Below are positions 1-64,000 of a stretch of DNA of 64,000 nucleotides, piece after piece. The translations under genes and the position numbers were made by a program. The notes beneath the pieces were generated by a model. That model searched no databases. It was not told the origin of the DNA and saw only the letters and a list, made by a program, of their open reading frames with translations. Every line of letters begins with the position of its first letter. Within the stretch, counting starts at the first letter, position 1. The stretch is from Thermodesulfobium sp. 4217-1 (GTDB lineage: Bacteria > Thermodesulfobiota > Thermodesulfobiia > Thermodesulfobiales > Thermodesulfobiaceae). The stretch is taken from NCBI RefSeq assembly GCF_039822205.1, contig NZ_JBAGBW010000003.1, forward strand, positions 1 to 64,000. Reading direction: 5' to 3'.

Positions 1-13
1 GTTGGTGATAATG

Positions 14-319
14 ATGCGTCAAAAAATAAGAGTTAAAATAAAATCTTACGACCACAGAACTTTGGATCAATCAGTGAAGAGAATTGTTGATACCGTTCAA
101 AGAACAGGCGCTGTAGTACAGGGCCCTATTCCTCTTCCGACAAGACGTGAGCTGTTTTGTGTTATCAGATCGCCTCACATAGATAAAGATTCACAGGAAC
201 ACTTTGAGGTTTTAACCCACAAAAGGTTGATTGATATAGTTGATCCTACACCGAGAACTATGGATGCTTTAAGAGACCTTGATTTACCTGCAGGAGTTGA
301 CATAGAGGTAAAGGTGTAA
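14..319 (+). CDS. rpsJ: 30S ribosomal protein S10
   Basis: S10 of the 30S head, also the NusE factor of antitermination complexes. The protein reads [15 protein letters not shown] at the start and keeps the family core with the GPIPLPT segment; about 101 residues is the usual size. TTG at 2, GTG at 5 and ATG at 11 are also in frame, but GGTGA at 4-8 sits best for ATG 14. It is the first gene of the S10 operon, 20 bases before rplC; any promoter lies outside the window. Identity is certain, the exact start less so. Confidence 0.93.
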
Positions 320-338
320 GAGAGGAGGAAAACTTGTA

Positions 339-965
339 ATGGGCAAGATGTTTATGGGATTAATTGGAAAAAAATTAGGAATGACAAACTACATTACACC
401 ATCTGGTGTAGTGCCTGTCACAGTTATACAGGCTATCAAAGGAACTGTTGCTGATAAAAGAACAATAGAGAGAGACGGATATAGTTCAATTAGAGTAGCC
501 TTTCAGGAATGCCCTGAGAAGAAATTGAACAGACCTCAATTAGGGCTATTTAAAAAATCTTCTTTAAAGCCACACAAGAAGATTGTTGAATTCCAAAATG
601 ATAGCTTGAATGTGGGAGATACATTGGATCTTTCAATGTTTTCTGTTGGCGAGAGCTTAAATATTTCTGGTGTAACAAGAGGTTTTGGGACGGCTGGAAC
701 TATTAAAAGGTGGAAATTCCATAGAGGACCAATGAGCCACGGCTCAAAGAATATCAGAAAAGTTGGTTCAACAGGAGTAGGTACAGGAATGAGCAAGATT
801 ATAAAAGGGAAAAAGATGCCAGGACATATGGGTAACACCAAAATAACAGTAAAAAATGTAGCTGTTATGGATCTTATGCCTGAGGATTACCTTATAGTTT
901 TGAGAGGTTCTGTCCCTGGCCATAAAAATTCCTTTGTTGTCCTGTACAAAGGAGGAAATGTATGA
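339..965 (+). CDS. rplC: 50S ribosomal protein L3
   Basis: L3 binds near the 3' end of 23S rRNA and helps start 50S assembly. The 208 residues show the LIGKKLGMT opening, the RGFGTAGTIKRW segment and the HRGPMSHGSKNIRKVGS loop that reaches the peptidyl transferase centre. A GAGGAGG Shine-Dalgarno lies upstream of ATG 339. Its stop overlaps the rplD start by four bases (ATGA), so the two are translationally coupled. Confidence 0.97.
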   Translation: MGKMFMGLIGKKLGMTNYITPSGVVPVTVIQAIKGTVADKRTIERDGYSSIRVAFQECPEKKLNRPQLGLFKKSSLKPHKKIVEFQNDSLNVGDTLDLSMFSVGESLNISGVTRGFGTAGTIKRWKFHRGPMSHGSKNIRKVGSTGVGTGMSKIIKGKKMPGHMGNTKITVKNVAVMDLMPEDYLIVLRGSVPGHKNSFVVLYKGGNV

Positions 966-1573
966 TTTCTGTATATGACTTAGAAGGGAACAAGCTTAGA
1001 GAGCTCGATTCATATTTGAGTGAAACTAAGGATAACTCGCATGTAGTTTATATGCAGGTTATTAGAGAACTTTCTGGAATGAGATCTGGCAGCGCATGCA
1101 CGAAAACTCGTGGAGAAGTAAGCGGAGGCGGCAAAAAGCCATACGCCCAAAAGCACACCGGTAGAGCCAGACATGGATCAATTCGTTCTCCTATCTGGAG
1201 AAAGGGTGGCATAACATTTGGTCCAAAGCCAAGAAAATACAATTTCGATCTTCCTAAAAAGGTGAAAAAGCTTTCGAGAAATATTGCAATTAAAAATCTC
1301 ATAGATCAAGACAGATTTATCGTGGTAGAAAACTTTTCCACAATCGAACCTAAAGTTAAAAATGCTTTTAGTTTTTCGACGAAGCTTCCTGGAGAAAATT
1401 GTAAAAGTTTGATCGTTATAGATGACTATTTTGAGAATGTTATACGTGCTTTTACGAACCTCCCAAATTTTAGGATTGTCGATGTGAATAATTTGAAGGT
1501 AGCTGATATTCTTTGGTCACAAAGGGTTATTATGACCCCAGAGGCTTTAGAGTGTTTGCAGACCTGGAGGTGA
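962..1573 (+). CDS. rplD: 50S ribosomal protein L4
   Basis: L4 lines the exit tunnel with L22. The 203-residue protein has the tunnel-loop hallmark KTRGEVSGGGKKPYAQKHTG followed by RARHGSIRSPIWRKGG. In E. coli L4 represses its own operon; no such leader can be judged here because the promoter is outside the window. It overlaps rplC by ATGA, and its stop directly follows the GGAGG that serves rplW. Confidence 0.97.
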   Translation: MISVYDLEGNKLRELDSYLSETKDNSHVVYMQVIRELSGMRSGSACTKTRGEVSGGGKKPYAQKHTGRARHGSIRSPIWRKGGITFGPKPRKYNFDLPKKVKKLSRNIAIKNLIDQDRFIVVENFSTIEPKVKNAFSFSTKLPGENCKSLIVIDDYFENVIRAFTNLPNFRIVDVNNLKVADILWSQRVIMTPEALECLQTWR

Positions 1574-1579
1574 TTGGGA

Positions 1580-1873
1580 ATGTTTGATCCATATCGTTAC
1601 GTAATTAAACCTGTAGTTACTGAAAAGAGTACAGATTTGGCTGGAAAGTTTAATCAATATACTTTTATTGTAAGTAAAGATGCAAATAAGACTTCTATTA
1701 GATTGTCTATTGAAGAGATCTTTAAAGTAAAAGTTAAGGATTTAAAGGTAATTAACGTTAAAGGTAAACCTAAAAGAATGGGAAAAAATGCTGGTCTAAC
1801 CTCTTCTTTTAAGAAGGCCGTAATAACTCTAATGCCTGGAAACAAGATTGAGATTTTTGAAGGCGTTCAATAG
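1580..1873 (+). CDS. rplW: 50S ribosomal protein L23
   Basis: L23 sits at the tunnel exit and docks trigger factor and SRP. The protein begins MFDPYRYVIKPVVTEKST and carries the family loop around KGKPKRMGK. A TTG at 1574 is in frame, but GGAGG at 1566-1570 is nine bases from ATG 1580 and only three from the TTG, so the ATG is chosen. About 97 residues, normal for bacteria. Sits between rplD and rplB in the standard order. Confidence 0.95.
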   Translation: MFDPYRYVIKPVVTEKSTDLAGKFNQYTFIVSKDANKTSIRLSIEEIFKVKVKDLKVINVKGKPKRMGKNAGLTSSFKKAVITLMPGNKIEIFEGVQ

Positions 1874-1887
1874 GGAGGTTATAGAAT

Positions 1888-2718
1888 ATGCCTGTTAAAA
1901 GTTATAAACCATATACTGCAAGTAGAAGATTTATGACTGTTTCTTCTTTCGATGATCTATCTAAAGATAAGCCAGAAAAATCACTTGTAAAAGGGTTGAC
2001 GAAAACTGGCGGAAGAAACAATTTCGGAAGAGTGACATCAAGATTTCGTGGCGGTGGACACAAGCGTTTGTATCGCGAAATAGATTTTAAAAGAGATAAA
2101 GATGGCATAGACGCAAAAGTTGTTTCCATCGAATACGATCCAAATCGTAGCGCTAGAATTGCTCTTTTAAGTTATAAAGATGGCGAAAAGAGATATATCA
2201 TATCACCCGATGGTCTTAAGATTGGCCAAATCTTACTTTCTGGACCAGAGGCTGATATAACGGTAGGCTCTTGTTTACAACTTAAATATATTCCTTTAGG
2301 CACTGTTGTTCACAATGTTGAGCTTTATCCTGGTAAAGGGGCTCAGTTAATAAGAGCTGCCGGAGTAGGGGCTCAAATTATGTCTAAGGAAGGAAACCTT
2401 GTGAGTTTAAGGATGCCTTCTGGCGAGGTAAGACTTATTAATAGCAGTTGTAAGGCTACAATTGGTCAAGTGGGCAACTTAGATCACGAAAACGTTACCT
2501 TGGGCAAAGCTGGAAGAAAAAGATGGGTTGGCAAAAGACCTCACAATAGAGGCTCAGTAATGAACCCTGTAGATCACCCACACGGCGGCGGTGAAGGTAG
2601 GTCTCCTATCGGGCATCCAGGTCCTTTGACCCCTTGGGGAAAGCCAACTTTGGGTTATAAGACAAGGAAAAAACATAAGTCTTCTGATAAATATATTATT
2701 CGAAGAAGGAATAAATAA
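1888..2718 (+). CDS. rplB: 50S ribosomal protein L2
   Basis: L2 is a core 23S-binding protein needed for subunit association and peptidyl transfer. The 276 residues include [12 protein letters not shown] near residue 55 and the strongly conserved C-terminal [18 protein letters not shown] with its essential histidine. Preceded by GGGAGG at a normal distance. Length and motifs are complete. Confidence 0.98.
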
Positions 2719-2744
2719 TGATTTGCATAAGGAGAGGATAGTTT

Positions 2745-3020
2745 ATGGGGCGTTCAAGTAAAAAAGGTCCTTATGTCCATCCAAAGCTTTTGAAGAAAGT
2801 GGATGCGATGAATAAAACAGGAGAAAAAAAAGTTATTAAAGTTTGGGCAAGAGCATCTGTGATTATTCCTGAGATGGTTGGCCATACTTTTGCAATACAT
2901 AATGGGAAAAAACACGTTCCAATTTATCTGACTGAGGCTATGGTTGGCCACCGTTTGGGAGAATTTGTTCCAACAAGGACTTTTAAGGGTCATCCTGGCC
3001 ATAGCACAGAGCGTTCTTGA
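2745..3020 (+). CDS. rpsS: 30S ribosomal protein S19
   Basis: S19 forms a complex with S13 in the 30S head and contacts tRNA. The protein begins [18 protein letters not shown] and contains [21 protein letters not shown] and the [12 protein letters not shown] tail, all diagnostic. 91 residues, typical. AGGAGAGGA precedes ATG 2745. Confidence 0.97.
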
Positions 3021-3042
3021 TATTTAGGTATAGGAGGAAACT

Positions 3043-3402
3043 ATGGAAGTTCGAGCTGTATCAAAATATGTTCGAATATCACCAAAAAAGGTGCAAGAAA
3101 TTATTCGTTTGCTTCCTGGTAAGCAGGTTGACGTAGCTTTAAATAGTTTAAGCGTTATGCCTCATAAGGCAGCGCGCATTCTTTATAAAGTTACGAAATC
3201 AGCCGTATCCAACGCAGAAAACAATTTTAATCTCGATAGAAAAGAGCTTGTTGTTTTGAAAGCTGTAGCTGATAAGGGACCAAGTATGAAGAGGTTTACG
3301 CCAAGAGCATATGGTCGTGCCTTTCCAATTTTAAAGAGAACTTCCCACATTACCGTAGTTGTGTCTAATGCTGATTCTAAGCAAAAAGGAGGTAAAAAAT
3401 AA
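3043..3402 (+). CDS. rplV: 50S ribosomal protein L22
   Basis: L22 reaches through the large subunit with a beta hairpin into the exit tunnel. The 119 residues show KYVRISPKKVQEIIRLLPGK at the start and the hairpin segment KRFTPRAYGRAFPILKRTSH near the end. AGGAGG upstream of ATG 3043. The stop codon abuts the GTG start of rpsC with no gap. Confidence 0.97.
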   Translation: MEVRAVSKYVRISPKKVQEIIRLLPGKQVDVALNSLSVMPHKAARILYKVTKSAVSNAENNFNLDRKELVVLKAVADKGPSMKRFTPRAYGRAFPILKRTSHITVVVSNADSKQKGGKK

Positions 3403-4140
3403 GTGGGTCAAAAAGTACATCCAAATGGATTAAGAGTTGGTATAACCAAAGATCATATAACTCATTGGTTTGCCCCAAAATCAAAGTTTGGTCCTGAACT
3501 TGTGCAGGATTATAAAATTAGAAAATTTGTGAAAAAAGAACTTAGCAATGCCTTCGTCTCAAAAGTTTTAATTGAGAGAAGAGGATCAAAAGGAACTGAT
3601 AAAGTCAAAGTAATTGTAAAGACCGCAAGACCAGGAATGGTTATTGGTCGTGGTGGCCAAGGCAGAGAAGTATTGAGGAAAAAACTTGTAGATGAATTTA
3701 AGACAAATATTGATGTTGATGTTGAGGATATTCCAATGCCAGATCTCGACGCACAATTAATTGCTGAAAACGTAGCCGCTCAGATAGAGAGACGTGTTAC
3801 ATTTAGAAGGGCTATGAAGCAGGCAATATTTAGATCTAGACGTTCTGGCGCTAAAGGTATAAAGATTATGGTTGGCGGCAGACTTGGCGGAGCTGAAGTT
3901 GCAAGGAGCGAATGGTTAAGAGAGGGAAGAGTTCCTCTTCAAACATTGAGAGCCGATATAGATTATGGATTTGCTGAGGCACATACCATATATGGTCTAA
4001 TTGGCGTAAAAGTTTGGCTTTATGTTAATGATTTTGCAGAGCATGCAAAGTTCGCTGCTTCAATCCTACCTTCTCCTGCTACCGCGAAACAAGCTAATTT
4101 ACCCTTAGAGGAAGGAGAAATTAGTCATGTTGATGCCTAA
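3403..4140 (+). CDS. rpsC: 30S ribosomal protein S3
   Basis: S3 lies at the mRNA entry channel and has helicase-assisting function. The 245-residue protein starts (V)GQKVHPNGLRVGITKDH, has a KH domain with GMVIGRGGQGREVL near residues 80-95, and the C-terminal GRLGGAEVARSEW region. GTG start directly after the rplV stop, with AAGGAGG inside the rplV end. The C-terminus overlaps rplP by 14 bases. Confidence 0.97.
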   Translation: MGQKVHPNGLRVGITKDHITHWFAPKSKFGPELVQDYKIRKFVKKELSNAFVSKVLIERRGSKGTDKVKVIVKTARPGMVIGRGGQGREVLRKKLVDEFKTNIDVDVEDIPMPDLDAQLIAENVAAQIERRVTFRRAMKQAIFRSRRSGAKGIKIMVGGRLGGAEVARSEWLREGRVPLQTLRADIDYGFAEAHTIYGLIGVKVWLYVNDFAEHAKFAASILPSPATAKQANLPLEEGEISHVDA

Positions 4141-4555
4141 AAGGACAAAGTGGAGAAAACCTCATCTTTTTCATCCAAGGAGAGTAGCTAAAAGAGGTAC
4201 AGAACTGTTACACGGAGATTATGGTTTGGTCGCTATGGAAGGTGGATTTATCTCTGCCAATCAAATAGAGGCAACTCGTAGGGTCTTAGCAAGGAGTTTT
4301 AAAAAGGTTGGCAAAGTTTGGATTAGAATCTTTCCTCAGTTAGCAGTTACATCAAAACCAGAAGAGGTTAGGATGGGCGGAGGAAAAGGATCTCCAGAAA
4401 CATGGATGGCAGTAGTGGATCCTGGCAAGATTATGTACGAAGTTGGCGGAGGCGTCGAACCATCTGTAGCAAGAGAAGCCCTTAAACAAGCACAATATAA
4501 GATTTCTATCAAGACAAAGATAATAGAGGCGAACAAAGGTGGTGACAACTCATGA
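4127..4555 (+). CDS. rplP: 50S ribosomal protein L16
   Basis: L16 helps position A-site tRNA. The 142 residues begin MLMPKRTKWRKPH, matching the usual MLxPKR opening, and include GGGKGSPETWMAVVDPGKIMYEV. AAGGAG at 4112-4117 is nine bases from ATG 4127, favouring it over the in-frame ATG 4133. Overlaps rpsC by 14 bases and rpmC by ATGA. Confidence 0.96.
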   Translation: MLMPKRTKWRKPHLFHPRRVAKRGTELLHGDYGLVAMEGGFISANQIEATRRVLARSFKKVGKVWIRIFPQLAVTSKPEEVRMGGGKGSPETWMAVVDPGKIMYEVGGGVEPSVAREALKQAQYKISIKTKIIEANKGGDNS

Positions 4556-4767
4556 GCTATAAAGATTCTGAAGAAGTGAAAGAATTATCTTCTATGGATG
4601 TCGAAAATTTAGAAAAAAAACTTTTAGAGGCTAGGCGTGAGTTGTTTAACTTTAGGTTTCAACAGGCAACCAGACAGTTAACTAATACTTCCAATATTAG
4701 TGATGTAAAAATAAGGATTGCTAGAATCTTAACCCTCTTAGCCGAAAAGAAGAGAGGTATCAGATAA
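4552..4767 (+). CDS. rpmC: 50S ribosomal protein L29
   Basis: L29 is a small helical hairpin at the tunnel exit beside L23. The 71 residues contain LEKKLLEARRELFNFRFQQA and the family C-terminal pattern IRIARILTLLAEKKRG. Its ATG overlaps the rplP stop (ATGA), and its stop shares one base with the rpsQ start, so translation is likely coupled on both sides. Confidence 0.95.
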   Translation: MSYKDSEEVKELSSMDVENLEKKLLEARRELFNFRFQQATRQLTNTSNISDVKIRIARILTLLAEKKRGIR

Positions 4768-5042
4768 TGAAAAAGCGTTTAAAAGGCGATGTAATTTCTA
4801 CTAAAATGAATAAAACTGTATTGGTAAGAGTCGTTGAAAATGAAAAACATGCGCTTTACAAGAAAACAATTAGAGTTTTTGCTAAATTTAAAGCTCATGA
4901 TGAATTAAACGAATGTAAAGTCGGAGATACAGTTATAATTGAGGAGTGTAAGCCAATTAGCAAGGAGAAAAATTGGCGTCTGGTAGAAATTGTTTCAAGC
5001 AAGGAGGAAGATAAAGATGCTTTGCGTTCAATCGAGACTTAA
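4767..5042 (+). CDS. rpsQ: 30S ribosomal protein S17
   Basis: S17 is a primary 16S-binding OB-fold protein. The 91-residue product shows [17 protein letters not shown], the [16 protein letters not shown] strand and the [18 protein letters not shown] loop. It runs about ten residues past the usual family end and overlaps the start of rplN by 26 bases, a long overlap for this operon. Confidence 0.95.
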
Positions 5043-5385
5043 TGTTGCTGATAATACAGGTGCTAAAAAGGCAATGGTAATTAGAGTCATGGGAAAGAGT
5101 TTGGGCAAATATGCTGGCGTTGGCGATGTAGTTGTTGCTGTCGTAAAAGTGGCTCAACCTCATGGAATGGTCAAAAAATCAGATGTAGTTAAGGCTGTTA
5201 TAGTTAGGACCCATAAAGAAATCAAAAGGGCAGATGGGTCTGTAATTAGATTTGATGATAATGCTGCTGTGATAATTGACAACCAAGGAAACCCCAGGGG
5301 TACCAGGGTGTTTGGTCCGGTAGCAAGAGAGCTTAGAGACAGAAATTATATGAAAATTATTTCTTTGGCTCCGGAGGTCTTATGA
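5017..5385 (+). CDS. rplN: 50S ribosomal protein L14
   Basis: L14 forms bridges to the 30S subunit and is the site of RsfS silencing. The true start is the ATG at 5017, giving [19 protein letters not shown], with AAGGAGG at 5001-5007 well placed; the frame is open further upstream, but that part does not resemble L14. The end [16 protein letters not shown] is diagnostic. Overlaps rpsQ by 26 bases and rplX by ATGA. Confidence 0.96.
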
Positions 5386-5720
5386 AAAACAATATAATTT
5401 CAAAAATTAAGCCAAGCGTTGTAAACGGTGACACTGTCCTCATACGGTCTGGCAAGGACAAAGGAAAACAGGGCAAGGTAATAAGGTCTATTCCTGTTAA
5501 AAATATGATTGTCGTTGAAGGTATGAATATTGTGACGAAACATGCAAAGCCTAATGCTAAAGGTCGCGGCGGTATTCAAAAAATTCCTGCTCCTCTTGCA
5601 ATCTGTAAAGTAATGTTAATTTGTCCTAAGTGCAAGAAACCAACAAGAATCAAACACAAAATTGATTCTGAGGGCAATAAGCATCGTTACTGTTCACATT
5701 GTAATGAAGTGTTCGGTTAG
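5382..5720 (+). CDS. rplX: 50S ribosomal protein L24 with zinc ribbon
   Basis: L24 is an assembly initiator with a KOW motif ([18 protein letters not shown], residues about 20-37). The C-terminal third carries two cysteine pairs, CPKC and CSHC, forming a zinc-ribbon extension seen in L24 of several thermophiles and deep-branching bacteria. 112 residues. Overlaps rplN by ATGA. Confidence 0.96.
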
Positions 5721-5729
5721 GAGGCATTT

Positions 5730-6275
5730 ATGAATTCAAGGTTAAAAGATCTATATGATTCAAAGGTAACTACCTACCTTAAGGACAAGTTCTCATATAA
5801 TAATATTATGGAGGTCCCAAAGCCAGTTAAGGTAGTTATCAATATTGGTTTGGGTGAGGCTGTACAGAACGCTAAGGCAGTCGACGCAGCAACAAACGAT
5901 CTAAAGATTATTAGTGGTCAAAAACCTATTATTAGAAGGGCAAAGAAATCTATTGCTGCTTTTAAAATTAGGGAAGGTATGCCAATTGGTCTTAAGGTTA
6001 CAATGCGCGGTCAAAGAATGTACTATTTTCTTGACAAACTCTTTAATATTGCTTTTCCGAGAATAAGAGATTTTAAAGGGTATTCTGATGATCACTTTGA
6101 TGGCAGAGGCAACTTAACTATTGGTTTAAATGAGCAACTTGTTTTTCCCGAAATTGAATATGATAAGATTGACAAGGTTAGAGGGATGAATATCACCATT
6201 GTAACTACTGCTAATACTGATAAGGAAGCTAAGGAATTGCTTAGCGCGCTTGGCTTTCCATTTAGAAAGAGCTAA
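5730..6275 (+). CDS. rplE: 50S ribosomal protein L5
   Basis: L5 binds 5S rRNA and contacts P-site tRNA. The 181 residues show [40 protein letters not shown] and the [17 protein letters not shown] segment, all standard. Preceded by TTAGGAGGC at a good distance. Confidence 0.97.
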
Positions 6276-6327
6276 TCAAAAAATGATTTCATTTTTAAAA
6301 GTTTATCTTAGAGAAGGAGTGAAATAG

Positions 6328-6513
6328 TTGGCAAGAAAGGGTCTGTTAGAAACTTGGAAAAAGCCACCAAAATTTTCAACTCGAGAAAAAAATCGTTGTC
6401 TTTTGTGTGGGAGACCGCATGCATATTATCGTAAATTTGGTTTATGCAGGGTTTGTCTAAGGAAAATGGCTTATGAAGGTGTAATACCTGGTCTTAGGAA
6501 AGCGAGCTGGTAA
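6328..6513 (+). CDS. rpsN: 30S ribosomal protein S14, zinc-binding (type Z)
   Basis: Short 61-residue S14 of the zinc type. It carries CLLC and CRVC pairs that bind one zinc ion, then the C-terminal [11 protein letters not shown] typical of the family. It starts at TTG 6328 after GAGAAGGAGTG. The long zinc-free form is not present in this window. Confidence 0.96.
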
Positions 6514-6523
6514 GGAGGTTTAT

Positions 6524-6916
6524 ATGCATACTGATCCGATATCCGATATGTTAATAAGGTTAAAAAATGCAAATAATGCAAAACAAGATGTTTTTAGTTT
6601 TCCTGCTTCTAAAGAGAAAGAGGCTATTTTACTCATCTTAAAACAGGAGAATTTTATTGAGGGTTTTGAAAGAATTAAATCTAATCCGCAGGATATTTTA
6701 AGAGTAAAACTTAAATATATTAACGGTAAAAGAGTTATTAGAGACGTAAAAAAGGTTAGTAAACCAGGACTCAGGATTTACGTTGGCAAAAATGACATTC
6801 CAAGAGTCTTGGGCGGTTTTGGTCTGGCAATTCTTTCTACTCCACAAGGCATAATGAGCGATAACAGAGCAAGAAAAGAAGGAATTGGCGGAGAATTGCT
6901 TTGCATGGTTTGGTAA
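6524..6916 (+). CDS. rpsH: 30S ribosomal protein S8
   Basis: S8 binds the central domain of 16S rRNA and in E. coli represses the spc operon. The 130 residues begin MHTDPISDMLIRLKNAN and end with GIMSDNRARKEGIGGELLCM, matching the family. AAGGAGG precedes ATG 6524. It is followed by a gap of about 80 bases before rplF, one of the longer spacers in the operon. Confidence 0.97.
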   Translation: MHTDPISDMLIRLKNANNAKQDVFSFPASKEKEAILLILKQENFIEGFERIKSNPQDILRVKLKYINGKRVIRDVKKVSKPGLRIYVGKNDIPRVLGGFGLAILSTPQGIMSDNRARKEGIGGELLCMVW

Positions 6917-6998
6917 ATAAAAGTTTTGCGATGAATGAGATTAATAGTTTCCAATCTTATTTTAGTTTTATTTTTCATAAGAAGGTAGGTGATTGACT

Positions 6999-7541
6999 TT
7001 GTCTCGAATCGGAAAAAAATTGATTGTTATCCCAAAAGGGGTTAACGTTAATATCAATGTGAATTTAGTAGAAGTAAGTGGACCTCTGGGTGAATTAAGT
7101 CAAATTTTACCACCAGAATTAGAGGTTAAGATCGATGATAATCAACTCGAAGTTCTAAGGAAAAGCGATTCTAAAAGAGCAAGAGCTTTTCATGGACTTT
7201 TTAGAAGTTTAATAGCAAATATGGTTACAGGTGTATCTGAGGGATTCAAAAAAGGTCTTGAATTGGTGGGAACTGGTTATAAGGCCCAGCTGCAAGGTAG
7301 CAAGCTTGTAATGCAACTGAGACATTCGCACCCTGTGGAATTTGTTCCTCCTCAAGAAATTAAATTTGAGCTTGAGGGAAATAATAAAATTTGGGTGAAG
7401 GGTAATAGCAAAGCGCTTGTGGGCCAAATTGCAGCAAATGTTCGAAAATCTCTTCCTCCTGATGCTTATAAGGGCAAGGGTATTCGCTATATTGGCGAGA
7501 TTCTACATCTGAAGCCCGGTAAAGCTGGATCGAAGAAATAA
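6999..7541 (+). CDS. rplF: 50S ribosomal protein L6
   Basis: L6 lies near the factor-binding site. The 180-residue product begins (L)SRIGKKLIVIPKGV and has the duplicated L6 fold, ending with KGKGIRYIGEILHLKPGKAG. TTG 6993 is also in frame, but AGGTAGGTGA at 6983-6992 and the usual MSRIGKK opening both favour TTG 6999. Confidence 0.95.
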   Translation: MSRIGKKLIVIPKGVNVNINVNLVEVSGPLGELSQILPPELEVKIDDNQLEVLRKSDSKRARAFHGLFRSLIANMVTGVSEGFKKGLELVGTGYKAQLQGSKLVMQLRHSHPVEFVPPQEIKFELEGNNKIWVKGNSKALVGQIAANVRKSLPPDAYKGKGIRYIGEILHLKPGKAGSKK

Positions 7542-7553
7542 AGGAGGCATATT

Positions 7554-7919
7554 GTGATAAAAGAGAAAACAAGATTAGTCGGTAAAAAATTAAGACAAAA
7601 AAGAACTCGTAAAACTGTTTTTGGCACTAAAGAAAGGCCAAGGCTTTCTGTTTTTAGAAGTCTAAATCATATTTATGCACAGATTATTGATGATGTTGAT
7701 GGCAAAACTCTTGTGTGCGCTTCATCATTAGATCCTGAGATAAAAAATTCTTTATCTGGTGATAAAAAAGAGAAATCAAAGTCCATTGGATTGCTTATTG
7801 CCAAAAGGGCCCTTGAAAAAGGTATAGATAAAGTAGTTTTTGATAGAGCAGGATATAAATATCATGGTCGTGTTGCTATGTTAGCAGGCGCTGCAAGGGA
7901 AGCAGGATTAAAGTTCTAA
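7554..7919 (+). CDS. rplR: 50S ribosomal protein L18
   Basis: L18 binds 5S rRNA with L5. The 121 residues include [20 protein letters not shown] and the C-terminal [20 protein letters not shown], both diagnostic. GTG start at 7554, six bases after AAGGAGG. Confidence 0.96.
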
Positions 7920-7932
7920 TGAGGAGGGAAAT

Positions 7933-8436
7933 ATGTTAAATAAATCTCAACACTCTTTAGAAGATGTAACTCTTCAAGAGCGTGTTATTGAAGTAAGAAG
8001 AGTAGCCAGAGTCGTTGCTGGCGGTAAAAGATTAAGATTTCGAGTTATTGTCATAGTTGGCAACGGTGATGGCAAGGTTGGAATTGGTATAGGTAAAGCC
8101 CAAGAAGTTCCTTCTGCTGTAAGGAAGGCTGTAGAGAAGGCTAAGAAGAATCTTATAGATGTTCCTATGAGAGGTCAAACTATACCTGTTTTCATACAGT
8201 CTAGATTTGGTTCATCTAATGTAATATTAAGACCTGCAGTTCCTGGAACGGGAATTATTGCAGGCGCAACTGTTCGTGCAATCCTTGAACTTGCTGGATA
8301 TAAGGATGTGCTTACAAAAGTTATAGGTTCTACCAATGCTCTTAATACCGTTATGGCGACCATTAAGGGCTTGGAAGATATTAACAGTTCAATTCTCTTC
8401 TCAAAAATGAGAAGGGGGGTCGCAATAAATGAATAG
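7933..8436 (+). CDS. rpsE: 30S ribosomal protein S5
   Basis: S5 is at the mRNA entrance and affects decoding accuracy. The N-terminal double-stranded RNA-binding part has RVARVVAGGKRLRFRVIVIV and GDGKVGIGIGKAQEVPSAVR; the C-terminal part has PGTGIIAGATVRAILELAG. 167 residues. The gene overlaps rplO by eight bases, leaving no room for rpmD, which normally lies between them. Confidence 0.97.
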   Translation: MLNKSQHSLEDVTLQERVIEVRRVARVVAGGKRLRFRVIVIVGNGDGKVGIGIGKAQEVPSAVRKAVEKAKKNLIDVPMRGQTIPVFIQSRFGSSNVILRPAVPGTGIIAGATVRAILELAGYKDVLTKVIGSTNALNTVMATIKGLEDINSSILFSKMRRGVAINE

Positions 8437-8881
8437 TTTGTCAAATCTTAAACCAAATTTTGGCTCTACAAAAGAACCTAAGAGGTTGGGCAGAGGTAGG
8501 AGCTCAGGGCACGGCAGGACTTCTGGAAAGGGTCAGGCTGGCCAAAATTCTCGCTCAGGTGGAGGAGTAAGACCTGGTTTTGAGGGCGGTCAAATTCCTA
8601 TATATAGGCGTCTTCCAAAATGGAAAGGTTTTAAGAATCTTTTATTTAAGAAGAATTATGAAGTGATAAATATCTCAAGATTTGCTGACTTTGAACCTGG
8701 AACTGTTATAACCCCTGAGCTTTTGTATGAAAAAGGCTGGGTAGGCAAAAATGCCTTGATAAAAATTTTAGGTGATGGCGAAATAAATGTTCCTTTAAAT
8801 CTTAAAGCACATAAGTTTAGTTCTTCCGCCAAAGAGAAAATTGAAAAATCTGGTGGAACCGTAGAGGTGTTGTCGTGTTAG
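8429..8881 (+). CDS. rplO: 50S ribosomal protein L15
   Basis: L15 is a late assembly protein. The glycine- and arginine-rich N-terminus (KRLGRGRSSGHGRTSGKGQ, then GGGVRPGFEGGQ) is diagnostic, as is the C-terminal SSSAKEKIEKSGGTVEVL. 150 residues. The GGGGGG run before ATG 8429 serves as ribosome binding site. It overlaps rpsE by eight bases and secY by seven. Confidence 0.97.
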   Translation: MNSLSNLKPNFGSTKEPKRLGRGRSSGHGRTSGKGQAGQNSRSGGGVRPGFEGGQIPIYRRLPKWKGFKNLLFKKNYEVINISRFADFEPGTVITPELLYEKGWVGKNALIKILGDGEINVPLNLKAHKFSSSAKEKIEKSGGTVEVLSC

Positions 8882-10149
8882 ATAGTTTTATGGGAGCAAT
8901 GAACTTTGGGGATCTACGTAATAAAGTAATTTTTACGATATTAATGATTGTTTTATTTAGGTTTGGAACCCATATTCCTGTTCCCGGAGTTAACCACGAA
9001 TTGCTATCCAGGATAATAGAGCAATCAGGAATCTTAGGTTTTCTGGACCTGTTTTCTGGTGGTGCACTTGCCAAGTTTTCAATTTTTGCAATGGGTATAA
9101 CTCCATATATTAACGCATCAATTATTGTTCAACTTTTGACACCTATTGTTCCAAAAATGCAGGCTATGCAAAAAGAAAGCGAGTCTGGTAGAAAGGCTTT
9201 GGCACAGTACACAAGGTATTTAACTGTGGTACTTGCAGCCCTTCAAGCTATCGGTATGAGCTATGTTCTTTCTTCCGCTATTCCTGTATTTACAATGTTT
9301 AACACGATAACTACTATCATAGTAATAACAGCTGGCTCTGTTTTTCTAATGTGGATGGGTGAGTTGATAACTGAAAGAGGTATTGGAAATGGTGCGTCAC
9401 TTTTAATTTTTATAGGCATTATCTCAAGATTGCCTTTGTATTTTGGTCAAACCTTTTCTCTCTTAATGATCGGCGACATAAATCTGATTCAAGTTATCGC
9501 ATTATTTGCAATCTTTTGTTTGGCAATAGTTGCAATTGTCTGGATTCAATTGGCTGAAAGAAAGGTTCCAATCCATTATGCCAAAAAAGTTGTAGGCAGA
9601 AAAGTTTATGGAGGGCAGACATCTTATCTGCCATTAAGAATAAATACCGCAGGCGTATTGCCAATCATATTTGCTGTTTCTATATTGATGCTGCCTAATA
9701 CTATTTTTGGTTTTTTGAGAGGAGTTCCATCAGTACAGAATCTTGCGATTTACCTGTCAACTTTGTTTTCTCCAGATTCAATCTTGTATAATTTCATTGA
9801 ATTTCTCTTAATTATATTTTTTGCGTTTTTCTACACAGCAATTATTTATAATCCAGTTGAGCTTGCAGGAAACTTAAAAAAGTATGGAGGCTTTATCCCT
9901 GGTATCAGACCAGGCAAGCCGACTTCTGAGTATTTTGATAAGGTTTTAACAAGGATTACTACTCTTGGCGGCTTATTCTTAGGCTTGATAGCGTTAATTC
10001 CTGCTTTATCTGAACTTTTGACAAAAGTAACTACATTTAGGGGTTTAGGGGCGACTGCTCTTCTTATTGTGGTCGGTGTAGCACTTGACACAATAAGACA
10101 AATTCAAGCGCAGTTGATGGCCAAACAATATGAGCATCTTGTTAAATAG
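8875..10149 (+). CDS. secY: Preprotein translocase subunit SecY
   Basis: SecY is the pore of the Sec channel in the inner membrane. The 424 residues hold the expected ten hydrophobic segments, with the FRFGTHIPVPGV opening, GYTPYINAS-like ITPYINASIIVQLLTP plug region and RPGKPTSEYFDKVLTRIT near the end. GTG 8875 is chosen because GAGG lies seven bases upstream; ATG 8890 is an alternative. Its end overlaps map by 20 bases. Confidence 0.97.
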   Translation: MLDSFMGAMNFGDLRNKVIFTILMIVLFRFGTHIPVPGVNHELLSRIIEQSGILGFLDLFSGGALAKFSIFAMGITPYINASIIVQLLTPIVPKMQAMQKESESGRKALAQYTRYLTVVLAALQAIGMSYVLSSAIPVFTMFNTITTIIVITAGSVFLMWMGELITERGIGNGASLLIFIGIISRLPLYFGQTFSLLMIGDINLIQVIALFAIFCLAIVAIVWIQLAERKVPIHYAKKVVGRKVYGGQTSYLPLRINTAGVLPIIFAVSILMLPNTIFGFLRGVPSVQNLAIYLSTLFSPDSILYNFIEFLLIIFFAFFYTAIIYNPVELAGNLKKYGGFIPGIRPGKPTSEYFDKVLTRITTLGGLFLGLIALIPALSELLTKVTTFRGLGATALLIVVGVALDTIRQIQAQLMAKQYEHLVK

Positions 10150-10936
10150 AAAGAATTTAATCAAGTCAAAAGATGAAATAAAGGCATTAAAAAAAGCTGG
10201 CAGAGTTGTTGGCAAAATTTTATGTGAAATATCTAACATTGTTAAACCAGGTATTTCTACATATGAGCTCGAAGCGTTTGCCGAGGTCTTTTTTGAAAGA
10301 GAAGGAGCTCTTCCAGCTTTTAAGAATTATAAGCCAAATTTCTCAGCAAAACCTTTTCCTGCTATACTTTGTACGTCAATTAACGACGAAGTTGTACACG
10401 GCATCCCTTCTAAGAAGAGGATACTTAAAGAAGGAGATATTTTGAAAATTGATGTCGGTTCTATTGTTGATGGATGGTGCGGAGATAGTGCGAAAACCTA
10501 TCCAGTTGGGAACATTTCAAGCGATGCCAAACTTCTTTTAGATGTGACTGAAAAATCTCTTTATGCGGGGATAAATCAAGCTGTTATTGGAGGTCATATC
10601 TCTGACATTGGCGCGGCAGTCCAAAGATATGTAGAAGCATTTGGATTTTCTCCTGTTAGAGAGCTTTCTGGTCATGGAATTGGTAGGAGTGTCCATGAGG
10701 ATCCATGTGTCCCGAACTTTGGGACTTACGGTCACGGGCTTAAATTGGTCGATGGGATGACAATCTGTATTGAACCAATGATTAACATAGGCACCTATGA
10801 AGTTATTCTCTCAAGGGATGGTTGGACTGTGTCCACGAAAGACAAATCCCTTTCTGCTCACTTTGAACATATGGTTGCTGTCACTGAAGATGGACCAGCA
10901 ATCCTTTCCTCTTGGGGGGGTGATGAAACTGGCTAA
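10130..10936 (+). CDS. map: Methionine aminopeptidase type I
   Basis: Removes the initiator methionine from nascent proteins, using two metal ions. The 268 residues keep the metal ligands and pocket: [41 protein letters not shown] and [12 protein letters not shown]. There is no adk between it and secY, unlike most bacteria. It starts inside secY with no clear Shine-Dalgarno, so coupling is likely; an in-frame TTG lies at 10139. Confidence 0.96.
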
Positions 10937-11147
10937 AGAAGAGGCTATTGAGGTTGAAGGCATAATTTTGGAAGCTTTGCCAAATGCAATGTTTAGAGTA
11001 GAGCTTGAGACTGGGCATAGAGTTTTGGCTTATGTTTCTGGAAAAATGAGGATGAATTTTATTAAAATTGTTTCTGGCGATCGTGTTAAAATAGAGCTTT
11101 CTCCTTACGATCTTACAAGAGGTCGTATTATTTATAGAATGAAATAG
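10923..11147 (+). CDS. infA: Translation initiation factor IF-1
   Basis: IF-1 occupies the A site of the 30S subunit during initiation. The OB fold is complete: [40 protein letters not shown] and [11 protein letters not shown]. The frame is open far upstream, but family alignment places the start at ATG 10923 ([13 protein letters not shown]), two residues longer than usual. It overlaps map by 14 bases, and the only purine-rich signal is a run of seven G at 10914-10920. Confidence 0.95.
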
Positions 11148-11169
11148 AATTTTGCTATAGGAGGCCGAT

Positions 11170-11283
11170 ATGAAGGTTCGTGCATCAGTAAAGAAGATAT
11201 GTGAAAAGTGTAAGATTATTAAGCGCAAGGGAATAGTAAGAGTAATCTGTGAAAATCCTCGCCATAAACAGCGACAAGGATAA
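11170..11283 (+). CDS. rpmJ: 50S ribosomal protein L36 (zinc form)
   Basis: A 37-residue protein read directly from the DNA: it begins [15 protein letters not shown] and ends with [12 protein letters not shown]11, C14, C27 and H32 form the zinc site of the C+ type. AGGAGG is well placed before ATG 11170. It lies between infA and rpsM, its normal place. Confidence 0.97.
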
Positions 11284-11295
11284 GGAGGTTAGTTA

Positions 11296-11667
11296 ATGGC
11301 TAGAATTGCTGGAGTTGACCTAGCTGAGAACAAAAAGGCCTGGGTTGCATTAACCTATATTTTTGGGATAGGCAGACCGCTCGCTTTTAAAATTCTTAAC
11401 GTAACAGGTGTAGATCCCGAAAAGAGAATAAAAGAGCTGACTGAAGAGGAACTCATAAAGCTCAGAGATGAAGTAGAGAAAAATTATAAAGTAGAAGGCG
11501 ATCTTAGAAGAGACGTAGCCCAAGACATAAGAAGATTGATCGATCTTGGAGCGTTTAGAGGCCTTAGGCACAGGAGAGGTTTGCCAGTCCGCGGTCAAAG
11601 AACCAGGACAAATGCAAGGACTAGAAAAGGTCCAAAGCGTTTAATCGGAGCAAAGAAGAAAAAATAG
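11296..11667 (+). CDS. rpsM: 30S ribosomal protein S13
   Basis: S13 is in the 30S head and contacts P-site tRNA and L5. The 123 residues begin [20 protein letters not shown] and end with [20 protein letters not shown] and a lysine-rich tail. AAGGAGG precedes ATG 11296. Confidence 0.97.
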
Positions 11668-11724
11668 ATATATGTTTAATTGTCTAAATTTTGAAATTCG
11701 CTAATTAAAAAAGGAGGTATTGAG

Positions 11725-12123
11725 TTGGCAAGAAAGGGTAAAGTACAAACCCGAGTAAGAAAAAAGGAAAAGAAGAATATTCTATATGGGATAGCTCATA
11801 TTCATTCAACTTTCAACAATACTATTATCGCAATCTCAGATAAACAGGGTGCATTAATATCCTGGGGCAGTGGAGGAACTGCTGGCTTTAAAGGAACCAA
11901 AAAAGGAACTCCTTACGCTGCTCAGCTGGCATCAGAAGTTGTAGCTAAAAAGGCAATGGATCATGGAATGAAACAGATCGACGTATATGTAAAAGGTCCT
12001 GGTCCTGGCAGAGAAACTGCTATTCGTTCCTTGTTGGCTGCTGGTCTGTCAATTGAGATGATTAAGGATGTCACACCTATTCCTCACAATGGGTGTCGTC
12101 CACCTAAGCGTAGAAGGGTATAG
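11725..12123 (+). CDS. rpsK: 30S ribosomal protein S11
   Basis: S11 is in the platform and shapes the E site. The 132 residues show [38 protein letters not shown] and the C-terminal [21 protein letters not shown] start at 11725 after AAAAGGAGGT. Confidence 0.97.
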
Positions 12124-12135
12124 GAGGTAAAAATA

Positions 12136-12762
12136 ATGAGCAGATATACTGGCCCTGTTTGTAGGCTTTGCAGAAGAGAGGGCATGAAACTATTTTTAAA
12201 GGGTGATAGGTGTTTATCTGAAAAGTGTGCTTTTGATAAGCGTCCAACTCCTCCGGGCATGCATATTAACACCCGTGTAAAAACCTCAGAGTATGGTTTG
12301 CGTTTAAGAGAAAAACAGAGGATGAAGCGTTATTACGGTTTAATCGGCGAAAGACAATTTAGAAGATATGTTGAGTTTGCAGAACAAATGGGTGGCGTGA
12401 CAGGAGACAATCTTTACTTCTTGTTAGAGAGAAGGCTAGACAATGTTTTATTTAGGGCTGGATTTGCATCAAGTCGTCAGGAAGCAAGACAAATGGCTTC
12501 TCATGGTCACTTCAACGTTAACGGTCATCGCGTAAATATACCTTCTTATCGTGTGAAACCTGGAGATATTGTTTCTGCGAGGGAAAATAGTAAAGAACTT
12601 TTTGGTTCAGAATTTGTTGAGGTCATAAAGGAAAGAACTCCTGCCCCATGGATATTTGTAGATTATGATAAATTAGAAATCAAATTTGATCGACTTCCTC
12701 AACGTGAAGAACTTGATGCACCTATCAGAGAAAATCTAATTATCGAGTTCTATTCTCGATAG
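12136..12762 (+). CDS. rpsD: 30S ribosomal protein S4 (zinc form)
   Basis: S4 starts assembly of the 30S 5' domain. The 208-residue protein has four N-terminal cysteines (CRLC at about 9-12, then C26 and C31) typical of the zinc-binding form, and an S4 RNA-binding domain with LERRLDNVLFRAGFASSRQE. GGAGG before ATG 12136. In many bacteria S4 regulates the alpha operon; no such site could be identified here. Confidence 0.97.
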   Translation: MSRYTGPVCRLCRREGMKLFLKGDRCLSEKCAFDKRPTPPGMHINTRVKTSEYGLRLREKQRMKRYYGLIGERQFRRYVEFAEQMGGVTGDNLYFLLERRLDNVLFRAGFASSRQEARQMASHGHFNVNGHRVNIPSYRVKPGDIVSARENSKELFGSEFVEVIKERTPAPWIFVDYDKLEIKFDRLPQREELDAPIRENLIIEFYSR

Positions 12763-12777
12763 AAGAGGAGGCGTCCT

Positions 12778-13791
12778 TTGTTCGGATCAAAGGAAAATTA
12801 TAAGCTTGAAATAAAAGAACAATTTGAAACTGACAATGGCGGTAAATATGGTAAATTTGTTTTGGAACCCCTTTCACCTGGTTATGGAGCCACCATTGGC
12901 AACGCAATCAGAAGAGTTCTTTTAACATCTATTCCAGGTAGTGCGGTAATTGGTATAAGGGTGGATGATGCTCCTCATGAATATATGACTTTGCCTGGGA
13001 TGGTTGAAGACATATTGGAGTTTCATTTAAATATAAAAAAATTGGCTATTATTATTTCACCCGATGTCCCTGAGGAGGAAACAAGGAAGCTAATTCTTGA
13101 TGTGAAAGGTCCCAAGATAGTCAAGGCATCTGATATCCAACCAAACGCTGAGGTAGAAATTGTTAACAAGGATCTATATTTAGCTACTTTGGAAGAGAAT
13201 GGTGAATTGAAGGTTGAAATTACCGTTAAAAAAGGCAAGGGATATATCTCTATTGAGAAAATGAGAGAAAATTCTCGTTGGCTATCTCCTGGAAGCATTC
13301 CTTTAGATGCAAACTTTTTGCCTGTTACAAGAGTAAATTATTCTGTTGAATCTACACGTGTTGGACAAGAGACCGATTGGGATAAACTAATATTTGAGAT
13401 TTGGACCAATGGAACCATTGAGCCTATTAATGCATTGAAAATTTCAGCAGAAGAGCTCATATCTCATTTTAGAATATTTGTAGAGTACGGCACATTTTTT
13501 GACTCAGAAAAGCCTGGTGCCGAGTATAAAGAGCCAAAAAGAGACTCTTATTTAAAATCGCAATCTAGAGTGGACTTAGAGCAATCTATTGAGGAGATTG
13601 GATTACAAACGAGAATTGCAAATGTTCTTAAGAGATCTGGCATTTCTACGTTGAACGATTTGATTTCAAGAACGCGTGAAGACATATTAAATGTACCAAG
13701 TTTTGGCAAGAAATCATTGGATGAGCTTGAAGAAATTTTGCTTTCCAAAGGCTTTCGACTTAAAGCTAGTGATGAAAATGGAGGTGATTAA
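12778..13791 (+). CDS. rpoA: RNA polymerase subunit alpha
   Basis: Alpha dimerises to nucleate RNA polymerase assembly. The N-terminal domain has LEPLSPGYGATIGNAIRRVL and the C-terminal domain (about residues 265-330) has the DNA- and activator-binding helices with LNVPSFGKKSLDELEEIL. 337 residues, slightly longer than average. TTG start 12778 after GAGGAGG. It is followed directly by rplQ. Confidence 0.97.
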   Translation: MFGSKENYKLEIKEQFETDNGGKYGKFVLEPLSPGYGATIGNAIRRVLLTSIPGSAVIGIRVDDAPHEYMTLPGMVEDILEFHLNIKKLAIIISPDVPEEETRKLILDVKGPKIVKASDIQPNAEVEIVNKDLYLATLEENGELKVEITVKKGKGYISIEKMRENSRWLSPGSIPLDANFLPVTRVNYSVESTRVGQETDWDKLIFEIWTNGTIEPINALKISAEELISHFRIFVEYGTFFDSEKPGAEYKEPKRDSYLKSQSRVDLEQSIEEIGLQTRIANVLKRSGISTLNDLISRTREDILNVPSFGKKSLDELEEILLSKGFRLKASDENGGD

Positions 13792-13792
13792 T

Positions 13793-14146
13793 ATGAGGCA
13801 TAGAATGGCACACAGAAAACTAAACATGCCAATTTCTAACAGAAAATCGTTGTTAAAAGGCTTGGCTTGTAGCCTCTTTATTAACAAAAGAATCACAACA
13901 ACTATGGCTCGCGCTAAGGAAGCCCAGAAGATCATTGAACACATTATAACCATTTCAAAAAAAGATATTATGCCAAACAGAAGGCTGGCCTTTTCTTACT
14001 TGCAGTCTAAAGAGGCTTTAAAATCGCTATTTAGCGAAGAGTTGAACCCTGTTAGAGAAAGAAATGGCGGTTATACTAGAATTGTCAAGATCGGACCGAG
14101 AAAAGGCGATGGCGCTGAAATGGCAGTTCTGGAACTTGTTTTTTAA
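13793..14146 (+). CDS. rplQ: 50S ribosomal protein L17
   Basis: L17 is at the tunnel exit side of the 50S subunit. The true start is ATG 13793, giving MRHRMAHRKLNMPISNRKSL, one base after the rpoA stop; the frame stays open further upstream but that sequence does not resemble L17. The end GGYTRIVKIGPRKGDGAEMA is diagnostic. Last gene of the superoperon, followed by a terminator at 14183. Confidence 0.97.
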   Translation: MRHRMAHRKLNMPISNRKSLLKGLACSLFINKRITTTMARAKEAQKIIEHIITISKKDIMPNRRLAFSYLQSKEALKSLFSEELNPVRERNGGYTRIVKIGPRKGDGAEMAVLELVF

Positions 14147-14182
14147 CCTAAATTGAATATTTTGACAATTGGTTTTTTTGTG

Positions 14183-14217
14183 GGTCGGGGCTTTTTTGCC
14201 TCGATCTTTGTTTTTTT
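14183..14217 (+). terminator. Intrinsic terminator after rplQ
   Basis: A nine-pair stem with two G-U pairs (14183-14191 with 14198-14206) and a six-T loop is followed by TTTGTTTTTTT. It ends the ribosomal superoperon. It also fills the region where a truA ribosome binding site would be. Confidence 0.72.
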
Positions 14218-14220
14218 ATC

Positions 14221-15048
14221 ATGAATGTTGCAGCAATAATTTCCTATGATGGAACTAATTTTCACGGCTTTCAAATGCAAGAGGAATCTAGAACAGTACA
14301 GATGGTTATTGAACAAAAACTTAGAGAAATTTTTGGAGAGAGAATCTGTGTTAATCCTGCTGGAAGGACTGATGCTGGAGTTCATGCTCTTGGACAAGTT
14401 ATCTCTTTTAAGTTAAAAGAATGTCCATTTAGTATTGAAAAGTTGCATAATATTTTGAATTTCCACTTGCCGAATGATATAAGAATTAATGAGTTAAAGA
14501 TAATGCCTGAGGATTTCAACAGTAGATTTTCTGCAAAGTCAAGGGTTTATGTTTATGCTGTTTGTGCAAAGGGGAAAATACCTGCGCACTTGTCAAGATA
14601 TTTTTGGCATTTAGATATATCCTCAGATGAGTTGCAGGTTCCCTTGTCACTAATATCTGATAGATTTTGTTTTAAATCGTTTTCGAGGTTTTCTTCAGAC
14701 AGAAAATTGAATTTTGGAACAGTCATTTTCTCTAACACAATAGTAATTGGGAATTTTTTGTATTTTATAATAGAAGCACCGTCTTTTTTGTGGCATACAG
14801 TTAGATTTTTGTTTGGAGAAGCAGTTGCGGTTGCTCAAGGCAAGCGTCTTTTGAATGACTATAAAGAAGCCCTGGAAGGTGAAAAAAGATTGGTGCTGCA
14901 TAAAGCTCCTCCAAGAGGTTTACATCTATGGGGAGTAAGTTATTTTGAACAAGTGCTTGGTGCTTTGTGCACAAAAAATATTGTTACGAATGGCTTGGAC
15001 GGTTTTTTTAAAGGGCCATCATTCGTTGACATTGTAAAATGTGCATAA
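14221..15048 (+). CDS. truA: tRNA pseudouridine synthase A
   Basis: Makes pseudouridine at positions 38-40 of tRNA anticodon arms. The catalytic aspartate lies in GRTDAGVHALGQV near residue 52, and the N-terminal YDGTNFHGFQMQ and C-terminal FLWHTVRFLFGEAVAV segments match the family. 275 residues. ATG 14221 comes four bases after the poly-T tract of the terminator and has no Shine-Dalgarno, so expression is probably low, leaderless or by readthrough. Its 3' end contains the promoter for rplM. Confidence 0.94.
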   Translation: MNVAAIISYDGTNFHGFQMQEESRTVQMVIEQKLREIFGERICVNPAGRTDAGVHALGQVISFKLKECPFSIEKLHNILNFHLPNDIRINELKIMPEDFNSRFSAKSRVYVYAVCAKGKIPAHLSRYFWHLDISSDELQVPLSLISDRFCFKSFSRFSSDRKLNFGTVIFSNTIVIGNFLYFIIEAPSFLWHTVRFLFGEAVAVAQGKRLLNDYKEALEGEKRLVLHKAPPRGLHLWGVSYFEQVLGALCTKNIVTNGLDGFFKGPSFVDIVKCA

Positions 15049-15054
15049 TATAAT
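15026..15054 (+). promoter_or_regulatory. Consensus promoter for rplM-rpsI
   Basis: TTGACA at 15026-15031, a 17-base spacer and TATAAT at 15049-15054 form a perfect vegetative promoter. It overlaps the last codons of truA and lies 34 bases before the rplM start. Confidence 0.78.
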
Positions 15055-15087
15055 GAATTTTCTAAAAAAGTATCTAGGAGGAAGGAT

Positions 15088-15522
15088 ATGAAAACTGAAT
15101 TTCCGAATATATCTAATTCGAATAAGCAATGGTGGTTGATTGACGCAAATGGTCATACATTGGGTCGTTTAGCTACCAAGATCGCCATGATTTTAAGAGG
15201 AAAGCATAAACCCAGTTATGTTCCTCATTTTGATAATGGGGACTTTGTGGTTTTAATTAACGCCAGTAAGATTGTCGTTACTGGTAACAAAGAAAATGAT
15301 AAAATGTATTACAGGCATTCACAATACCTTGGTAATTTAAAAACAGTAAACCTTAAAAAATTAAGGATTCAAAAACCTGAGTTTATTTTATTTCATGCCG
15401 TTAAAGGAATGCTGCCAAAGGGAACGCTTGGAAGAATAATGCTAAGCAAGCTGAAAATTTATAAGGACGAAAATTATAAAGAAGTTGCACAGAAACCTGT
15501 CTATTTGAAGATCGAGGCATAA
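15088..15522 (+). CDS. rplM: 50S ribosomal protein L13
   Basis: L13 is an early 23S assembly protein. The 144 residues contain WWLIDANGHTLGRLATKIA, GDFVVLINASKIVVTG and AVKGMLPKGTLGRIMLSKLK. AGGAGGA precedes ATG 15088. Transcribed from the consensus promoter at 15026. Confidence 0.97.
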   Translation: MKTEFPNISNSNKQWWLIDANGHTLGRLATKIAMILRGKHKPSYVPHFDNGDFVVLINASKIVVTGNKENDKMYYRHSQYLGNLKTVNLKKLRIQKPEFILFHAVKGMLPKGTLGRIMLSKLKIYKDENYKEVAQKPVYLKIEA

Positions 15523-15616
15523 GTTAAGCAATAAATAATTACACATAAATTAGTGAATTTTGATTTCTAAAATATTTTTATTTCTATTCATTAATTAACA
15601 ATTAAGGAGGAACTTG

Positions 15617-16021
15617 ATGAAGCTTAAGGAACAAGCTTTTGTTTGGGGATTGGGCAGAAGAAAAACTTCTGTTGCAAGAGTGAGAATATACCCTACTGAT
15701 AACGGCAAGATTACAGTTAATGGCAAAGATTATCTTGAGTATTTCCCAAGAAAAACCCTACAGATAATCGTAGATGAGCCGCTTTTAACTGCTGGAATCT
15801 TAGGAAGAGTTGAAGTTAGGGCTAAAATTGTTGGCGGAGGCGTGTCTTCCCAGGCAGGAGCACTTTCACACGGAATTGCAAGGGCTTTGTATCTTTTTAA
15901 TCCAGAGCTTAGGGCTGTACTTAAGGCCAAAGGGCTTCTAACGAGAGATTCAAGGATGAAAGAGAGAAGAAAATACGGCTTACAGAAAGCAAGAAAAGCA
16001 CCTCAATACTCTAAGAGATAA
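15617..16021 (+). CDS. rpsI: 30S ribosomal protein S9
   Basis: S9 reaches the P-site tRNA with its basic tail. The 134 residues include [36 protein letters not shown] and the tail [24 protein letters not shown] at 15604-15610 favours ATG 15617 over the in-frame TTG 15614. Only 14 bases separate it from the downstream aminotransferase gene, so serine genes may share its transcript. Confidence 0.96.
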
Positions 16022-16035
16022 TTTGGGAGGAATAG

Positions 16036-17205
16036 ATGGATCGTTTTTTAAATGATAATCATATGTTAATGATTCCTGGGCCAATTACTGTTCCACCTCG
16101 TATTCTGAGAGCTAACTCAAGACCTATGGTAAATCATAGAGGACCAATTTTTCAAAAGATTCATGAGTACTGCGTTGACGGCTTGAAAAAGATTTTTAAA
16201 ACTGATGAGGGTGAAGTATATATATTTGCTTCAGTTGGAACTGGTGCTATGGAAGCATGCGTTTCTAACTTTTTCAGTAGAGATGATAGAGTTTTGATTT
16301 TGGTCAACGGCAATTTTGGTCAGAGATTCGTGCAAATTGCAAACATATATGGACTAAATGTTGATGTATTGGAATTCGTTTGGGGTCAATATTCTGATCC
16401 TGAAAAAGTAAGAGAGTATCTTTCAAAATATCCAAAGGGCACATACAAAGGAGTTCTTGTCCAACACAACGAAACTTCTACTGCCATATTAAACGATCTT
16501 GAAAAACTTTCTCCAATCATAAAAGAACACGGAGCCCTGTTCGTAGTAGATTCAATTAGCGGTATGGTAGCTGCCCCTTTTGAGATGGATAAGTGGAAGG
16601 TTGATGTGGTTGCGGCAGCTTCTCAAAAGGCGTTTGGGTGTCCTCCTGGCATTAGTCTCCTTGGAGTATCTAAAGAGGCTCTTAACAGGGCAAACAATGC
16701 CAATCTGCCCAGATTTTATTTTGATGTTAGAAAATATCACGAATCATATAAAAAAGGACAGCCTCCTTTTACTGCGCCTATCTCGTTGTATTTTTCATTG
16801 GAAGAATCCTTAAAGATGATTTTTGAAGAGGGGCTTGAGAATTTTCAAAAGAGGCATATTGTTCTCAGAGATTCAGTTAGAAGCGCTGTTAGGGCTCTTG
16901 GATTGAAACTTGTCTCAGATGACAATTGTGCAAGTCCTGTCGTTACGGGTGTTTTTGTGCCTGAGGGTATCAATCCTCAAGATATTATAAATATTATGAG
17001 AAAAGATTTTGGTATTGTTCTTGCTGGAGGTCAATCTCAGTTTAAAGGAAAAATATTTAGAATTGGCCATTTAGGATTTATAGGGGCAACAGAAATATTT
17101 GCAACTTTTGCTGCTCTTGAATTAACTCTTGATAAATTAGGCTATAAATTTGAAAAAGGCATATCAGTTAAGGCTGCACAGAAAGTTATTGAGGAGAGTA
17201 TGTAA
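16036..17205 (+). CDS. Class V aminotransferase (phosphoserine or alanine-glyoxylate type)
   Basis: Pyridoxal-phosphate enzyme of the AGXT/SerC-like class V family. It opens with MLMIPGPITVPPRIL, has VVDSISGMVAAPFEMDKW for cofactor contact, and the Schiff-base lysine in ASQKAFGCPPG near residue 198. 389 residues. Adjacent serA (zero gap) and a histidine phosphatase make phosphoserine aminotransferase the most likely role, as shown for related enzymes in some thermophilic autotrophs; serine-glyoxylate or alanine-glyoxylate transamination remains possible. Confidence 0.88.
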   Translation: MDRFLNDNHMLMIPGPITVPPRILRANSRPMVNHRGPIFQKIHEYCVDGLKKIFKTDEGEVYIFASVGTGAMEACVSNFFSRDDRVLILVNGNFGQRFVQIANIYGLNVDVLEFVWGQYSDPEKVREYLSKYPKGTYKGVLVQHNETSTAILNDLEKLSPIIKEHGALFVVDSISGMVAAPFEMDKWKVDVVAAASQKAFGCPPGISLLGVSKEALNRANNANLPRFYFDVRKYHESYKKGQPPFTAPISLYFSLEESLKMIFEEGLENFQKRHIVLRDSVRSAVRALGLKLVSDDNCASPVVTGVFVPEGINPQDIINIMRKDFGIVLAGGQSQFKGKIFRIGHLGFIGATEIFATFAALELTLDKLGYKFEKGISVKAAQKVIEESM

Positions 17206-18792
17206 ATGAATGAAAAAATATTGGTGGCTGATGAAGTTTCTCAACTCGGTATAAGAAGGTTAGAATCCGCTGGCTTTCAGGTGGATATAAAAACTGGGCT
17301 TACAGAAGATGAACTTTCAGAAATTATTGTTGATTATAATGCTATTATTATTAGATCCTCGACGAGGATTACGGAAAAGGTTCTATCTAATGCAAAAAAT
17401 CTTAAGATTATAGGTAGAGCTGGTGTAGGTGTTGACAACATAAACGTCGAGGCTGCTACAAAGTATGGTGTTGTGGTTGTAAATTCTCCTGAGGGAAACA
17501 TTATTTCAGCTGCCGAACATACATTCGGGTTACTCATATCTCTTCTTCGAAATATTCCTCAATCTGACAGATCTATTAGAAACCTTGAATGGAAAAGAAA
17601 TAAATTTACGGGGCATGAACTGTATAGGAAAACGATAGGCATTATTGGCCTTGGTAAGGTTGGAAGTAACGTAGCAAAATACTCTAAGGCTTTTGGAATG
17701 AAAGTTATTGGATTCGACCCTTATATATCTTTCGATAGGGCAAAAGAAATGGGCATTTCTCTAATGTCTCTTGATGATGTTTTTAAAGAAGCAGATGTAA
17801 TAACTGTTCATGTGCCAAAAACAAAAGAGACCTATCACTTGGTCAATAAAGAAAGAATTAGTTTAATGAAAAAAGGCTCATATATAGTAAATGCTGCTCG
17901 AGGCGGCGTAGTGGATGAAGCTGCTGTGGCTGATGCTTTGAAATCTGGATACTTAGCTGGTGTTGCTTCTGATGTGTTTGAGGTAGAACCTGTTACAAAT
18001 GACAATCCTTATATTTCAATTGAAAATACAGTTCTGACTTCTCACATTGGCGCAGCTACAACGGAAGCCCAGGTTAACGTTATTCTTGACGTGGTAGAAC
18101 AGGTAATCACTTTTTTTGAGGGAAGAGTTCCTCACGGAGCTGTTAATTTGCCTGCTTTTAGGGGAGTTTCTGACGATCTTTTACCGTGGATTGACCTTGC
18201 CGAAAGACTTGGAAAATTTATTAAAGATATGGTCTCACAAAGAGTCAATAAGATCGAAATCATATACTACGGCGATATTGCAAAGAAAAATATTAATCCT
18301 GTTTCAGTGAGCGTTCTTAAAGGATACTTAAGAAAAATAAAGGGCGATTATGTAAGTTTTGTTAATGCGCTGCCATTGGCAAATGACCTTGGCATTAAAT
18401 ATACCGAATCTAAAGAGTCAGAGGATGTTGATTTTAAGAGTGTAATAACTGTTAAAGTTATAACCGATAGCGGTGTAAGATCTGTTTCAGGGACAATATT
18501 GTCTGATCAGAAACCAAGAATAATCGGCATTGACGATTACCGTGTTGATACCTTTCCAGAAGGTTACCTTTTGATATCAAGACACAAGGATAAGCCTGGA
18601 ATTATAGGAAGATTTGGAACTGTTTTGGGAGAAAACAAGATTAATATAGCTGGCATGCAGCTTGGAAGAAATTCCAAAAGCGGTCTTGCAGTTATGATTC
18701 TTAGCGTAGATTCTGATGTTCATGATGGCGTGTTAGAGAAATTAATAAGCGGAGGAGATATAGAAGAGCTCAGGTTAATTTATCTTTCATGA
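17206..18792 (+). CDS. serA: D-3-phosphoglycerate dehydrogenase
   Basis: Oxidises 3-phosphoglycerate to 3-phosphohydroxypyruvate, the first step of serine synthesis. The 528-residue long form has the NAD site IGIIGLGKVGSNVAK, catalytic Arg in NAARGGVVDE (about 230), Glu in EVEPVTND, His in TSHIGAATTEAQ (about 280), an ASB domain and a C-terminal ACT domain (about 455-528), so serine feedback is likely. Starts right after the aminotransferase stop and overlaps the next gene by ATGA. Confidence 0.96.
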   Translation: MNEKILVADEVSQLGIRRLESAGFQVDIKTGLTEDELSEIIVDYNAIIIRSSTRITEKVLSNAKNLKIIGRAGVGVDNINVEAATKYGVVVVNSPEGNIISAAEHTFGLLISLLRNIPQSDRSIRNLEWKRNKFTGHELYRKTIGIIGLGKVGSNVAKYSKAFGMKVIGFDPYISFDRAKEMGISLMSLDDVFKEADVITVHVPKTKETYHLVNKERISLMKKGSYIVNAARGGVVDEAAVADALKSGYLAGVASDVFEVEPVTNDNPYISIENTVLTSHIGAATTEAQVNVILDVVEQVITFFEGRVPHGAVNLPAFRGVSDDLLPWIDLAERLGKFIKDMVSQRVNKIEIIYYGDIAKKNINPVSVSVLKGYLRKIKGDYVSFVNALPLANDLGIKYTESKESEDVDFKSVITVKVITDSGVRSVSGTILSDQKPRIIGIDDYRVDTFPEGYLLISRHKDKPGIIGRFGTVLGENKINIAGMQLGRNSKSGLAVMILSVDSDVHDGVLEKLISGGDIEELRLIYLS

Positions 18793-19418
18793 AAATATAT
18801 TTAATAAGGCATGGCGAAACCGATTGGAATAAAGAAAGCAGATATCAAGGCGTAAAAGATATAGAGCTTTCTGCAAAAGGTATTGAGCAAGTAAGAAAGC
18901 TTGGAAAATATTTTTCTAGCATACCTCTTGATATCCTGGTTTCCTCTCCTCTTAGCAGAACAAAAGAAACTGCAAACTCGATTCTTGATTTCTATCCAAA
19001 AAAACTACAAGTCTTTTATGACGATAGATTTTTAGAAATATCACATGGACTATGGGAAGGAAAACTGGTATCTGAGGTAAAAAGGGAATTTAAAGAAATT
19101 TATAATTTCTGGAAAGTAAGTCCGTATGAAGCAAAGATGCCAGAAGGAGAAGGTTTGCACGATGTGTCTCTAAGAGCTACTAGTGCATTTAAAGAATGGG
19201 TTGACAACAATCGCGGTAATGATATTGCTTTTGTTACTCACGACGTCGTAATAAGGGTTATTTTGATGGACATATTTTCCCTTCCATATAGTTTTTTTTG
19301 GAAATTCAAGCTTGCAAATGCTGGGATAAATGTTCTGGAATTTGATGAAGAATTTAAACTCTTGTCAATAAACCTTATATGCCACCTGGAAGAATTTAGT
19401 GCAGAGGGCGTGATTTAG
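18789..19418 (+). CDS. Histidine phosphatase family protein, probable phosphoserine phosphatase
   Basis: Member of the phosphoglycerate mutase-like superfamily: IRHGETDWN gives the phospho-accepting histidine (His8), SSPLSRTKET the second arginine site and VTHDVV the second histidine. 209 residues, close to the metal-independent phosphoserine phosphatase of Hydrogenobacter thermophilus. Coupling to serA by ATGA supports the last step of serine synthesis. Alpha-ribazole phosphatase or a general sugar phosphatase are alternatives from sequence alone. Confidence 0.85.
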   Translation: MKIYLIRHGETDWNKESRYQGVKDIELSAKGIEQVRKLGKYFSSIPLDILVSSPLSRTKETANSILDFYPKKLQVFYDDRFLEISHGLWEGKLVSEVKREFKEIYNFWKVSPYEAKMPEGEGLHDVSLRATSAFKEWVDNNRGNDIAFVTHDVVIRVILMDIFSLPYSFFWKFKLANAGINVLEFDEEFKLLSINLICHLEEFSAEGVI

Positions 19419-20099
19419 TTAAGGCTTCAGAGGACTTCACTACTACTGGGTGAAGATTGCGTTAATAGAATTAGAAACTCAAGAGTAGTAATATGTGGTC
19501 TTGGAGGGGTTGGAGGTTTTGCACTTGAGGCGCTTGCAAGATTGGGTGTTGAAAATTTTTTTCTTATTGACGATGATAAATTTGAATTATCCAATCTTAA
19601 CAGGCAAGTGTTGGCCGAATTTGGCAACATTGGACTTCTTAAAGTTGACGTGGCTTTAGAAAGATTGAAATCTATTAGCGGTTCATGTGCTTTAGCGTCT
19701 CGAAAAAAAGCACAAGAAGTTATTTTTGAGATTGAAAACTTTAAACCTGATATAGTTGTTGACGCTATAGATGATTTGGATGCTAAAGCTTTATTGATTA
19801 AACAATTTTACAATAAAGCATATGTAGTTGTTAGTGCTGGAGCAGGAAACAGAATAGATCCTACTCTAGTAACTTATGCAGACCTATCTAAGACTTCTAA
19901 TTGCTCTCTTGCTAGAGCTCTAAGGAAAAGACTTAAAAGTTTCGATATAGTTTCGGGAGTTGACGTCGTGTTTTCTAAAGAAGTTCCAAAAAAAGAATTT
20001 AATAATACACAAAGTATCGGAAGTGCAGTATTTGTACCTATGGCCTTTGGTAGCATTATTTCTTATTTGTGCTGTAAGTATATTTGTAATAAATTATAG
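19419..20099 (+). CDS. ThiF/TcdA-like tRNA threonylcarbamoyladenosine dehydratase, start unclear
   Basis: E1-like enzyme of the ThiF fold; family members such as TcdA use ATP to cyclise t6A37 in tRNA. The nucleotide site is ICGLGGVGGFALEALA, followed by DDDKFELSNLNRQ and AIDDLDAKALLI. Family-like sequence (RLQRTSLLLGED) begins right after the TAG of the preceding gene, in the same frame, yet no ATG, GTG or TTG occurs before TTG 19542, which lies beyond the nucleotide site. CTG 19446 (11 bases after AGAGGA) or ATT 19470 are possible starts. The range marks the open, homologous frame. Confidence 0.78.
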   Translation, partial: LRLQRTSLLLGEDCVNRIRNSRVVICGLGGVGGFALEALARLGVENFFLIDDDKFELSNLNRQVLAEFGNIGLLKVDVALERLKSISGSCALASRKKAQEVIFEIENFKPDIVVDAIDDLDAKALLIKQFYNKAYVVVSAGAGNRIDPTLVTYADLSKTSNCSLARALRKRLKSFDIVSGVDVVFSKEVPKKEFNNTQSIGSAVFVPMAFGSIISYLCCKYICNKL

Positions 20100-20123
20100 T
20101 TTTTTAATTATTTTTTTGTATTG

Positions 20124-20135
20124 TGATATAATCAC
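20124..20135 (+). promoter_or_regulatory. Extended -10 promoter of speD with palindrome
   Basis: TGATATAATC gives an extended -10 element (TG, one base, TATAAT at 20127-20132) ahead of speD; the -35 region is weak. The -10 is inside the perfect inverted repeat GTGATATAATCAC (20123-20135), which could be an operator. Confidence 0.5.
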
Positions 20136-20165
20136 TTTTTGTGATCTGAAATAGGAGGTAGAGAA

Positions 20166-20570
20166 TTGGAATCAATTGGAATGCATTACATTGTTGAGGC
20201 TTCAGGATGTGATCCTGATATTATTGGCGATCCTGTAAGAGCAAGAGAGATTTTTTTGGCTGCTGCAAAGGTAGCAAATATGGACGTAAAGGCAGTTCAT
20301 TTTTACAAATTTTTTCCATCTGGCACTAGTGGCGTTGTAGTAGTATCTGAATCGCATATTTCTGTCCACACTTGGCCTGAAAATGGATATGCTGCATTAG
20401 ATGTCTATACGTGCGGAGAGAAGGCACAGCCCGAGAAGGCAGTAGAGTTTATATTGCAAGCATTTAGGGTCAAGCACGCTCACATTACCGAGGTTCAAAG
20501 AGGCGTGAAAGATGAAGACACCTATACGCATACCACGATGACTTGGGAGGAAGATTATTCGGAGGATTAG
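20166..20570 (+). CDS. speD: S-adenosylmethionine decarboxylase proenzyme
   Basis: Makes decarboxylated SAM, the aminopropyl donor for spermidine. The prokaryotic class 1B signature SESHISVHTWPE is present; self-cleavage is expected between Glu62 and Ser63, which becomes the pyruvoyl group. Catalytic His and Cys lie downstream (HTWPE, YTCGE). 134 residues. TTG 20166 follows TAGGAGGTA by five bases. No speE or other polyamine gene is nearby. Confidence 0.95.
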   Translation: MESIGMHYIVEASGCDPDIIGDPVRAREIFLAAAKVANMDVKAVHFYKFFPSGTSGVVVVSESHISVHTWPENGYAALDVYTCGEKAQPEKAVEFILQAFRVKHAHITEVQRGVKDEDTYTHTTMTWEEDYSED

Positions 20571-20599
20571 TTTCACTAATTTAATGATTGTTCCCTCTC

Positions 20600-20629
20600 A
20601 AAGCAAAAGGTTATTTATTTTTTTGCTTT
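20600..20629. terminator. Possible bidirectional terminator between convergent genes
   Basis: AAAGCAAAA at 20600-20608 can pair with TTTTGCTTT at 20621-20629 across a 12-base loop. It lies just after speD and reaches the final codon of the minus-strand gene. The stem is AT-rich and weak. Confidence 0.4.
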
Positions 20630-22181
20630 ATTGGGTCTTTGTTGAGAGATCAAACATAAGGTATTTTTTCGCCAATAAAGTGCTCAGCTCGTTTAGATCT
20701 TCTACGTTTCCTATTTTCTCATAGGTAACACCTTTAGATATGTTCCATGGTTTATATTCTGACAATTGCCTTCTGTAAATATCCAAATCAGCGTCGCTTG
20801 AAGTATTTCTCTTCAGGGCTCTTTTCTTCAGCCTCTCTGCAATAATTTCAAAGTCAGCCTCTCTTTCAATTAAAACCATATCCGTTTCTAATTTTTTTGC
20901 TAAGTCTACGATCATGTTTCTATATACATCCGAGTTAAAAGTAGCGTCCAAGATTACAGATCTATTTGATTGTATTTCTCTCTCTGTTTGCTCAAGCATT
21001 CTACTGTAAACATTTTTAGTAAAATCAGGAGAATAAATTCCTGCGTTGTAATCAGCTTTTGCACTTTCATGTTTTGGAACTCCTGCTAATTCTTTTCTTA
21101 TCTCATCTGACGACAGCCTTTTTATATCTGTCTGGGAACTCAACCTCTTTGCAAGAGCACTCTTTCCTGTTCCTGAGAGACCGGAAATAACAAATATGGT
21201 AGGCAGTGAATTGTTAAAGTATTTTGCAGATAGTCTAAAATATCTTTTTATCGCGTTTTCCAGGTCTTTATTTTTCTGATCGTTTATAAATGAAAAATAC
21301 AGTACCTTACCTCTTACGTAAGCAAGGTAGGATTTAAAAAAGTCTAAGTATGGCAATATGTTCTTTTTACTTAGTTGCTGATAAGTATTTACATAGATAG
21401 CAGAAAGATCGCTTTTGTTGCTGAAATCTAAGTCCATTGAAAGAAATGACACCTCAGACGAGATATCTTGAATTCTAAATCTTTCATTAAATTCTATACA
21501 ATCAAATATGTATATGTCATCTGGCATAATTGATATATTTTTTGAGTGTAGGTCTCCGTGTCCATCTACAAATAGGCCGTTTTTCATTCTATCTTCAAAG
21601 TCAGATTTGTGTGAGTTAAAAAAGTTTAGAGAATTATCCATTATCAAGTTGTAATTTTTTTTTGAAATTAGCCAACCAACAATATTTTCAGTCTGGCTGA
21701 AATTTTCTTCTAAATTATATTTTATTGAGTCAACAAATTGGGTGTCTTTAATTTTATTTGCTGCGTCATGAAATTGTACAACCTTTTGTGCGATCCTGTT
21801 TATGTCATCTTCAAACACCTTGTTCTGAATTAATAAATTCGACATTAGAGAGTCTTGAGGCAGTTCAACCATCTTTATACAATATTCCACTATATTTTCA
21901 GATGAATTTAAAACATATGAACTATTTATTAAGCTAATGGGCATAACGCCTAAGTATAAACTTGGGTTTATTCTTGAATTTAATTTTATTTCTTGTTCAC
22001 AAAAATTTTTTCTTTTTTCAAGAGTGGAAAAATCCAAGAAACCAAAGTTAACTGACTTTTTTATTTTGTAAGCATATTTTCCAGTCAAAAAAACACAAGA
22101 TATATGTGTTTCAATAAACTTTATTTCGGCTTCATGCGGATAGAATGAAGGGTTAAGCATTGCATTTACTAAATTTGGCAT
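20628..22181 (-). CDS. Aminoglycoside phosphotransferase-like / P-loop kinase fusion protein
   Basis: A 517-residue two-domain protein. The N-terminal half (about 1-320) is an APH/choline-kinase-like fold with LFVDGHGDLHSKNI as its catalytic loop and IYIFDCIEF as its metal loop. The C-terminal half has a Walker A motif, GLSGTGKSALAKRL, near residue 335 and resembles small P-loop kinases that phosphorylate metabolites. This fusion (COG2187 plus COG0645 type) is widespread, but its substrate is not known. Start ATG with a good GGAGGAG upstream. Confidence 0.82.
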   Translation of the reverse strand: MPNLVNAMLNPSFYPHEAEIKFIETHISCVFLTGKYAYKIKKSVNFGFLDFSTLEKRKNFCEQEIKLNSRINPSLYLGVMPISLINSSYVLNSSENIVEYCIKMVELPQDSLMSNLLIQNKVFEDDINRIAQKVVQFHDAANKIKDTQFVDSIKYNLEENFSQTENIVGWLISKKNYNLIMDNSLNFFNSHKSDFEDRMKNGLFVDGHGDLHSKNISIMPDDIYIFDCIEFNERFRIQDISSEVSFLSMDLDFSNKSDLSAIYVNTYQQLSKKNILPYLDFFKSYLAYVRGKVLYFSFINDQKNKDLENAIKRYFRLSAKYFNNSLPTIFVISGLSGTGKSALAKRLSSQTDIKRLSSDEIRKELAGVPKHESAKADYNAGIYSPDFTKNVYSRMLEQTEREIQSNRSVILDATFNSDVYRNMIVDLAKKLETDMVLIEREADFEIIAERLKKRALKRNTSSDADLDIYRRQLSEYKPWNISKGVTYEKIGNVEDLNELSTLLAKKYLMFDLSTKTQ

Positions 22182-22355
22182 ATCTCCTCCAAAGGGCTAC
22201 ATTTTATAGTTTATAATAATAATGTAAAAATTAAGCTCCAAAATTTCTTTAATAATAATATTATAAGTTACATATCAAAAATTACAAATTAGAATTAATT
22301 TAGAAAACTTTAAATTAAGAAATAGTTTTTATTCCAGCTTTTAGGAGGTTTTAAC

Positions 22356-23153
22356 ATGTCGTTCAAGGAAGACTTAAAAGAAGTTGCTGCCTTTAGATTT
22401 AAAGATGAAAAATTGACTCCTATACATAATGTCGGTTTTTGTGATATGGACAACTTTTTAGGAGTTGATGAGCAGATTGGCATATTGCTTAAGAATACTG
22501 TCAAATTTGTAAAAAATTTACCTGCCAGTGATGTCCTCCTATGGGGCGAGAGAGGTACTGGGAAGTCGAGCCTGGTAAAAGCTATGCTTGGCAAGTTTTT
22601 TTCAGAAGGTTTAAGGATTATTCAAATCTATAAATCTCAAATAAATGATTTGTCTCACCTTTATGGCTTACTAAGAGGGGAAGACTATCATTTCATACTA
22701 TTTTTCGATGACTTATCCTTTTCTATTGGTGAAGAATCCTGGATGGTCCTAAAAGCGCTTCTTGATGGCGACATTGAAGAGAGACCGTCTAATATATTGA
22801 TATATGCAACATCAAACAGAAGGCACCTTGCAAAAGAAGAAGATGTAAATGAAAGATTTGCAAATGATGCCTATAGAGAGATGATTTCTTTGGTAGAGAG
22901 ATTTGGCATTAGACTTGCATTTTTATCTTTTAGCAAGGAACAATATCTAAATATAGTTAAGAATTATGCAAAGTTAAGAGGATTACAGCTCGATGAAGAT
23001 ATTTTAAATAAAAGTGCCATGGAATGGGTGCAAAGAGGAGGGAGCTTTACAGGCAGATCTGCTTTTCAATTTGTAGAATATCTATATGGTGAAGAGATGT
23101 TGAAAGAATTTGATTTTAGGTATATAATCAAAGATAAATATATAAATAGTTAG
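22356..23153 (+). CDS. DUF815-family AAA ATPase
   Basis: A 265-residue ATPase with Walker A GERGTGKSS near residue 64, Walker B ILFFDDLSF near 116, and a sensor-like YATSNRRH. These features and the order of segments fit the DUF815 family of single-domain AAA proteins; the cellular role is not established. TTAGGAGG precedes ATG 22356. The gap upstream (22182-22355) is AT-rich and must hold promoters for this gene and the divergent kinase-like gene, but none is clear. Confidence 0.85.
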   Translation: MSFKEDLKEVAAFRFKDEKLTPIHNVGFCDMDNFLGVDEQIGILLKNTVKFVKNLPASDVLLWGERGTGKSSLVKAMLGKFFSEGLRIIQIYKSQINDLSHLYGLLRGEDYHFILFFDDLSFSIGEESWMVLKALLDGDIEERPSNILIYATSNRRHLAKEEDVNERFANDAYREMISLVERFGIRLAFLSFSKEQYLNIVKNYAKLRGLQLDEDILNKSAMEWVQRGGSFTGRSAFQFVEYLYGEEMLKEFDFRYIIKDKYINS

Positions 23154-23163
23154 GGGTGTTTAA

Positions 23164-23364
23164 ATGCCGATATTTGAGTATTTTTGTAAAGATTGTGGTG
23201 CAGACTTTGACATATATCTGCCTGCCTCTTCTGATGGCAGAAAGGTAGCGTGTCCGAGTTGTAATTCAGAAAATGTTAGAAAGGTTTATCATGTCAACCA
23301 CTGTTCTTCTTCTGATAGTTCAGGAGATGATTCTGACTCTGGAAGTTGTTTTAGCGGTGGCTGA
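23164..23364 (+). CDS. FmdB-family zinc ribbon protein
   Basis: A 66-residue protein starting MPIFEYFCKDCGADFDIYLP, with CKDC and CPSC pairs forming a zinc ribbon and a Ser/Asp/Gly-rich tail. This matches the FmdB putative regulatory family, whose function is unclear. It lies ten bases after the DUF815 gene, probably the same transcript, and is followed by a strong terminator. Confidence 0.88.
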   Translation: MPIFEYFCKDCGADFDIYLPASSDGRKVACPSCNSENVRKVYHVNHCSSSDSSGDDSDSGSCFSGG

Positions 23365-23393
23365 GGGTTTTAATTAAAGCTCAGTTTGAGCTT

Positions 23394-23421
23394 AAAAAGC
23401 CTGCGAAAGCAGGCTTTTTTT
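23394..23421 (+). terminator. Strong intrinsic terminator after the FmdB-like gene
   Basis: AAAAAGCCTGC at 23394-23404 pairs perfectly with GCAGGCTTTTT at 23409-23419 around a GAAA tetraloop, followed by more T. The A run on the 5' side could let it work on the other strand too. Confidence 0.9.
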
Positions 23422-23475
23422 ATTAAAGGATATATAATAATTTAAAGAGATACTACTTTGAGAGGTGGACACATT

Positions 23476-24528
23476 ATGAAGGATGTTTTCTCTCCATTTA
23501 AGATTAAGAATTTAAATTTTAAAAATCGTTTCATCAGATCTGCAACACATGATTGGCTTGGGAATGATGACGGATCAATTTCTGAGAGGCAGCTATCTTT
23601 GTATAAGGATTTGGCTATAGGCGGAACAGGTCTAATAATGTCAGGGCATTCTTGTGTAGAGTTTCCAAGGGGAAGAGCAGGGATAAAGCAAAATAGAATA
23701 GATGATGACAGGTTTATCGATGGTTATAGAAAGATGTCTGATATGATACACGAAAACGGTTCGCTTTTTGCTGTTCAAATATCTCATGCGGGCGCGCAGA
23801 CAAATAAAGATGCTATAAATAATTTAGAGCCAATAGATCACAACACTATGGATATAGATGACATTAGTGTATTGACAGATGCGTTTACAAAGGCAGCCCT
23901 TAGGGTCAGGCTTTCTGGAGCAGATGCTGTTTGCGTTCATATGGCTCATGGGTACTTTTTGTGTAGAACGCTTTTTTCTGATTCGAATAAGAGAGAGGAC
24001 GAATTTGGCAAAAGCATCGCAAATAGATCAAAAATTGCTCTTAAAATAATTGACTCAGTTAGAACGGCTGTTGGCAAAGATTATCCAATTTTTGTAAAAT
24101 TAAATTCTACTGGTGGAACTGGTGATGGCCATATAGGGATAGAAGAGCTTGTCGGCGTGTCAACGCTTCTCGACGAGCACGGCGTAGATCTAATTGAAAT
24201 CAGCGGTGGCGCTGTCGGCTCAAAGGATAACCCAATTGATAGGCTAAACATCTTGAAAATTGAAGATGAGGGCTATTTCTTAGAAAGAGCAAAAGTTGTA
24301 AGAAAAAATGTCAGCTCTCCTATGAGTATTGTAGGTGGTATAAGGTCGCTATCTTTGATGAATGAGATTATTGGAAGTGGAGTCGCTGACTTTATGTCTT
24401 TAAGCAGGCCATTTATTAGAGAGCCAGATCTGGTCACAAGGCTTAAGAACGGTCAAGAAAAGGTTTCTTGTATATCTTGTAGCAAGTGCAGAAACTTTGA
24501 TGGTATTCGATGTGTTTTCAATAAGTAA
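23476..24528 (+). CDS. NADH:flavin oxidoreductase (Old Yellow Enzyme family)
   Basis: FMN-dependent TIM-barrel reductase. It starts MKDVFSPFKIKNLNFKNR and has FAVQISHAGAQ, HMAHGYFL (substrate-binding pair), FVKLNSTG and SRPFIREPDLV for flavin phosphate binding. 350 residues, so the second NAD-binding domain of 2,4-dienoyl-CoA reductases is absent, yet a cysteine cluster CISCSKC...C stands at the C-terminus. ATG 23476 is chosen over TTG 23458 because GAGAGGTGG lies between them. Substrate unknown. Confidence 0.88.
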   Translation: MKDVFSPFKIKNLNFKNRFIRSATHDWLGNDDGSISERQLSLYKDLAIGGTGLIMSGHSCVEFPRGRAGIKQNRIDDDRFIDGYRKMSDMIHENGSLFAVQISHAGAQTNKDAINNLEPIDHNTMDIDDISVLTDAFTKAALRVRLSGADAVCVHMAHGYFLCRTLFSDSNKREDEFGKSIANRSKIALKIIDSVRTAVGKDYPIFVKLNSTGGTGDGHIGIEELVGVSTLLDEHGVDLIEISGGAVGSKDNPIDRLNILKIEDEGYFLERAKVVRKNVSSPMSIVGGIRSLSLMNEIIGSGVADFMSLSRPFIREPDLVTRLKNGQEKVSCISCSKCRNFDGIRCVFNK

Positions 24529-24531
24529 AAT

Positions 24532-24560
24532 TTGACAGTTTTATATTAATATTATAGAAT
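24532..24560 (+). promoter_or_regulatory. Promoter of rpmG/tRNA-Trp/secE-nusG region
   Basis: TTGACA at 24532-24537, a 17-base spacer and TAGAAT at 24555-24560, 35 bases before the rpmG start. Confidence 0.65.
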
Positions 24561-24594
24561 TAACCGTCTATGAAATGTATATGGAGGTTTTGGT

Positions 24595-24768
24595 ATGGCT
24601 AAGGCCGGTGCAAAAGAAAAAAGATTAAGAATTACTTTGGCGTGTCAAGAGTGTAAGGAAAGAAATTATCACACTCAGAAGAATAGGATCAACGATCCAG
24701 ACCGCCTACAGGTGAAGAAGTATTGCCCGAGGTGTAATAAGAATACTGTTCACAAGGAAACAAAATAG
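24595..24768 (+). CDS. rpmG: 50S ribosomal protein L33 (zinc form)
   Basis: A 57-residue protein translated directly from the DNA: it begins [20 protein letters not shown] and ends [19 protein letters not shown] and CPRC form the zinc site of the C+ form. ATGGAGG upstream of ATG 24595. It lies just before tRNA-Trp and secE, a common arrangement. Confidence 0.95.
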
Positions 24769-24788
24769 TATTATAATGCTTTTGTTTT

Positions 24789-24863
24789 AGGCCAGTAGCT
24801 CAATGGCAGAGCATCGGTCTCCAAAACCGGGGGCTGCAGGTTCAAGTCCTGCCTGGCCTGCCA
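24789..24863 (+). tRNA. trnW: tRNA-Trp (anticodon CCA)
   Basis: A full cloverleaf: acceptor AGGCCAG (24789-24795) with CTGGCCT (24853-24859), D stem GCTC/GAGC, anticodon stem TCGGT/ACCGG with loop CTCCAAA, T stem GCAGG/CCTGC with TTCAAGT loop. Discriminator G and encoded CCA. It lies between rpmG and secE. Confidence 0.97.
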
Positions 24864-24941
24864 TTTTTATTGCGTAACCACATCGCCTGTTGTGGGAGCA
24901 AAAAGCTATTTTAATTTTTTAGTACCTCTTGGAGGTGTAAT

Positions 24942-25169
24942 TTGCTGTCTTTTAACGATTTGAAAGAGAGGGTAAGATCTTTTTACTCTGAAATTAAAGT
25001 TGAATCCAGAAAGATATCATGGCCTGATAGAAAGACCGTGCTTTCTGCTACTGGAGTTGTTTTAGCATTTAGTCTAATCATTGCTCTTTTTGTGGGTTCA
25101 CTTGACGCTATCTTTACTGCCATTTTTAATTTCTTAATATCAACATTTGGACATTGGTCAAATTCATGA
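24942..25169 (+). CDS. secE: Preprotein translocase subunit SecE
   Basis: Small SecYEG subunit that clamps SecY. The 75 residues have the amphipathic helix with ESRKISWPDRKTVLSATGVV and one membrane segment (about 37-62). TTG start after TTGGAGGTG. Its stop overlaps the nusG ATG (ATGA). Confidence 0.94.
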   Translation: MLSFNDLKERVRSFYSEIKVESRKISWPDRKTVLSATGVVLAFSLIIALFVGSLDAIFTAIFNFLISTFGHWSNS

Positions 25170-25705
25170 CAGATATAAATTTTAATCTTAAATGGTATGT
25201 AATAACAACTCTTTCTAATTATGAAAAAAGAGTTGAAGAAGCGATACTCGTAAGAGCACAGAGAGAGGGTCTTGAAGATAGGATAACGAGGGTTCTTATC
25301 CCTGTCGAAAAAGAAGTCAAAATGATTGGTCATCAGAAAAAAGAAAGTTCAAAGAAGGTTTTCCCTGGCTACGTATTGGTGGAGATGGATCTTGATGACG
25401 CTACATGGAACCTGGTCAGGACCACTCCTGGTGTTACGGGTTTCATCAGCAGCAAAAAGAAGCCTTTACCTCTTAGTCCAGATGAAGTGGAAAAAATTAT
25501 GATGTACGCTAAAACAGACAAGCCTGTAATAAGAGTAGAATTTGACAAAGGTCAGGTTGTAAGGGTCACTTCAGGCCCATTTGCTGAGCAGACTGGAGTG
25601 ATTGATGAAATATTTCCTGAAAAAGGAACGGTACGTCTTGTTATAAATCTTTTTGGTCGAGACACTCCTGCTGAGATTGCTCTTAGTCAGATCGAAAAGG
25701 TTTAA
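25166..25705 (+). CDS. nusG: Transcription termination/antitermination factor NusG
   Basis: NusG binds RNA polymerase and links it to Rho or the ribosome. It has the NGN domain (LKWYVITTLSNYEKRVEEA; KVFPGYVLVEMDLDD; VRTTPGVTGFIS) and a C-terminal KOW domain (GQVVRVTSGPFAEQTGVIDE). 179 residues. ATG 25166 overlaps the secE stop as ATGA; a TTG at 25154 is in frame but unneeded. Confidence 0.96.
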   Translation: MTDINFNLKWYVITTLSNYEKRVEEAILVRAQREGLEDRITRVLIPVEKEVKMIGHQKKESSKKVFPGYVLVEMDLDDATWNLVRTTPGVTGFISSKKKPLPLSPDEVEKIMMYAKTDKPVIRVEFDKGQVVRVTSGPFAEQTGVIDEIFPEKGTVRLVINLFGRDTPAEIALSQIEKV

Positions 25706-25735
25706 TTTTGATTAATTTAATGGAGGTTGTAATAA

Positions 25736-26182
25736 ATGGCTGCTCCTAAGAAAAAGAAAAAGAAGATTGTTGGAATTGTAAAGTTAGCTCTGCCTGCTGG
25801 CAAGGCTAATCCTGCTCCTCCTGTTGGTCCTGCATTGGGCCAATACGGCGTTAACATAATGGAGTTTTGTAAAGCGTATAATGCTCAGACATCATCTCAA
25901 GAAGGAACCATTATTCCTGTAGAAATTTCAGTATATGAAGATAGAAGTTTTGATTTCATCCTTAAGACTCCTCCTGCTTCAGTTTTGATCAGAGAAGCTT
26001 TAAAACTTGAAAAGGGTAGTGGCGAGCCAAACAAAAAGAAGGTTGGAAAGATTGCAAGATCTAAACTTGCTGAAATTGCCCAAGGGAAATTAAAAGATAT
26101 GAACGCAAACAATGTAGAAGGTGCAGTTCGAATGTTAGAGGGCACTGCGCGTAGCATGGGCGTAGAAGTAATTGAAGGATAG
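25736..26182 (+). CDS. rplK: 50S ribosomal protein L11
   Basis: L11 forms the GTPase-associated centre with the L10/L12 stalk. The 148-residue protein has [20 protein letters not shown] and the C-terminal RNA-binding region with [27 protein letters not shown] precedes ATG 25736. Confidence 0.97.
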
Positions 26183-26191
26183 GAGGATAGC

Positions 26192-26911
26192 ATGCAAAAA
26201 CGAAGTAAAAGATACACAGAAGCCTTAAATCTTTTTGATAGAAATCAAAAATATGATCCAGATGCTGCTCTTGCATTCGTTCAAAGTGGCGCAAAAGCAA
26301 AATTTGATGAAACAGTCGAAGTATCTATAAGAACTGGATTGGACGTAAAACATGCAGACCAGCAAATTAGAACTACTGTCTCTTTGCCTGCTGGCACAGG
26401 CAAGAAAACAAGGATTTTAGTTATCGCAAAAGGCGAAAAGGCTAACGATGCTAAGGATGCTGGCGCTGATTATATCGGGGCTGAGGATATCCTTCAAAAG
26501 ATTCAACAAGAAAATTGGTTTGAATTTGACGTGATTATTGCGACTCCTGATATGATGGGCGCGCTTGGTAAATTGGGTAGAATTCTCGGTCCTAAAGGGC
26601 TAATGCCTAACCCAAAGACAGGTACGGTAACCTTTGAAATAGCAAGAGTAGTAAAAGAGTTTAAGGCAGGAAAAGTGGAGCTTAGAACTGATAAGACTGG
26701 TATTTTGCACATACCAATTGGCAAGGTATCGTTTTCAAAAGATGATTTGATTGCAAATTTTGCTGCCGTTATGGATACAATTTTAAGGTCAAAGCCATCT
26801 GCTGCAAAAGGGACATATTTGAAAAGCATTACTGTTTCTTCGACTATGGGCCCTGGAGTAAAGATTGATACAAACAAAGCCGCTGACTCTGTAAAGAAAG
26901 CAAATCTTTAA
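26192..26911 (+). CDS. rplA: 50S ribosomal protein L1
   Basis: L1 forms the mobile E-site stalk. The 239 residues include [40 protein letters not shown] and [20 protein letters not shown] precedes ATG 26192. In E. coli L1 represses its operon. A structured leader separates it from rplJ. Confidence 0.97.
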
Positions 26912-26924
26912 GACAATAAGTTAA

Positions 26925-27040
26925 ACTGAATATAGGCCCAAGAAGCAGGTAATAAATGTAAATCCTGCGGAGGCAAAGGAAGCTAATACCCAGGTATTAC
27001 CTTTGCCTGGGTATATTCATAATTATATTTAAGTAACTTT
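26925..27040 (+). promoter_or_regulatory. Ribosomal protein L10 leader RNA
   Basis: The stretch before rplJ has the content of the L10 (rplJL) autoregulatory leader. ATACCCAGG (26986-26994) pairs with CCTGGGTAT (27006-27014). A competing stem, GGCAAAGG (26972-26979) with CCTTTGCC (27000-27007), overlaps it. A further hairpin is GCAGG/CCTGC (26945-26949 with 26964-26968). Binding by L10-L12 is inferred from the family. Confidence 0.8.
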
Positions 27041-27056
27041 GAAAGGAGGTGAAATA

Positions 27057-27590
27057 ATGATAAGTCAGATAAGAAAAGCTAAAGAGAATCTTGTAAACAA
27101 TATCTTAGAAGATCTCTCTAATTCATCAGCCGTTTTTTTGATCGACTTAAAGGGAATGAACGTTAAAGAGAGCGTTGCATTGAGAGATAGGATAAGGGAT
27201 ACATCCTCAAGGCTCAAAATAGTTAAAAATACTCTTCTTGGCATAGCACTCGAAAAGCTTGGTAAAAAGAACTTGGTTGAAGATCTATTGTTTGGGCCAA
27301 CTGCAGTTCTTTTTGTGCAGGGCGATATTAGTGCTGCTGCAAAAGTTTTGAAGACATCTTTAAAAGAATTTGAAAAAGGATCCATTAAGGGCGGATATAT
27401 TGAAAACAGGGCTCTTAGCGCTATTGAAGTTGAAGCCCTTGCAGATATCCCATCCAAAGAAGTACTTTTGTCGAAAGTTTTGTATCTTTTGCAAAGTCCT
27501 TTGTCAAGGTTTGCGGGAGTGCTTGGCGCAGTGCCAAGAGATTTTGCTTATGCCCTGCAGGCTCTTAAAGATAAAAAAGAAGCTTCTTGA
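27057..27590 (+). CDS. rplJ: 50S ribosomal protein L10
   Basis: L10 anchors the L7/L12 stalk. The 177 residues start MISQIRKAKENLVNNI, contain VFLIDLKGMNVKESVALR and the NTLLGIALEKLG segment, and end in a helix with VLYLLQSPLSRFAGVLGA. AAAGGAGGTGA is ideally placed for ATG 27057; a TTG 18 bases upstream is in frame but precedes the Shine-Dalgarno. Confidence 0.96.
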   Translation: MISQIRKAKENLVNNILEDLSNSSAVFLIDLKGMNVKESVALRDRIRDTSSRLKIVKNTLLGIALEKLGKKNLVEDLLFGPTAVLFVQGDISAAAKVLKTSLKEFEKGSIKGGYIENRALSAIEVEALADIPSKEVLLSKVLYLLQSPLSRFAGVLGAVPRDFAYALQALKDKKEAS

Positions 27591-27654
27591 TTACGAATAT
27601 AGCTAAATGCGTTTATGAAATAAAATAAATTTGTAAAATTTTAGGAGGATAAAA

Positions 27655-28032
27655 ATGGCTTTAAATAAGGAAGAAATTTTAGAGGCAATATCTCAAATGA
27701 CCGTACTTGAGCTCTCAGAGCTTATTAAGGCTTTTGAAGAAAAGTTTGGAGTTACTGCAGCTGCTCCTGTCGCAGTCGCTGCTGGAGTTGCCGCAGCACC
27801 ACAGGAAGAAGTTGAAGAACAGACAGAATTTGACGTAATCTTGACTGATGTAGGAGCAAAGAAGATCGACGTATTGAAAGTTGTACGTGAGATTACAGCT
27901 CTTGGTTTGAAAGAAGCAAAAGAGCTTGTTGACACTGTGCCAAAGCCTGTAAAAGAAAAGGTTAAAAAGGAAGAGGCTGCTGAAATTAAAGCGAAGATTG
28001 AAGCTGCTGGCGGCAAAGTCGAAGTAAAGTAA
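27655..28032 (+). CDS. rplL: 50S ribosomal protein L7/L12
   Basis: Stalk protein that recruits translation GTPases. N-terminal dimerisation domain, an Ala/Pro/Val-rich hinge (residues about 37-55) and the C-terminal [20 protein letters not shown] helix region. 125 residues. AGGAGG before ATG 27655. A decayed copy of its 3' end and terminator lies about 1.5 kb downstream. Confidence 0.97.
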
Positions 28033-28056
28033 TAGATATTATTTAAATAGTATTCT

Positions 28057-28087
28057 GGTCGGACTTAGGTCCGACCTTTTCTATTTT
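28057..28087 (+). terminator. Intrinsic terminator after rplL
   Basis: GGTCGGAC (28057-28064) pairs perfectly with GTCCGACC (28069-28076) around a TTAG loop, followed by TTTTCTATTTTT. Confidence 0.87.
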
Positions 28088-28125
28088 TGGGAAAATGTTA
28101 ATCTGACTTTTGCAGCAAATAAAAT

Positions 28126-28172
28126 AAAAAAAGCTCATAAATGCCTTTATATAAAGGTTTTATGGGCTTTTT
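28126..28172. terminator. Long AT-rich hairpin, possible second terminator
   Basis: AAAAAGCTCATAAA pairs with TTTATGGGCTTTTT (one G-T pair), with a nested CCTTTATATAAAGG inside. It is T-rich on the 3' side and A-rich on the 5' side, so it could act in either direction. The remaining bases up to the MFS gene at 28294 show no clear signal. Confidence 0.45.
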
Positions 28173-28293
28173 AGTTTTACATAAAGTTGTTGTATGTTCA
28201 GGACTTCTTTATGTATAAAAATGATACTGCAAGATTAGATTGTTAATTTTATTTTATTGACAAATTAGAATTTATAACTAAGCTATTTGTATT

Positions 28294-29448
28294 ATGTTAA
28301 GGCTAAAAAATACTGCAAATTCAATGAATGCATTTCATCAGAAATTTTATCCAGTTTTAATTGCAAGCGTTGCATTTTTTCTGAGCTATTATACCAGACT
28401 TACGTGGAGCATCTTGTCTGTTTATGTTCCCTTTAGGCCGTCTATAAATCAAGATGCCCATGTTTTCGCTATATATTTTTTCAGTTATATTATTGTTCAA
28501 ATTCCAGCTGGCTTCTTATCTGATAAATATTCTGGTGGGAGGATAGTCTTTTTTTCTTTAATAGGTTTGGCAATAGCTTCCTTCATGTCAGGTTTTGCTT
28601 TAAATATAGAACAAGAATATGTTGCAAGTTTTTTGATGGGATTTAGCTCTGGTTGGGTTTATCCTGCGACTATAAATATTATGAATTATTATTACAAAGA
28701 AGATAGATCGATATATTTGGGTTACTATTCTATAGCCTGGCCTCTTGCTATTGTAGCAGCCGGGATTGTAATTGCTCCAATTGCAATATATTTTAGCTGG
28801 AGATGGATTTATTTTTTATCTGGATTTTTTAGCATAATATTTGCAATTTTGTCTTATCCGCTAAAGACTGACTATCAAAAAAAGAAAGTTGACCTATCGG
28901 TTATTAAAGATAAGAATGTTATTTTAATATCTATAGCCGGTTTTTTGTTCTTCTTTTCTTATTGGTCAATTGTTTTGTATGCCTATAAATATTTTGTGTC
29001 AATCGGTATAGATAAGGTGGTAGCTGGTTTTATTTTTTCAGCTATGGCTCTTGCTGGATTGTTTTCATCTGCGATTTCTGGTTTTATTACAAATAAATTT
29101 GGGTTAATGCGCACAATGATTTTAATGTTGCTTTTGTATTCAATTTTAACCGCTTCTTTTGCTTTTACTACTTCTACTGTTATGTTAATAATTATTTCGT
29201 TGTTAATGGGATTTGCAAGGTTTTCACTGGTTCCAATACAAGCAAATTTCTTAACTCTAATTGGCAAACAAAATACTGGCAGCGTTACAGGCATTGCGAA
29301 TATGTTTTGGCAATCGAGTGGTATTTTTGGCCCACTATTGTCATCATTTTTAATAAGAAGCATGGGGTTTGAGTATTTCTGGACAGCCTTAGGCGCAATC
29401 GTTCTAATATCGATATTTTTTTATAAAACAATTAAATTTTGTTCATAG
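28294..29448 (+). CDS. MFS transporter
   Basis: A 384-residue membrane protein with about 12 hydrophobic segments and the MFS loop motif GFLSDKYSGGR between segments 2 and 3. A second loop of the same kind, GFITNKFGLMRT, marks the C-terminal half. The substrate cannot be told from sequence. No Shine-Dalgarno is visible before ATG 28294; ATG 28324 (MNAFHQKF) is an alternative, also without one. It stands alone, between rplL and a decayed copy of the rplL end. Confidence 0.85.
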   Translation: MLRLKNTANSMNAFHQKFYPVLIASVAFFLSYYTRLTWSILSVYVPFRPSINQDAHVFAIYFFSYIIVQIPAGFLSDKYSGGRIVFFSLIGLAIASFMSGFALNIEQEYVASFLMGFSSGWVYPATINIMNYYYKEDRSIYLGYYSIAWPLAIVAAGIVIAPIAIYFSWRWIYFLSGFFSIIFAILSYPLKTDYQKKKVDLSVIKDKNVILISIAGFLFFFSYWSIVLYAYKYFVSIGIDKVVAGFIFSAMALAGLFSSAISGFITNKFGLMRTMILMLLLYSILTASFAFTTSTVMLIIISLLMGFARFSLVPIQANFLTLIGKQNTGSVTGIANMFWQSSGIFGPLLSSFLIRSMGFEYFWTALGAIVLISIFFYKTIKFCS

Positions 29449-29480
29449 CAAAGTAGCTGAAAAAGTTTAAAAATTTAAAG

Positions 29481-29600
29481 TATTAAAGAATCTTTTGCAA
29501 AAATAACAGTAAAGATCGAAGCCGCTGATGGCAGGGCTAAGTTAAAAATTAAATATTAGTTAAATGTTTTTTCTGGTCGGGCTTAAATCCTACTTTTTTT
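29481..29600 (+). pseudogene. Decayed copy of the rplL 3' end and its terminator
   Basis: Codons 29509-29559 read VKIEAADGRAKLKIKY then stop, matching the L7/L12 end [13 protein letters not shown]. Upstream bases align too but carry stops. Downstream, TTCTGGTCGGGCTTAAATCC matches the terminator after rplL, with its stem broken, and AAAATGTTAA follows in both places. This is a remnant of a duplication and makes no product. Confidence 0.75.
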
Positions 29601-29655
29601 TATTTTAAAAAAAATGTTAAACTAATATGAAATATTATAAATTGAGGTGTATTTG

Positions 29656-30636
29656 ATGGAATATAAGGCTTTAGGAAGCACGAATATTATGATTTCAACT
29701 ATTGGTATGGGCACCTGGGCAATAGGCGGATGGTCCTGGGGCGGCACCGACGAAGAGATGGCAATCAAAGCAATTCAAGCCTTTATTGACAACGGAGGAA
29801 ATCTTATTGATACTGCTCCTGCTTATGGTTTGGGGCTTTCAGAAGAGATTGTTGGGAAGGCCATAAAGGGTAAGAGAGACAAAGTTGTTTTGGCTACAAA
29901 GTGCGGTTTAGTTTGGGATACAGAAAAAGGATCGTTTTTTTTCCAGGAGAACGATAAACCTGTATATAGGTATTTAGGCAGAGAGTCTATAAAGAATGAG
30001 ATCGATCAAAGCCTCAAAAGACTAAACACTGATTATATAGATCTCTATCAGATTCACTGGCTTGATAGAACTACTCCTGCTGGAGAAGTAATTGATACGC
30101 TTCTTGAGATTAAAAAAGAGGGAAAAATAAGGGAAATTGGAATATGTAATGTTGGAAAGCTGGAAATGGAAGAATTTACAAAGTATAGCAAGCTTCAATC
30201 GGATCAAGAGAAATTTAGTATGCTTGATATGGAAGCAAGATTTGACAATATTCCATATTGTGCCAATAATAATATTTCTTTTATAGCTTATTCTCCTTTG
30301 GAAAAGGGTCTCTTGAGCGGTAAGGTTACTTTGGATAGAGTTTTTTCAAAAGACGACAATAGATCTCACGAATCAAGGTTTAGTCCGCAAGTAAGGGGTA
30401 AAATTTTAAACCTTTTGGCTGAATTTGATAAGTTTAAAATAAAATACAATATAACCACAGCACAGCTTATTTTAGCTTGGACCAGGATGATTCCAGGCGT
30501 TTCAAGCTTGTTAGTGGGGGCAAGAAATCCAGATCAGGTTTTAGAAAATATTAAATCTTCTGAGGTCTTTATTGATCAAAATGATTGGAACTATATTTTT
30601 GACTATGTAGAAAGAAAGACAGAAGGTATTTTCTAA
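29656..30636 (+). CDS. Aldo/keto reductase
   Basis: NADPH-dependent oxidoreductase with an (alpha/beta)8 barrel. The catalytic tetrad is visible: Asp and Tyr in NLIDTAPAYGLGLSEE, Lys in VVLATKCG, His in DLYQIHWLD. It has the late cofactor motif PGVSSLLVGARNPDQVLEN. 326 residues. ATG 29656 is six bases after GAGGTG; GTG 29647 and TTG 29653 are also in frame. Substrate unknown. Confidence 0.9.
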   Translation: MEYKALGSTNIMISTIGMGTWAIGGWSWGGTDEEMAIKAIQAFIDNGGNLIDTAPAYGLGLSEEIVGKAIKGKRDKVVLATKCGLVWDTEKGSFFFQENDKPVYRYLGRESIKNEIDQSLKRLNTDYIDLYQIHWLDRTTPAGEVIDTLLEIKKEGKIREIGICNVGKLEMEEFTKYSKLQSDQEKFSMLDMEARFDNIPYCANNNISFIAYSPLEKGLLSGKVTLDRVFSKDDNRSHESRFSPQVRGKILNLLAEFDKFKIKYNITTAQLILAWTRMIPGVSSLLVGARNPDQVLENIKSSEVFIDQNDWNYIFDYVERKTEGIF

Positions 30637-30693
30637 TCAGATTTTTAAAATCTATATTGATTAAATTTTTTTATATATTTTGCGAGGATTTTT

Positions 30694-31266
30694 TTGGAAA
30701 AATTAGATGTTATTAGAATAAATTTAAAAGCTGTAGTTATGGAAAAGATTCAAGATATACACGTTTATGCTTGGATTGATAATTTTTATGATATATTTAT
30801 CTCATGGGATGAGTTTTTTGAAATATTAAATAGATATGATAACAATGCTGGTATAGGTATGTCTGATTTTTCGAATGAAGAATTGAAGATTATTGAAGAA
30901 GAAGTTGTCAAAATGACTGTAGATTGTTTAAAATATAGAATTACTGAAGAAATCGAGAAGGAACTTGAGAAGGTTGAAAGATTTTGGATTATTGTTGATA
31001 AAGAAGGTCTTAAACTTCCAAGATTTATAGTTTACGATGATAGTGAAGGGAAAACTGACTCTTTTAACGTTTTTGATTGTTTAAGGGCTTATGGTTTAAT
31101 CCCAGAGGGTAGTGGTGAATGGGAAGGGGCTGCAAGAGCAATTTTGTTTTCGAAGGGGAATAAAAAAGATTGGGACTTAGATCTTTATGCTACTTATCTT
31201 GAAGCTGAGGATCAGGATTTAAATGAAGTCCAAAGTTGTTCTACAAAATATATGAATATAGTTTAA
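30694..31266 (+). CDS. Uncharacterised acidic protein, first gene of the signalling operon
   Basis: A 190-residue protein I do not recognise. It is acidic, has no signal peptide or membrane segment, and contains a Glu/Lys-rich helical stretch (about 70-95, EEIEKELEKVERF) followed by WIIVDKEGLKLPRFIVYDD and FDCLRAYGLIPEG. TTG 30694 is five bases after GAGGA. It lies 36 bases before the Cache-HAMP receptor, so it is likely co-expressed; a sensor partner or adaptor is conceivable, with no direct support. Confidence 0.7.
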   Translation: MEKLDVIRINLKAVVMEKIQDIHVYAWIDNFYDIFISWDEFFEILNRYDNNAGIGMSDFSNEELKIIEEEVVKMTVDCLKYRITEEIEKELEKVERFWIIVDKEGLKLPRFIVYDDSEGKTDSFNVFDCLRAYGLIPEGSGEWEGAARAILFSKGNKKDWDLDLYATYLEAEDQDLNEVQSCSTKYMNIV

Positions 31267-31302
31267 ATTTCATTTATTAGTTTATATAATTTAGGGGGTT
31301 AT

Positions 31303-33525
31303 ATGAGGATTTTTCGTATTTTCTTAAACGCTGCTCTTCGTAAAAAGATGGGCATAATGGTTCTTGTTAGTTTTTTTGTTTTTGGCCTGCTCTTATCGGG
31401 TGGAGGTTTGATTCAAATATATAACTTTAGTAATGAAATTTTGTTTAATGATATATCAAACGCATCTAAAGGTCTTAATTTCTTCCTTGATTCAAAAATT
31501 ACAGATTCAAGAAGAATTGCTTTGATACTTTCTAACGAGCACGATCTTGTTGCTGGCATAAAAAACAAAGATTTTGCCTCCCTATCTTCATTCATTGAAA
31601 AATTTTCTCAGCTTTATCCCGGATCATATGTGACCGTTACTGATTCTGATGGCAATGTACTTGCAAGAAGCAATGCGCCTACTGAGAAGGGCGATAACTT
31701 ATCTGATTTACCAGAGATTTCAAGTGCTTTAGGTGGTAAAGTTGAATCTGGCATCGCGAAGGGACATACTACTGGACTCTCAGTAAGATCTGGAGCGCCT
31801 GTTAGAGACGAAAAAGGCAAAATTATTGGGGCTATTTCAACAGGCTTTAAAATTGCTGGAACTAAAGATATTTCAAATCAAATCAGAAATAACCTTGGAG
31901 TAGAGGTAGCCTTTTTTGATGGTGATAAAATGGTTTCTACTTCTATTAAGAGTAACGAGCTTCCCTACTTTGATAAATTTTTTAACTCTTCTATTTATGG
32001 AGCGGTTCTAAAAGATGGTAAACCAGTTGATTATGGTACTCCTAGAAATATCTCAGAAATGTATAACTTTATAAAGGAAATATTATTTGGTAAGCCTTAT
32101 TTTGCATATTATTATCCTGTGAAGGATGCCAATGGAAAAATTCTTGGGATGTACTTTATTGCTAAAGATACAGCTTTTTATAATAATATGTTGAAGAGAT
32201 TTACCATAGTGCAGTTTGCATTAAACATAGCAGCTATTATAATCGGCATATTCTTATTGCTATTGTCTATGGAGTTTTTCTTTATGAGACCGATAGGACT
32301 GTTGGTTAAGGATATAAAAAGAGTAGCCTCTGGCGATCTTAGTCAACCTCTTAATCCTGTTTACAACGATGAATTAGGGGTTGTTGTAAGGGCAGTAGAA
32401 TCAATAAGATCAAACTTTATTAACGTTATTGGTAAGATAAATTATGCTATTAAAGACTTGGTAAACACTTCTGATGAGCTTATGTCGGTATCTTCTTTGG
32501 TAGCTACTTCATCGAGCGATGTATCTAAACTATCAGAAATTAATGCGAAGGGCGCTATGGACCTTTCAAACATATCGTCAAAATTAAATGAAGATAAAGA
32601 TATTCTTCTAAAGAGTATTCAAGGCATATCTAAAGGCGTTGAAGATCAGGCAATAACTGCTTCGAATATTGCTCAAAATATTAATAAGATAGCTAAAAGT
32701 ATAGAGATATTTAGCGATAAGCTTAAGGGTGTAACCGATATATTACAGGCAACTGACACCAAAATTAAAAATATGAATAAAGAAACAGATGAAAAGAAAC
32801 CCGTTGTTGATGAGGTTGTTAACGTAATGTCAAGTGTAACCGATATTTTTAGCAATATAAAAAATAACTCAGACAAAATAAAATCGGCTTTTGTTCCTAT
32901 ACAGACGCTTGCGAATCAAATACAACTTTGGACTTCTAACGCGATTATTGAAACTGCTAAATTAGGCGATCAAGGGAAGGGTTTTGGGGCTATTATTGAT
33001 GAAATAAGAAATTTATCTGAAAAACTTTTAAATACAACGAATGAAATCTTAAACAATCTTAATGAAGGTTTTACTGCATCAGATGGTTCTAAGATAAACT
33101 TTAACAAGCAAGATGAAAGTATTGATACTATTAAAAAATATTTTTCTTCGATTGAGGATTCGGCTAATAGTTTAGCAAAAAACGTTAATGAGCTTTCTGC
33201 AATGATTGAGAAGATTAAAGAGGATGCAACTGGGTTGCTATCTTCAAAAGATATTAAAAATATTGAAACAAGCTTGGCTAACTTAGCTGCTTTGGCTGAG
33301 GAAGACCTTTCAAATATTCACGATATCAATAGGGCATCCTTAGACGTCCAAAGAGCAATTGAAAGCGTTGCTGAAATATCAAAAGACGGAGTTTCATCAA
33401 CTAGGAATATTTCAGAGAGAGCCAATGAACAGTTAACTGAAGCTAATAAGATGGAAGAGGTATCAAATGTTATTAAAATAAAGTCAAATGAACTTGAAGA
33501 TGAGGTTAGAAAGTTTAAGATATAG
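31303..33525 (+). CDS. Cache-HAMP receptor with degenerate chemoreceptor-like signalling domain
   Basis: A 740-residue membrane receptor. It has membrane segment 1 (about 16-38), an extracytoplasmic Cache-like sensor (SYVTVTDSDGNVLARSNAP; IGAISTGFKIAG), segment 2 (about 300-325), HAMP (about 326-378) and a long coiled coil. Around 537-575 the tip region aligns with chemoreceptors (DQGKGFGAIIDEIRNLSEK), but the CheA/CheW contact segment is changed to NQIQLWTSNAIIETAK. No che genes are nearby. It may signal to the downstream vWA, PP2C and kinase genes rather than to CheA. Confidence 0.82.
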   Translation: MRIFRIFLNAALRKKMGIMVLVSFFVFGLLLSGGGLIQIYNFSNEILFNDISNASKGLNFFLDSKITDSRRIALILSNEHDLVAGIKNKDFASLSSFIEKFSQLYPGSYVTVTDSDGNVLARSNAPTEKGDNLSDLPEISSALGGKVESGIAKGHTTGLSVRSGAPVRDEKGKIIGAISTGFKIAGTKDISNQIRNNLGVEVAFFDGDKMVSTSIKSNELPYFDKFFNSSIYGAVLKDGKPVDYGTPRNISEMYNFIKEILFGKPYFAYYYPVKDANGKILGMYFIAKDTAFYNNMLKRFTIVQFALNIAAIIIGIFLLLLSMEFFFMRPIGLLVKDIKRVASGDLSQPLNPVYNDELGVVVRAVESIRSNFINVIGKINYAIKDLVNTSDELMSVSSLVATSSSDVSKLSEINAKGAMDLSNISSKLNEDKDILLKSIQGISKGVEDQAITASNIAQNINKIAKSIEIFSDKLKGVTDILQATDTKIKNMNKETDEKKPVVDEVVNVMSSVTDIFSNIKNNSDKIKSAFVPIQTLANQIQLWTSNAIIETAKLGDQGKGFGAIIDEIRNLSEKLLNTTNEILNNLNEGFTASDGSKINFNKQDESIDTIKKYFSSIEDSANSLAKNVNELSAMIEKIKEDATGLLSSKDIKNIETSLANLAALAEEDLSNIHDINRASLDVQRAIESVAEISKDGVSSTRNISERANEQLTEANKMEEVSNVIKIKSNELEDEVRKFKI

Positions 33526-33550
33526 AAAATGACTTTTTAAGGAGAATAAG

Positions 33551-34867
33551 ATGCTTAAAGTAAACTTAAAGACTCATAGAAAAAGGTTGTTAGCTGATAC
33601 TCCTGGGCAGAAACTTTTTGTTTTACTTGGCATTGAAGCAACAGGAGATTTTGAAGAACGTGAAAAGCTTTTCGTTTCTTTTGTCTTAGATACTTCTGGA
33701 TCGATGAGCGAAAAGGTAAATGATAAATCAAAAATTGAAATTGTTGTTGAATCTTTGAAAAAAATATTTGAATCTGATATTTTTAAAGATGATGATGAAA
33801 TAAGCATTGTTACTTTCGATGATGAAGTTAATACGGTTTTACCCTTCACTGTTGCGGCAGATAAGGAAAGTATAAATTTATCATTAGAAAAAATTAAAAC
33901 AGGAACAGTTGGAACCAATCTTGGTGCTGGTATGAAGCTTTCATTGGAGCTTCTTAAAGATAAGGTTGGCATAAAAAAGATGGTGGTTTTGACTGATGGA
34001 AACGCCTTCGATTTAGATGTTGTTGAGAAGGTTTTGGATGAATTAGTTTTTTCTAATATATCTGTACTTTCTGTTGGGGTTGGCGATGAATGGAATGAAG
34101 ACTTGTTGTGTAGGATTTCCGATAGGACATTAGGAAAACCACTACACCTTTGTGATAGTGAAGTTGGTCTGGATTATTCCAGTAGCATAAACATTAGCAA
34201 ATTGCCTTATGTTTTCTTGAATGAATTGGGCCATGCAAGCCAGGAAGTAATTACAAATCTTGAGCTGGTAATTTCTCTTAAGGAAGGATTTTCTCTTGAG
34301 AGAATCACAAAAATTTTCCCCGTTCAATACGAGATTATAACTGATACTCAACCCTATTTAATGGGCAATCTTGAATCTAAAAGAAAGAATGTATATCTTT
34401 TGGAGTTTGATGTTCCTTTGATACCTGTATCAAAGATTGATATGGCTCAGGTTGAATTGTATTATCAACTCCCGAAAGGCGACACAAAAGAAAAAGTTGG
34501 CCCACTCGAAGTTAATATTGAGTTTACAAAAGATCAATTGCTTGCCGTCCAAACCGATCAAGAGGTTATGGATTGGGTTCAGCAAAGAAATATTGAAAGA
34601 ATTGTAAACCAAGCAATTACTCATGCATATAACTCACCTGATGATTCAGAGAAAATCTTAGCTCTAGCAAGAAGTCTTACTATAAAATTAAAAAATGAGA
34701 ACTTAACTGCGATGTTAGACAGGGCAATTGAAGAGCTAAGAATAAAAAGATATATTGGTTCTGGCACTGCTAAAACGCTAAAAATTGGAATGAAAACGCA
34801 ATTATTAGATCATTCTAAGTCAGATTTGCCTTCTGATGACGACATCAGAAAGGCGACTGGTGAATAA
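33551..34867 (+). CDS. von Willebrand factor A domain protein
   Basis: A 438-residue cytoplasmic protein with a complete MIDAS metal site: DTSGSMS near residue 47, Thr in GTNLGAGM near 118 and Asp in VLTDGNAF near 147. The rest has beta-rich and C-terminal helical regions similar to Ca-activated chloride channel-like or TerY-like vWA proteins; it has no signal peptide. The setting between a receptor and PP2C/kinase genes suggests a metal-dependent scaffold or phosphorylation target. AAGGAGAA precedes ATG 33551. Confidence 0.85.
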   Translation: MLKVNLKTHRKRLLADTPGQKLFVLLGIEATGDFEEREKLFVSFVLDTSGSMSEKVNDKSKIEIVVESLKKIFESDIFKDDDEISIVTFDDEVNTVLPFTVAADKESINLSLEKIKTGTVGTNLGAGMKLSLELLKDKVGIKKMVVLTDGNAFDLDVVEKVLDELVFSNISVLSVGVGDEWNEDLLCRISDRTLGKPLHLCDSEVGLDYSSSINISKLPYVFLNELGHASQEVITNLELVISLKEGFSLERITKIFPVQYEIITDTQPYLMGNLESKRKNVYLLEFDVPLIPVSKIDMAQVELYYQLPKGDTKEKVGPLEVNIEFTKDQLLAVQTDQEVMDWVQQRNIERIVNQAITHAYNSPDDSEKILALARSLTIKLKNENLTAMLDRAIEELRIKRYIGSGTAKTLKIGMKTQLLDHSKSDLPSDDDIRKATGE

Positions 34868-34892
34868 TTTGATAATAATTTAGGTGGGGTAC

Positions 34893-36335
34893 ATGGACGA
34901 AAATATTGTAAAAAGATTAGATCTTGAAAAGATGTTTAATCTGTTCGAAGTAATTGAAGATTTTGGGCAGGGTTGGAGTAAGTGTAGATATAATGGCGAG
35001 TTTTTTATATGTTACAATGGCGAAAAATTTGAGGCTTATGAGAAGATACTAAATTCAAAGATCTTTCCTGAAATATTGAGTTATTTTGAAAATACTATTG
35101 TTTTCAAATCTTATGATGCAAAGAAGCTAAGCGTACCTTTAGATCCAGAACACTCATTACTTCTTATAAAAGATATCAGTGAAGCTTCAATATTGCTAAA
35201 AGATCAGGGATATATGTTTAACGAGATTAATATTGCTGATCTGGTTAAAACGGAAAATGGTTTCAAGTTTTCTAAAATTCCCAATATTATAAGTTTTTCT
35301 GATTTCAAGTTTCCCAATCAATTATTTGAAATAGAAGATTACACAATTAAGCTATTAGGCTCTCTTCTTTACGAGTTATTAAGTGGAATTTCAATTAAAA
35401 ATGGATTTGATATAAAGATTATCTCGCGCTACGATATTCCGGGTATACCACAATTTCTATCACTGGCACTTCCAGGCAGCAGGGGAAGAATTTCGCTTAA
35501 AGATGCTTTTAATATGCTTAGTCAAATTTGTTCTTCAATTGAGGCTCAACACTGTAAATATAGCATTGGATCTTCTTCTACTATTGGACTAAACGTTTCG
35601 AGAACGATTAATGAAGATTCTTTTGGTTATGCTCAAATGTATTTTTATAATCACTTTGGAAAGCACAATATCTTAAAAGCCTGTATCGCTGACGGTATGG
35701 GTGGCATGGAGGCAGGGGAAACTGCCAGTAAATCTGCTGTGGATGCATTTTTGACTGAAAGATTTGAACTTTTAGATGACGATGAACACATTGCAAATCA
35801 AACTATTGAGCTTGCATGGAAGGCAAATAAAGCTGTGTTTGACAGTTTAAATGGCAAAAACGGTGGTTGTACCTTTAGCGGCACTGTCATTTACAACGAT
35901 AGGCTTTATATTGCACATGTGGGAGATACAAGAATATATCTTTATAAAAACGATAATCTTGAGAGATTATCGAACGATCATTCTTTGGTAGAAACGCTAA
36001 TCTTAGGCGGAATTATGACAAGAGAAGAGGCATTGAATAGTCCAGATAGAAACAAGCTCTTAAGATCTATGGGATTTATAAAGGATAAACAAGAAAATTA
36101 TATAGAAGGATTGTTCAAGAAGTTTGAAAAACATTCTATTCAATTAGTTAAAGGGGATGTTGTTCTAATAGTAAGTGATGGAGTATGGGGAGAGATTCCT
36201 GACGATGAGTTGCTGGCTGTTATTAGATCTTTGTCGCACAATCCAGACGATCTTGTGGATGAGTTGATTTCAGTTGTTTTGAAAAGAGGAGCACCTGATA
36301 ATGCTACGGCAATTGCTATTTATAAAGAATTTTAA
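34893..36335 (+). CDS. PP2C-family protein phosphatase with N-terminal pseudokinase-like domain
   Basis: 480 residues. The C-terminal half (about 230-480) is a PP2C phosphatase with ADGMGGMEAGE near 265, HVGDTR near 342, VSDGVWGE near 427 and GAPDNATA near 467, so the metal-binding aspartates are kept. The N-terminal 220 residues follow the outline of a protein kinase (EDYTIKLLGSLLYELLSG resembles the alphaF region) but lack the HRD and DFG motifs. GTG 34884 is in frame; AGGTGG fits ATG 34893 better. Likely dephosphorylates targets of the next gene. Confidence 0.86.
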   Translation: MDENIVKRLDLEKMFNLFEVIEDFGQGWSKCRYNGEFFICYNGEKFEAYEKILNSKIFPEILSYFENTIVFKSYDAKKLSVPLDPEHSLLLIKDISEASILLKDQGYMFNEINIADLVKTENGFKFSKIPNIISFSDFKFPNQLFEIEDYTIKLLGSLLYELLSGISIKNGFDIKIISRYDIPGIPQFLSLALPGSRGRISLKDAFNMLSQICSSIEAQHCKYSIGSSSTIGLNVSRTINEDSFGYAQMYFYNHFGKHNILKACIADGMGGMEAGETASKSAVDAFLTERFELLDDDEHIANQTIELAWKANKAVFDSLNGKNGGCTFSGTVIYNDRLYIAHVGDTRIYLYKNDNLERLSNDHSLVETLILGGIMTREEALNSPDRNKLLRSMGFIKDKQENYIEGLFKKFEKHSIQLVKGDVVLIVSDGVWGEIPDDELLAVIRSLSHNPDDLVDELISVVLKRGAPDNATAIAIYKEF

Positions 36336-36350
36336 GAATAAGGAGAGAAT

Positions 36351-38099
36351 ATGATCTTTTGTAGAGTTTGTGGATATGGGCCTATTTCAGAGGAAGTAAA
36401 AGTTTGCCCAGTGTGTGGAACAGCAGTAGTTGATAAAGCTTTTTCTGGGACTAGAACTCTTTCAATAATGTCATTGGCTTCTGGTACAGTTCTTCAAAAT
36501 GGCAAATATCGAATTGAGGATGTAATCATACAGGGTGGATTTTCTTTTACTTATTCTGCTACTCAAACCATGCTTGATTCAAAAGTAGCTGTTAAAGAGC
36601 TCTTTGCGCTTGGCGCTACAAGGCAAGGTAGCGTGGTAATCTTTGGTGGCGACTCTTCTGAAAGCATTGGTGAATTTTTAAATGAGGGAAGAATTCTTGC
36701 CAGATTAAATCATCCAGGTATAGTAAAAGTTCTTGATTTTTTTGAAGAAAATAATACGGCTTATCTGATAATGGAATTTCTTGAGGGAGAGTCCTTATCG
36801 TTACTCATAAATAGAGCAGGAAAAGTATCAGAAGATGAAGCTCTAAGTTATATAAAACAGGTTGCTCAGGCTTTAAAGGTGGTCCATGATGCGGGACTAT
36901 TGCATCAGGATGTTAAGCCTGACAACTTGATATTAACAAAACAAGGAAGAATTGTGATTGTAGATTTTGGGTCAGCTAGACAATTTATAGCAGAAAAAAC
37001 TGGAAATTACGATAGAATTGTGACTCCTGGTTTTGCACCACTAGAGCAATATGGTCAGAGGGTGAGAAGAGGACCTTATACAGATGTATATTCGCTGTGT
37101 GCAAATTTTTATACTTTAATTAAGGGCTTTCCTCCAGCTCCAGCTCCAGATAGATTGCAAACTTTAAAAGAATTAGACTTAGCAGAAATAAGCCCAAAAA
37201 TTGCAAAAATTATTTCAAAGGGTCTTGAGGTAAATGTAAATAATAGAATTAAATCAATGGACGAATTTCTATCAATGATTGAAGAGGCCGAAGATCAAAG
37301 CTTCAAAGTGAACAAACCAGCTATAAAAGAAGATTCAGTACATCTTGATGAGATTTCTAATTTCAACAGTGAGAAAAGTACTTTAAGAAAAGATAAGATA
37401 TACGAGAAAATTGATCCTATCGATGTTGAAAATCTGGACATAGATCATGAGGACCCAAAATCAATTTTTGAATTAGGTTTAAAGTATTTACTTGGATTTG
37501 GAGTTGTAAGGGATTTTGACATGGCTTTTAAATATTTCAAAGAGGCATCTCAAAAAGGCAGTGCAGATGCAACATACCATCTTGGCCTCATGTCTCTTCA
37601 CGGCCAGGGCACATCTCAGGACGATAGCGCAGCTTTTAGATATTTCAAAGAGTCATCTGAAAATGGCAATCCAGATGCAATGTACAGAATCGGATGGATG
37701 TATGAGTATGGAAGAGGCGCATCTCAAGACGATAAAATGGCTTTTAAATATTTCAAAGAGGCATCTCAAAAAGGCAGTGCAGATGCAAAATACCATATTG
37801 GTCTCATGTCTCTTCACGGCCAGGGCACATCTCAAGACGATAAAATGGCTTTTAGGTCTTTCAAAGAGGCATCCGAAAATGGCAACCCAGATGCAATGTA
37901 CAGACTTGGTTGGATGTATGAGTATGGAAGAGGCACCTCTAAAGATGTAAAAATGGCAAAATATTGGTATGAGAAATCCAAAGACTTAGGGAATATTGAC
38001 TCGAAAAATAAGCTTGAGAATTTTTTGCCTGAATTTCATAACAAAAAAAATCAAGGCAATTTCTTTGGAAGACTTTTCAAAAGTTTGTTTGGAGGTTAA
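36351..38099 (+). CDS. Ser/Thr protein kinase with zinc ribbon and Sel1 repeats
   Basis: 582 residues. An N-terminal zinc ribbon (C4, C7, C19, C22) is followed by a Hanks-type kinase (about 50-310) with VAVKELF near 80, HQDVKPDNLIL near 185 (Gln in place of Arg of HRD), VDFGSAR near 204 and PGFAPLEQY. A linker and about five Sel1-like repeats (about 370-565) end the protein; these usually bind partner proteins. Two 216-base halves of the repeat region are nearly identical in DNA. Last gene of the operon, 15 bases after the PP2C gene. Confidence 0.9.
   Translation: MIFCRVCGYGPISEEVKVCPVCGTAVVDKAFSGTRTLSIMSLASGTVLQNGKYRIEDVIIQGGFSFTYSATQTMLDSKVAVKELFALGATRQGSVVIFGGDSSESIGEFLNEGRILARLNHPGIVKVLDFFEENNTAYLIMEFLEGESLSLLINRAGKVSEDEALSYIKQVAQALKVVHDAGLLHQDVKPDNLILTKQGRIVIVDFGSARQFIAEKTGNYDRIVTPGFAPLEQYGQRVRRGPYTDVYSLCANFYTLIKGFPPAPAPDRLQTLKELDLAEISPKIAKIISKGLEVNVNNRIKSMDEFLSMIEEAEDQSFKVNKPAIKEDSVHLDEISNFNSEKSTLRKDKIYEKIDPIDVENLDIDHEDPKSIFELGLKYLLGFGVVRDFDMAFKYFKEASQKGSADATYHLGLMSLHGQGTSQDDSAAFRYFKESSENGNPDAMYRIGWMYEYGRGASQDDKMAFKYFKEASQKGSADAKYHIGLMSLHGQGTSQDDKMAFRSFKEASENGNPDAMYRLGWMYEYGRGTSKDVKMAKYWYEKSKDLGNIDSKNKLENFLPEFHNKKNQGNFFGRLFKSLFGG
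37521..37952 (+). repeat. Tandem 216-base duplication within Sel1 repeats
   Basis: Bases 37521-37736 and 37737-37952 are nearly identical copies, each holding two Sel1 units of about 108 bases. The first begins ATGGCTTTTAAATATTTCAA, and the second begins the same way 216 bases later. The reading frame is kept. Confidence 0.88.
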
Positions 38100-38122
38100 A
38101 TTTTTTTAAACTTCACAAGTGT

Positions 38123-38159
38123 TTGACAACTTTAATTTAAAGTTTATTATATATAGAAT
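38123..38159 (+). promoter_or_regulatory. Promoter of the ilv-leu operon
   Basis: TTGACA at 38123-38128 with TATTAT at 38145-38150 (16-base spacer). An alternative -10, TAGAAT, lies at 38154-38159 but would need another -35. It is upstream of the T-box leader. Confidence 0.5.
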
Positions 38160-38189
38160 TAACCGTTTTGAAAAATTAATATAGTTAAA

Positions 38190-38416
38190 AGCTGTGAACA
38201 GGAGTAGTAGAGAGCAAAACTTTCTTAGAGAGCCGAAGGTTGGTGCGATTCGGTAAAGGGCGCTTTTGAACTCGCCTGGGAGCTTTTCTGGTGAATCTTA
38301 GTAATCAGAAACGTTCGGCTGCGTTAATGCCTTGAGAGAACCGTCTTTTTTGATGGTTAATCGTGGTGGTACCGCGGAAATTCCCTCCGTCCTCGTGATG
38401 TGAGGGTTTTTTTTTA
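38190..38416 (+). promoter_or_regulatory. T-box leader RNA of ilvB, probably leucine-specific
   Basis: Stem I features include GGAGTAGTA (about 38201), AGAGAGCCGAAGGTTGGTGC and its pairing partner GATTCGG. The antiterminator core TGGTGGTACCGCGG lies at 38364-38377. A terminator follows, with CCCTC/CCTC pairing GAGGG at 38402-38406 and then nine T. CTC at 38271-38273 after TTGAA is the likely specifier codon (Leu). Uncharged tRNA would favour readthrough. This occupies the 341-base gap before ilvB. Confidence 0.9.
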
Positions 38417-38440
38417 AAAATTTTGGAAGGAGGGATATTT

Positions 38441-40129
38441 GTGAAGATGAGAGGAACGGCTGCAATCTTAAAGACTCTTGAGTCTCAGGGTATCAAAAAC
38501 GCATTTGGCATTACAGGTGGTGCAATAATGGGTCTTTATGACGAGCTCTATAAAAACCCAGTTTTTAATCATTACATGATGAGGCACGAACAGGGCGCAG
38601 CTCATGCTGCCGATGGCTATGCAAGAGCTTCAGGAGATGTTGGGGTTTGTATTGCAACTTCTGGACCTGGAGCGACAAATCTTGTAACTGGAATTTCAAA
38701 TGCTTATATGGATTCAGTTCCTATTGTAGCTTTGACTGGGCAGGTATCTACAAATGTGATGGGTACTGACGCATTTCAAGAAATTGATATCTTTGGTATA
38801 ACTCTTCCAGTTGTGAAACATAGTTATATTATCAAGAACCAACAGGAAATTCCTACCATCCTTAAAGAGTCCTTTTATATTGCTTCTACAGGAAGGCCTG
38901 GTCCTGTACTTATTGATCTTCCAAGAGACGTACTAATGAATGAAAATGAGTTTAATTTTTCTAAGCCAATTGATATTCCTGGTTATAAACCAACTACAGA
39001 GGGACATCCTTTACAGATTAAAAAGGCAGTTAAAGCTATACAGAAATCAAAAAGGCCTGTAATTTTGGTTGGCGGTGGAGCAAGGGACTGCGTTGATGAG
39101 ATTAAAGAATTGGTTGAGAAAACTCATATTCCTGTTGCACACACTCTACACGGTAAAGGTGCGCTGGATCCAAACTCTATTTATCATCTTGGCATGCCTG
39201 GAATGCACGGATTGCCTTGTGCCAACAAAGCTCTAATGGAATCTGATTTGATTATTTCAGTTGGTGCACGTTTTGATGATAGAGTTACAGGACAGCTTGC
39301 CACATTTGCCCCGCATGCCAAGGTTATTCATATTGACATTGACCCTGCTGAGATTGGAAAAAATGTGCCGGTAATTGTGCCCATAGTTGGACTTAGCAAA
39401 AAAATATTAATACAGTTGAACAAAGAGCTTGAGCAAATGTCACCAAAAGATGATTGGATTAAGATGATTGGAGAATGGAAAAAGGAATTTTGTCTTGAGT
39501 ACAAAGCTCAAAAGCCTCATGAAGGCATTTATCCTCAGGAGTTTTTTTCTGTATTTAGCCAAATTTTAGGCACAGATGGTATCGTAGCGACTGATGTCGG
39601 TCAGCACCAAATGTTTGCAGCCTTATATCTCAAAAGATTCGATCCAAGAACATTTATTTCTTCCGGAGGTTTGGGCACTATGGGGTTTGGACTTCCTGCT
39701 GCTATTGGGGCTCAAGTTGCAAAACCAAACCAGCTTGTAGTAAGTATTTCTGGTGATGGCGGGTTTCAGATGACTATTGAAGAGTTAGCTGTTTTAAATT
39801 CTTATAAATTGCCAGTTAAAGCGATCATAGTTAATAACGGTTATCTTGGAATGGTTCGTCAATGGCAGGATCTGTTCTTTGACAAAAGGTATGCTGAAAC
39901 AGATTTGATATCGGGCAATCCAGATTTTACAAAAATTGGTGAGGCATACAATATCCCGGCGAAAACTGTAAAGAAAAATTCTGAACTGAAAAAGGCTATT
40001 GAGGAGTGTCTTTCCTCTTCGGGACCTTATATCTTGGACGTTTGGGTAGAAAGGGAAGAGAATGTGTTTCCAATGGTCCCCCCTGGTGTTGATATTTCAA
40101 AGATGATTTATGGGAGGGAAAAGAAATGA
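38441..40129 (+). CDS. ilvB: Acetolactate synthase large subunit
   Basis: ThDP enzyme that condenses pyruvate to acetolactate (valine/leucine) or pyruvate and 2-oxobutyrate (isoleucine). Catalytic Glu in [18 protein letters not shown] near residue 50, FAD-region motifs and the ThDP motif [18 protein letters not shown] near 445. 562 residues. GTG 38441 is six bases after GGAAGGAGGG; the in-frame TTG 38423 precedes that signal. Controlled by the T-box and overlaps ilvN by ATGA. Confidence 0.97.
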
Positions 40130-40599
40130 GACATACGCTTAGTTTAGTTGTTAGCAATAAATCAGGTGTGCTTGCTAGGATAGCAGGATTGTTTGCTAGA
40201 CGCGGATACAACATTGAATCTTTAACCGTGGCTCCTATGGAAAATGAAGGATTTTCGAGGATGACTATTTTAGTTGAGGGAGATGACAACGTCGTTGAGC
40301 AGATAGCAAAACAGTTGTATAAACTAATAGATGTAATCAAAGTATTTGATTATTCCCAAGAAAATATAGTTGAGAGACAACTGGTTCTCATAAAAACGAA
40401 GGCAAGCGGGCCAGTTCGATCCGAAATTCTTCAAATAATAAATATTTTTAGATCACGTGTTGTAGATCTCTCTAAGGATACTTTAACTGTTGAAGTAACT
40501 GGTGATGAGGAAAAGGTTTATGCATGTCTAAACCTTTTAAAGCCTTATGGTATTATTGAGGTTTTGTTTAGCGGCAGAGTGGCGATGAAGAGAGGCTAA
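40126..40599 (+). CDS. ilvN: Acetolactate synthase regulatory subunit
   Basis: Small subunit with an N-terminal ACT domain ([37 protein letters not shown]) for valine feedback and a C-terminal ALS_ss domain. 157 residues. Coupled to ilvB by ATGA. Confidence 0.96.
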
Positions 40600-40620
40600 A
40601 TTAAGAGTCAAACCTTTGAG

Positions 40621-40642
40621 ACAAGTTGTAAATCAAACTTGT
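40621..40642 (+). other. Small hairpin between ilvN and ilvC
   Basis: ACAAGTT (40621-40627) pairs with AACTTGT (40636-40642) across an eight-base loop, followed by an AT-rich stretch with TAATTTTT. It could be a weak attenuator or an RNA processing site. Confidence 0.35.
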
Positions 40643-40675
40643 GATTAAAATAATTTTTGAGTTAAATGATAATAA

Positions 40676-41701
<1,026 letters not shown>

Positions 41702-41713
41702 GGAGTGATTCCT

Positions 41714-43237
41714 TTGAAAAGGATAAAATTATTTGATACGACGCTTAGAGATGGAGAGCAATCTCCAGGCGTAAGTCTTAACAACGAGGAAAAATGTGAG
41801 ATTGCAAAGCAGTTGGCCAGACTCAATGTTGATATCATTGAGGCTGGCTTTCCTATAGCATCAGAAGGTGACTTTAGAGCTGTCCAGCAAATTGCAAGAG
41901 AGGTGAAGGGGCCTATCATTGCGGCCCTTGCAAGGGCAAAAAAAGAAGATATAGATAGGGCATGGGATGCCATAAAAGATAACGATAAACCAAGAATTCA
42001 TACTTTTTTAGCTACTTCTGATTTACATCTGGAGAAAAAACTCCAAATTTCAAGAGAAGCGGCCCTTACTAAAATAAGAGAATCTGTAAAATATGCCAGT
42101 TCTCTTTGCACTGATGTAGAATTTTCTGCGGAAGACGCATCTAGAAGCGATATGGAATTTCTTGCTCAATGTGTTAGTGTGGCCATTGAATCGGGTGCCA
42201 AGACAATCAATATACCAGATACGGTAGGTTATTCTACTCCAAATGAAATGGTTGAAATGATTCGTTATCTAAAAAATAATGTGCCAGGAATAGAAAACAT
42301 AGATATATCAGTTCACTGTCATAACGATCTTGGCTTAGCTGTCGCCAATTCTTTAGCATCTATTGAAGCTGGAGCGACCCAGGTCGAATGTACTATTAAT
42401 GGAATTGGTGAAAGGGCAGGGAACGCGGCTCTTGAAGAGATTGTGATGGCACTCTTTGTTAGAAAGAATTTTTATCAAAGTTATACCAATATAGTCACCC
42501 AGGAAATTTATAGAACTAGCAGGCTTGTATCATCCTTAACTGGAATGAATGTACAAGCAAATAAGGCTATCGTTGGTGCAAATGCCTTTGCCCACGAGTC
42601 AGGGATTCATCAGGACGGAGTCCTAAAGGATAAGAGGACATATGAAATACTCGATTCGGAGCTTATTGGGCTTACTGGTTCGCAGATGGTTTTGGGCAAG
42701 CATTCTGGAAGGCATGCCTTTAGAAAAAAAATAGAAGACTTGGAATTTGAACTCTCTCCAAACGATCTTAATAAAGCATTTCTTGCTTTTAAGGAGATGG
42801 CTGACAAAAAACAACAAATTCATGATATGGATCTCATAACGCTTATTAATGACATCCTCTTCCAGGGAGAAGAATCTTATAGAGTTCATTATGTGGGCAT
42901 TTATTCTGGTACAAATTCTTATCCAACAGCTACTGTGGTATTGGAAAATAGTTCTGGGGAAAGGCTTTTGGATTCAGGAATAGGCAATGGTTCTGTGGAT
43001 GCAATTTATAAGACTATAGAAAAAATGGTTAAAATGAAGCTTAATCTAATGGACTTTAACATTAAAGCAATTACGGGCGGGACAGATGCTCTGGGAGAAG
43101 TTACAGTAAGAGTTCAAGATTCCAATGACAGGGTGTTTATTGGCAGAGGATCTGATACCGATATTCTTGTGGCATCTGCTAAAGCTTTTGTTAGCTCAGT
43201 TAATAGAATAATCGGGTATAAGTCAATGCAAATGTAA
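41714..43237 (+). CDS. leuA: 2-isopropylmalate synthase
   Basis: Condenses 2-oxoisovalerate with acetyl-CoA, the first committed leucine step. It has [46 protein letters not shown], the metal-binding ESGIHQDG and a C-terminal regulatory domain for leucine. 507 residues. TTG 41714 lies eight bases after AAGGAG; GTG 41705 is in frame but overlaps that signal. Citramalate synthase is a less likely reading. Last gene of the T-box operon; leuBCD are not in the window. Confidence 0.95.
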
Positions 43238-43280
43238 AAAAATTGGCGGGGGTGGGGTATAATGATTACAAATAATATTA

Positions 43281-43309
43281 TTGACAGAATATTTTTAAAA
43301 GATTATTAT
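43281..43309 (+). promoter_or_regulatory. Promoter of the pilM operon
   Basis: TTGACA at 43281-43286, a 17-base spacer and TATTAT at 43304-43309, about 40 bases before the pilM start. Confidence 0.65.
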
Positions 43310-43350
43310 TATTGCGCTGGTCAAATAAACTTATTGTGGGTGGAGGATAA

Positions 43351-44283
43351 TTGTCTCTTTTTAAAAAGAAAAAATTTTTTTGTGGGATAGAAATAGACGG
43401 CAACGTATTGAGATTTTCGCAGGTTGATAATCTCAAGTCTTCTTTTGTTTTGAAAAAATACCAAGATGTTTTGCTGCCTCAGCCTTATACTAAAGACTCG
43501 AATATCGAAAGTATAAAGTCTTTTTCTTCATTGCTCGAGCAGCAGTTTGGGGTATTTAAAAATGTTAATTTTGTTTTAGGGCTTCATGGCACGCAAATTA
43601 TTTTAAAAAACATCAGGCTCCCAATGCTTCCCGCAGATGAGGTCTCCCTTGTAGTAAAATCTGAGGCTGATAGATATTTGCCAATACCGCCAGAAGAGGC
43701 ATACATTGACAGTTGTTTTTTGAGGGATGTCCATATTGGAAATGACAATTTTGTTGATGCACTTTTGGTTGCAGTTCCAAGAAGAATTGTCGATCCGTTT
43801 ATAGACTCTTTTAATAGAGCCGGTTTGACTCTTAGCAAGATAGATCTTTCAATCTTAGCTCTTGCAAGGGCGATGGGTGAGCAAATAACTTCTGGAATTC
43901 AGATGGTTATGAAGATATTTTCTGAGGGAGTTAACATCTTGATCCTTGACGATGGTTATCCAGTATACCAGCGTTTTATTCTGATTTCATATGATAACCT
44001 TATAAAAAATGATACTGGTAGTCTGGAATTGCTCCTGTCCGAGATTGAAAGAACGATTAGTTTTTATCTTTCTGATAAAGTTAACAAGGATGTCAGTAAG
44101 TTAAGCTATGTCGGTAGAAGCGAAGCCGACAAGCCACTATTTAACTATATAAAAGAGAAGGTTAGCGTCCCGTTTGGTGAGGCAAGGATTGTTCCAAGCA
44201 AGGTTTTGAAGGGAAGCTTTGATGAAAATGCAGTAAAATACTCTGGTATTTCAGTAGGGTTGGGGATGAGAAATGAAGGATAA
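43351..44283 (+). CDS. pilM: Type IV pilus assembly protein PilM
   Basis: Actin-like cytoplasmic ATPase of the type IV pilus alignment complex. It begins SLFKKKKFFCGIEIDGNVLRF and keeps family segments such as VSLVVKSEADRYLPIPPEEA and the late YVGRSEADKPL. 310 residues. TTG start after GGTGGAGGA. First gene of pilMNOPQ; overlaps pilN by 11 bases. Confidence 0.88.
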   Translation: MSLFKKKKFFCGIEIDGNVLRFSQVDNLKSSFVLKKYQDVLLPQPYTKDSNIESIKSFSSLLEQQFGVFKNVNFVLGLHGTQIILKNIRLPMLPADEVSLVVKSEADRYLPIPPEEAYIDSCFLRDVHIGNDNFVDALLVAVPRRIVDPFIDSFNRAGLTLSKIDLSILALARAMGEQITSGIQMVMKIFSEGVNILILDDGYPVYQRFILISYDNLIKNDTGSLELLLSEIERTISFYLSDKVNKDVSKLSYVGRSEADKPLFNYIKEKVSVPFGEARIVPSKVLKGSFDENAVKYSGISVGLGMRNEG

Positions 44284-44839
44284 TGTTTATTTAGGATATA
44301 TAATAAATTTACTGCCAGAGGAATTTGTAGAAAAAGGTAGTGATTTTAATCAAAATCTCGTTTTTCTTATTCCTGTAGCTGTTTTTTTTGTTCTTTTAAT
44401 TTTAACAGGAGCAGCGTTTGCCTTAAATTTTTATATTTCATCTCAGATTACTAGCGTAAATAATCAGATTACAGTGCTTATGCCTGATGCGCTAAATTAC
44501 GACGTTCTATTGAAGAGAAAAAATGAATTGCAAGAAGCCAATAAAGTTTTGCAAGGTATTGATCAAAGATCTAAAAGAGATATTGGAGTCTTGGAGGAGC
44601 TTAGATCTTCAATACCTGCAGATACGTGGATTACATCATTAAAGATTGACGGTTTGCATTATACTCTGAATGGTTCTTCATTAAGTTCTACCTCTCCGCC
44701 TTACTTTTACTACTTGATATCGAAATCCAAAATTCTTTCCAACCCCAGGCTGGATGAAATTATAAGAGTTCCCGGTAAAGACAAAGAAAATTCGAATAAT
44801 GCCTTTAATTTCATTTTTGATTTTGAGGTTTCAAGATGA
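44273..44839 (+). CDS. pilN: Type IV pilus assembly protein PilN
   Basis: A 188-residue bitopic inner-membrane protein with a short cytoplasmic start containing INLLPEE, the PilM-binding signature, one membrane segment (about 28-52), a coiled coil and a ferredoxin-like end with DTWITSLKIDG. Overlaps pilM, and overlaps pilO by ATGA. Confidence 0.87.
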   Translation: MKDNVYLGYIINLLPEEFVEKGSDFNQNLVFLIPVAVFFVLLILTGAAFALNFYISSQITSVNNQITVLMPDALNYDVLLKRKNELQEANKVLQGIDQRSKRDIGVLEELRSSIPADTWITSLKIDGLHYTLNGSSLSSTSPPYFYYLISKSKILSNPRLDEIIRVPGKDKENSNNAFNFIFDFEVSR

Positions 44840-45561
44840 AAAACACCATATTAAACTACTTTAGAAATTTAACTTTCAGAGAGAAAAAGCTACTTTCTGC
44901 AATGCTTTCATTCTTGTTTATTGTGTTTTTTGGAGTCTTCTTTTTGTTTCCTCAGGTCCAACAATTTTTAGCCCAAAAAACAACTCTTGATGCTAAACAA
45001 TTGCAGTTAAACGAGTATAAGAACAAATCTCTTGCTCTGGCTGCATTAAGAAAAGATTTTAATCAAGCAAACACTGAAGTTGAGAAAATAAGATCGAGAT
45101 TTATAGTTCAAAACGATATGGCCAAGATGTTTGTGGATTTGTCGAATTTGATTGAGGCATCTGGCGGAACCCTTGTGGAATTTAAGCCAGAAGGGATATC
45201 TCAAGCTCCTATCGCTCAGCAAAAGCCTCAACAGCAGTCTAACAGCGGTGCGACTTTTAGCAAAACCGTATTGCAACCAGCAAATCAGCAGAATCAATCT
45301 AACAACAAAGTTGCCCAGCCTTCCTCAGGCAATCCTTATGCAGATGCTGAGAGAATACTTAATATTAGGACAATAAAGTTTGCGCTTAAGGTAGACTTTC
45401 ACGGATACGATGCGATGAAGAAATTTATGGAAAGCTTAAGCACTTTCCCAAAGATAATTACTTTGGGTGGATTTCAAATAGTTGGATATTCTGAAAAAGA
45501 AAAAACTTTGAGACTTGATATGACTTTAGACGGGTTTTACGATCTGTCAAGGTCCAAATAG
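44836..45561 (+). CDS. pilO: Type IV pilus assembly protein PilO
   Basis: A 241-residue inner-membrane protein with one N-terminal segment (about 18-38), a coiled coil and a C-terminal ferredoxin-like domain. A Gln/Ser/Asn-rich linker (about 125-165) interrupts the periplasmic part, longer than in model PilO proteins. Coupled to pilN by ATGA; expected to pair with PilN. Confidence 0.82.
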   Translation: MKNTILNYFRNLTFREKKLLSAMLSFLFIVFFGVFFLFPQVQQFLAQKTTLDAKQLQLNEYKNKSLALAALRKDFNQANTEVEKIRSRFIVQNDMAKMFVDLSNLIEASGGTLVEFKPEGISQAPIAQQKPQQQSNSGATFSKTVLQPANQQNQSNNKVAQPSSGNPYADAERILNIRTIKFALKVDFHGYDAMKKFMESLSTFPKIITLGGFQIVGYSEKEKTLRLDMTLDGFYDLSRSK

Positions 45562-45573
45562 GGAGAAATAAAT

Positions 45574-46089
45574 ATGGATAAGCAAAAGAAAATGAAAATT
45601 TTACTAGGTGTTCTAATCATAATCCTTTTGTTAGTAGCTGGCATTTACGTTTATCCTCAATTATTTCAATCAAATGTCAATAAACCTCAAGTTGTTCAAA
45701 CCCCTAAGCCTTCTGTGACCAATAAGGAGGCTAATGTGTCAAATAGTATTATCAACCCAGAAACTCTTGAAAAGCCAAAAGTCCAAATAGGCAGGTCTGA
45801 TCCATTTATCCCACTTATTGGTTCCGAGGGGAACTCCTCAAACGCGCAAGGTTCATCAGGTTCAAATACTAATTTCCCTATGATTAAAATGAATCCATTT
45901 CCAACGAGTTTAAGATTGGTGGGGATTATGAGAGTTAACGATAAAATGACAGCCATTATAGAAAATGGACAACAAACATATACAGTTAGAAGTGGCGATA
46001 TTATACTGGGCAACATAAGGGTTGTAGATGTTTACCTAAACAGTGTAGTGCTAACTTCTTCGGGGCAAACAAAAACCTATGAATTATAA
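45574..46089 (+). CDS. pilP: PilP-like pilus assembly protein
   Basis: A 171-residue protein with an N-terminal membrane segment (about 8-26), a Pro/Asn/Ser linker with SDPFIP, and a small beta domain with LRLVGIMRVNDKMTAIIENG and YTVRSGDIILGNIRVVDV. This layout fits PilP, which links PilNO to the secretin; the membrane anchor is an uncleaved segment with no lipobox Cys. AGGGAGA precedes ATG 45574. It overlaps the frame of pilQ only beyond the chosen pilQ start. Confidence 0.8.
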   Translation: MDKQKKMKILLGVLIIILLLVAGIYVYPQLFQSNVNKPQVVQTPKPSVTNKEANVSNSIINPETLEKPKVQIGRSDPFIPLIGSEGNSSNAQGSSGSNTNFPMIKMNPFPTSLRLVGIMRVNDKMTAIIENGQQTYTVRSGDIILGNIRVVDVYLNSVVLTSSGQTKTYEL

Positions 46090-46108
46090 AATATGTGAGG
46101 TGAATTTT

Positions 46109-47980
46109 ATGAAATGGATCTTAAGATCTTGTTTATTTTTATCTTTTTTATTTTTTGCAACCATATCGTATGCCGCTGATAAGACTGCGCTTGTTAACAT
46201 AGGTACAAACAACCAAAGTACATACGATGAACTGACGCTCACCTTTTCTGGTCCCATAGATCTTAACAGTGTCCTCCAGGAAAGGCTTAATTATCCTGAT
46301 TCCATAAAATTCACATTTAAAAATACTTCGCTTTCCCTAAAACCAGGACAGAAAATTTTTGCCGATCTATCAAAAATTGATTATCTTTCTTATTATGTTG
46401 TTCCAGAGGGCGTAGAGCTTTATGCTTATCTTAGAGATCCTGACGTCAGCGTAAGCATCCAAAAGACGGCAGATAATGTTTTGGTCTTAAAATTCCAGCC
46501 AAAAGAAGCTGCTAAATCTGCAACAAATGAAAGTGCTCAGAATACAGTTTCTAATCAAAATAATTCAAGTTCTGGAAATATAAACAATTTAGATTCTGGC
46601 TTATACCCAAAGGGTTATAACCCTTCAAGTCTTAATTCGAATATTGATAATACGCAGCAGGTTCAGGCTCAATCAGATAATTCTCCTATGATATCGTACA
46701 TGGCATTTAAGGGAGCTGATATAAGGGATGTTTTGGCTACTCTTGCGAGGTTAGGCGGATATAATCTGGTAGCATCTGATTCTGTTAAGGGATCCGTTAC
46801 CGTAGATCTTAAAGATATAAGCGTTGATGATGCAATTAAACTTGTTACGAAGATTAACAATTTTTCAATGCAAAAGGTTGGGAATGTTCTTGTGATTGGT
46901 AACAATAAAGATCTGAGTAACTTTGGTGTGATCAGGGTATATAAGTTATATAATGTCGGGAATAAAACTGTTATAGAGACTTCTACTTCTGCAACTTCTG
47001 GCGGAGGCAGCGGTGGAGGAGCCTCTGGGTTAACTATAAACAAGGTAACCACAATGAGACAGGGAGCTGATGTGGCAAAGCTGATAGCAGAGGGTATTGG
47101 CGCATCATTCTCTTCAACAAAGATTGCATCATCTTCTGGCGGGGGCGAGTCAGCATCCACATCTAACTCTACTGACAGCTCGGGTAAGGTACTCTATGAT
47201 GATAGAACCAATACCATTACTGTAATAGCACCAGAAGATAAACAAAAAATTGCAGAAAATTTGCTCCAAAATCTTGATACACCGCTTAAACAAATTGAAG
47301 TTCAGGTAATGGTTATTGAGCTTGATAACCAAGGGATTAAAGAGATTGGCATAAATTGGCCAAATAACGTTCAGCTCTCAGGAACTGCTACTGCGACAAG
47401 GACTTATGGAACGTCTAAGAGCAAATCTAGTGTTTATACGGGTACTATTTCTAATATCACTGCATCTCTTTATGCTCAGCTAAATAATAGCAATGGGAAA
47501 ATACTTTCTGATCCAAGAATTCTTGCATTAGACGGTCAGGATTCTTATGTATTTGCAGGTGATAAATTGTATATACCTCAGGTATCTTCTGCTACTGGCG
47601 GAAACGTGACCTACACTACAAATGAATATGACGTAGGTGTTTTGCTAAAAATTACTCCCTTTGTAGGCGAAAATGGTGAGATAACGATTCATGTTACGCC
47701 TTCTGTTTCTGCGTTTAATGGTGATATTTCTCAACTTCAGATCAATCAACCATTTACTACAACCATTAGGGAGGCTGATGTAACAGCAAGAGTAAAGGAT
47801 GGACAGACTTTCTATATCGGTGGTCTTATAAGCGATGAAGATAGAAAACAAACTATTTCTGTGCCAGGATTGGGCAATATGCCACTACTTGGACCTATGT
47901 TTAGATATGATTATCGTCTAAAGAGCAAGACAGAAGTAATATTTTTACTTACACCTCATGTCGTAAAAAGTAGCTTGTGA
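46109..47980 (+). CDS. pilQ: Type IV pilus secretin PilQ
   Basis: Outer-membrane secretin for the pilus. 623 residues. Signal peptide MKWILRSCLFLSFLFFATIS ending near YAA, AMIN-like and STN domains (ISYMAFKGADIRDVLATLAR), a secretin N domain with an inserted Gly/Ser-rich loop (about 300-370), and the secretin pore with VPGLGNMPLLGPMFRYD and the end TEVIFLLTPHVV. ATG 46109 follows TGAGGTGA; an in-frame ATG 46079 would spoil the signal peptide. Its presence implies a diderm envelope. Confidence 0.92.
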   Translation: MKWILRSCLFLSFLFFATISYAADKTALVNIGTNNQSTYDELTLTFSGPIDLNSVLQERLNYPDSIKFTFKNTSLSLKPGQKIFADLSKIDYLSYYVVPEGVELYAYLRDPDVSVSIQKTADNVLVLKFQPKEAAKSATNESAQNTVSNQNNSSSGNINNLDSGLYPKGYNPSSLNSNIDNTQQVQAQSDNSPMISYMAFKGADIRDVLATLARLGGYNLVASDSVKGSVTVDLKDISVDDAIKLVTKINNFSMQKVGNVLVIGNNKDLSNFGVIRVYKLYNVGNKTVIETSTSATSGGGSGGGASGLTINKVTTMRQGADVAKLIAEGIGASFSSTKIASSSGGGESASTSNSTDSSGKVLYDDRTNTITVIAPEDKQKIAENLLQNLDTPLKQIEVQVMVIELDNQGIKEIGINWPNNVQLSGTATATRTYGTSKSKSSVYTGTISNITASLYAQLNNSNGKILSDPRILALDGQDSYVFAGDKLYIPQVSSATGGNVTYTTNEYDVGVLLKITPFVGENGEITIHVTPSVSAFNGDISQLQINQPFTTTIREADVTARVKDGQTFYIGGLISDEDRKQTISVPGLGNMPLLGPMFRYDYRLKSKTEVIFLLTPHVVKSSL

Positions 47981-48792
47981 TAAAAAAGTTCTTTATTGTT
48001 CTTACTATAGCTTTAGCTATAGGTTTGGTTTTTTATCTTGTTAAAGGTAGAGTTGGAAGCGTTGATAAAGTTCAAAACAGTAGTAAAACTGTTGAAAAAA
48101 ATATTTCTGATGTTCAAAACAATAGTACATCTTCGAATACAAGCAACACAAAGGACAAGACAGATAGGAAAATTGATGAAACATCTAAAACTTATAGTTC
48201 AAGATATGAGATTGATAGGGCAAAAGGCAAAACTGTCGTTCTAACCTTTGATGCAGGTGCGGACGGAAGCAGATTGCCAGATATTTTAGATATTCTATCT
48301 GAAAATCATGTCAAAGCAACCTTTTTCCTTACAGGTCCGTTTTGTGAAAAATATCCGAATCTTGTTAGTATGATTACTAAGCATGGTTTTGAAGTTGGAA
48401 ACCATTCTTATGCGCATCACGATATGACAAAAATGTCCGATGAGGCGATCAAAGAAGATATTTTAAAGGCCCAAAATATTATTATTGAAACTACTGGTCA
48501 GGATCCAAGGCCTTGGTTTAGACCACCTTATGGAGCACGAAACGATAGGGTGAGAGGGGTATTGAAATCTTTGGGATATGAGACAGTGTATTGGACTATT
48601 GACTCTCTTGATTGGGAGGATAATATGACTGTTGATAGAGAGAAAAAGAGAATATATAATAATTTAAAAGATGGGAGCATAATATTGCTTCATATTGGTA
48701 GCAAAACTACTCCTGTGATTCTTTCTGAGATGATAAAGTATTTTAAGAGTCAAAATTATAGAGTTACTGATTTATCTGGAGCTCTGCGATGA
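47977..48792 (+). CDS. Polysaccharide deacetylase (NodB domain) coupled to pilQ
   Basis: A 271-residue protein with an N-terminal membrane anchor (about 4-22), a Ser/Asn/Lys-rich linker and a NodB domain: VVLTFDAGADG near 88, ATFFLTG, HSYAHHDMTK near 142, RPPYGARN and LHIG. The second Asp of the usual TFDDG is Ala, as in some family branches; the metal histidines remain. Its GTG overlaps the pilQ stop (GTGA). Likely acts on peptidoglycan GlcNAc in the periplasm, perhaps making room for the pilus. Confidence 0.87.
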   Translation: MIKKFFIVLTIALAIGLVFYLVKGRVGSVDKVQNSSKTVEKNISDVQNNSTSSNTSNTKDKTDRKIDETSKTYSSRYEIDRAKGKTVVLTFDAGADGSRLPDILDILSENHVKATFFLTGPFCEKYPNLVSMITKHGFEVGNHSYAHHDMTKMSDEAIKEDILKAQNIIIETTGQDPRPWFRPPYGARNDRVRGVLKSLGYETVYWTIDSLDWEDNMTVDREKKRIYNNLKDGSIILLHIGSKTTPVILSEMIKYFKSQNYRVTDLSGALR

Positions 48793-48807
48793 ATAAGGAG
48801 GATAAAT

Positions 48808-49266
48808 ATGAAAATTCTTGTTGCTGTCGATGGTTCTAAATATTCTAGAGAGGCAGCACTTTGGGCAGTAAAGATAGCTAGGAAAGAAGTTGAATATAAG
48901 ATTATTGCAGTTTATGTAGAAAAGATACTTTCGAGAAACGATTATTCTTTATCAGATGAGGATCTTGATCTTAGAATCGATAAAAATGCAAAAAATGTGT
49001 TTGAAAAGTCTTTTGAAAACATAGAGCTTGATGGTATAAAAATTGAAACAAGAGTTGAAAAAGGCAGTCCCGCTTCGAAAATTTTGGATATTTCTGATAA
49101 AGAAGATGTCGATTTAATAATTGTCGGCAGTAGGGGGAGATCTGGTGTAAGCCATTTCTTTCTGGGCTCTGTGTCTGACAAGGTTTTTACTTATTCTGTA
49201 AGGCCGGTGCTTGTCGCTAAGGTTAGAGAGATAGAGCCAATAATAGAAACGGTGGCTATAACTTAG
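48808..49266 (+). CDS. Universal stress protein, UspA family
   Basis: A 152-residue single-domain Usp starting MKILVAVDGSKYSREAALWA with the C-terminal ATP-binding motif IIVGSRGRSGVSHFFLGSVS. AAGGAGGA precedes ATG 48808. It may be read with the pil operon. It converges on, and overlaps by 11 bases, the minus-strand glycosyltransferase, with no terminator between them. Confidence 0.9.
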   Translation: MKILVAVDGSKYSREAALWAVKIARKEVEYKIIAVYVEKILSRNDYSLSDEDLDLRIDKNAKNVFEKSFENIELDGIKIETRVEKGSPASKILDISDKEDVDLIIVGSRGRSGVSHFFLGSVSDKVFTYSVRPVLVAKVREIEPIIETVAIT

Positions 49267-50356
49267 ATTTAAAGATACTTTCTGACTCTTTATAAAGTTC
49301 AATTAGCGATGATGTAATTTTTTCCCATGAAAAATTTATTGCATAAGGTCTTGCCTTTTTTTCTAAATCTACTCTTACGTCTTTATTTTTGATTAAATAG
49401 CATATCTTATTCGAAAGATCGATGTGGTCGTTTGGCTCTACTAATAATCCATATTGACCGTTTTTTAACAGGGTTCTGTAACCAGTAATGTTCGATGCAA
49501 TTACCGCAGTGCCACAAGAGAGCGCCTCTAAAATAGTCATACCAAAGCTTTCTCCTCCCAATGCTGGCGAACAAAATATCCAAGCTTTGGAATATTCTTT
49601 TGCAAGGTCTTCTTCGCTTAATTCTCCCAGAAATTTTATGCTTTCTAATTCTTGAAATTTACTAATTTTCTTTTCGGTAGAATATCCTGCAATTCTGAGC
49701 TGGGCATCGGGAAAGTTTTTAGAAATTTTGTTCCATGATTTTAATATTACGTCAAGGCCTTTTCTTTTTTCAAGCCTACCTACAAAAAGGACTGTAGGGT
49801 TCTGATATTTTTCACAGGGTGCAAATATATCAATATTGACTCCGTTTGGTACAATTTTGAAATCACCAGATATATATTGTTCGGCAAAATGCATTGACGC
49901 TTCGGATACAGCAATTTTGACAGCTACCTTGCTTGAAAATCTTTTTGATATTGGTTTAAACCATTCGAAAGGAAATGGGATATCTGAGTAGGCATGAAAC
50001 GTTCCCACTATAGGTTTGTTAAGTGCGAATACTGAAAAAAGAGATGGACCTGGTGCGAATGGTTCATGTATATGCCAAATATCAAAACTTTCTTTAAGCA
50101 AGAGTATTTTTCCTAATGCGCCTGGAGTTGGGGCGAGCCTTGCTATTGAGCCATTTGTCATAAATGGAAGTGAACGCCCCACTGTGTGAAATCTCGCGTG
50201 ATCTATATTATATGCGAGTATTTTTCCTGGTTCAGCAGGCGCAATTATATGAGTTTCGATATTCTGCTTGTCGAAAAATTTTTGTAGAAAAAAGAGATGG
50301 GTGTTAACTCCACCTTTAAAGGAAAAAGAGTATGGACTAACAAGCGCTATTCTCAA
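49256..50356 (-). CDS. PimA-like GT4 glycosyltransferase
   Basis: A 366-residue GT-B glycosyltransferase of family 4. It matches mycobacterial PimA in the N-terminal part: ALVSPYSFSFKGGVNTH, LPFMTNGSIARLAPTP, WHIHEPFAPGPS and PIVGTFHAYSD; the donor site has LFVGRLEKRKGLDVI and EALSCGTAVIASN. PimA transfers mannose from GDP-Man to phosphatidylinositol. TTG start overlaps the upstream stop (TTGA), with GGAG nearby. Its place after PatA-like and phosphatidyltransferase genes supports a lipid acceptor. Confidence 0.86.
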   Translation of the reverse strand: MRIALVSPYSFSFKGGVNTHLFFLQKFFDKQNIETHIIAPAEPGKILAYNIDHARFHTVGRSLPFMTNGSIARLAPTPGALGKILLLKESFDIWHIHEPFAPGPSLFSVFALNKPIVGTFHAYSDIPFPFEWFKPISKRFSSKVAVKIAVSEASMHFAEQYISGDFKIVPNGVNIDIFAPCEKYQNPTVLFVGRLEKRKGLDVILKSWNKISKNFPDAQLRIAGYSTEKKISKFQELESIKFLGELSEEDLAKEYSKAWIFCSPALGGESFGMTILEALSCGTAVIASNITGYRTLLKNGQYGLLVEPNDHIDLSNKICYLIKNKDVRVDLEKKARPYAINFSWEKITSSLIELYKESESIFKSKL

Positions 50357-51219
50357 CTATAATCATCTCCAATCCAATTCGGTTGAAAGATAAACCATTG
50401 AGTTGGGCTAATTGTTACCAAGTTTTCTATATGTTTTATTATCAAATTTGTGATTTCTTCTTTTGAGCATTCAACATTGTACTCTATTTCTTTAAAATAT
50501 ACTTGATATTTATTATTAGATTTATATAAAGCAGCTACAAAAAATTTTGGATTTGTTTTTTTAATCAAAATTGATGGGCCATCATTGAATATGCACTCTC
50601 TGCCAAAGAAAGTGGTCTTAATTCCGTGGCTGGTTAGATTCCTATCGACCACAAGAGCTATTACATTGCCATTTCTTAACTCCTTTAATGACTTTATAGC
50701 AGTAGCTTTGTTAAGAGGTATTATTTCTAGTCCAACTTTCTTCCTAATTCTCTTGAAGAAGTTAAATAGCCAATTTGGTTTTATGGATTCTACCACTGCA
50801 AATGCTTCTTTATTACATTCTCTTGCTGCAGAAGCTATCAAAAAGGACCCGAGATCCCAATTTCCAAAGTGTGCTGTAGTAACTATTATCCCTTTGTCAT
50901 TCGCTCTCTTAAAACACTCTTTGATGTTTGAATATGAAGCATCAAAATCATTTATAAAATATCTAATAAATTTAACCATAAACGGTAAAAAAATTACTTC
51001 AAGATAATAAATTGAATAGTTATAAAAATTTTGGGCTACCATAGAATCTAGCTCTTTTTCGCTTAAGGATGGAAATTGTGACTTAAACCTAAGCCTGGAC
51101 ATTTGGCACCCTTTTTTGTGAAGAGACATCATAATATGTGAAATTGGATGCGCTAAAAGATTTATAGTTTTAAGGATAAGACTGCATAGAAAAATTTGAG
51201 CCCTTTCTTTATAGAGCAC
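50353..51219 (-). CDS. PatA/HtrB-like lysophospholipid acyltransferase
   Basis: A 288-residue membrane-associated acyltransferase. The H-x4-D active site is TTAHFGNWDLG near residue 118, followed by VVDRNLTSHGIKTTFFGRE near 195. That pattern is closer to PatA (acyltransferase of phosphatidylinositol mannosides) than to lipid A LpxL. It starts at GTG with a weak ribosome site. Neighbour order (phosphatidyltransferase, this gene, PimA-like) equals the mycobacterial pgsA-patA-pimA order. Confidence 0.84.
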   Translation of the reverse strand: MLYKERAQIFLCSLILKTINLLAHPISHIMMSLHKKGCQMSRLRFKSQFPSLSEKELDSMVAQNFYNYSIYYLEVIFLPFMVKFIRYFINDFDASYSNIKECFKRANDKGIIVTTAHFGNWDLGSFLIASAARECNKEAFAVVESIKPNWLFNFFKRIRKKVGLEIIPLNKATAIKSLKELRNGNVIALVVDRNLTSHGIKTTFFGRECIFNDGPSILIKKTNPKFFVAALYKSNNKYQVYFKEIEYNVECSKEEITNLIIKHIENLVTISPTQWFIFQPNWIGDDYS

Positions 51220-51274
51220 TATCTTACATTAACCTTAAATTAATTTGAAATTAAAAATTTTATAACTTTTCAAA

Positions 51275-51847
51275 CTATCTGTATCCTTTAAATGCAATAA
51301 AAATCCTTTGAAAAGTTGTAAAAATTGATAGAGCTGTAAGTATTATAAGGCCCAGCAACAAATATCCTGATGCTAAAGATACGATTAACAATATTAACCT
51401 CTCTGGTCTTTGCATAAGCCCACCTTTTATTGGGACGTTATCGCACTCAGATCTTGCTTTCGCATAAGAAATCATATATGAAAAGATCATTGCTAAAAAA
51501 GAAAAAATTATAATCAGGTTATTGTTATTTAGTATTCCATATATCGCTATAAAGGAGAAAATAAAGCCTTCTGAAAGCCTATCGAGTGTAGAATCTAAAA
51601 ACCCGCCAAATTTGGTTATTTTACCAGAGATTCTTGCTACTGCGCCGTCTAATGAATCAAAAGAAACAGCAATTAGTAAAAATATTGCGCTAAATAGTCC
51701 TGGTAGAAAGATGATTGAGAGAGATGCTGCAAAAGTTAACAGAGTACAAAAAATAGTTAATGAATTTGGAGAAATATTCATTTTTGAAAGGAAGCTCGCT
51801 ATGGGATAAATAATAGGTTTTACTAATTTTCTCTTATCTATTTCCAT
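51275..51847 (-). CDS. CDP-alcohol phosphatidyltransferase, probable phosphatidylinositol-phosphate synthase
   Basis: A 190-residue protein with several membrane segments and the full catalytic motif DSLDGAVARISG...GGFLDSTLDR (D-G-x2-A-R-x8-G-x3-D-x3-D). The later YAKARSE and GLMQRPERLILL segments resemble enzymes that use inositol-1-phosphate (PIP or archaetidylinositol-phosphate synthases). Inositol-1-phosphate synthase is in the same operon. Overlaps the upstream PHP gene by 14 bases. A glycerophosphate acceptor is less likely. Confidence 0.85.
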   Translation of the reverse strand: MEIDKRKLVKPIIYPIASFLSKMNISPNSLTIFCTLLTFAASLSIIFLPGLFSAIFLLIAVSFDSLDGAVARISGKITKFGGFLDSTLDRLSEGFIFSFIAIYGILNNNNLIIIFSFLAMIFSYMISYAKARSECDNVPIKGGLMQRPERLILLIVSLASGYLLLGLIILTALSIFTTFQRIFIAFKGYR

Positions 51848-52568
51848 TTATTAACCTGCCACCTATTTTTTGTGCAATATTTTTAATGTCTGAGTTTAGC
51901 CTTGTTCTTGCAATTCTCAAATGTTCTTTTATGCTCCAAAATTCTCCACATGCTATAGTTTGTCTATTTATTATAGCTCTTTTTACGTCTTCAAGCGTTT
52001 TTACGTTGTCTGGAAACAGCGTATACGCACTTCCTATTGTGTCTAGTGTATGAGAATCGGTTCCTGCGAGTTCTGCTAAATTTAATGTCTTATTTAAATC
52101 TATCACCTTTTGTCTAATCACTCTGCCAGCAAGTGTAGGATTTATTATTTCTATTGCGTCTGGTTTCGGAAAGTTTTCTTTTTTAAATATATTTTTTATA
52201 CAACGAAGTGGGATGCTGTATGTTAGGGGGCTCATTGGGTGGGGGAGAACTATTATTCCTCCTGATTCATAGGTTATTTCTATAGTTTTGTAAAGGCTAG
52301 TGAATTTTCTAATATGCCTGTCTATAAAAAGGCATATTATATGGCCCTGGAGCGTAGTTACTTCGACTCCTGGAACGACAATTATGCCATATTTTTCGCC
52401 TAATTCGGCTGCTTTTAGAGAGCCCTTTATGTTGTCGTGATCGGTTATGGCTATTATTTTAAGATCAGTATTTCTTGCTGCATATTTTACAATCTCTTCT
52501 GGCGAAGCTATTCCATCACTAAAGCTGCTGTGTATGTGAAGGTCGCCTTTAATAAATTTTTTATCCAT
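51834..52568 (-). CDS. PHP-domain phosphoesterase 2
   Basis: A 244-residue metal-dependent phosphoesterase of the PHP family: GDLHIHSSFSDG at the start, AITDHDNIKGS near 40, VPGVEVTT near 65, and LAGTDSHTLDTIG near 168. These supply the usual trinuclear metal ligands. Relatives cleave nucleotides or phosphate monoesters. In this operon it could dephosphorylate inositol-1-phosphate or phosphatidylinositol phosphate, an inference from position only. GGAG precedes its ATG. Confidence 0.85.
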   Translation of the reverse strand: MDKKFIKGDLHIHSSFSDGIASPEEIVKYAARNTDLKIIAITDHDNIKGSLKAAELGEKYGIIVVPGVEVTTLQGHIICLFIDRHIRKFTSLYKTIEITYESGGIIVLPHPMSPLTYSIPLRCIKNIFKKENFPKPDAIEIINPTLAGRVIRQKVIDLNKTLNLAELAGTDSHTLDTIGSAYTLFPDNVKTLEDVKRAIINRQTIACGEFWSIKEHLRIARTRLNSDIKNIAQKIGGRLINGNR

Positions 52569-53337
52569 TTTTTATCTCCATAGGCAGAAAGATGTACCAC
52601 TGATTTGGGTACTTGATTACATATTTTTCGAAAGAGTTTGCCCATTCTTGCATAGCTATCCTGTAATCTTTCTTGGGTTCAATATAATTTTCTATATAAC
52701 AGTCAAAGTCAAATGGTTTTTTTCTGATTATAAAAACTGGTAAAATTGGGCAGTTTCTTGATGACGCTATTTGAAACGCTGCCTTTGGAAAAGAAACTTT
52801 GTGATTTAAAAAATCTACATATTCTGAAGGAAAATTTGATGATATATCGCTTAGCATACAAAGAGGACGATTTTGTTTAAGAGATGTTATTATTTCTCTT
52901 AAGCCATTTTTTGCAGGGATTACATCAAAGCCTATTCTTGAACGAATTAGCTTTATGATATAGCCGGCAAGTGGAAAGTCTAGATTGGCCACAACTTTGA
53001 GCTTTAAGTCTTTATGGTCAAGTAGACTTCCAATATCCCAATTGCCAATATGTGCCGTACTTACAATTGCCCCTCTTTGAAGTGAAAGCGCCTCATCAAG
53101 ATATTCTAAATTTAAAAACCTCACGTTAAATTTTTTCTTGTTAAAAATTAACGTGATAACTTCGTATATATAGTCGCTAAATGAAACAAGGGCTTCTTTG
53201 GCAAGTTGTTCTGGGTTTTGCTGACCTGATGCGCTGCTTATTAACTTATAATTGTCGAGTACGACTTCTCTTTTTTTCTTATTGTCCCAGTAGATGCCAA
53301 AGATTACCCTTTTTATTAACTTTTTCAGTAAAGACAG
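52561..53337 (-). CDS. Second lipid acyltransferase, probably starting at CTG
   Basis: LpxL/PatA-like acyltransferase with TAHIGNWDIGS as its H-x4-D site and SDISSNFPSEYVDFL further on. A GTG at 53124 gives only 187 residues, cutting off the N-terminal part. The frame stays open upstream to the ino1 stop and reads like the family N-terminus (RVIFGIYWDNKKKREVVLDN). No ATG, GTG or TTG occurs there, but CTG 53337 follows AAGGGAGA by about six bases, two bases after the ino1 stop. With that start it has 258 residues. Overlaps the PHP gene by eight bases. Confidence 0.75.
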   Translation of the reverse strand: MSLLKKLIKRVIFGIYWDNKKKREVVLDNYKLISSASGQQNPEQLAKEALVSFSDYIYEVITLIFNKKKFNVRFLNLEYLDEALSLQRGAIVSTAHIGNWDIGSLLDHKDLKLKVVANLDFPLAGYIIKLIRSRIGFDVIPAKNGLREIITSLKQNRPLCMLSDISSNFPSEYVDFLNHKVSFPKAAFQIASSRNCPILPVFIIRKKPFDFDCYIENYIEPKKDYRIAMQEWANSFEKYVIKYPNQWYIFLPMEIKNG

Positions 53338-53338
53338 A

Positions 53339-54403
53339 TTATTCTCCCTTTATAAAATCTTCAAGCATTGCTCTTGCTTGGGTGTCTGGATATTGTACAG
53401 GTGGACTTTTCATCAAGTACGCACACGCGCTGACTATCGGGCCTCCCAATTTTCTATCTTTTGCCAATTTTACTAACCTTACTGCATCGACTATTATTCC
53501 GGCAGAATTCGGAGAATCCCAAACTTCTAGCTTGCACTCAATATTTAATGGAACTTCACCAAAGGCTTTGCACTCTATTCTTACGTATGCCCATTTTCTA
53601 TCGTGTAGCCACGGAATATAATCTGATGGCCCTATATGTATATTTTCTTCTGACATTGGCTCTGGCATTAGAGAATTTACCGCATTGGTTTTGCTAATTT
53701 TTTTTGATTCCAATCTCTCTCTTTCGAGCATGTTCAAGAAGTCTAAATTGCCGCCAACATTAAGTTGGAATGTCCTCTCTATCTCAAGTCCTCTATCAAG
53801 GCAAATTTGTGTAAGTGCTCTGTGCAGTATTGTGGCTCCCAATTGAGATTTTATGTCGTCGCCTATTATGGGCAAGTTTTTATCCTTGAATTTTTTTGCC
53901 CATTCTTCTTTGCTTGCTATAAAAACTGGTATTGCGTTTATTACACCAAGATTTGCTTCTAACGCACAGTTCATATAGAATTCGGCGGCTTTTTGGCTGC
54001 CCACTGGTAAGTAATTTATCAACACATCTGCTTTTGCTTCTTTTAGAACTTTTACAACGTCGACAGGTTCTGCTTTTGATTCTATTATTGCTCTAGCTGC
54101 GTATTTTCCTATACCATCGTTGGTATGCCCTCGCATAACTGTTACGCCGAGATTTGGAACGTCATGGATTTTTATTGTGTTGTTTGGCTCTGCAAATATG
54201 GCCTCTGAGAGATCTTTGCCAACTTTTCTCTCATCAATATCAAAAGCAGCAACAAAACGAATGTTTTCTAATTTATATGGCCCTATCTCATCATGGATTA
54301 ATCCTATAGGGTTTTTTTCTGAATTTCTATAAAATTCAACGCCCTGTACCAGAGATGAGGCGCAATTTCCAACCCCTACTATTGCAACTCTTATTTCTTG
54401 CAT
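53339..54403 (-). CDS. ino1: Myo-inositol-1-phosphate synthase
   Basis: Converts glucose-6-phosphate to inositol-1-phosphate with NAD. The 354-residue short form resembles actinobacterial and archaeal enzymes: [17 protein letters not shown] at the start, [43 protein letters not shown] near 180 and [13 protein letters not shown] near 217. AAGGAG precedes ATG. It supplies the inositol head group for the phosphatidyltransferase of the same operon, and possibly for compatible solutes. Confidence 0.95.
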
Positions 54404-55062
54404 TTTAAAACTCCTTTCTTTTTTTGAAAACTTGCTGATATTTTATAAAAAATATTTTCCACAAAAAAATATCTTCCAAAAATTGTAGATTGGCTTAAGA
54501 TTTTGACTAAATTGTCCCTACAAAAGTTTAAATCTGTTTCAACATAAGAATAAGTTCTACCAAATCCCTCTATCGAATGTGCATCACTTCCTGCTGCGTC
54601 CACCTTTCTGTATTGACTCGCAAATCTCTTTGCAACAAAATTTTCATATGGTAATGATTTTGCATTAAACGATTCAATTATATCAAATTGATCTATTAGT
54701 AGTTTCTTGGCATTACTTTTTAGGGCACTTCTAAAGACAGAAAATGGATGGGGTATATATACAAGCCCTCCCTGTTCCCTGATTTGGTTGATGGTATCTT
54801 TTGCGCTTAAAAAAGGTTTAATTTCACTATGCAAAAAAAGCCCAATTATTTCTCCTTCTGAAGTAAGGATTTCTTCACCTACTATGACTTCAATCTCTTT
54901 TATTTTCTTCTTTGCAAGTAGTGCTCCTTTTATTGTATTGTGGTCTGTGACAGCAATTACGTTTATGCCATTTAACAGCGCTTTTTTACGTAAATCTTCA
55001 ATTGATATATTTGAATCCTTTGAAAAGTTAGTGTGAATATGCAAGTCAATTTTATATTTCAT
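54391..55062 (-). CDS. PHP-domain phosphoesterase 1
   Basis: A 223-residue PHP protein: [51 protein letters not shown] and [12 protein letters not shown] provide the metal ligands. Related to but shorter than the second PHP gene. Its ATG overlaps the nth stop (ATGA) and its end overlaps ino1 by 13 bases, so it sits tightly inside the lipid operon. Function within the pathway is inferred from position. Confidence 0.85.
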
Positions 55063-55706
55063 TTATTTATTGATATGCCTACCTTTGGGCAAATGTCATA
55101 TAAAACGCATTCTGGACATTTGGGTTTTTTTGCGGTACATATCGTTCTTCCGTGTTGGTTTAGAAAATAAGAAAACTTAAACCAATCTTTTTCTTCAACA
55201 TTAGAGGCTATTTCTTTTTCAACAATTAATGGGTCATCCTTTTTGGAAAGGGACAATCTTACTGCCAGCCTTTTCACGTGTGTGTCAACAATTATAGCGC
55301 TTTTATTAAATACATAGCCTAAAATGGCATAGGCAGATTTCCTGCCTATGCCTGGAACTTTAATTAGATTGTCAAAGTCATTGGGCAAATTCCCCCCGAA
55401 ATTTTCAAGTATAAATTTTGCTCCCTCTTTTAGAGACCTTGCTTTGTTGTGATAAAATCCAGTTGAATGGATTGCCTTTTCTAAACTATCTAACGAAATA
55501 CTGTTTAAATCATCAAAATTTTTCAGGTATTGAAATAAGTCTTTTGTAACAAAATTTACCTTTTCATCGGTACATTGTGCAGATAGAATTACAGATACAT
55601 AGAACTCAAAAGGGCTATTAAAAATCAATTTACTTTTTATTTCTGGATAAAGCTTTTGAAGCCTGATTAATATTTCAGAATAAGTATTGCTATTATTTGA
55701 GATCAT
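55059..55706 (-). CDS. nth: Endonuclease III
   Basis: DNA glycosylase/AP lyase for oxidised pyrimidines. It has LSAQCTDEKVN, helix-hairpin-helix KVPGIGRKSAYAILG with the catalytic Lys, catalytic Asp in IIVDTHVKRLAVRL, and a C-terminal 4Fe-4S loop C-x6-C-x2-C-x5-C. 215 residues. Five bases after pnp, with no Shine-Dalgarno of its own. Confidence 0.95.
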   Translation of the reverse strand: MISNNSNTYSEILIRLQKLYPEIKSKLIFNSPFEFYVSVILSAQCTDEKVNFVTKDLFQYLKNFDDLNSISLDSLEKAIHSTGFYHNKARSLKEGAKFILENFGGNLPNDFDNLIKVPGIGRKSAYAILGYVFNKSAIIVDTHVKRLAVRLSLSKKDDPLIVEKEIASNVEEKDWFKFSYFLNQHGRTICTAKKPKCPECVLYDICPKVGISINK

Positions 55707-55711
55707 TTTAG

Positions 55712-57877
55712 TTATCTATTTACCCTTTTTTGCTTTCCTTGATATCTATCGCCTTTACTCTCTGATGGGTCTTCTGAAAGGGCTTTTATGCTGAGATTTA
55801 TCTTCCCATTGCTTTCAAGATCGAGTACCTTTACAGTTACTTCGTCACCCAAGCTTAAAACTTCCTCAACATTTTTTACCCTTGTTTTCGAGAGCTCAGA
55901 TATGTGAACGAGTCCTTCTTTGCCTGGTGATATTTCAACTAAAGCTCCAAAATTAAAAATCTTTGTTACCTTTCCTGTATAAATTTGTCCTGGGATTATC
56001 GGTTTTACAAGATTCTGTATAATTTCAATGGTTTTATCCAGGCTCTCTCCAGAATTAGATGCTATAAAAATTTTGCCATCTTGTTCAATGCTTATCTTGG
56101 ATCCTGTCTCTTCTATAATTTTTTTAATTATTTTGCCGCCCTGGCCAATTACGTCGCTTATCTTTTCTGGATTAATTTGAATCATTTCTATTCTAGGAGC
56201 ATAGTTTGAAAGCTTTTCTCTTGGGCTTGATATTGTGTTTGTCATCTTGTCTATGATAAATTTTCTACCCTTGTTTGCTTTGGCAATTGCTCTTACGAGC
56301 GCATCAAGAGGTATGCCCGGGACCTTTACGTCCAATTGGAGTGCGCTAACTCCATCAACAGTACCTGTGACTTTGAAGTCCATATCGCCTAAAGCATCTT
56401 CTAACCCTGTGATGTCAGACAGAATAATGCTGTCTTCCTTTTCATAAATAAGACCCATTGCTATTCCGCCAACGTGTTTTGATATTGGCACTCCTGCATC
56501 CATTAGCGAAAGAGAAGATCCACATGTAGATGCCATAGAGGATGAGCCGTTTGACTCAAGTATCTCAGAAACCACCCTAATAGTGTATGGGAAATCTGAT
56601 TCTTTGGGTAGAACTGGAACCAATGCCTTTTCTGCAAGAGCTCCGTGCCCAATCTCTCTTCTTCCTGGACCCCTGGAGGGTCTAGCTTCGCCTACACTAA
56701 ATCCTGGAAAGTTATAATGATGCATATATCTTTTTCTTATTTCGCTATTTGTTTGGTAAAGTGTATCGATTATTTGAGAGTCCTCTTGAGTCCCCAATGT
56801 AGCAATACTAAGGGCTTGCGTCTGACCTCTGGTAAACAAAGCCGAGCCGTGTGCCCTAGGTAATATGCCTACTTGAATTGTAATGGTCCTTATTTCGTCG
56901 AGATCCCTGCCATCGAGCCTTTTGTTGTTTTTTATAATATAGCTTCTGACTATTTTTTTAAATTTACTCTGAAACGCTTGATTCAACAGCAATATATTTG
57001 ATTCTACGAATTCTATTCCGAATTTTTCAGAGATTTTCGAGATCATCTCTTCTTTTAATGCTTTTTCCAAGTTTTCATAATCTATTTTGGCTTTGAGCGG
57101 GAAGTTATTGGTGATTTCATCCGTTAGAATTTTATCTAAAGCGTCTATAATTTCTTTTGTAGGCTCTTGAATGTAAACAGAGCTCTTGGATGGATTTATT
57201 TTTGAAACGAGGTCTCTTTGTAGATCGCATATATTTTTTATAACAGGGAGCGAAAAGTTTATTGCTTCAATTATCTCTTGTTCAGGTATTTCTTTGAATC
57301 CTCCCTCAATCATCAATATATTCTCTTCTTTTCCAACGATTACAATGTCTATATCGCTATTTGCAATTTGATCTATTGTGGGGTTTAAAATAAACTTTCC
57401 ATCAATCTTGCCTACTCTAACTGCGCCTATCGGACCGCCAAATGGGATGTCTGATATACAAAGGGCTGCGCTGGTTGCGATGATAGTAAGTACATCTGCT
57501 GGAAAATCATTGTCAATTGAGAGCGGGAAAGCTGATATACAGACATCATTTCTAAGTCCCTTGGGAAACAACGGTCTAATAGAACGGTCTATAATTCTGC
57601 TATAAAGTATAGCTCTTTCGCTAGGCCTTCCCTCTCTTTTAAAGAAGCCGCCAGGAAACTTGCCTGCTGCATACATCTTTTCGTCGAAATCGACTACGAG
57701 AGGCATAAAATCTAAATCACTGCGTGCTTCTTTGGACATAGTTGCTGCACTAAATACGATAGTATCACCAGATCTTACTGTAACTGAGCCATTAGCTTGT
57801 TTTGCCAATAGACCCGTTTCTATATTGATCGTAATGCCTTCTGCGATTTCCTTTGTAAGGCTATATACCTCACTCAT
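55712..57877 (-). CDS. pnp: Polyribonucleotide nucleotidyltransferase
   Basis: PNPase, the phosphorolytic 3'-5' exoribonuclease. Two RNase PH domains (GGFFKREGRPSERAILYSRI; GSALFTRGQTQALSIATLG; EILESNGSSSMASTCG), then KH (IGQGGKIIKKIIEETGS) and S1 (GQIYTGKVTKIFNFGALVEI). 721 residues. Its ATG overlaps the rpsO stop by one base, the classic rpsO-pnp pair. Confidence 0.97.
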   Translation of the reverse strand: MSEVYSLTKEIAEGITINIETGLLAKQANGSVTVRSGDTIVFSAATMSKEARSDLDFMPLVVDFDEKMYAAGKFPGGFFKREGRPSERAILYSRIIDRSIRPLFPKGLRNDVCISAFPLSIDNDFPADVLTIIATSAALCISDIPFGGPIGAVRVGKIDGKFILNPTIDQIANSDIDIVIVGKEENILMIEGGFKEIPEQEIIEAINFSLPVIKNICDLQRDLVSKINPSKSSVYIQEPTKEIIDALDKILTDEITNNFPLKAKIDYENLEKALKEEMISKISEKFGIEFVESNILLLNQAFQSKFKKIVRSYIIKNNKRLDGRDLDEIRTITIQVGILPRAHGSALFTRGQTQALSIATLGTQEDSQIIDTLYQTNSEIRKRYMHHYNFPGFSVGEARPSRGPGRREIGHGALAEKALVPVLPKESDFPYTIRVVSEILESNGSSSMASTCGSSLSLMDAGVPISKHVGGIAMGLIYEKEDSIILSDITGLEDALGDMDFKVTGTVDGVSALQLDVKVPGIPLDALVRAIAKANKGRKFIIDKMTNTISSPREKLSNYAPRIEMIQINPEKISDVIGQGGKIIKKIIEETGSKISIEQDGKIFIASNSGESLDKTIEIIQNLVKPIIPGQIYTGKVTKIFNFGALVEISPGKEGLVHISELSKTRVKNVEEVLSLGDEVTVKVLDLESNGKINLSIKALSEDPSESKGDRYQGKQKRVNR

Positions 57878-58149
57878 TATGCAGTTTCTCTAAGGCCAAG
57901 TTTGCCAATCAGCTTTCTGTATCTGTTTATGTCTTTGCCCTTTACATAAGATAGTAGTCTCTTTCTCTGATTGACCATTTTCAAAAGCCCTCTTTTTGAG
58001 TGAAGATCGCTTTTGTGCTCTTTCAAGTGTTCTGCAAGTTTCTCAATACGATAAGTTAATATTGCTACCTGTACTTCTGCTGAGCCTGTGTCGTTCTCAT
58101 GCAAACCGAAATCTTCTATTACCTTCTTCTTAAGTTCCTTTTCTAACAT
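57877..58149 (-). CDS. rpsO: 30S ribosomal protein S15
   Basis: S15 binds the central domain of 16S rRNA. The 90 residues include [19 protein letters not shown] and the [20 protein letters not shown] region. The true start is ATG 58149, five bases after AGGAGG; the upstream in-frame TTG is not supported. A hairpin in its leader (58176-58218) may allow autoregulation. Confidence 0.96.
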
Positions 58150-58175
58150 AAAATCCTCCTTAAATAATAAATCCA

Positions 58176-58218
58176 CTATCCAAGCAATGTCGTTTGTAAT
58201 CTTGCAATGCCTAGATAG
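58176..58218 (-). promoter_or_regulatory. Possible structured leader of rpsO
   Basis: CTATC/GATAG (58176-58180 with 58214-58218) and CAAG/CTTG (58181-58184 with 58201-58204) form a bulged hairpin upstream of the rpsO ribosome site. S15 leaders often regulate their own translation, but this one does not match a form I can name. Confidence 0.3.
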
Positions 58219-58308
58219 GGTAAGTTTGAAAACATATGATATTAGTAGTCAAACATTTAGATCTATTCTATCATAAATGTATAATATTCAAAAAGTGAGG
58301 TTAAAATT

Positions 58309-58707
58309 TTGATTTTAGGGATTGACGCAGGGAGATATAAGGTTGGTTATGCAATCTTAGGCAATGATTATAAAGTTTTTGTCAAAGGGATAATATTATT
58401 TGATAATTTTAAAAGTGAATTCTCCGAGATTATCCATAATTATGAAATCGAAAATATAATTGTTGGAAGTGGCACGGGGCACAATGAAATCGTAAGCTTG
58501 ATAAAGGAAGTCGATCCTGATTTAAAAGTTATAATAGTATCAGAGATAAATAGTTCTGTAGAGGCAAAGTGGAGATATATAAATTCACTAAAAGGGATTA
58601 AAGGACTGTTTTATAGAATAATTGGTTATGCTGATAAGCCTGTTGATGACATTTCAGCAGTAATAATAGCTGAAAGATATTTGAAAGAAAAGGAGAAAAA
58701 TAATTGA
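58309..58707 (+). CDS. RuvC/YqgF-like RNase H-fold protein
   Basis: A 132-residue protein that begins [19 protein letters not shown], the first strand and Asp of the RNase H/RuvC fold, with [11 protein letters not shown] in the middle and a late acidic motif [17 protein letters not shown]. It may be a resolvase-like or rRNA-processing nuclease; the family is not settled. TTG 58309 after GTGAGG. TATAAT at 58280-58285 may be its -10. Overlaps the dCMP deaminase gene by TTGA. Confidence 0.72.
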
Positions 58708-59162
58708 GACCAGATTGGGATTCTTACTTTATGCAAATCGCCAATTTAGTAGCCACACGTTCAACCTGTATAAGGAGGAAGGTTGGCGCAGTCATTGTTA
58801 AGGACAAGAGAATATTGTCAACTGGATACAATGGTGTTCCTTCTGGGCTCCAACATTGTTTGGATATAGGCTGTTTAAGGGATAAACTGAAGATTCCGTC
58901 TGGGGAGCGGCAAGAACTTTGCAGAGGTTTGCATGCTGAGCAAAATGCTATTATTCAAGGGGCGATGTACGGTGTTAGCTTGATGGGCTCAGTGATATAT
59001 GTTACCAATCAACCATGTATAACCTGTGCAAAGATGTTAATTCAATCAGGAATAATTAAAATATATTATCAAGGAGACTATCCCGATCCTCTTTCTTTGG
59101 AGATGTTAGGTGAGGCAAGGATTGAAACGATAAAATTTATTCCTGATGAAAAAGAGGTGTAG
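58704..59162 (+). CDS. dCMP deaminase (ComEB family)
   Basis: Zinc-dependent cytidine deaminase-fold enzyme producing dUMP for dTMP synthesis. The zinc and catalytic site is GLHAEQNAI near residue 78 and PCITCAKM near 107; the N-terminus [18 protein letters not shown] is typical. 152 residues. TTG 58704 follows AAAAGGAG. Confidence 0.93.
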
Positions 59163-59168
59163 TTTATT

Positions 59169-60188
59169 TTGTTATTTCTTATGTGCTTAATATCTTTTTT
59201 ATTTTCACTGCTAAATACAAAATTTGTAATTTTTTTCTCTGAGAAGCTAAAAATCTATGACAAGCCTGATAGTAGAAAAATTCATAATGAATTAATCTCT
59301 CGACTTGGCGGAGTAGGTTTTTTTATACCTTTTTTAATTTCTATGTTTATGTATTCTTTTTTTGTAAAAGGTTTTGAGATTGTTGATTTTTTAATTTGTA
59401 TTCTTCCAGTTTTTCTACTTGGGTTATATGACGATCTATTCGGAATTAACCCTCTGGTAAAATTGGCGGCTCAGATTTTCGCTTCGGTAGTGGCTTTCAA
59501 TTTAGGATTTCGTATTGATTATATTTATTTTCCCTTTATAGGGTATCTTTTTTTTGGGGGACTTTCCCTTTTTTTTACAATATTTTGGTTGGTGGGACTA
59601 TCTAACGCTCTTAATTTAGTAGATGGCATGGATGGACTTGCGTCTGGAGTCGCTATATTAATATTGTTATCTATGGCAATCGTTTCATATGTTCTGGACA
59701 GAAATTTTGTTTTTGTAATATCGGTATTGCTTCTGTTTTCAATGACAGGTTTTTTTGTCTTTAACATAAACCCTGCAAGGATATTTATGGGCGATAGCGG
59801 TTCCTTGACGGTAGGATTTATAATAGGGTTGCTTTCTGTGTCTGGTTTTATGAAGGGGCTTACGCTGGTGACACTCTTTTCTATAATAATTATGTTAATA
59901 ATTCCTGTAGCGGATACCTTATGGGCTATAATAAGAAGATCTATATCAGGGAAATCGATTTTTTCCCCGGATAAAGGACACTTTCATCATGTACTTTTAG
60001 AAAAAGGATGGAGTGTCAGAAAGATTAATTTTTTATTTAGAGGTATAACTGTGGTAGGATCTTTGGTCTTCTTCTTTGTCTTTCTGCCTCAGGAGTACTT
60101 TTTGTTTACTGCTTCTTTTTTGATTTTTGGATATTTCTTTCTGTTTTTAATTGAATCTATTGTTATTGGAGTGAGAAAAAGTGCATAA
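59169..60188 (+). CDS. WecA/TagO-like undecaprenyl-phosphate glycosyl-1-phosphate transferase
   Basis: MraY/WecA-family integral membrane enzyme that begins a lipid-linked polysaccharide. The 339 residues have about ten or eleven hydrophobic segments and the family motifs YDDLFGINPL, NALNLVDGMDGLASG, FMGDSGSLTVG and DKGHFHHVLLEKG. The last fits WecA/TagO (UDP-GlcNAc) better than MraY. TTG 59169 after GAGGTG. The wecB-like gene overlaps its end. Confidence 0.9.
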   Translation: MLFLMCLISFLFSLLNTKFVIFFSEKLKIYDKPDSRKIHNELISRLGGVGFFIPFLISMFMYSFFVKGFEIVDFLICILPVFLLGLYDDLFGINPLVKLAAQIFASVVAFNLGFRIDYIYFPFIGYLFFGGLSLFFTIFWLVGLSNALNLVDGMDGLASGVAILILLSMAIVSYVLDRNFVFVISVLLLFSMTGFFVFNINPARIFMGDSGSLTVGFIIGLLSVSGFMKGLTLVTLFSIIIMLIIPVADTLWAIIRRSISGKSIFSPDKGHFHHVLLEKGWSVRKINFLFRGITVVGSLVFFFVFLPQEYFLFTASFLIFGYFFLFLIESIVIGVRKSA

Positions 60189-61332
60189 AGCATTGCTAAT
60201 TTTTGGTACGCGTCCTGAGGCTATTAAAATGGCTCCTCTTTTTTTGGAGTTAAAAGAATCAAAGAATTTTGAACCAATCGTAGTGGTTACCGCCCAACAC
60301 AGAGAGATGTTGGATCAGGTTTTAAAGATTTTCAATATTGAGCCCGATTTTGATTTAGACATCATGAAACCAGGCCAGAGCCTTGAGGGCATAACTATTA
60401 GAGCTTTGGAGGGTCTCTCCACCATCATGAGAAAGGTTAGCCCTTCTATCGTTCTTGTTCAGGGAGATACTACGACGACTTATGCAGGTGCGCTATCGGC
60501 TTTTTACCATAAAGTGCCAGTAGGACACGTGGAAGCAGGACTGAGAACTTATGACAAATTCAACCCTTACCCCGAAGAGATCAATAGAAGGATGACGACT
60601 TGCCTTGCTGATTTGCATTTTGCTCCAACTATTACATCTTTTAACAATCTAATTAGAGAAAACGTTAAAAAAGATGATATATACATCACTGGAAACACCG
60701 TGATCGATTCTTTACTAAATATATCCAAAAGAGATTATGATTTCCCACCTGCATTAAACCCAATAATAAACTCTTCACTAAGGAAGATTTTGATTACTGC
60801 CCATAGAAGAGAGAATTGGGACGAGATGAAGAATATTTTTTCAGCAGTTAAAAAGTTAGTTGAAAATTTTAATGATATACAAATAGTTTTTCCAGTTCAT
60901 ATGAATCCAAAAATAAGACGTGATGCACAGGATATTCTGGGCAATAATCCAAGAATATCCTTGCTTGAGCCCCTTGACTATGAAACATTTATCCATGTTA
61001 TGAAGAGCTGCTATCTTATACTTACAGATTCGGGAGGTGTCCAGGAAGAGGCTCCTTCATTGGGCGTGCCCGTGGTCGTTATGAGAAAGACTACAGAAAG
61101 GCCTGAGGCCCTGAAAGCAAATGCTGTAATATTAAGCGGGACAGATGGAGAAAAGATTTATGACACCACAGCAAAACTCTTGAGCGATTCTGTTTTTTAC
61201 TCTTCAATGAAAAAGAAGCTCAATCCTTATGGTGACGGAAGAGCCTCTTTTAGAATATTGAAATCTTTAGAATACTTTTTTGAGCTTAGTCAAGAAAAGC
61301 CTGAAGATTTTCACTATGACTATGAAGAATAA
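60181..61332 (+). CDS. wecB: UDP-N-acetylglucosamine 2-epimerase (non-hydrolysing)
   Basis: Interconverts UDP-GlcNAc and UDP-ManNAc for surface polysaccharide. It has IFGTRPEAIKMAPLFLEL at the start, VVTAQHREMLDQ, VQGDTTTTYAGALSAF, HVEAGLRTYDKFNPYPEE and TDSGGVQEEAPSLGVP. 383 residues. GTG start, overlapping the WecA-like gene by eight bases with GGAGTG upstream. Confidence 0.95.
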   Translation: MHKALLIFGTRPEAIKMAPLFLELKESKNFEPIVVVTAQHREMLDQVLKIFNIEPDFDLDIMKPGQSLEGITIRALEGLSTIMRKVSPSIVLVQGDTTTTYAGALSAFYHKVPVGHVEAGLRTYDKFNPYPEEINRRMTTCLADLHFAPTITSFNNLIRENVKKDDIYITGNTVIDSLLNISKRDYDFPPALNPIINSSLRKILITAHRRENWDEMKNIFSAVKKLVENFNDIQIVFPVHMNPKIRRDAQDILGNNPRISLLEPLDYETFIHVMKSCYLILTDSGGVQEEAPSLGVPVVVMRKTTERPEALKANAVILSGTDGEKIYDTTAKLLSDSVFYSSMKKKLNPYGDGRASFRILKSLEYFFELSQEKPEDFHYDYEE

Positions 61333-61335
61333 TCT

Positions 61336-61977
61336 TTAAAAACCCAACTCCTCGTTTATTATAAACACGCTAAAAGGGGTAAGGCTTGGCCTCTTTTCTA
61401 ATATTGTAGTGATGTTACATGTTCTTGTTGGACCCTGACAATCCATGCATTCACCTGTTACGGTGCACGGATTTGGCCTATTTAGCCTCTTATTGTTGAT
61501 TGGGGCTGCGATTGTTTTAATTCTTCTTCTGGCTTCTTCTTCGTCTTTTACTATCTTGTTTGTGCCGGCCAGGATTATAACTTGCTTTGGTCCAAATATC
61601 ATTGATGCAACTCTGTTTCCCACTCCATCAGTGTTTACAAGTTTTCCATCAAGAGTTATTGCGTTTGATCCTGTCATAAAAGTATCGCAAGTTAGCTGTT
61701 TTCTTCTTAAGTTTAAGACTTCTTCTGAGGAAAGACCAGCTTTATTGTGATCTAAAATTAGATTGCCTCTTTTAGCTAAAATTTCGAGTATTCCGAGATT
61801 TTGTACTGTGGTAGATCCACCAACGCCTATGATGTCTTTCTCAGGAATCAGTTCTAAGAGCCTTTTTATAAGCTCTTCTCTTGTGCTAAAAAAATCAGCG
61901 TTAAAATTATTTTTTTTCAAAGCTTCTACAACCCGTTTCCCAAACACTTCACCGTGCCATTGCAAATTTGAATCCAT
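61336..61977 (-). CDS. LUD-domain protein with C-terminal cysteine cluster
   Basis: A 213-residue protein of the LutB/LutC-related LUD (DUF162) family, with IIGVGGSTTVQNLGI, LTGSNAITLDGKLVNTDG-type core and VIILAGTNKIVKDEEEARRR. Four cysteines in CTVTGECMDCQGPTRTC near the end may bind a metal or Fe-S centre. No lactate-utilisation partners are nearby and the substrate is unknown. GGAGGG precedes its ATG. It converges on wecB with three bases between. Confidence 0.85.
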   Translation of the reverse strand: MDSNLQWHGEVFGKRVVEALKKNNFNADFFSTREELIKRLLELIPEKDIIGVGGSTTVQNLGILEILAKRGNLILDHNKAGLSSEEVLNLRRKQLTCDTFMTGSNAITLDGKLVNTDGVGNRVASMIFGPKQVIILAGTNKIVKDEEEARRRIKTIAAPINNKRLNRPNPCTVTGECMDCQGPTRTCNITTILEKRPSLTPFSVFIINEELGF

Positions 61978-62264
61978 TTTCTTCCCTCCAATTAAAAATT
62001 GTTATAGTTAATGATATCACTAAATATAATTGTTTTTTTAAATTTAAAGGCTTTATATCATAAATAAATTTTTATTAATTTGAGAAATAAAGTTTCTATT
62101 AATATAAATCTTATTTATTTAGAAAATTAAGATTGTTCTGACAAAAGTAGTGACATTTGACAATATTAAAATTACAATGTTGGAGATCTAATTAGTATGT
62201 AAAATTTTATTATTGACATGATAAGAAAAATCTATTAACCTATAAGTGATTTTTGTAGTTAGGG

Positions 62265-62483
62265 GTGAGTTCTATAAAAAAAATTAAAAAAGAACAAATC
62301 CCGCCTTTACATGTAGCTCAGTTGGGCTTTAACGTTTTAGGATCAACTTTAGGAGGGCTTTTATTAGGGTGGTTTTTGCAAGAGAAATTAGGATTTGGAA
62401 TAGTAGGTTTTCTGTTTGGGCTCTTACTAGGAGTTTTTTCTGGATTATGGATTATTTTAAAGCAAATTTTAAATCAAAAATGA
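62265..62483 (+). CDS. AtpZ/AtpI-like small membrane protein
   Basis: A 72-residue protein with two membrane helices (about 20-40 and 45-67), placed just before atpB, as AtpZ/AtpI proteins that help F-type ATPase assembly or ion supply usually are. GTG 62265 is the first ordinary start but overlaps the purine signal AGGGGTGA (62261-62268); an ATA nine bases later would have normal spacing. The gap 61978-62264 is AT-rich; TTGACA at 62213-62218 lacks a properly spaced -10. Confidence 0.78.
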   Translation: MSSIKKIKKEQIPPLHVAQLGFNVLGSTLGGLLLGWFLQEKLGFGIVGFLFGLLLGVFSGLWIILKQILNQK

Positions 62484-62499
62484 AAGGGGGTGAAAAGAG

Positions 62500-63255
62500 T
62501 TGCATATCGCAGAAGAATTTATGTTACACAAGATCATTCCAATAAACATTGCTGGTTTTGATTTAAGCATTACACAGGCAGTTTTATGGATGTGGATAGC
62601 GTCTGTTATTATGCTGCTGTTTTTGTTTTATTGCAGCAAGAACATGACGGTTATACCTTCTAATAGGCTGGTTACAATGTTTGAAGTTTTTGTCGACTTT
62701 GTCAAAAAGGACATGGTAGAGAGTTTTATGCACGGGCAAGATGTAGAGAGATTCTTCCCACTAATAGCATCTATGTTTTTCTTTATTTTTGCATCAAACT
62801 TCATAGGAATTATCCCTGGGACTTATACTCCGACGAGCAACATCAATACAACTGCTGTCCTGGCTATATTTGTGTTTATCCTTTATAACGTTCTGGGAGT
62901 TATTAGGAACGGTGTAGGCGGATATCTAAAAAGTATAGTTGTTCCTGGTCTTCCTGCTCCTATTATTCCGGTTGTTTTTGTCATAGAGGTATTTAGCCAC
63001 TTTGCAAGGCCTCTTTCATTGGCAATAAGGTTATTTGCCAATATGATGGCTGGACACATTATAATCGGTGTTTTGATTTATCTTGCACTGCTTGCGACAG
63101 GAGCATTTATGGGTGGCATAATGCTCGGGTCTGTTTCTTTCGCTGCTTCTGTGGGAATGTATTTCTTGGAAGTTTTTGTAAAATCACTTCAAGCGATAAT
63201 CTTTGCTGTTTTAACATCAATGTATATTGCTGGTGCTGTTGCACCTGAACATTAG
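62500..63255 (+). CDS. atpB: F-type ATP synthase subunit a
   Basis: Membrane subunit forming the ion half-channels. The 251 residues contain the essential Arg in FSHFARPLSLAIRLFANMMAG and five to six hydrophobic helices. TTG 62500 follows AAAGGGGGTGA. Second gene of the atp operon. Confidence 0.95.
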   Translation: MHIAEEFMLHKIIPINIAGFDLSITQAVLWMWIASVIMLLFLFYCSKNMTVIPSNRLVTMFEVFVDFVKKDMVESFMHGQDVERFFPLIASMFFFIFASNFIGIIPGTYTPTSNINTTAVLAIFVFILYNVLGVIRNGVGGYLKSIVVPGLPAPIIPVVFVIEVFSHFARPLSLAIRLFANMMAGHIIIGVLIYLALLATGAFMGGIMLGSVSFAASVGMYFLEVFVKSLQAIIFAVLTSMYIAGAVAPEH

Positions 63256-63301
63256 TTTTTGTTTCACAACTTTAATTAAAAATTTTTGGAGGTGTTTTTA
63301 A

Positions 63302-63553
63302 ATGGATGCAGTAAGTATAAATCTTGGTTTGGCTCAGTTGGGCGCAGGTGTTGCTATTGGATTTGCCGCTGCTGGTGGTGGCGCAGGAATGGGTATATTG
63401 GGTGGATATTTTTTGACCGCTCTTGCAAGACAGCCAGAACTTCTTGGACCACTACGTACCTATATGATTTTGGTATTGGTCTTTATTGAAGCTCAGGTTC
63501 TTTATGGTTTTACTGTTTCTATGATCCTTTTGTTTGCTGCTCCTAAGCATTAG
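63302..63553 (+). CDS. atpE: F-type ATP synthase subunit c
   Basis: Rotor ring subunit, 83 residues, two helices. The glycine-rich GFAAAGGGAGMG and the loop ARQPELLGPLRTY are typical, and the ion-binding Glu lies in VFIEAQVLYGF. The residue after Glu is Ala and the usual Na-site Gln/Ser are not evident, suggesting proton use. GGAGGTG before ATG 63302. Confidence 0.95.
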   Translation: MDAVSINLGLAQLGAGVAIGFAAAGGGAGMGILGGYFLTALARQPELLGPLRTYMILVLVFIEAQVLYGFTVSMILLFAAPKH

Positions 63554-63584
63554 TCTTTTATTCTTTTAAGGGAGATCTAAAAAA

Positions 63585-64000
63585 ATGATGAATTTTGAAT
63601 TTGGTCTGGAGTTCTGGACTATTGTCTCCTTTTTTATATTCTTCTTTCTATTTGCAAAGTTTGTTGTTCCACCAATAAATAATGCTCTTAAAGAGAGAGA
63701 AAAGGCTATTGCAGGGGCGATAGAGCAGGCTCGAAATGAAAGAGAAGAGGCAGAAAAGCTCTTACAAGAATCAAAAAAAGAACTTGAGGAAACAAGGGCT
63801 CGTTCTTCAAAGATTGTAGAAGAGGCAAGAGCTTATGCTGATGATGTTAAGAATGACATTGTTAAAAAAGCAAAAGATGAAGCACAGAAAATAGTTGAAA
63901 ATGCTTCCAAAGATCTTGATAGAGCGAAGGCAGAAGTAATAGCTGAGCTAAAAGTGGAAGTTGTTAATCTTACCATTACTCTTGCAGAAAAACTCCTTGA
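63585..64000 (+). CDS. atpF: F-type ATP synthase subunit b, cut by window end
   Basis: The open frame from ATG 63585 (or 63588) reads MMNFEFGLEFWTIVSFFIFF, one membrane helix, then a long charged coiled coil (NEREEAEKLLQESKKELEET) typical of the peripheral stalk. It is still open at base 64000, so the C-terminus is missing. AAGGGAG precedes it. The atp genes for delta, alpha, gamma, beta and epsilon probably follow outside the window. Confidence 0.92.
   Translation, partial: MMNFEFGLEFWTIVSFFIFFFLFAKFVVPPINNALKEREKAIAGAIEQARNEREEAEKLLQESKKELEETRARSSKIVEEARAYADDVKNDIVKKAKDEAQKIVENASKDLDRAKAEVIAELKVEVVNLTITLAEKLL

Follow-up and report, generated by a model that had tools for sequence, protein, structure and literature searches.

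Five adjacent genes in Thermodesulfobium sp. 4217-1 raise the question of whether a membrane receptor of the chemoreceptor type can provide the input to a Ser/Thr kinase, its phosphatase, and a vWA protein, and whether such a system is new. The genes lie in a 64,000-nucleotide window (the whole stretch of DNA analyzed here) of a 112-kb contig within a 2.0-Mb genome. All five open reading frames (ORFs) are intact and on the plus strand, as are the features within them given below, with intergenic gaps of 36, 25, 16, and 15 bases. Gene A (30694 to 31266) encodes an acidic, soluble protein of 190 amino acids (aa); B (31303 to 33525), a 740-aa Cache-HAMP receptor with a degenerate MCP signaling domain; C (33551 to 34867), a 438-aa, ArnB-like vWA protein with an extra C-terminal region; D (34884 to 36335), a 483-aa pseudokinase-PP2C protein; and E (36351 to 38099), a 582-aa soluble zinc-ribbon Ser/Thr kinase with Sel1 repeats. 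The domains named for this tightly spaced set in an initial annotation, made from the sequence alone, were recovered by profile searches.

Conservation and transcription of the locus

The order A-B-C-D-E is common to all four genomes of the genus sample, comprising the window genome and three further species, so that the check set beforehand, conservation of gene order in close relatives, came out positive. Two of the species (G001 and G003) retain the longer order aldo/keto reductase-A-B-C-D-E-ilvB-ilvN, with 70 to 81% protein identity for A to E; in the third (G002), the set is divided between two contigs that overlap at their ends within B. The kinase/phosphatase pair proposed in the annotation, represented by the Pkinase domain of E and the PP2C domain of D, is part of this conserved set. 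Relative to the closest species, dN/dS was 0.03 for C, 0.04 for D, 0.14 for E (first 420 codons), and 0.22 for A (few changes). Based on the order in 4/4 genomes and values of 0.03 to 0.22 between the two closest species, we conclude that the gene set is not a chance assembly. As the four species represent a single lineage with one origin, the conserved order documents maintenance and is not independent evidence of function. The other sampled genomes have only the taxonomic domain in common with the genus, which is thus alone in its phylum in that sample, and a search of the genome contigs for related loci returned one 97% copy and one unrelated PP2C and nothing else.

The closely spaced genes A to E are predicted to form one operon and to be cotranscribed. 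Downstream of E, a T-box leader (38185 to 38397; Rfam RF00230; E, 1.2e-34) that ends at a terminator-like site precedes ilvB, and the ilv genes are therefore under separate control. Promoter-like matches were not in excess of those in shuffled sequence (37 versus 32.3; standard deviation, 6.0), so we claim no promoter.

Protein A had no family match in Pfam, other domain models, or PADLOC models; profiles of CheW, FHA, kinases, and neighboring ORFs gave no match either, and no relatives were found outside the genus among 382 sampled genomes. Its C-terminal segment, DLDLYATYLEAEDQxLNEVQSCSTKYM, is nearly invariant across the species of the genus. An AlphaFold model from the single sequence was unusable (pLDDT, 36).

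Receptor B and its chemoreceptor relatives

Protein B has the architecture of a chemoreceptor. Two hydropathy peaks, corresponding to transmembrane (TM) helices (31357 to 31413 and 32206 to 32262), flank an extracytoplasmic Cache sensor (31486 to 32199; dCache_3 residues 62 to 293) that matched dCache_3 (4.9e-14), sCache_3_2 (6.8e-15), and also sCache_3_3. The sensor shows a resemblance to CitA, which makes organic acids the first candidate ligands. A HAMP domain was located at 32284 to 32406 (residues 328 to 368; 1.7e-6), and the protein matched MCPsignal at 3.6e-14.

In chemoreceptors, the tip of the signaling hairpin binds CheA and CheW, and methylation sites serve adaptation. Comparison with paralogue tips identified a degenerate hairpin tip in B (PIQTLANQIQLWTSNAIIETAKLGDQGKGFGAIIDEIRNLSEK; 32896 to 33024). 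It keeps 16 of the 33 residues of a canonical motif that is identical in all 16 loci of the main paralogue families, confirming the altered tip that had been read from the sequence initially. B retains the GKGF turn as well as Asn and Glu from NxxxE, and the altered tip is itself conserved across the species of the genus. Consensus methylation sites number zero in the four B orthologues, versus two to four in other full-length MCPs. Each genus genome encodes CheA/CheW and has 7 to 11 MCPsignal matches; because the ordinary chemotaxis proteins and MCPs persist in the same genomes, the loss of features for CheA coupling is confined to B.

The closest relatives of B in the genus are full-length chemoreceptors (L057, L065, L070, and L072), which share 37% identity with it over 741 residues and 41% in the sensor. 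A maximum-likelihood tree built from 17 receptors places B and its orthologues as sister to these four with support of 96/99, on a stem branch of 1.32 changes per site versus 0.24 for the sister group; long-branch warnings concerned groups other than B. Clustering with ordinary chemoreceptors, which the initial annotation had named as a possible objection, is thus found by descent, and the Cache/HAMP/MCPsignal architecture is shared, but the conserved tip and the methylation sites of those MCPs are lost in B. The dN/dS of the C-terminal half is 0.075 and that of the changed tip 0.065 (few sites), and the ORF is open in all four species, although split over the two contigs in G002. B is under purifying selection.

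The vWA protein, phosphatase, and kinase and their relatives in other phyla

Protein C matched the VWA domain at 1.7e-17. In an alignment of cassette homologues, its MIDAS motif, DTSGS (33689 to 33703), is intact together with T122 and D149, as initially described: D47 to M52 are conserved in all 23 rows with a letter there, and T122 and D149 in 24/24. The same 24 homologues share a conserved C-terminal tail (ELRIKRYIGSGTAKTLKIGMKTQL; 34733 to 34804) with the pattern KT(L/V)xxG, in which K408, T409, and G413 are invariant. At position 418, the four sequences of the genus have Leu, and all 20 of the other homologues have Thr.

A profile built from seven C homologues found its best PDB match in 8S05 (8.4e-19), the complex of archaeal ArnA and ArnB (PMC12852372). 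Its top-scoring stretch is confined to the vWA domain. The tail motifs of ArnB are present in the matched chain, and a further, weak stretch (5.1 bits) pairs ArnB T354, T359, and T363 without gaps with positions 409, 414, and 418 of C (ArnB numbers follow the paper and are two less than in the 8S05 chain). The tail threonines of ArnB are phosphorylated and bind the FHA domain of ArnA (PMC6509490, PMC12852372); phosphorylation begins at T353, T363, and T375, and early FHA binding is weaker with the exchanges T353A/T354A or T359A/T363A (PMC12852372). Based on the invariance of the tail Thr across phyla and the likeness to ArnB, C is the predicted target of the kinase/phosphatase pair, a role that the initial annotation had offered to either the vWA protein or protein A.

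The N-terminal domain of D (34884 to 35579; first ∼230 residues) is kinase-like. Its alignment with the C-lobe of cassette kinases scored an hhalign E value of 3.3e-4, against 0.03 to 0.9 for unrelated and reversed controls, and the D homologue in locus L134 matches Pkinase at 5.1e-5, which supports the kinase-like N terminus noted at the outset. We read this domain as a pseudokinase because it is without HRD and DFG. The PP2C domain (35598 to 36320; residues 239 to 479) matched PP2C at 5e-15, above the Pfam cutoff, with intact acidic motifs; the match to the Stp1/IreP-type PP2C model that delimits it was 2.7e-43, below that model's curated cutoff. D was the single match in its own genome and hence the only PP2C found, in a search whose scope excluded SpoIIE-type phosphatases. 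An AlphaFold model of D from two sequences was unusable (pLDDT, 36).

Protein E combines a kinase domain (36498 to 37253; Pkinase, 3.6e-38), which keeps the catalytic Lys, Glu, HQD (rather than HRD), and DFG, with Sel1 repeats (37458 to 37994; 2.5e-42, five stretches). The zinc ribbon reached only 0.05 in Pfam, with two CxxC motifs, at residues 4 and 19. Each of the four genus genomes yielded a single Hanks kinase, E. No FHA protein was matched in these genomes, and control genomes gave matches.

Full-length C homologues were found in two other phyla: in 14 of 30 genomes of the phylum of G014 and in 12 of 194 genomes (one of them weak) of the phylum of G050, judged by gene content and genome size to be cyanobacteria. 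Three overlapping samplings of ∼385 genomes each added only weaker vWA relatives in G063, G204, and G334; we rejected those of G063 and G204 as cassette members, since they belong to the same broad family and have no cassette around them. Most inspected loci in both phyla have the order vWA, zinc-ribbon FHA, PP2C, zinc-ribbon kinase. One of two cassettes on contig 70 of G397 has no FHA gene, and the neighborhood scan found FHA or PP2C absent or fragmentary in L136, L142, L144, and L147 and the vWA gene alone in L137. No B-like ORF was found in the inspected cassette loci of the other phyla.

These cassettes and the genus locus have in common the order vWA, PP2C, zinc-ribbon kinase, a kinase-like PP2C N terminus, and the KT(L/V)xxG vWA tail, with 33 to 37% identity between the vWA proteins. 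They differ in that an FHA gene lies between the vWA and PP2C genes in the cassettes, whereas the 16-base gap between C and D in the genus holds none, and in that the genus adds receptor B and protein A. The kinase C terminus differs as well: Sel1 repeats in the genus, tetratricopeptide repeats (TPRs) in the one cyanobacterial kinase scanned, and a TM helix plus a CxxCH cytochrome c-like domain in 9/9 complete genes of the G014 phylum (L131 to L136, L138, L139, and L052). Two of three scanned G014-phylum kinases matched Cytochrome_CBB3 (5.7e-5 and 1.1e-4), below the Pfam cutoff; the cyanobacterial kinases are soluble. The sensory part thus varies by lineage around a constant core, which fits B as the input in the genus.

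We also made several side observations on these loci. The C-terminal domain of the G014-phylum kinases has CFYCH, a possible sign of a heme-sensing Hanks kinase. A secreted-looking protein of 173 to 185 aa with no family lies 3′ of the kinase gene in several of L052 and L131 to L137. In L142, L143, L144, and L051, a protein of 127 to 130 aa starting with MVxYTL (MVLYTL in L051) precedes the vWA gene; the one scanned had no Pfam match.

TerY-linked triads, cited in the initial annotation as known vWA/PP2C/kinase sets, would join the same three domain types as C, D, and E in linked genes. C matched general VWA families, with a TerF-like vWA match of only 7.7e-4, and no ter genes were among the ten neighboring proteins scanned. 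Anti-phage defense was considered and rejected: among PADLOC models, only the generic kinase domain gave strong matches (PD-T4-6 and Mad6), A and B had no match, C and D had weak matches, and no complete defense gene set was present. Actinobacteria are reported to carry linked genes for a zinc-ribbon kinase, a PP2C, and a standalone vWA protein, the same three domain types as C-D-E (PMC7159879); the passages describing this triad assign it to a GTPase-centered conflict system and mention no Cache/MCP receptor. The archaeal Arn module of Sulfolobus comprises the zinc-finger FHA protein ArnA, the vWA protein ArnB, the kinases ArnC and ArnD, and PP2A (PMC6509490, PMC12852372, PMC7472852). It resembles the genus system in its vWA protein with a Thr-bearing C-terminal tail, Ser/Thr kinase, and phosphatase, and its zinc-finger FHA partner is matched in the bacterial relatives but not in the genus. 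The Arn module is archaeal and uses PP2A, whereas the genus system is bacterial, with PP2C, clustered genes, a membrane receptor, and no FHA.

The literature searched gave no name for the vWA-FHA-PP2C-kinase cassette and contained neither a TerY or chemoreceptor combination with PP2C and vWA nor one of FHA, vWA, PP2C, and type IV pili, absences that are weak evidence. Phospho-switch cassettes of the C-D-E kind are already known. Because the core recurs in two other phyla, the suggestion that the whole system is new is not supported, and what had been called a possible new system is reduced to a variant. As far as these searches go, what is new here is the combination of an absent FHA arm, a decoupled chemoreceptor, and a protein specific to the genus.

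A predicted phospho-switch and competing readings

We propose that A to E encode an ArnB-like Ser/Thr phospho-switch from membrane to cytoplasm that takes its input from the repurposed chemoreceptor B, a reading to which we give a probability of roughly 50%. By analogy with archaeal ArnB and its kinase and phosphatase, E would phosphorylate threonines in the tail of C and D would remove the phosphate, with the pseudokinase domain of D serving in docking or regulation. In other lineages, the reader of the phosphorylated tail would be the zinc-ribbon FHA protein whose gene separates C from D; in the genus, where this reader is absent and kinase E is without a sensor of its own, input would come from B. 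The Cache domain would still face outside, and the signaling rod, no longer fitting CheA/CheW, may act on a complex of D, E, and C, perhaps via A. Gene order and the loss of CheA-coupling features point to this coupling of B to the switch with about even odds. The same balance holds for the idea that a duplicated chemoreceptor, freed from CheA/CheW and methylation, became the membrane sensor of the kinase/PP2C/vWA switch. An adaptor role for A, linking B to the switch, is a guess prompted by where its gene lies.

The switch may have a type IV pilus-like machine as its output; this is the weakest step of the proposal. A T2SSE/MshEN assembly ATPase gene flanks the vWA gene in eight loci of the G014 phylum (L052 and L131 to L137), and L138 has prepilin-like ORFs 3′ of the cassette. 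The window itself encodes PilM, PilN, PilO, a T2SSC-like protein, and a secretin at 43351 to 47980, 5.2 kb downstream of the operon, and G001 and G003 have PilM in the corresponding position. Counting against a pilus output, the T-box-controlled ilv/leu operon lies in between.

B might instead be a working, divergent chemoreceptor in mixed CheA/CheW arrays that sits beside an independent cassette by chance. Its sister relationship to an ordinary chemoreceptor, with 37% identity over 741 residues, the presence of CheA and CheW in the genomes, and the NxxxE and GKGF residues kept in the tip all agree with such a role. We nevertheless consider it unlikely, given a tip with 16 of 33 residues where every main-family paralogue locus has 33 of 33, the complete lack of consensus methylation sites, the long stem branch (1.32 versus 0.24), and the shared strand and close spacing with its neighbors in 4/4 genomes. 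Far less probable still is that B is a decaying chemoreceptor, a pseudogene in the making, and that function resides in C-D-E alone. Lost signaling features and the receptor-less C-D-E of two other phyla would suit decay, but the ORF is open in all four species, the changed tip is kept between them, and the dN/dS values of 0.075 and 0.065 (the latter from few sites) lead us to reject a pseudogene and largely refute this explanation.

A further alternative concerns C, which could be a substrate-recruiting adaptor or chaperone, with other proteins as the targets of the kinase and phosphatase and the tail Thr kept for structure. Other substrates are likely because E is the sole Hanks kinase found per genome, the intact MIDAS suggests ligand binding, and the genus has neither an FHA reader nor Thr at 418. 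The change of Thr418 to Leu in the FHA-less genus is one evolutionary event and only suggestive of a link to the FHA loss. Against an adaptor role stand T409, invariant even without FHA, and the adjacency of vWA, phosphatase, and kinase genes in three phyla, so that we regard this alternative as doubtful and retain C as the predicted target in the phospho-switch.

If B does control the kinase and phosphatase, MCP-type rods would be rewirable from histidine kinases to eukaryote-like Ser/Thr kinases, and two signaling worlds usually held separate would be joined. The genus, in which a single Hanks kinase, a single PP2C, and no FHA protein were found, would offer a minimal setting for the role and input of a bacterial Hanks kinase. 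In the core cassette, the archaeal ArnA/ArnB switch has a bacterial counterpart that carries a conserved candidate phospho-site.

Follow-up and report, generated by a model that had tools for sequence, protein, structure and literature searches.

Seven adjoining genes of Thermodesulfobium sp. 4217-1 probably constitute one operon for an acylated phosphatidylinositol (PI) glycoside, i.e. a lipid resembling the phosphatidylinositol mannosides (PIMs), in what is predicted to be a lipid A diderm; we put the probability of this sequence-based reading at roughly 0.78. The genes lie in the window (the whole stretch of 64,000 nucleotides that was analysed), which comes from a genome of 2.0 Mb with 36% G+C. 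PIM biosynthesis is usually treated as an actinobacterial speciality. The host is non-actinobacterial, as the earlier note had proposed: Thermodesulfobium is a phylum of its own, and its four sampled genomes have only the domain in common with the nearest sampled genomes beyond the genus. The features discussed below are as follows:

GT4, 49256-50356, minus strand: PimA-type GT4 glycosyltransferase, TTG start
PatA-like acyltransferase, 50353-51219, minus strand: PF03279 family
PIPS, 51275-51847, minus strand: CDP-alcohol phosphatidyltransferase of the phosphatidylinositol-phosphate (PIP) synthase type, 190 aa
PHP2, 51834-52568, minus strand: PHP-domain phosphoesterase (PF02811 + PF13263), candidate PIP phosphatase
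AT1, 52561-53337, minus strand: PF03279 (LpxL/PatA superfamily) acyltransferase, CTG start inferred at 53337
INO1 (MIPS), 53339-54403, minus strand: myo-inositol-phosphate synthase, actinobacterial type
PHP1, 54391-55062, minus strand: PHP-domain phosphoesterase (PF02811 + PF13263), paralogue of PHP2
nth, 55059-55706, minus strand: endonuclease III (TIGR01083, 207 bits), upstream gene of the same run

ORF and family-profile checks confirmed the seven genes at 49256-55062, with the coordinates and strand given in the earlier note. Neighbouring genes share 4-14 nt or almost abut (the 14-nt overlap is that of PHP2 with PIPS), the exception being a gap of 55 nt between PIPS and the PatA-like gene. 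Preceding them, with tiny gaps or overlaps, are rpsO, pnp and nth, the last of which is probably not a pathway member. An ORF is also present at 46079-47980; its PilQ label is the earlier note's reading.

The gene order nth-PHP1-INO1-AT1-PHP2-PIPS-PatA-GT4 is identical across the four genomes sampled from the genus. Beyond it, PIPS, INO1, an acyltransferase, a PimA-like GT4, a second acyltransferase and PHP2 form, as in the window, a single run in two LpxC-positive genomes, G067 and G338 (loci L077 and L147), which we count as one further lineage because their flanking synteny is common to both. The order of these clusters differs from that of the window, PHP1 is missing from them, and G067 has a second CDP-alcohol transferase match. 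As the eight-gene order is kept in four of four genomes and the set, although rearranged, recurs in another lineage, the arrangement is not a product of chance. The second acyltransferase and the two PHP genes had been regarded as extras; this holds for PHP1, which stands beside the set only in this genus, but not for PHP2 and the second acyltransferase, which recur with it.

INO1, PIPS and GT4 are recognisable by family and by their active-site residues. In the proposed pathway, INO1 would convert glucose-6-phosphate into inositol-phosphate, which PIPS would join to CDP-diacylglycerol to give PIP; a phosphatase, most likely PHP2, would turn PIP into PI; GT4 would add one hexose, by analogy mannose, to the inositol of PI; and the sugar, the inositol or both would be acylated by the two PF03279 acyltransferases. 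What each enzyme uses and makes, what PHP1, PHP2 and the two acyltransferases do, and that the lipid resides in the envelope are all predictions.

The best solved relative of GT4 was PimA (4n9w/2gej, E 4e-53), the next match in the PDB search being at 3.5e-16. The protein has the motifs NGSIARL, EPFAP, GTFH, PNGV, EKRKG and LGGESFG, and NGSxAR is what we take to be the acceptor-region motif of PimA; NGSIARL is common to the window GT4 and actinobacterial PimA, and differs in most other diderm PimA-like proteins. In a tree of 47 proteins, all PimA-like proteins formed one clade (support 99/99) that left out MshA and further GT4s encoded in the same genomes. The genus grouped with actinobacterial PimA at a moderate 93/96, and its exact sister position was weak (93/31). 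MshA gave the top NCBIfam model (86 of 462 bits), an identity ruled out by the PDB match and the tree; two further GT4 genes of the genome are weak matches to the MshA model. The earlier note would have taken a lack of the PimA inositol-binding residues as refuting its reading; with the NGSxAR motif kept, GT4 does not refute it. PimA-like GT4s at E <1e-40 were encoded in 25 of 386 genomes, LpxC being present in 22 of these and absent from three.

The PIPS protein finds its best solved relatives among the actinobacterial PIP synthases (6h53, 6wm5 and 5d91; E 4e-23 to 3e-21, PDB search). It carries the CDP-alcohol phosphotransferase motif DxxDGxxAR...GxxxDxxxD and keeps all 12 mapped catalytic and inositol-phosphate residues (D68, D71, R75, D89, D93, R94, S132, K135, R137, R152, R155 and R195, Mtb numbering), of which those for inositol-phosphate (R94, S132, K135, R137, R152, R155 and R195) are kept in the PIPS of all four members of the genus. 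In the mycobacterial PIP synthase, R155 and R195 bind the phosphate group of the substrate inositol-phosphate; R94 is a conserved residue of the enzymes that use this substrate (PMC6506517, PMC4634129). The NCBIfam pgsA model gave 26.6 bits against a cut-off of 109. The enzyme thus looks unlike PgsA, and its residues support the PIP synthase identity suggested earlier. The PIPS equivalog model NF045883 scored 146 bits, below its cut-off of 170; this cut-off was reached in just 2 of 290 sampled genomes and therefore seems fitted to actinobacterial members. By its residues the window protein is classed as PIPS-like, not as a curated equivalog. An archaetidylinositol-phosphate synthase model scored equally with the PIPS model, and the sequences were too divergent for a tree to place the protein. 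With about 100 matches above 90 bits among the 290 sampled genomes, PIPS-type proteins are common and not confined to actinobacteria, and INO1 adjoins PIPS in several of these genomes. INO1 itself, found as a single copy in the genome, is a full-length match to TIGR03450 (545 bits, cut-off 638) and lies above the cut-off of PF01658.

PHP1 and PHP2 are paralogues with about 26% identity, and the PHP metal ligands are intact in both (H11, H13, D43, H44, E69, H110, D171 and H173, PHP2 numbering). The best matches of PHP2 beyond the genus, among 386 genomes, were in G338 and G067 (197 and 177 bits, the next being 127), and both lie inside the PIPS-INO1-AT-GT4-AT-PHP2 runs. Because it recurs with the set in another LpxC-positive lineage, we infer that PHP2 is the best candidate here for the PIP phosphatase. 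According to PMC9246714, no bacterial enzyme of this kind had been identified until the work on Bacteroides, in which BT_1525, a PgpA-like phosphatase, serves the step from PIP to PI; in the literature searched, we found none for actinobacteria. We give an even chance to the alternative, compatible with the operon reading, that the PHP proteins are ordinary RNA or nucleotide phosphoesterases that joined the operon by chance, the PIP phosphatase being encoded elsewhere and PgpA-like, for instance, as in the Bacteroides precedent. The named families nearest to the PHP proteins (CehA/McbA, RNase RNM and nucleoside bisphosphatase) point that way, and the AlphaFold2 model of PHP2 from a single sequence was unusable (pLDDT 41). 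However, the placement of its two closest outside relatives within the same gene set, as well as its overlap with PIPS, argue for a role of PHP2 in the pathway.

Lipid A genes are located elsewhere in the genome, where one run comprises BamA (Omp85 with POTRA), LpxD, LpxC, FabZ, LpxA, a DAHP-synthetase-family gene, which by position would be KdsA, and a SIS-CBS gene, presumably KdsD-like. Every one of the four genus genomes has LpxC and encodes, outside the cluster, a separate LpxL (151 bits in the genome of the window) that is a stronger match than the cluster acyltransferases. Since LpxA, LpxC, LpxD, BamA and LpxL are all encoded, the organism is, as judged from its genes, a lipid A diderm. 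The diderm envelope suggested earlier is thus supported, and of the two options offered for the inositol glycolipid, 'in place of or beside' lipid A, replacement is ruled out by these genes and coexistence remains.

The two acyltransferases of the cluster are less clearly placed. The best PDB match of the PatA-like protein was mycobacterial PatA (E 1.7e-13), followed by a lipid A acyltransferase (1.3e-4); the PatA model PRK07920 gave 119.6 bits (cut-off 209), and a lipid A acyltransferase model 79 bits, also below its cut-off. The catalytic dyad of PatA is H126 and E200 (PMC4792965); in the window protein the His motif is present as HFGNWD and the position of E200 is D. These comparisons weakly suggest that it is nearer to PatA than to the lipid A acyltransferases. 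AT1 (96.9 bits to PF03279 on the long frame, with the motif HIGNWD) is about equally close to both. Its first ATG, GTG or TTG is at 53124, but the PF03279 homology begins upstream, which implies a longer protein; the start is most likely the CTG at 53337-53335, which lies about 6 nt past GGGAG and is conserved in three species.

The following were counted against the operon reading: the scores of PIPS (146 of 170 bits), PatA (120 of 209) and INO1 (545 of 638), all below the NCBIfam equivalog cut-offs; the equal score of the archaetidylinositol-phosphate synthase model; the PIPS and acyltransferase trees; the moderate grouping of GT4; the lack of an identified GDP-mannose enzyme; and the presence of an Lgt-family protein.

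It is conceivable, albeit improbable, that the operon ends at plain PI as a bulk phospholipid, and that GT4 and the acyltransferases act on another glycolipid or on lipid A/LOS. PF03279 is indeed the lipid A acyltransferase family, the acyltransferase tree was too divergent to place either the PatA-like protein or AT1, and in the f31 and f70 genomes an AT-GT4 pair is separate from PIPS-INO1. On the other hand, neither cluster acyltransferase is needed for lipid A, given the separate, stronger LpxL in each genome; GT4 has the PimA motif and groups with PimA; and PIPS, PatA and GT4 follow one another as pgsA-patA-pimA do in mycobacteria, a match which the earlier note had pointed out and which we confirmed. 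The reading of all seven genes as one pathway towards an acylated PI glycoside is therefore preferred.

A further question concerns the phospholipids of the genus. A PF01066 search, which gave matches in 14 of 14 control genomes, retrieved one protein in each of the four genomes, namely the cluster PIPS, and profile searches of these genomes found neither PgsA nor PssA. PF13091 matched a polyphosphate kinase, two SNF2/PLD helicases and a PLD protein of 220 aa, and no match had the build of a PLD-type PS or cardiolipin synthase. An Lgt-family protein normally implies phosphatidylglycerol (PG). The only one found here has a degenerate signature motif, reading GRIGCFLNGCCYG where E. coli has GRLGNFINGELWG, so that E151 is replaced by C; in E. 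coli this glutamate is an essential residue in contact with PG (PMC4728403). A lipobox scan over a small sample, comprising the window plus several other loci, yielded no convincing lipoprotein signal. With PIPS as the sole CDP-alcohol phosphatidyltransferase found, PI probably makes up much of the bulk phospholipid; given also an Lgt devoid of the PG-contacting glutamate, PG may be absent and PI may be the base or main phospholipid of the genus.

That this sole CDP-alcohol phosphatidyltransferase is, or doubles as, a PG-phosphate synthase, with inositol phosphate made for an osmolyte or another use (INO1 serves di-inositol-phosphate synthesis in Thermotoga and archaea), would accord with it being the only PF01066 protein and with the presence of an Lgt-family protein, but is very unlikely in view of the full set of inositol-phosphate residues, including R94, K135, R137, R152, R155 and R195, the poor pgsA score (26.6 bits of 109) and the loss of E151 from Lgt. 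Tentatively, and with more doubt than confidence, one could go further and envisage a deep-branching diderm genus that is devoid of PG, PE and cardiolipin, whose CDP-DAG-derived phospholipid is mainly or exclusively PI, and in which PI would feed acylated PIM-like glycolipids alongside lipid A, a PHP-family enzyme would act as the PIP phosphatase, and a divergent Lgt would use a lipid other than PG.

Two known systems can be compared with the putative operon. The Bacteroides inositol lipid cluster BT_1522-BT_1526 (PMC9246714) likewise combines INO1, PIPS and a phosphatase in a Gram-negative bacterium; however, its phosphatase is PgpA-like, it leads to phosphoinositol dihydroceramide, and that paper makes no mention of PimA. 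The mycobacterial cluster for PIM initiation, pgsA1-patA-pimA (Rv2612c-Rv2611c-Rv2610c), shares three families and their order with the window, and the best solved relatives of the window PIPS, PatA-like protein and GT4 are actinobacterial enzymes. In contrast to it, the window operon adds INO1, a second PF03279 acyltransferase and two PHP genes, its host makes lipid A, as judged by its genes, and the similarity is modest, GT4 having 31-38% identity to any PimA-like protein beyond the genus. In a literature search of incomplete coverage, no paper describing a PimA/PatA/PIPS set in a non-actinobacterial organism came up.

The linkage of the putative first PIM steps in lipid A diderms reopens the question of the origin of this glycolipid pathway, and the conserved PHP partner provides a concrete candidate for the phosphatase that converts PIP into PI. 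If it is true that PI is the only CDP-DAG-derived phospholipid of the genus, Thermodesulfobium would be a rare case of a natural bacterium without phosphatidylglycerol.

The conserved N-terminal part of AT1, the PF03279 acyltransferase gene of the putative inositol glycolipid operon, is devoid of any ATG, GTG or TTG. A CTG lies at window 53335-53337 (minus strand), about 6 nt past GGGAG, and is kept in three species, at the matching position in L024 and L025 of the relatives. This conservation suggests that AT1 is translated from a CTG start codon.

Two further genes of the genus lie side by side:
Lgt-family protein: about 254-257 aa, on the minus strand of L213, L214 and L215
Putative SLH-domain beta-barrel porin (OmpM-like): about 477 aa, on the plus strand of L213-L215

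The former, the only Lgt-family protein found in the genus, carries GRIGCFLNGCCYG in place of GRxGNFxNGExxG and is missing the glutamate that contacts phosphatidylglycerol. No convincing lipobox was found in the window and the few loci sampled. The adjoining ORF reads as an OmpM-like porin, and such SLH porins are one kind of outer-membrane tether known from other deep diderms.

The window of this lipid A diderm also contains:
38185-38397, plus strand: strong T-box leader (153.6 bits), preceding an ORF at 38423
47977-48792, plus strand: secreted-looking polysaccharide deacetylase (PF01522), directly 3' of the secretin-like gene

In two other LpxC-encoding families, f31 and f70, a PimA-like GT4 adjoins a PF03279-like acyltransferase (L150, L154, L157 and L148, L149, L152), separately from the phosphatidylinositol-phosphate synthase and myo-inositol-phosphate synthase genes. 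The recurrence of this pair hints that diderms may make phosphatidylinositol glycosides more often than has been described.
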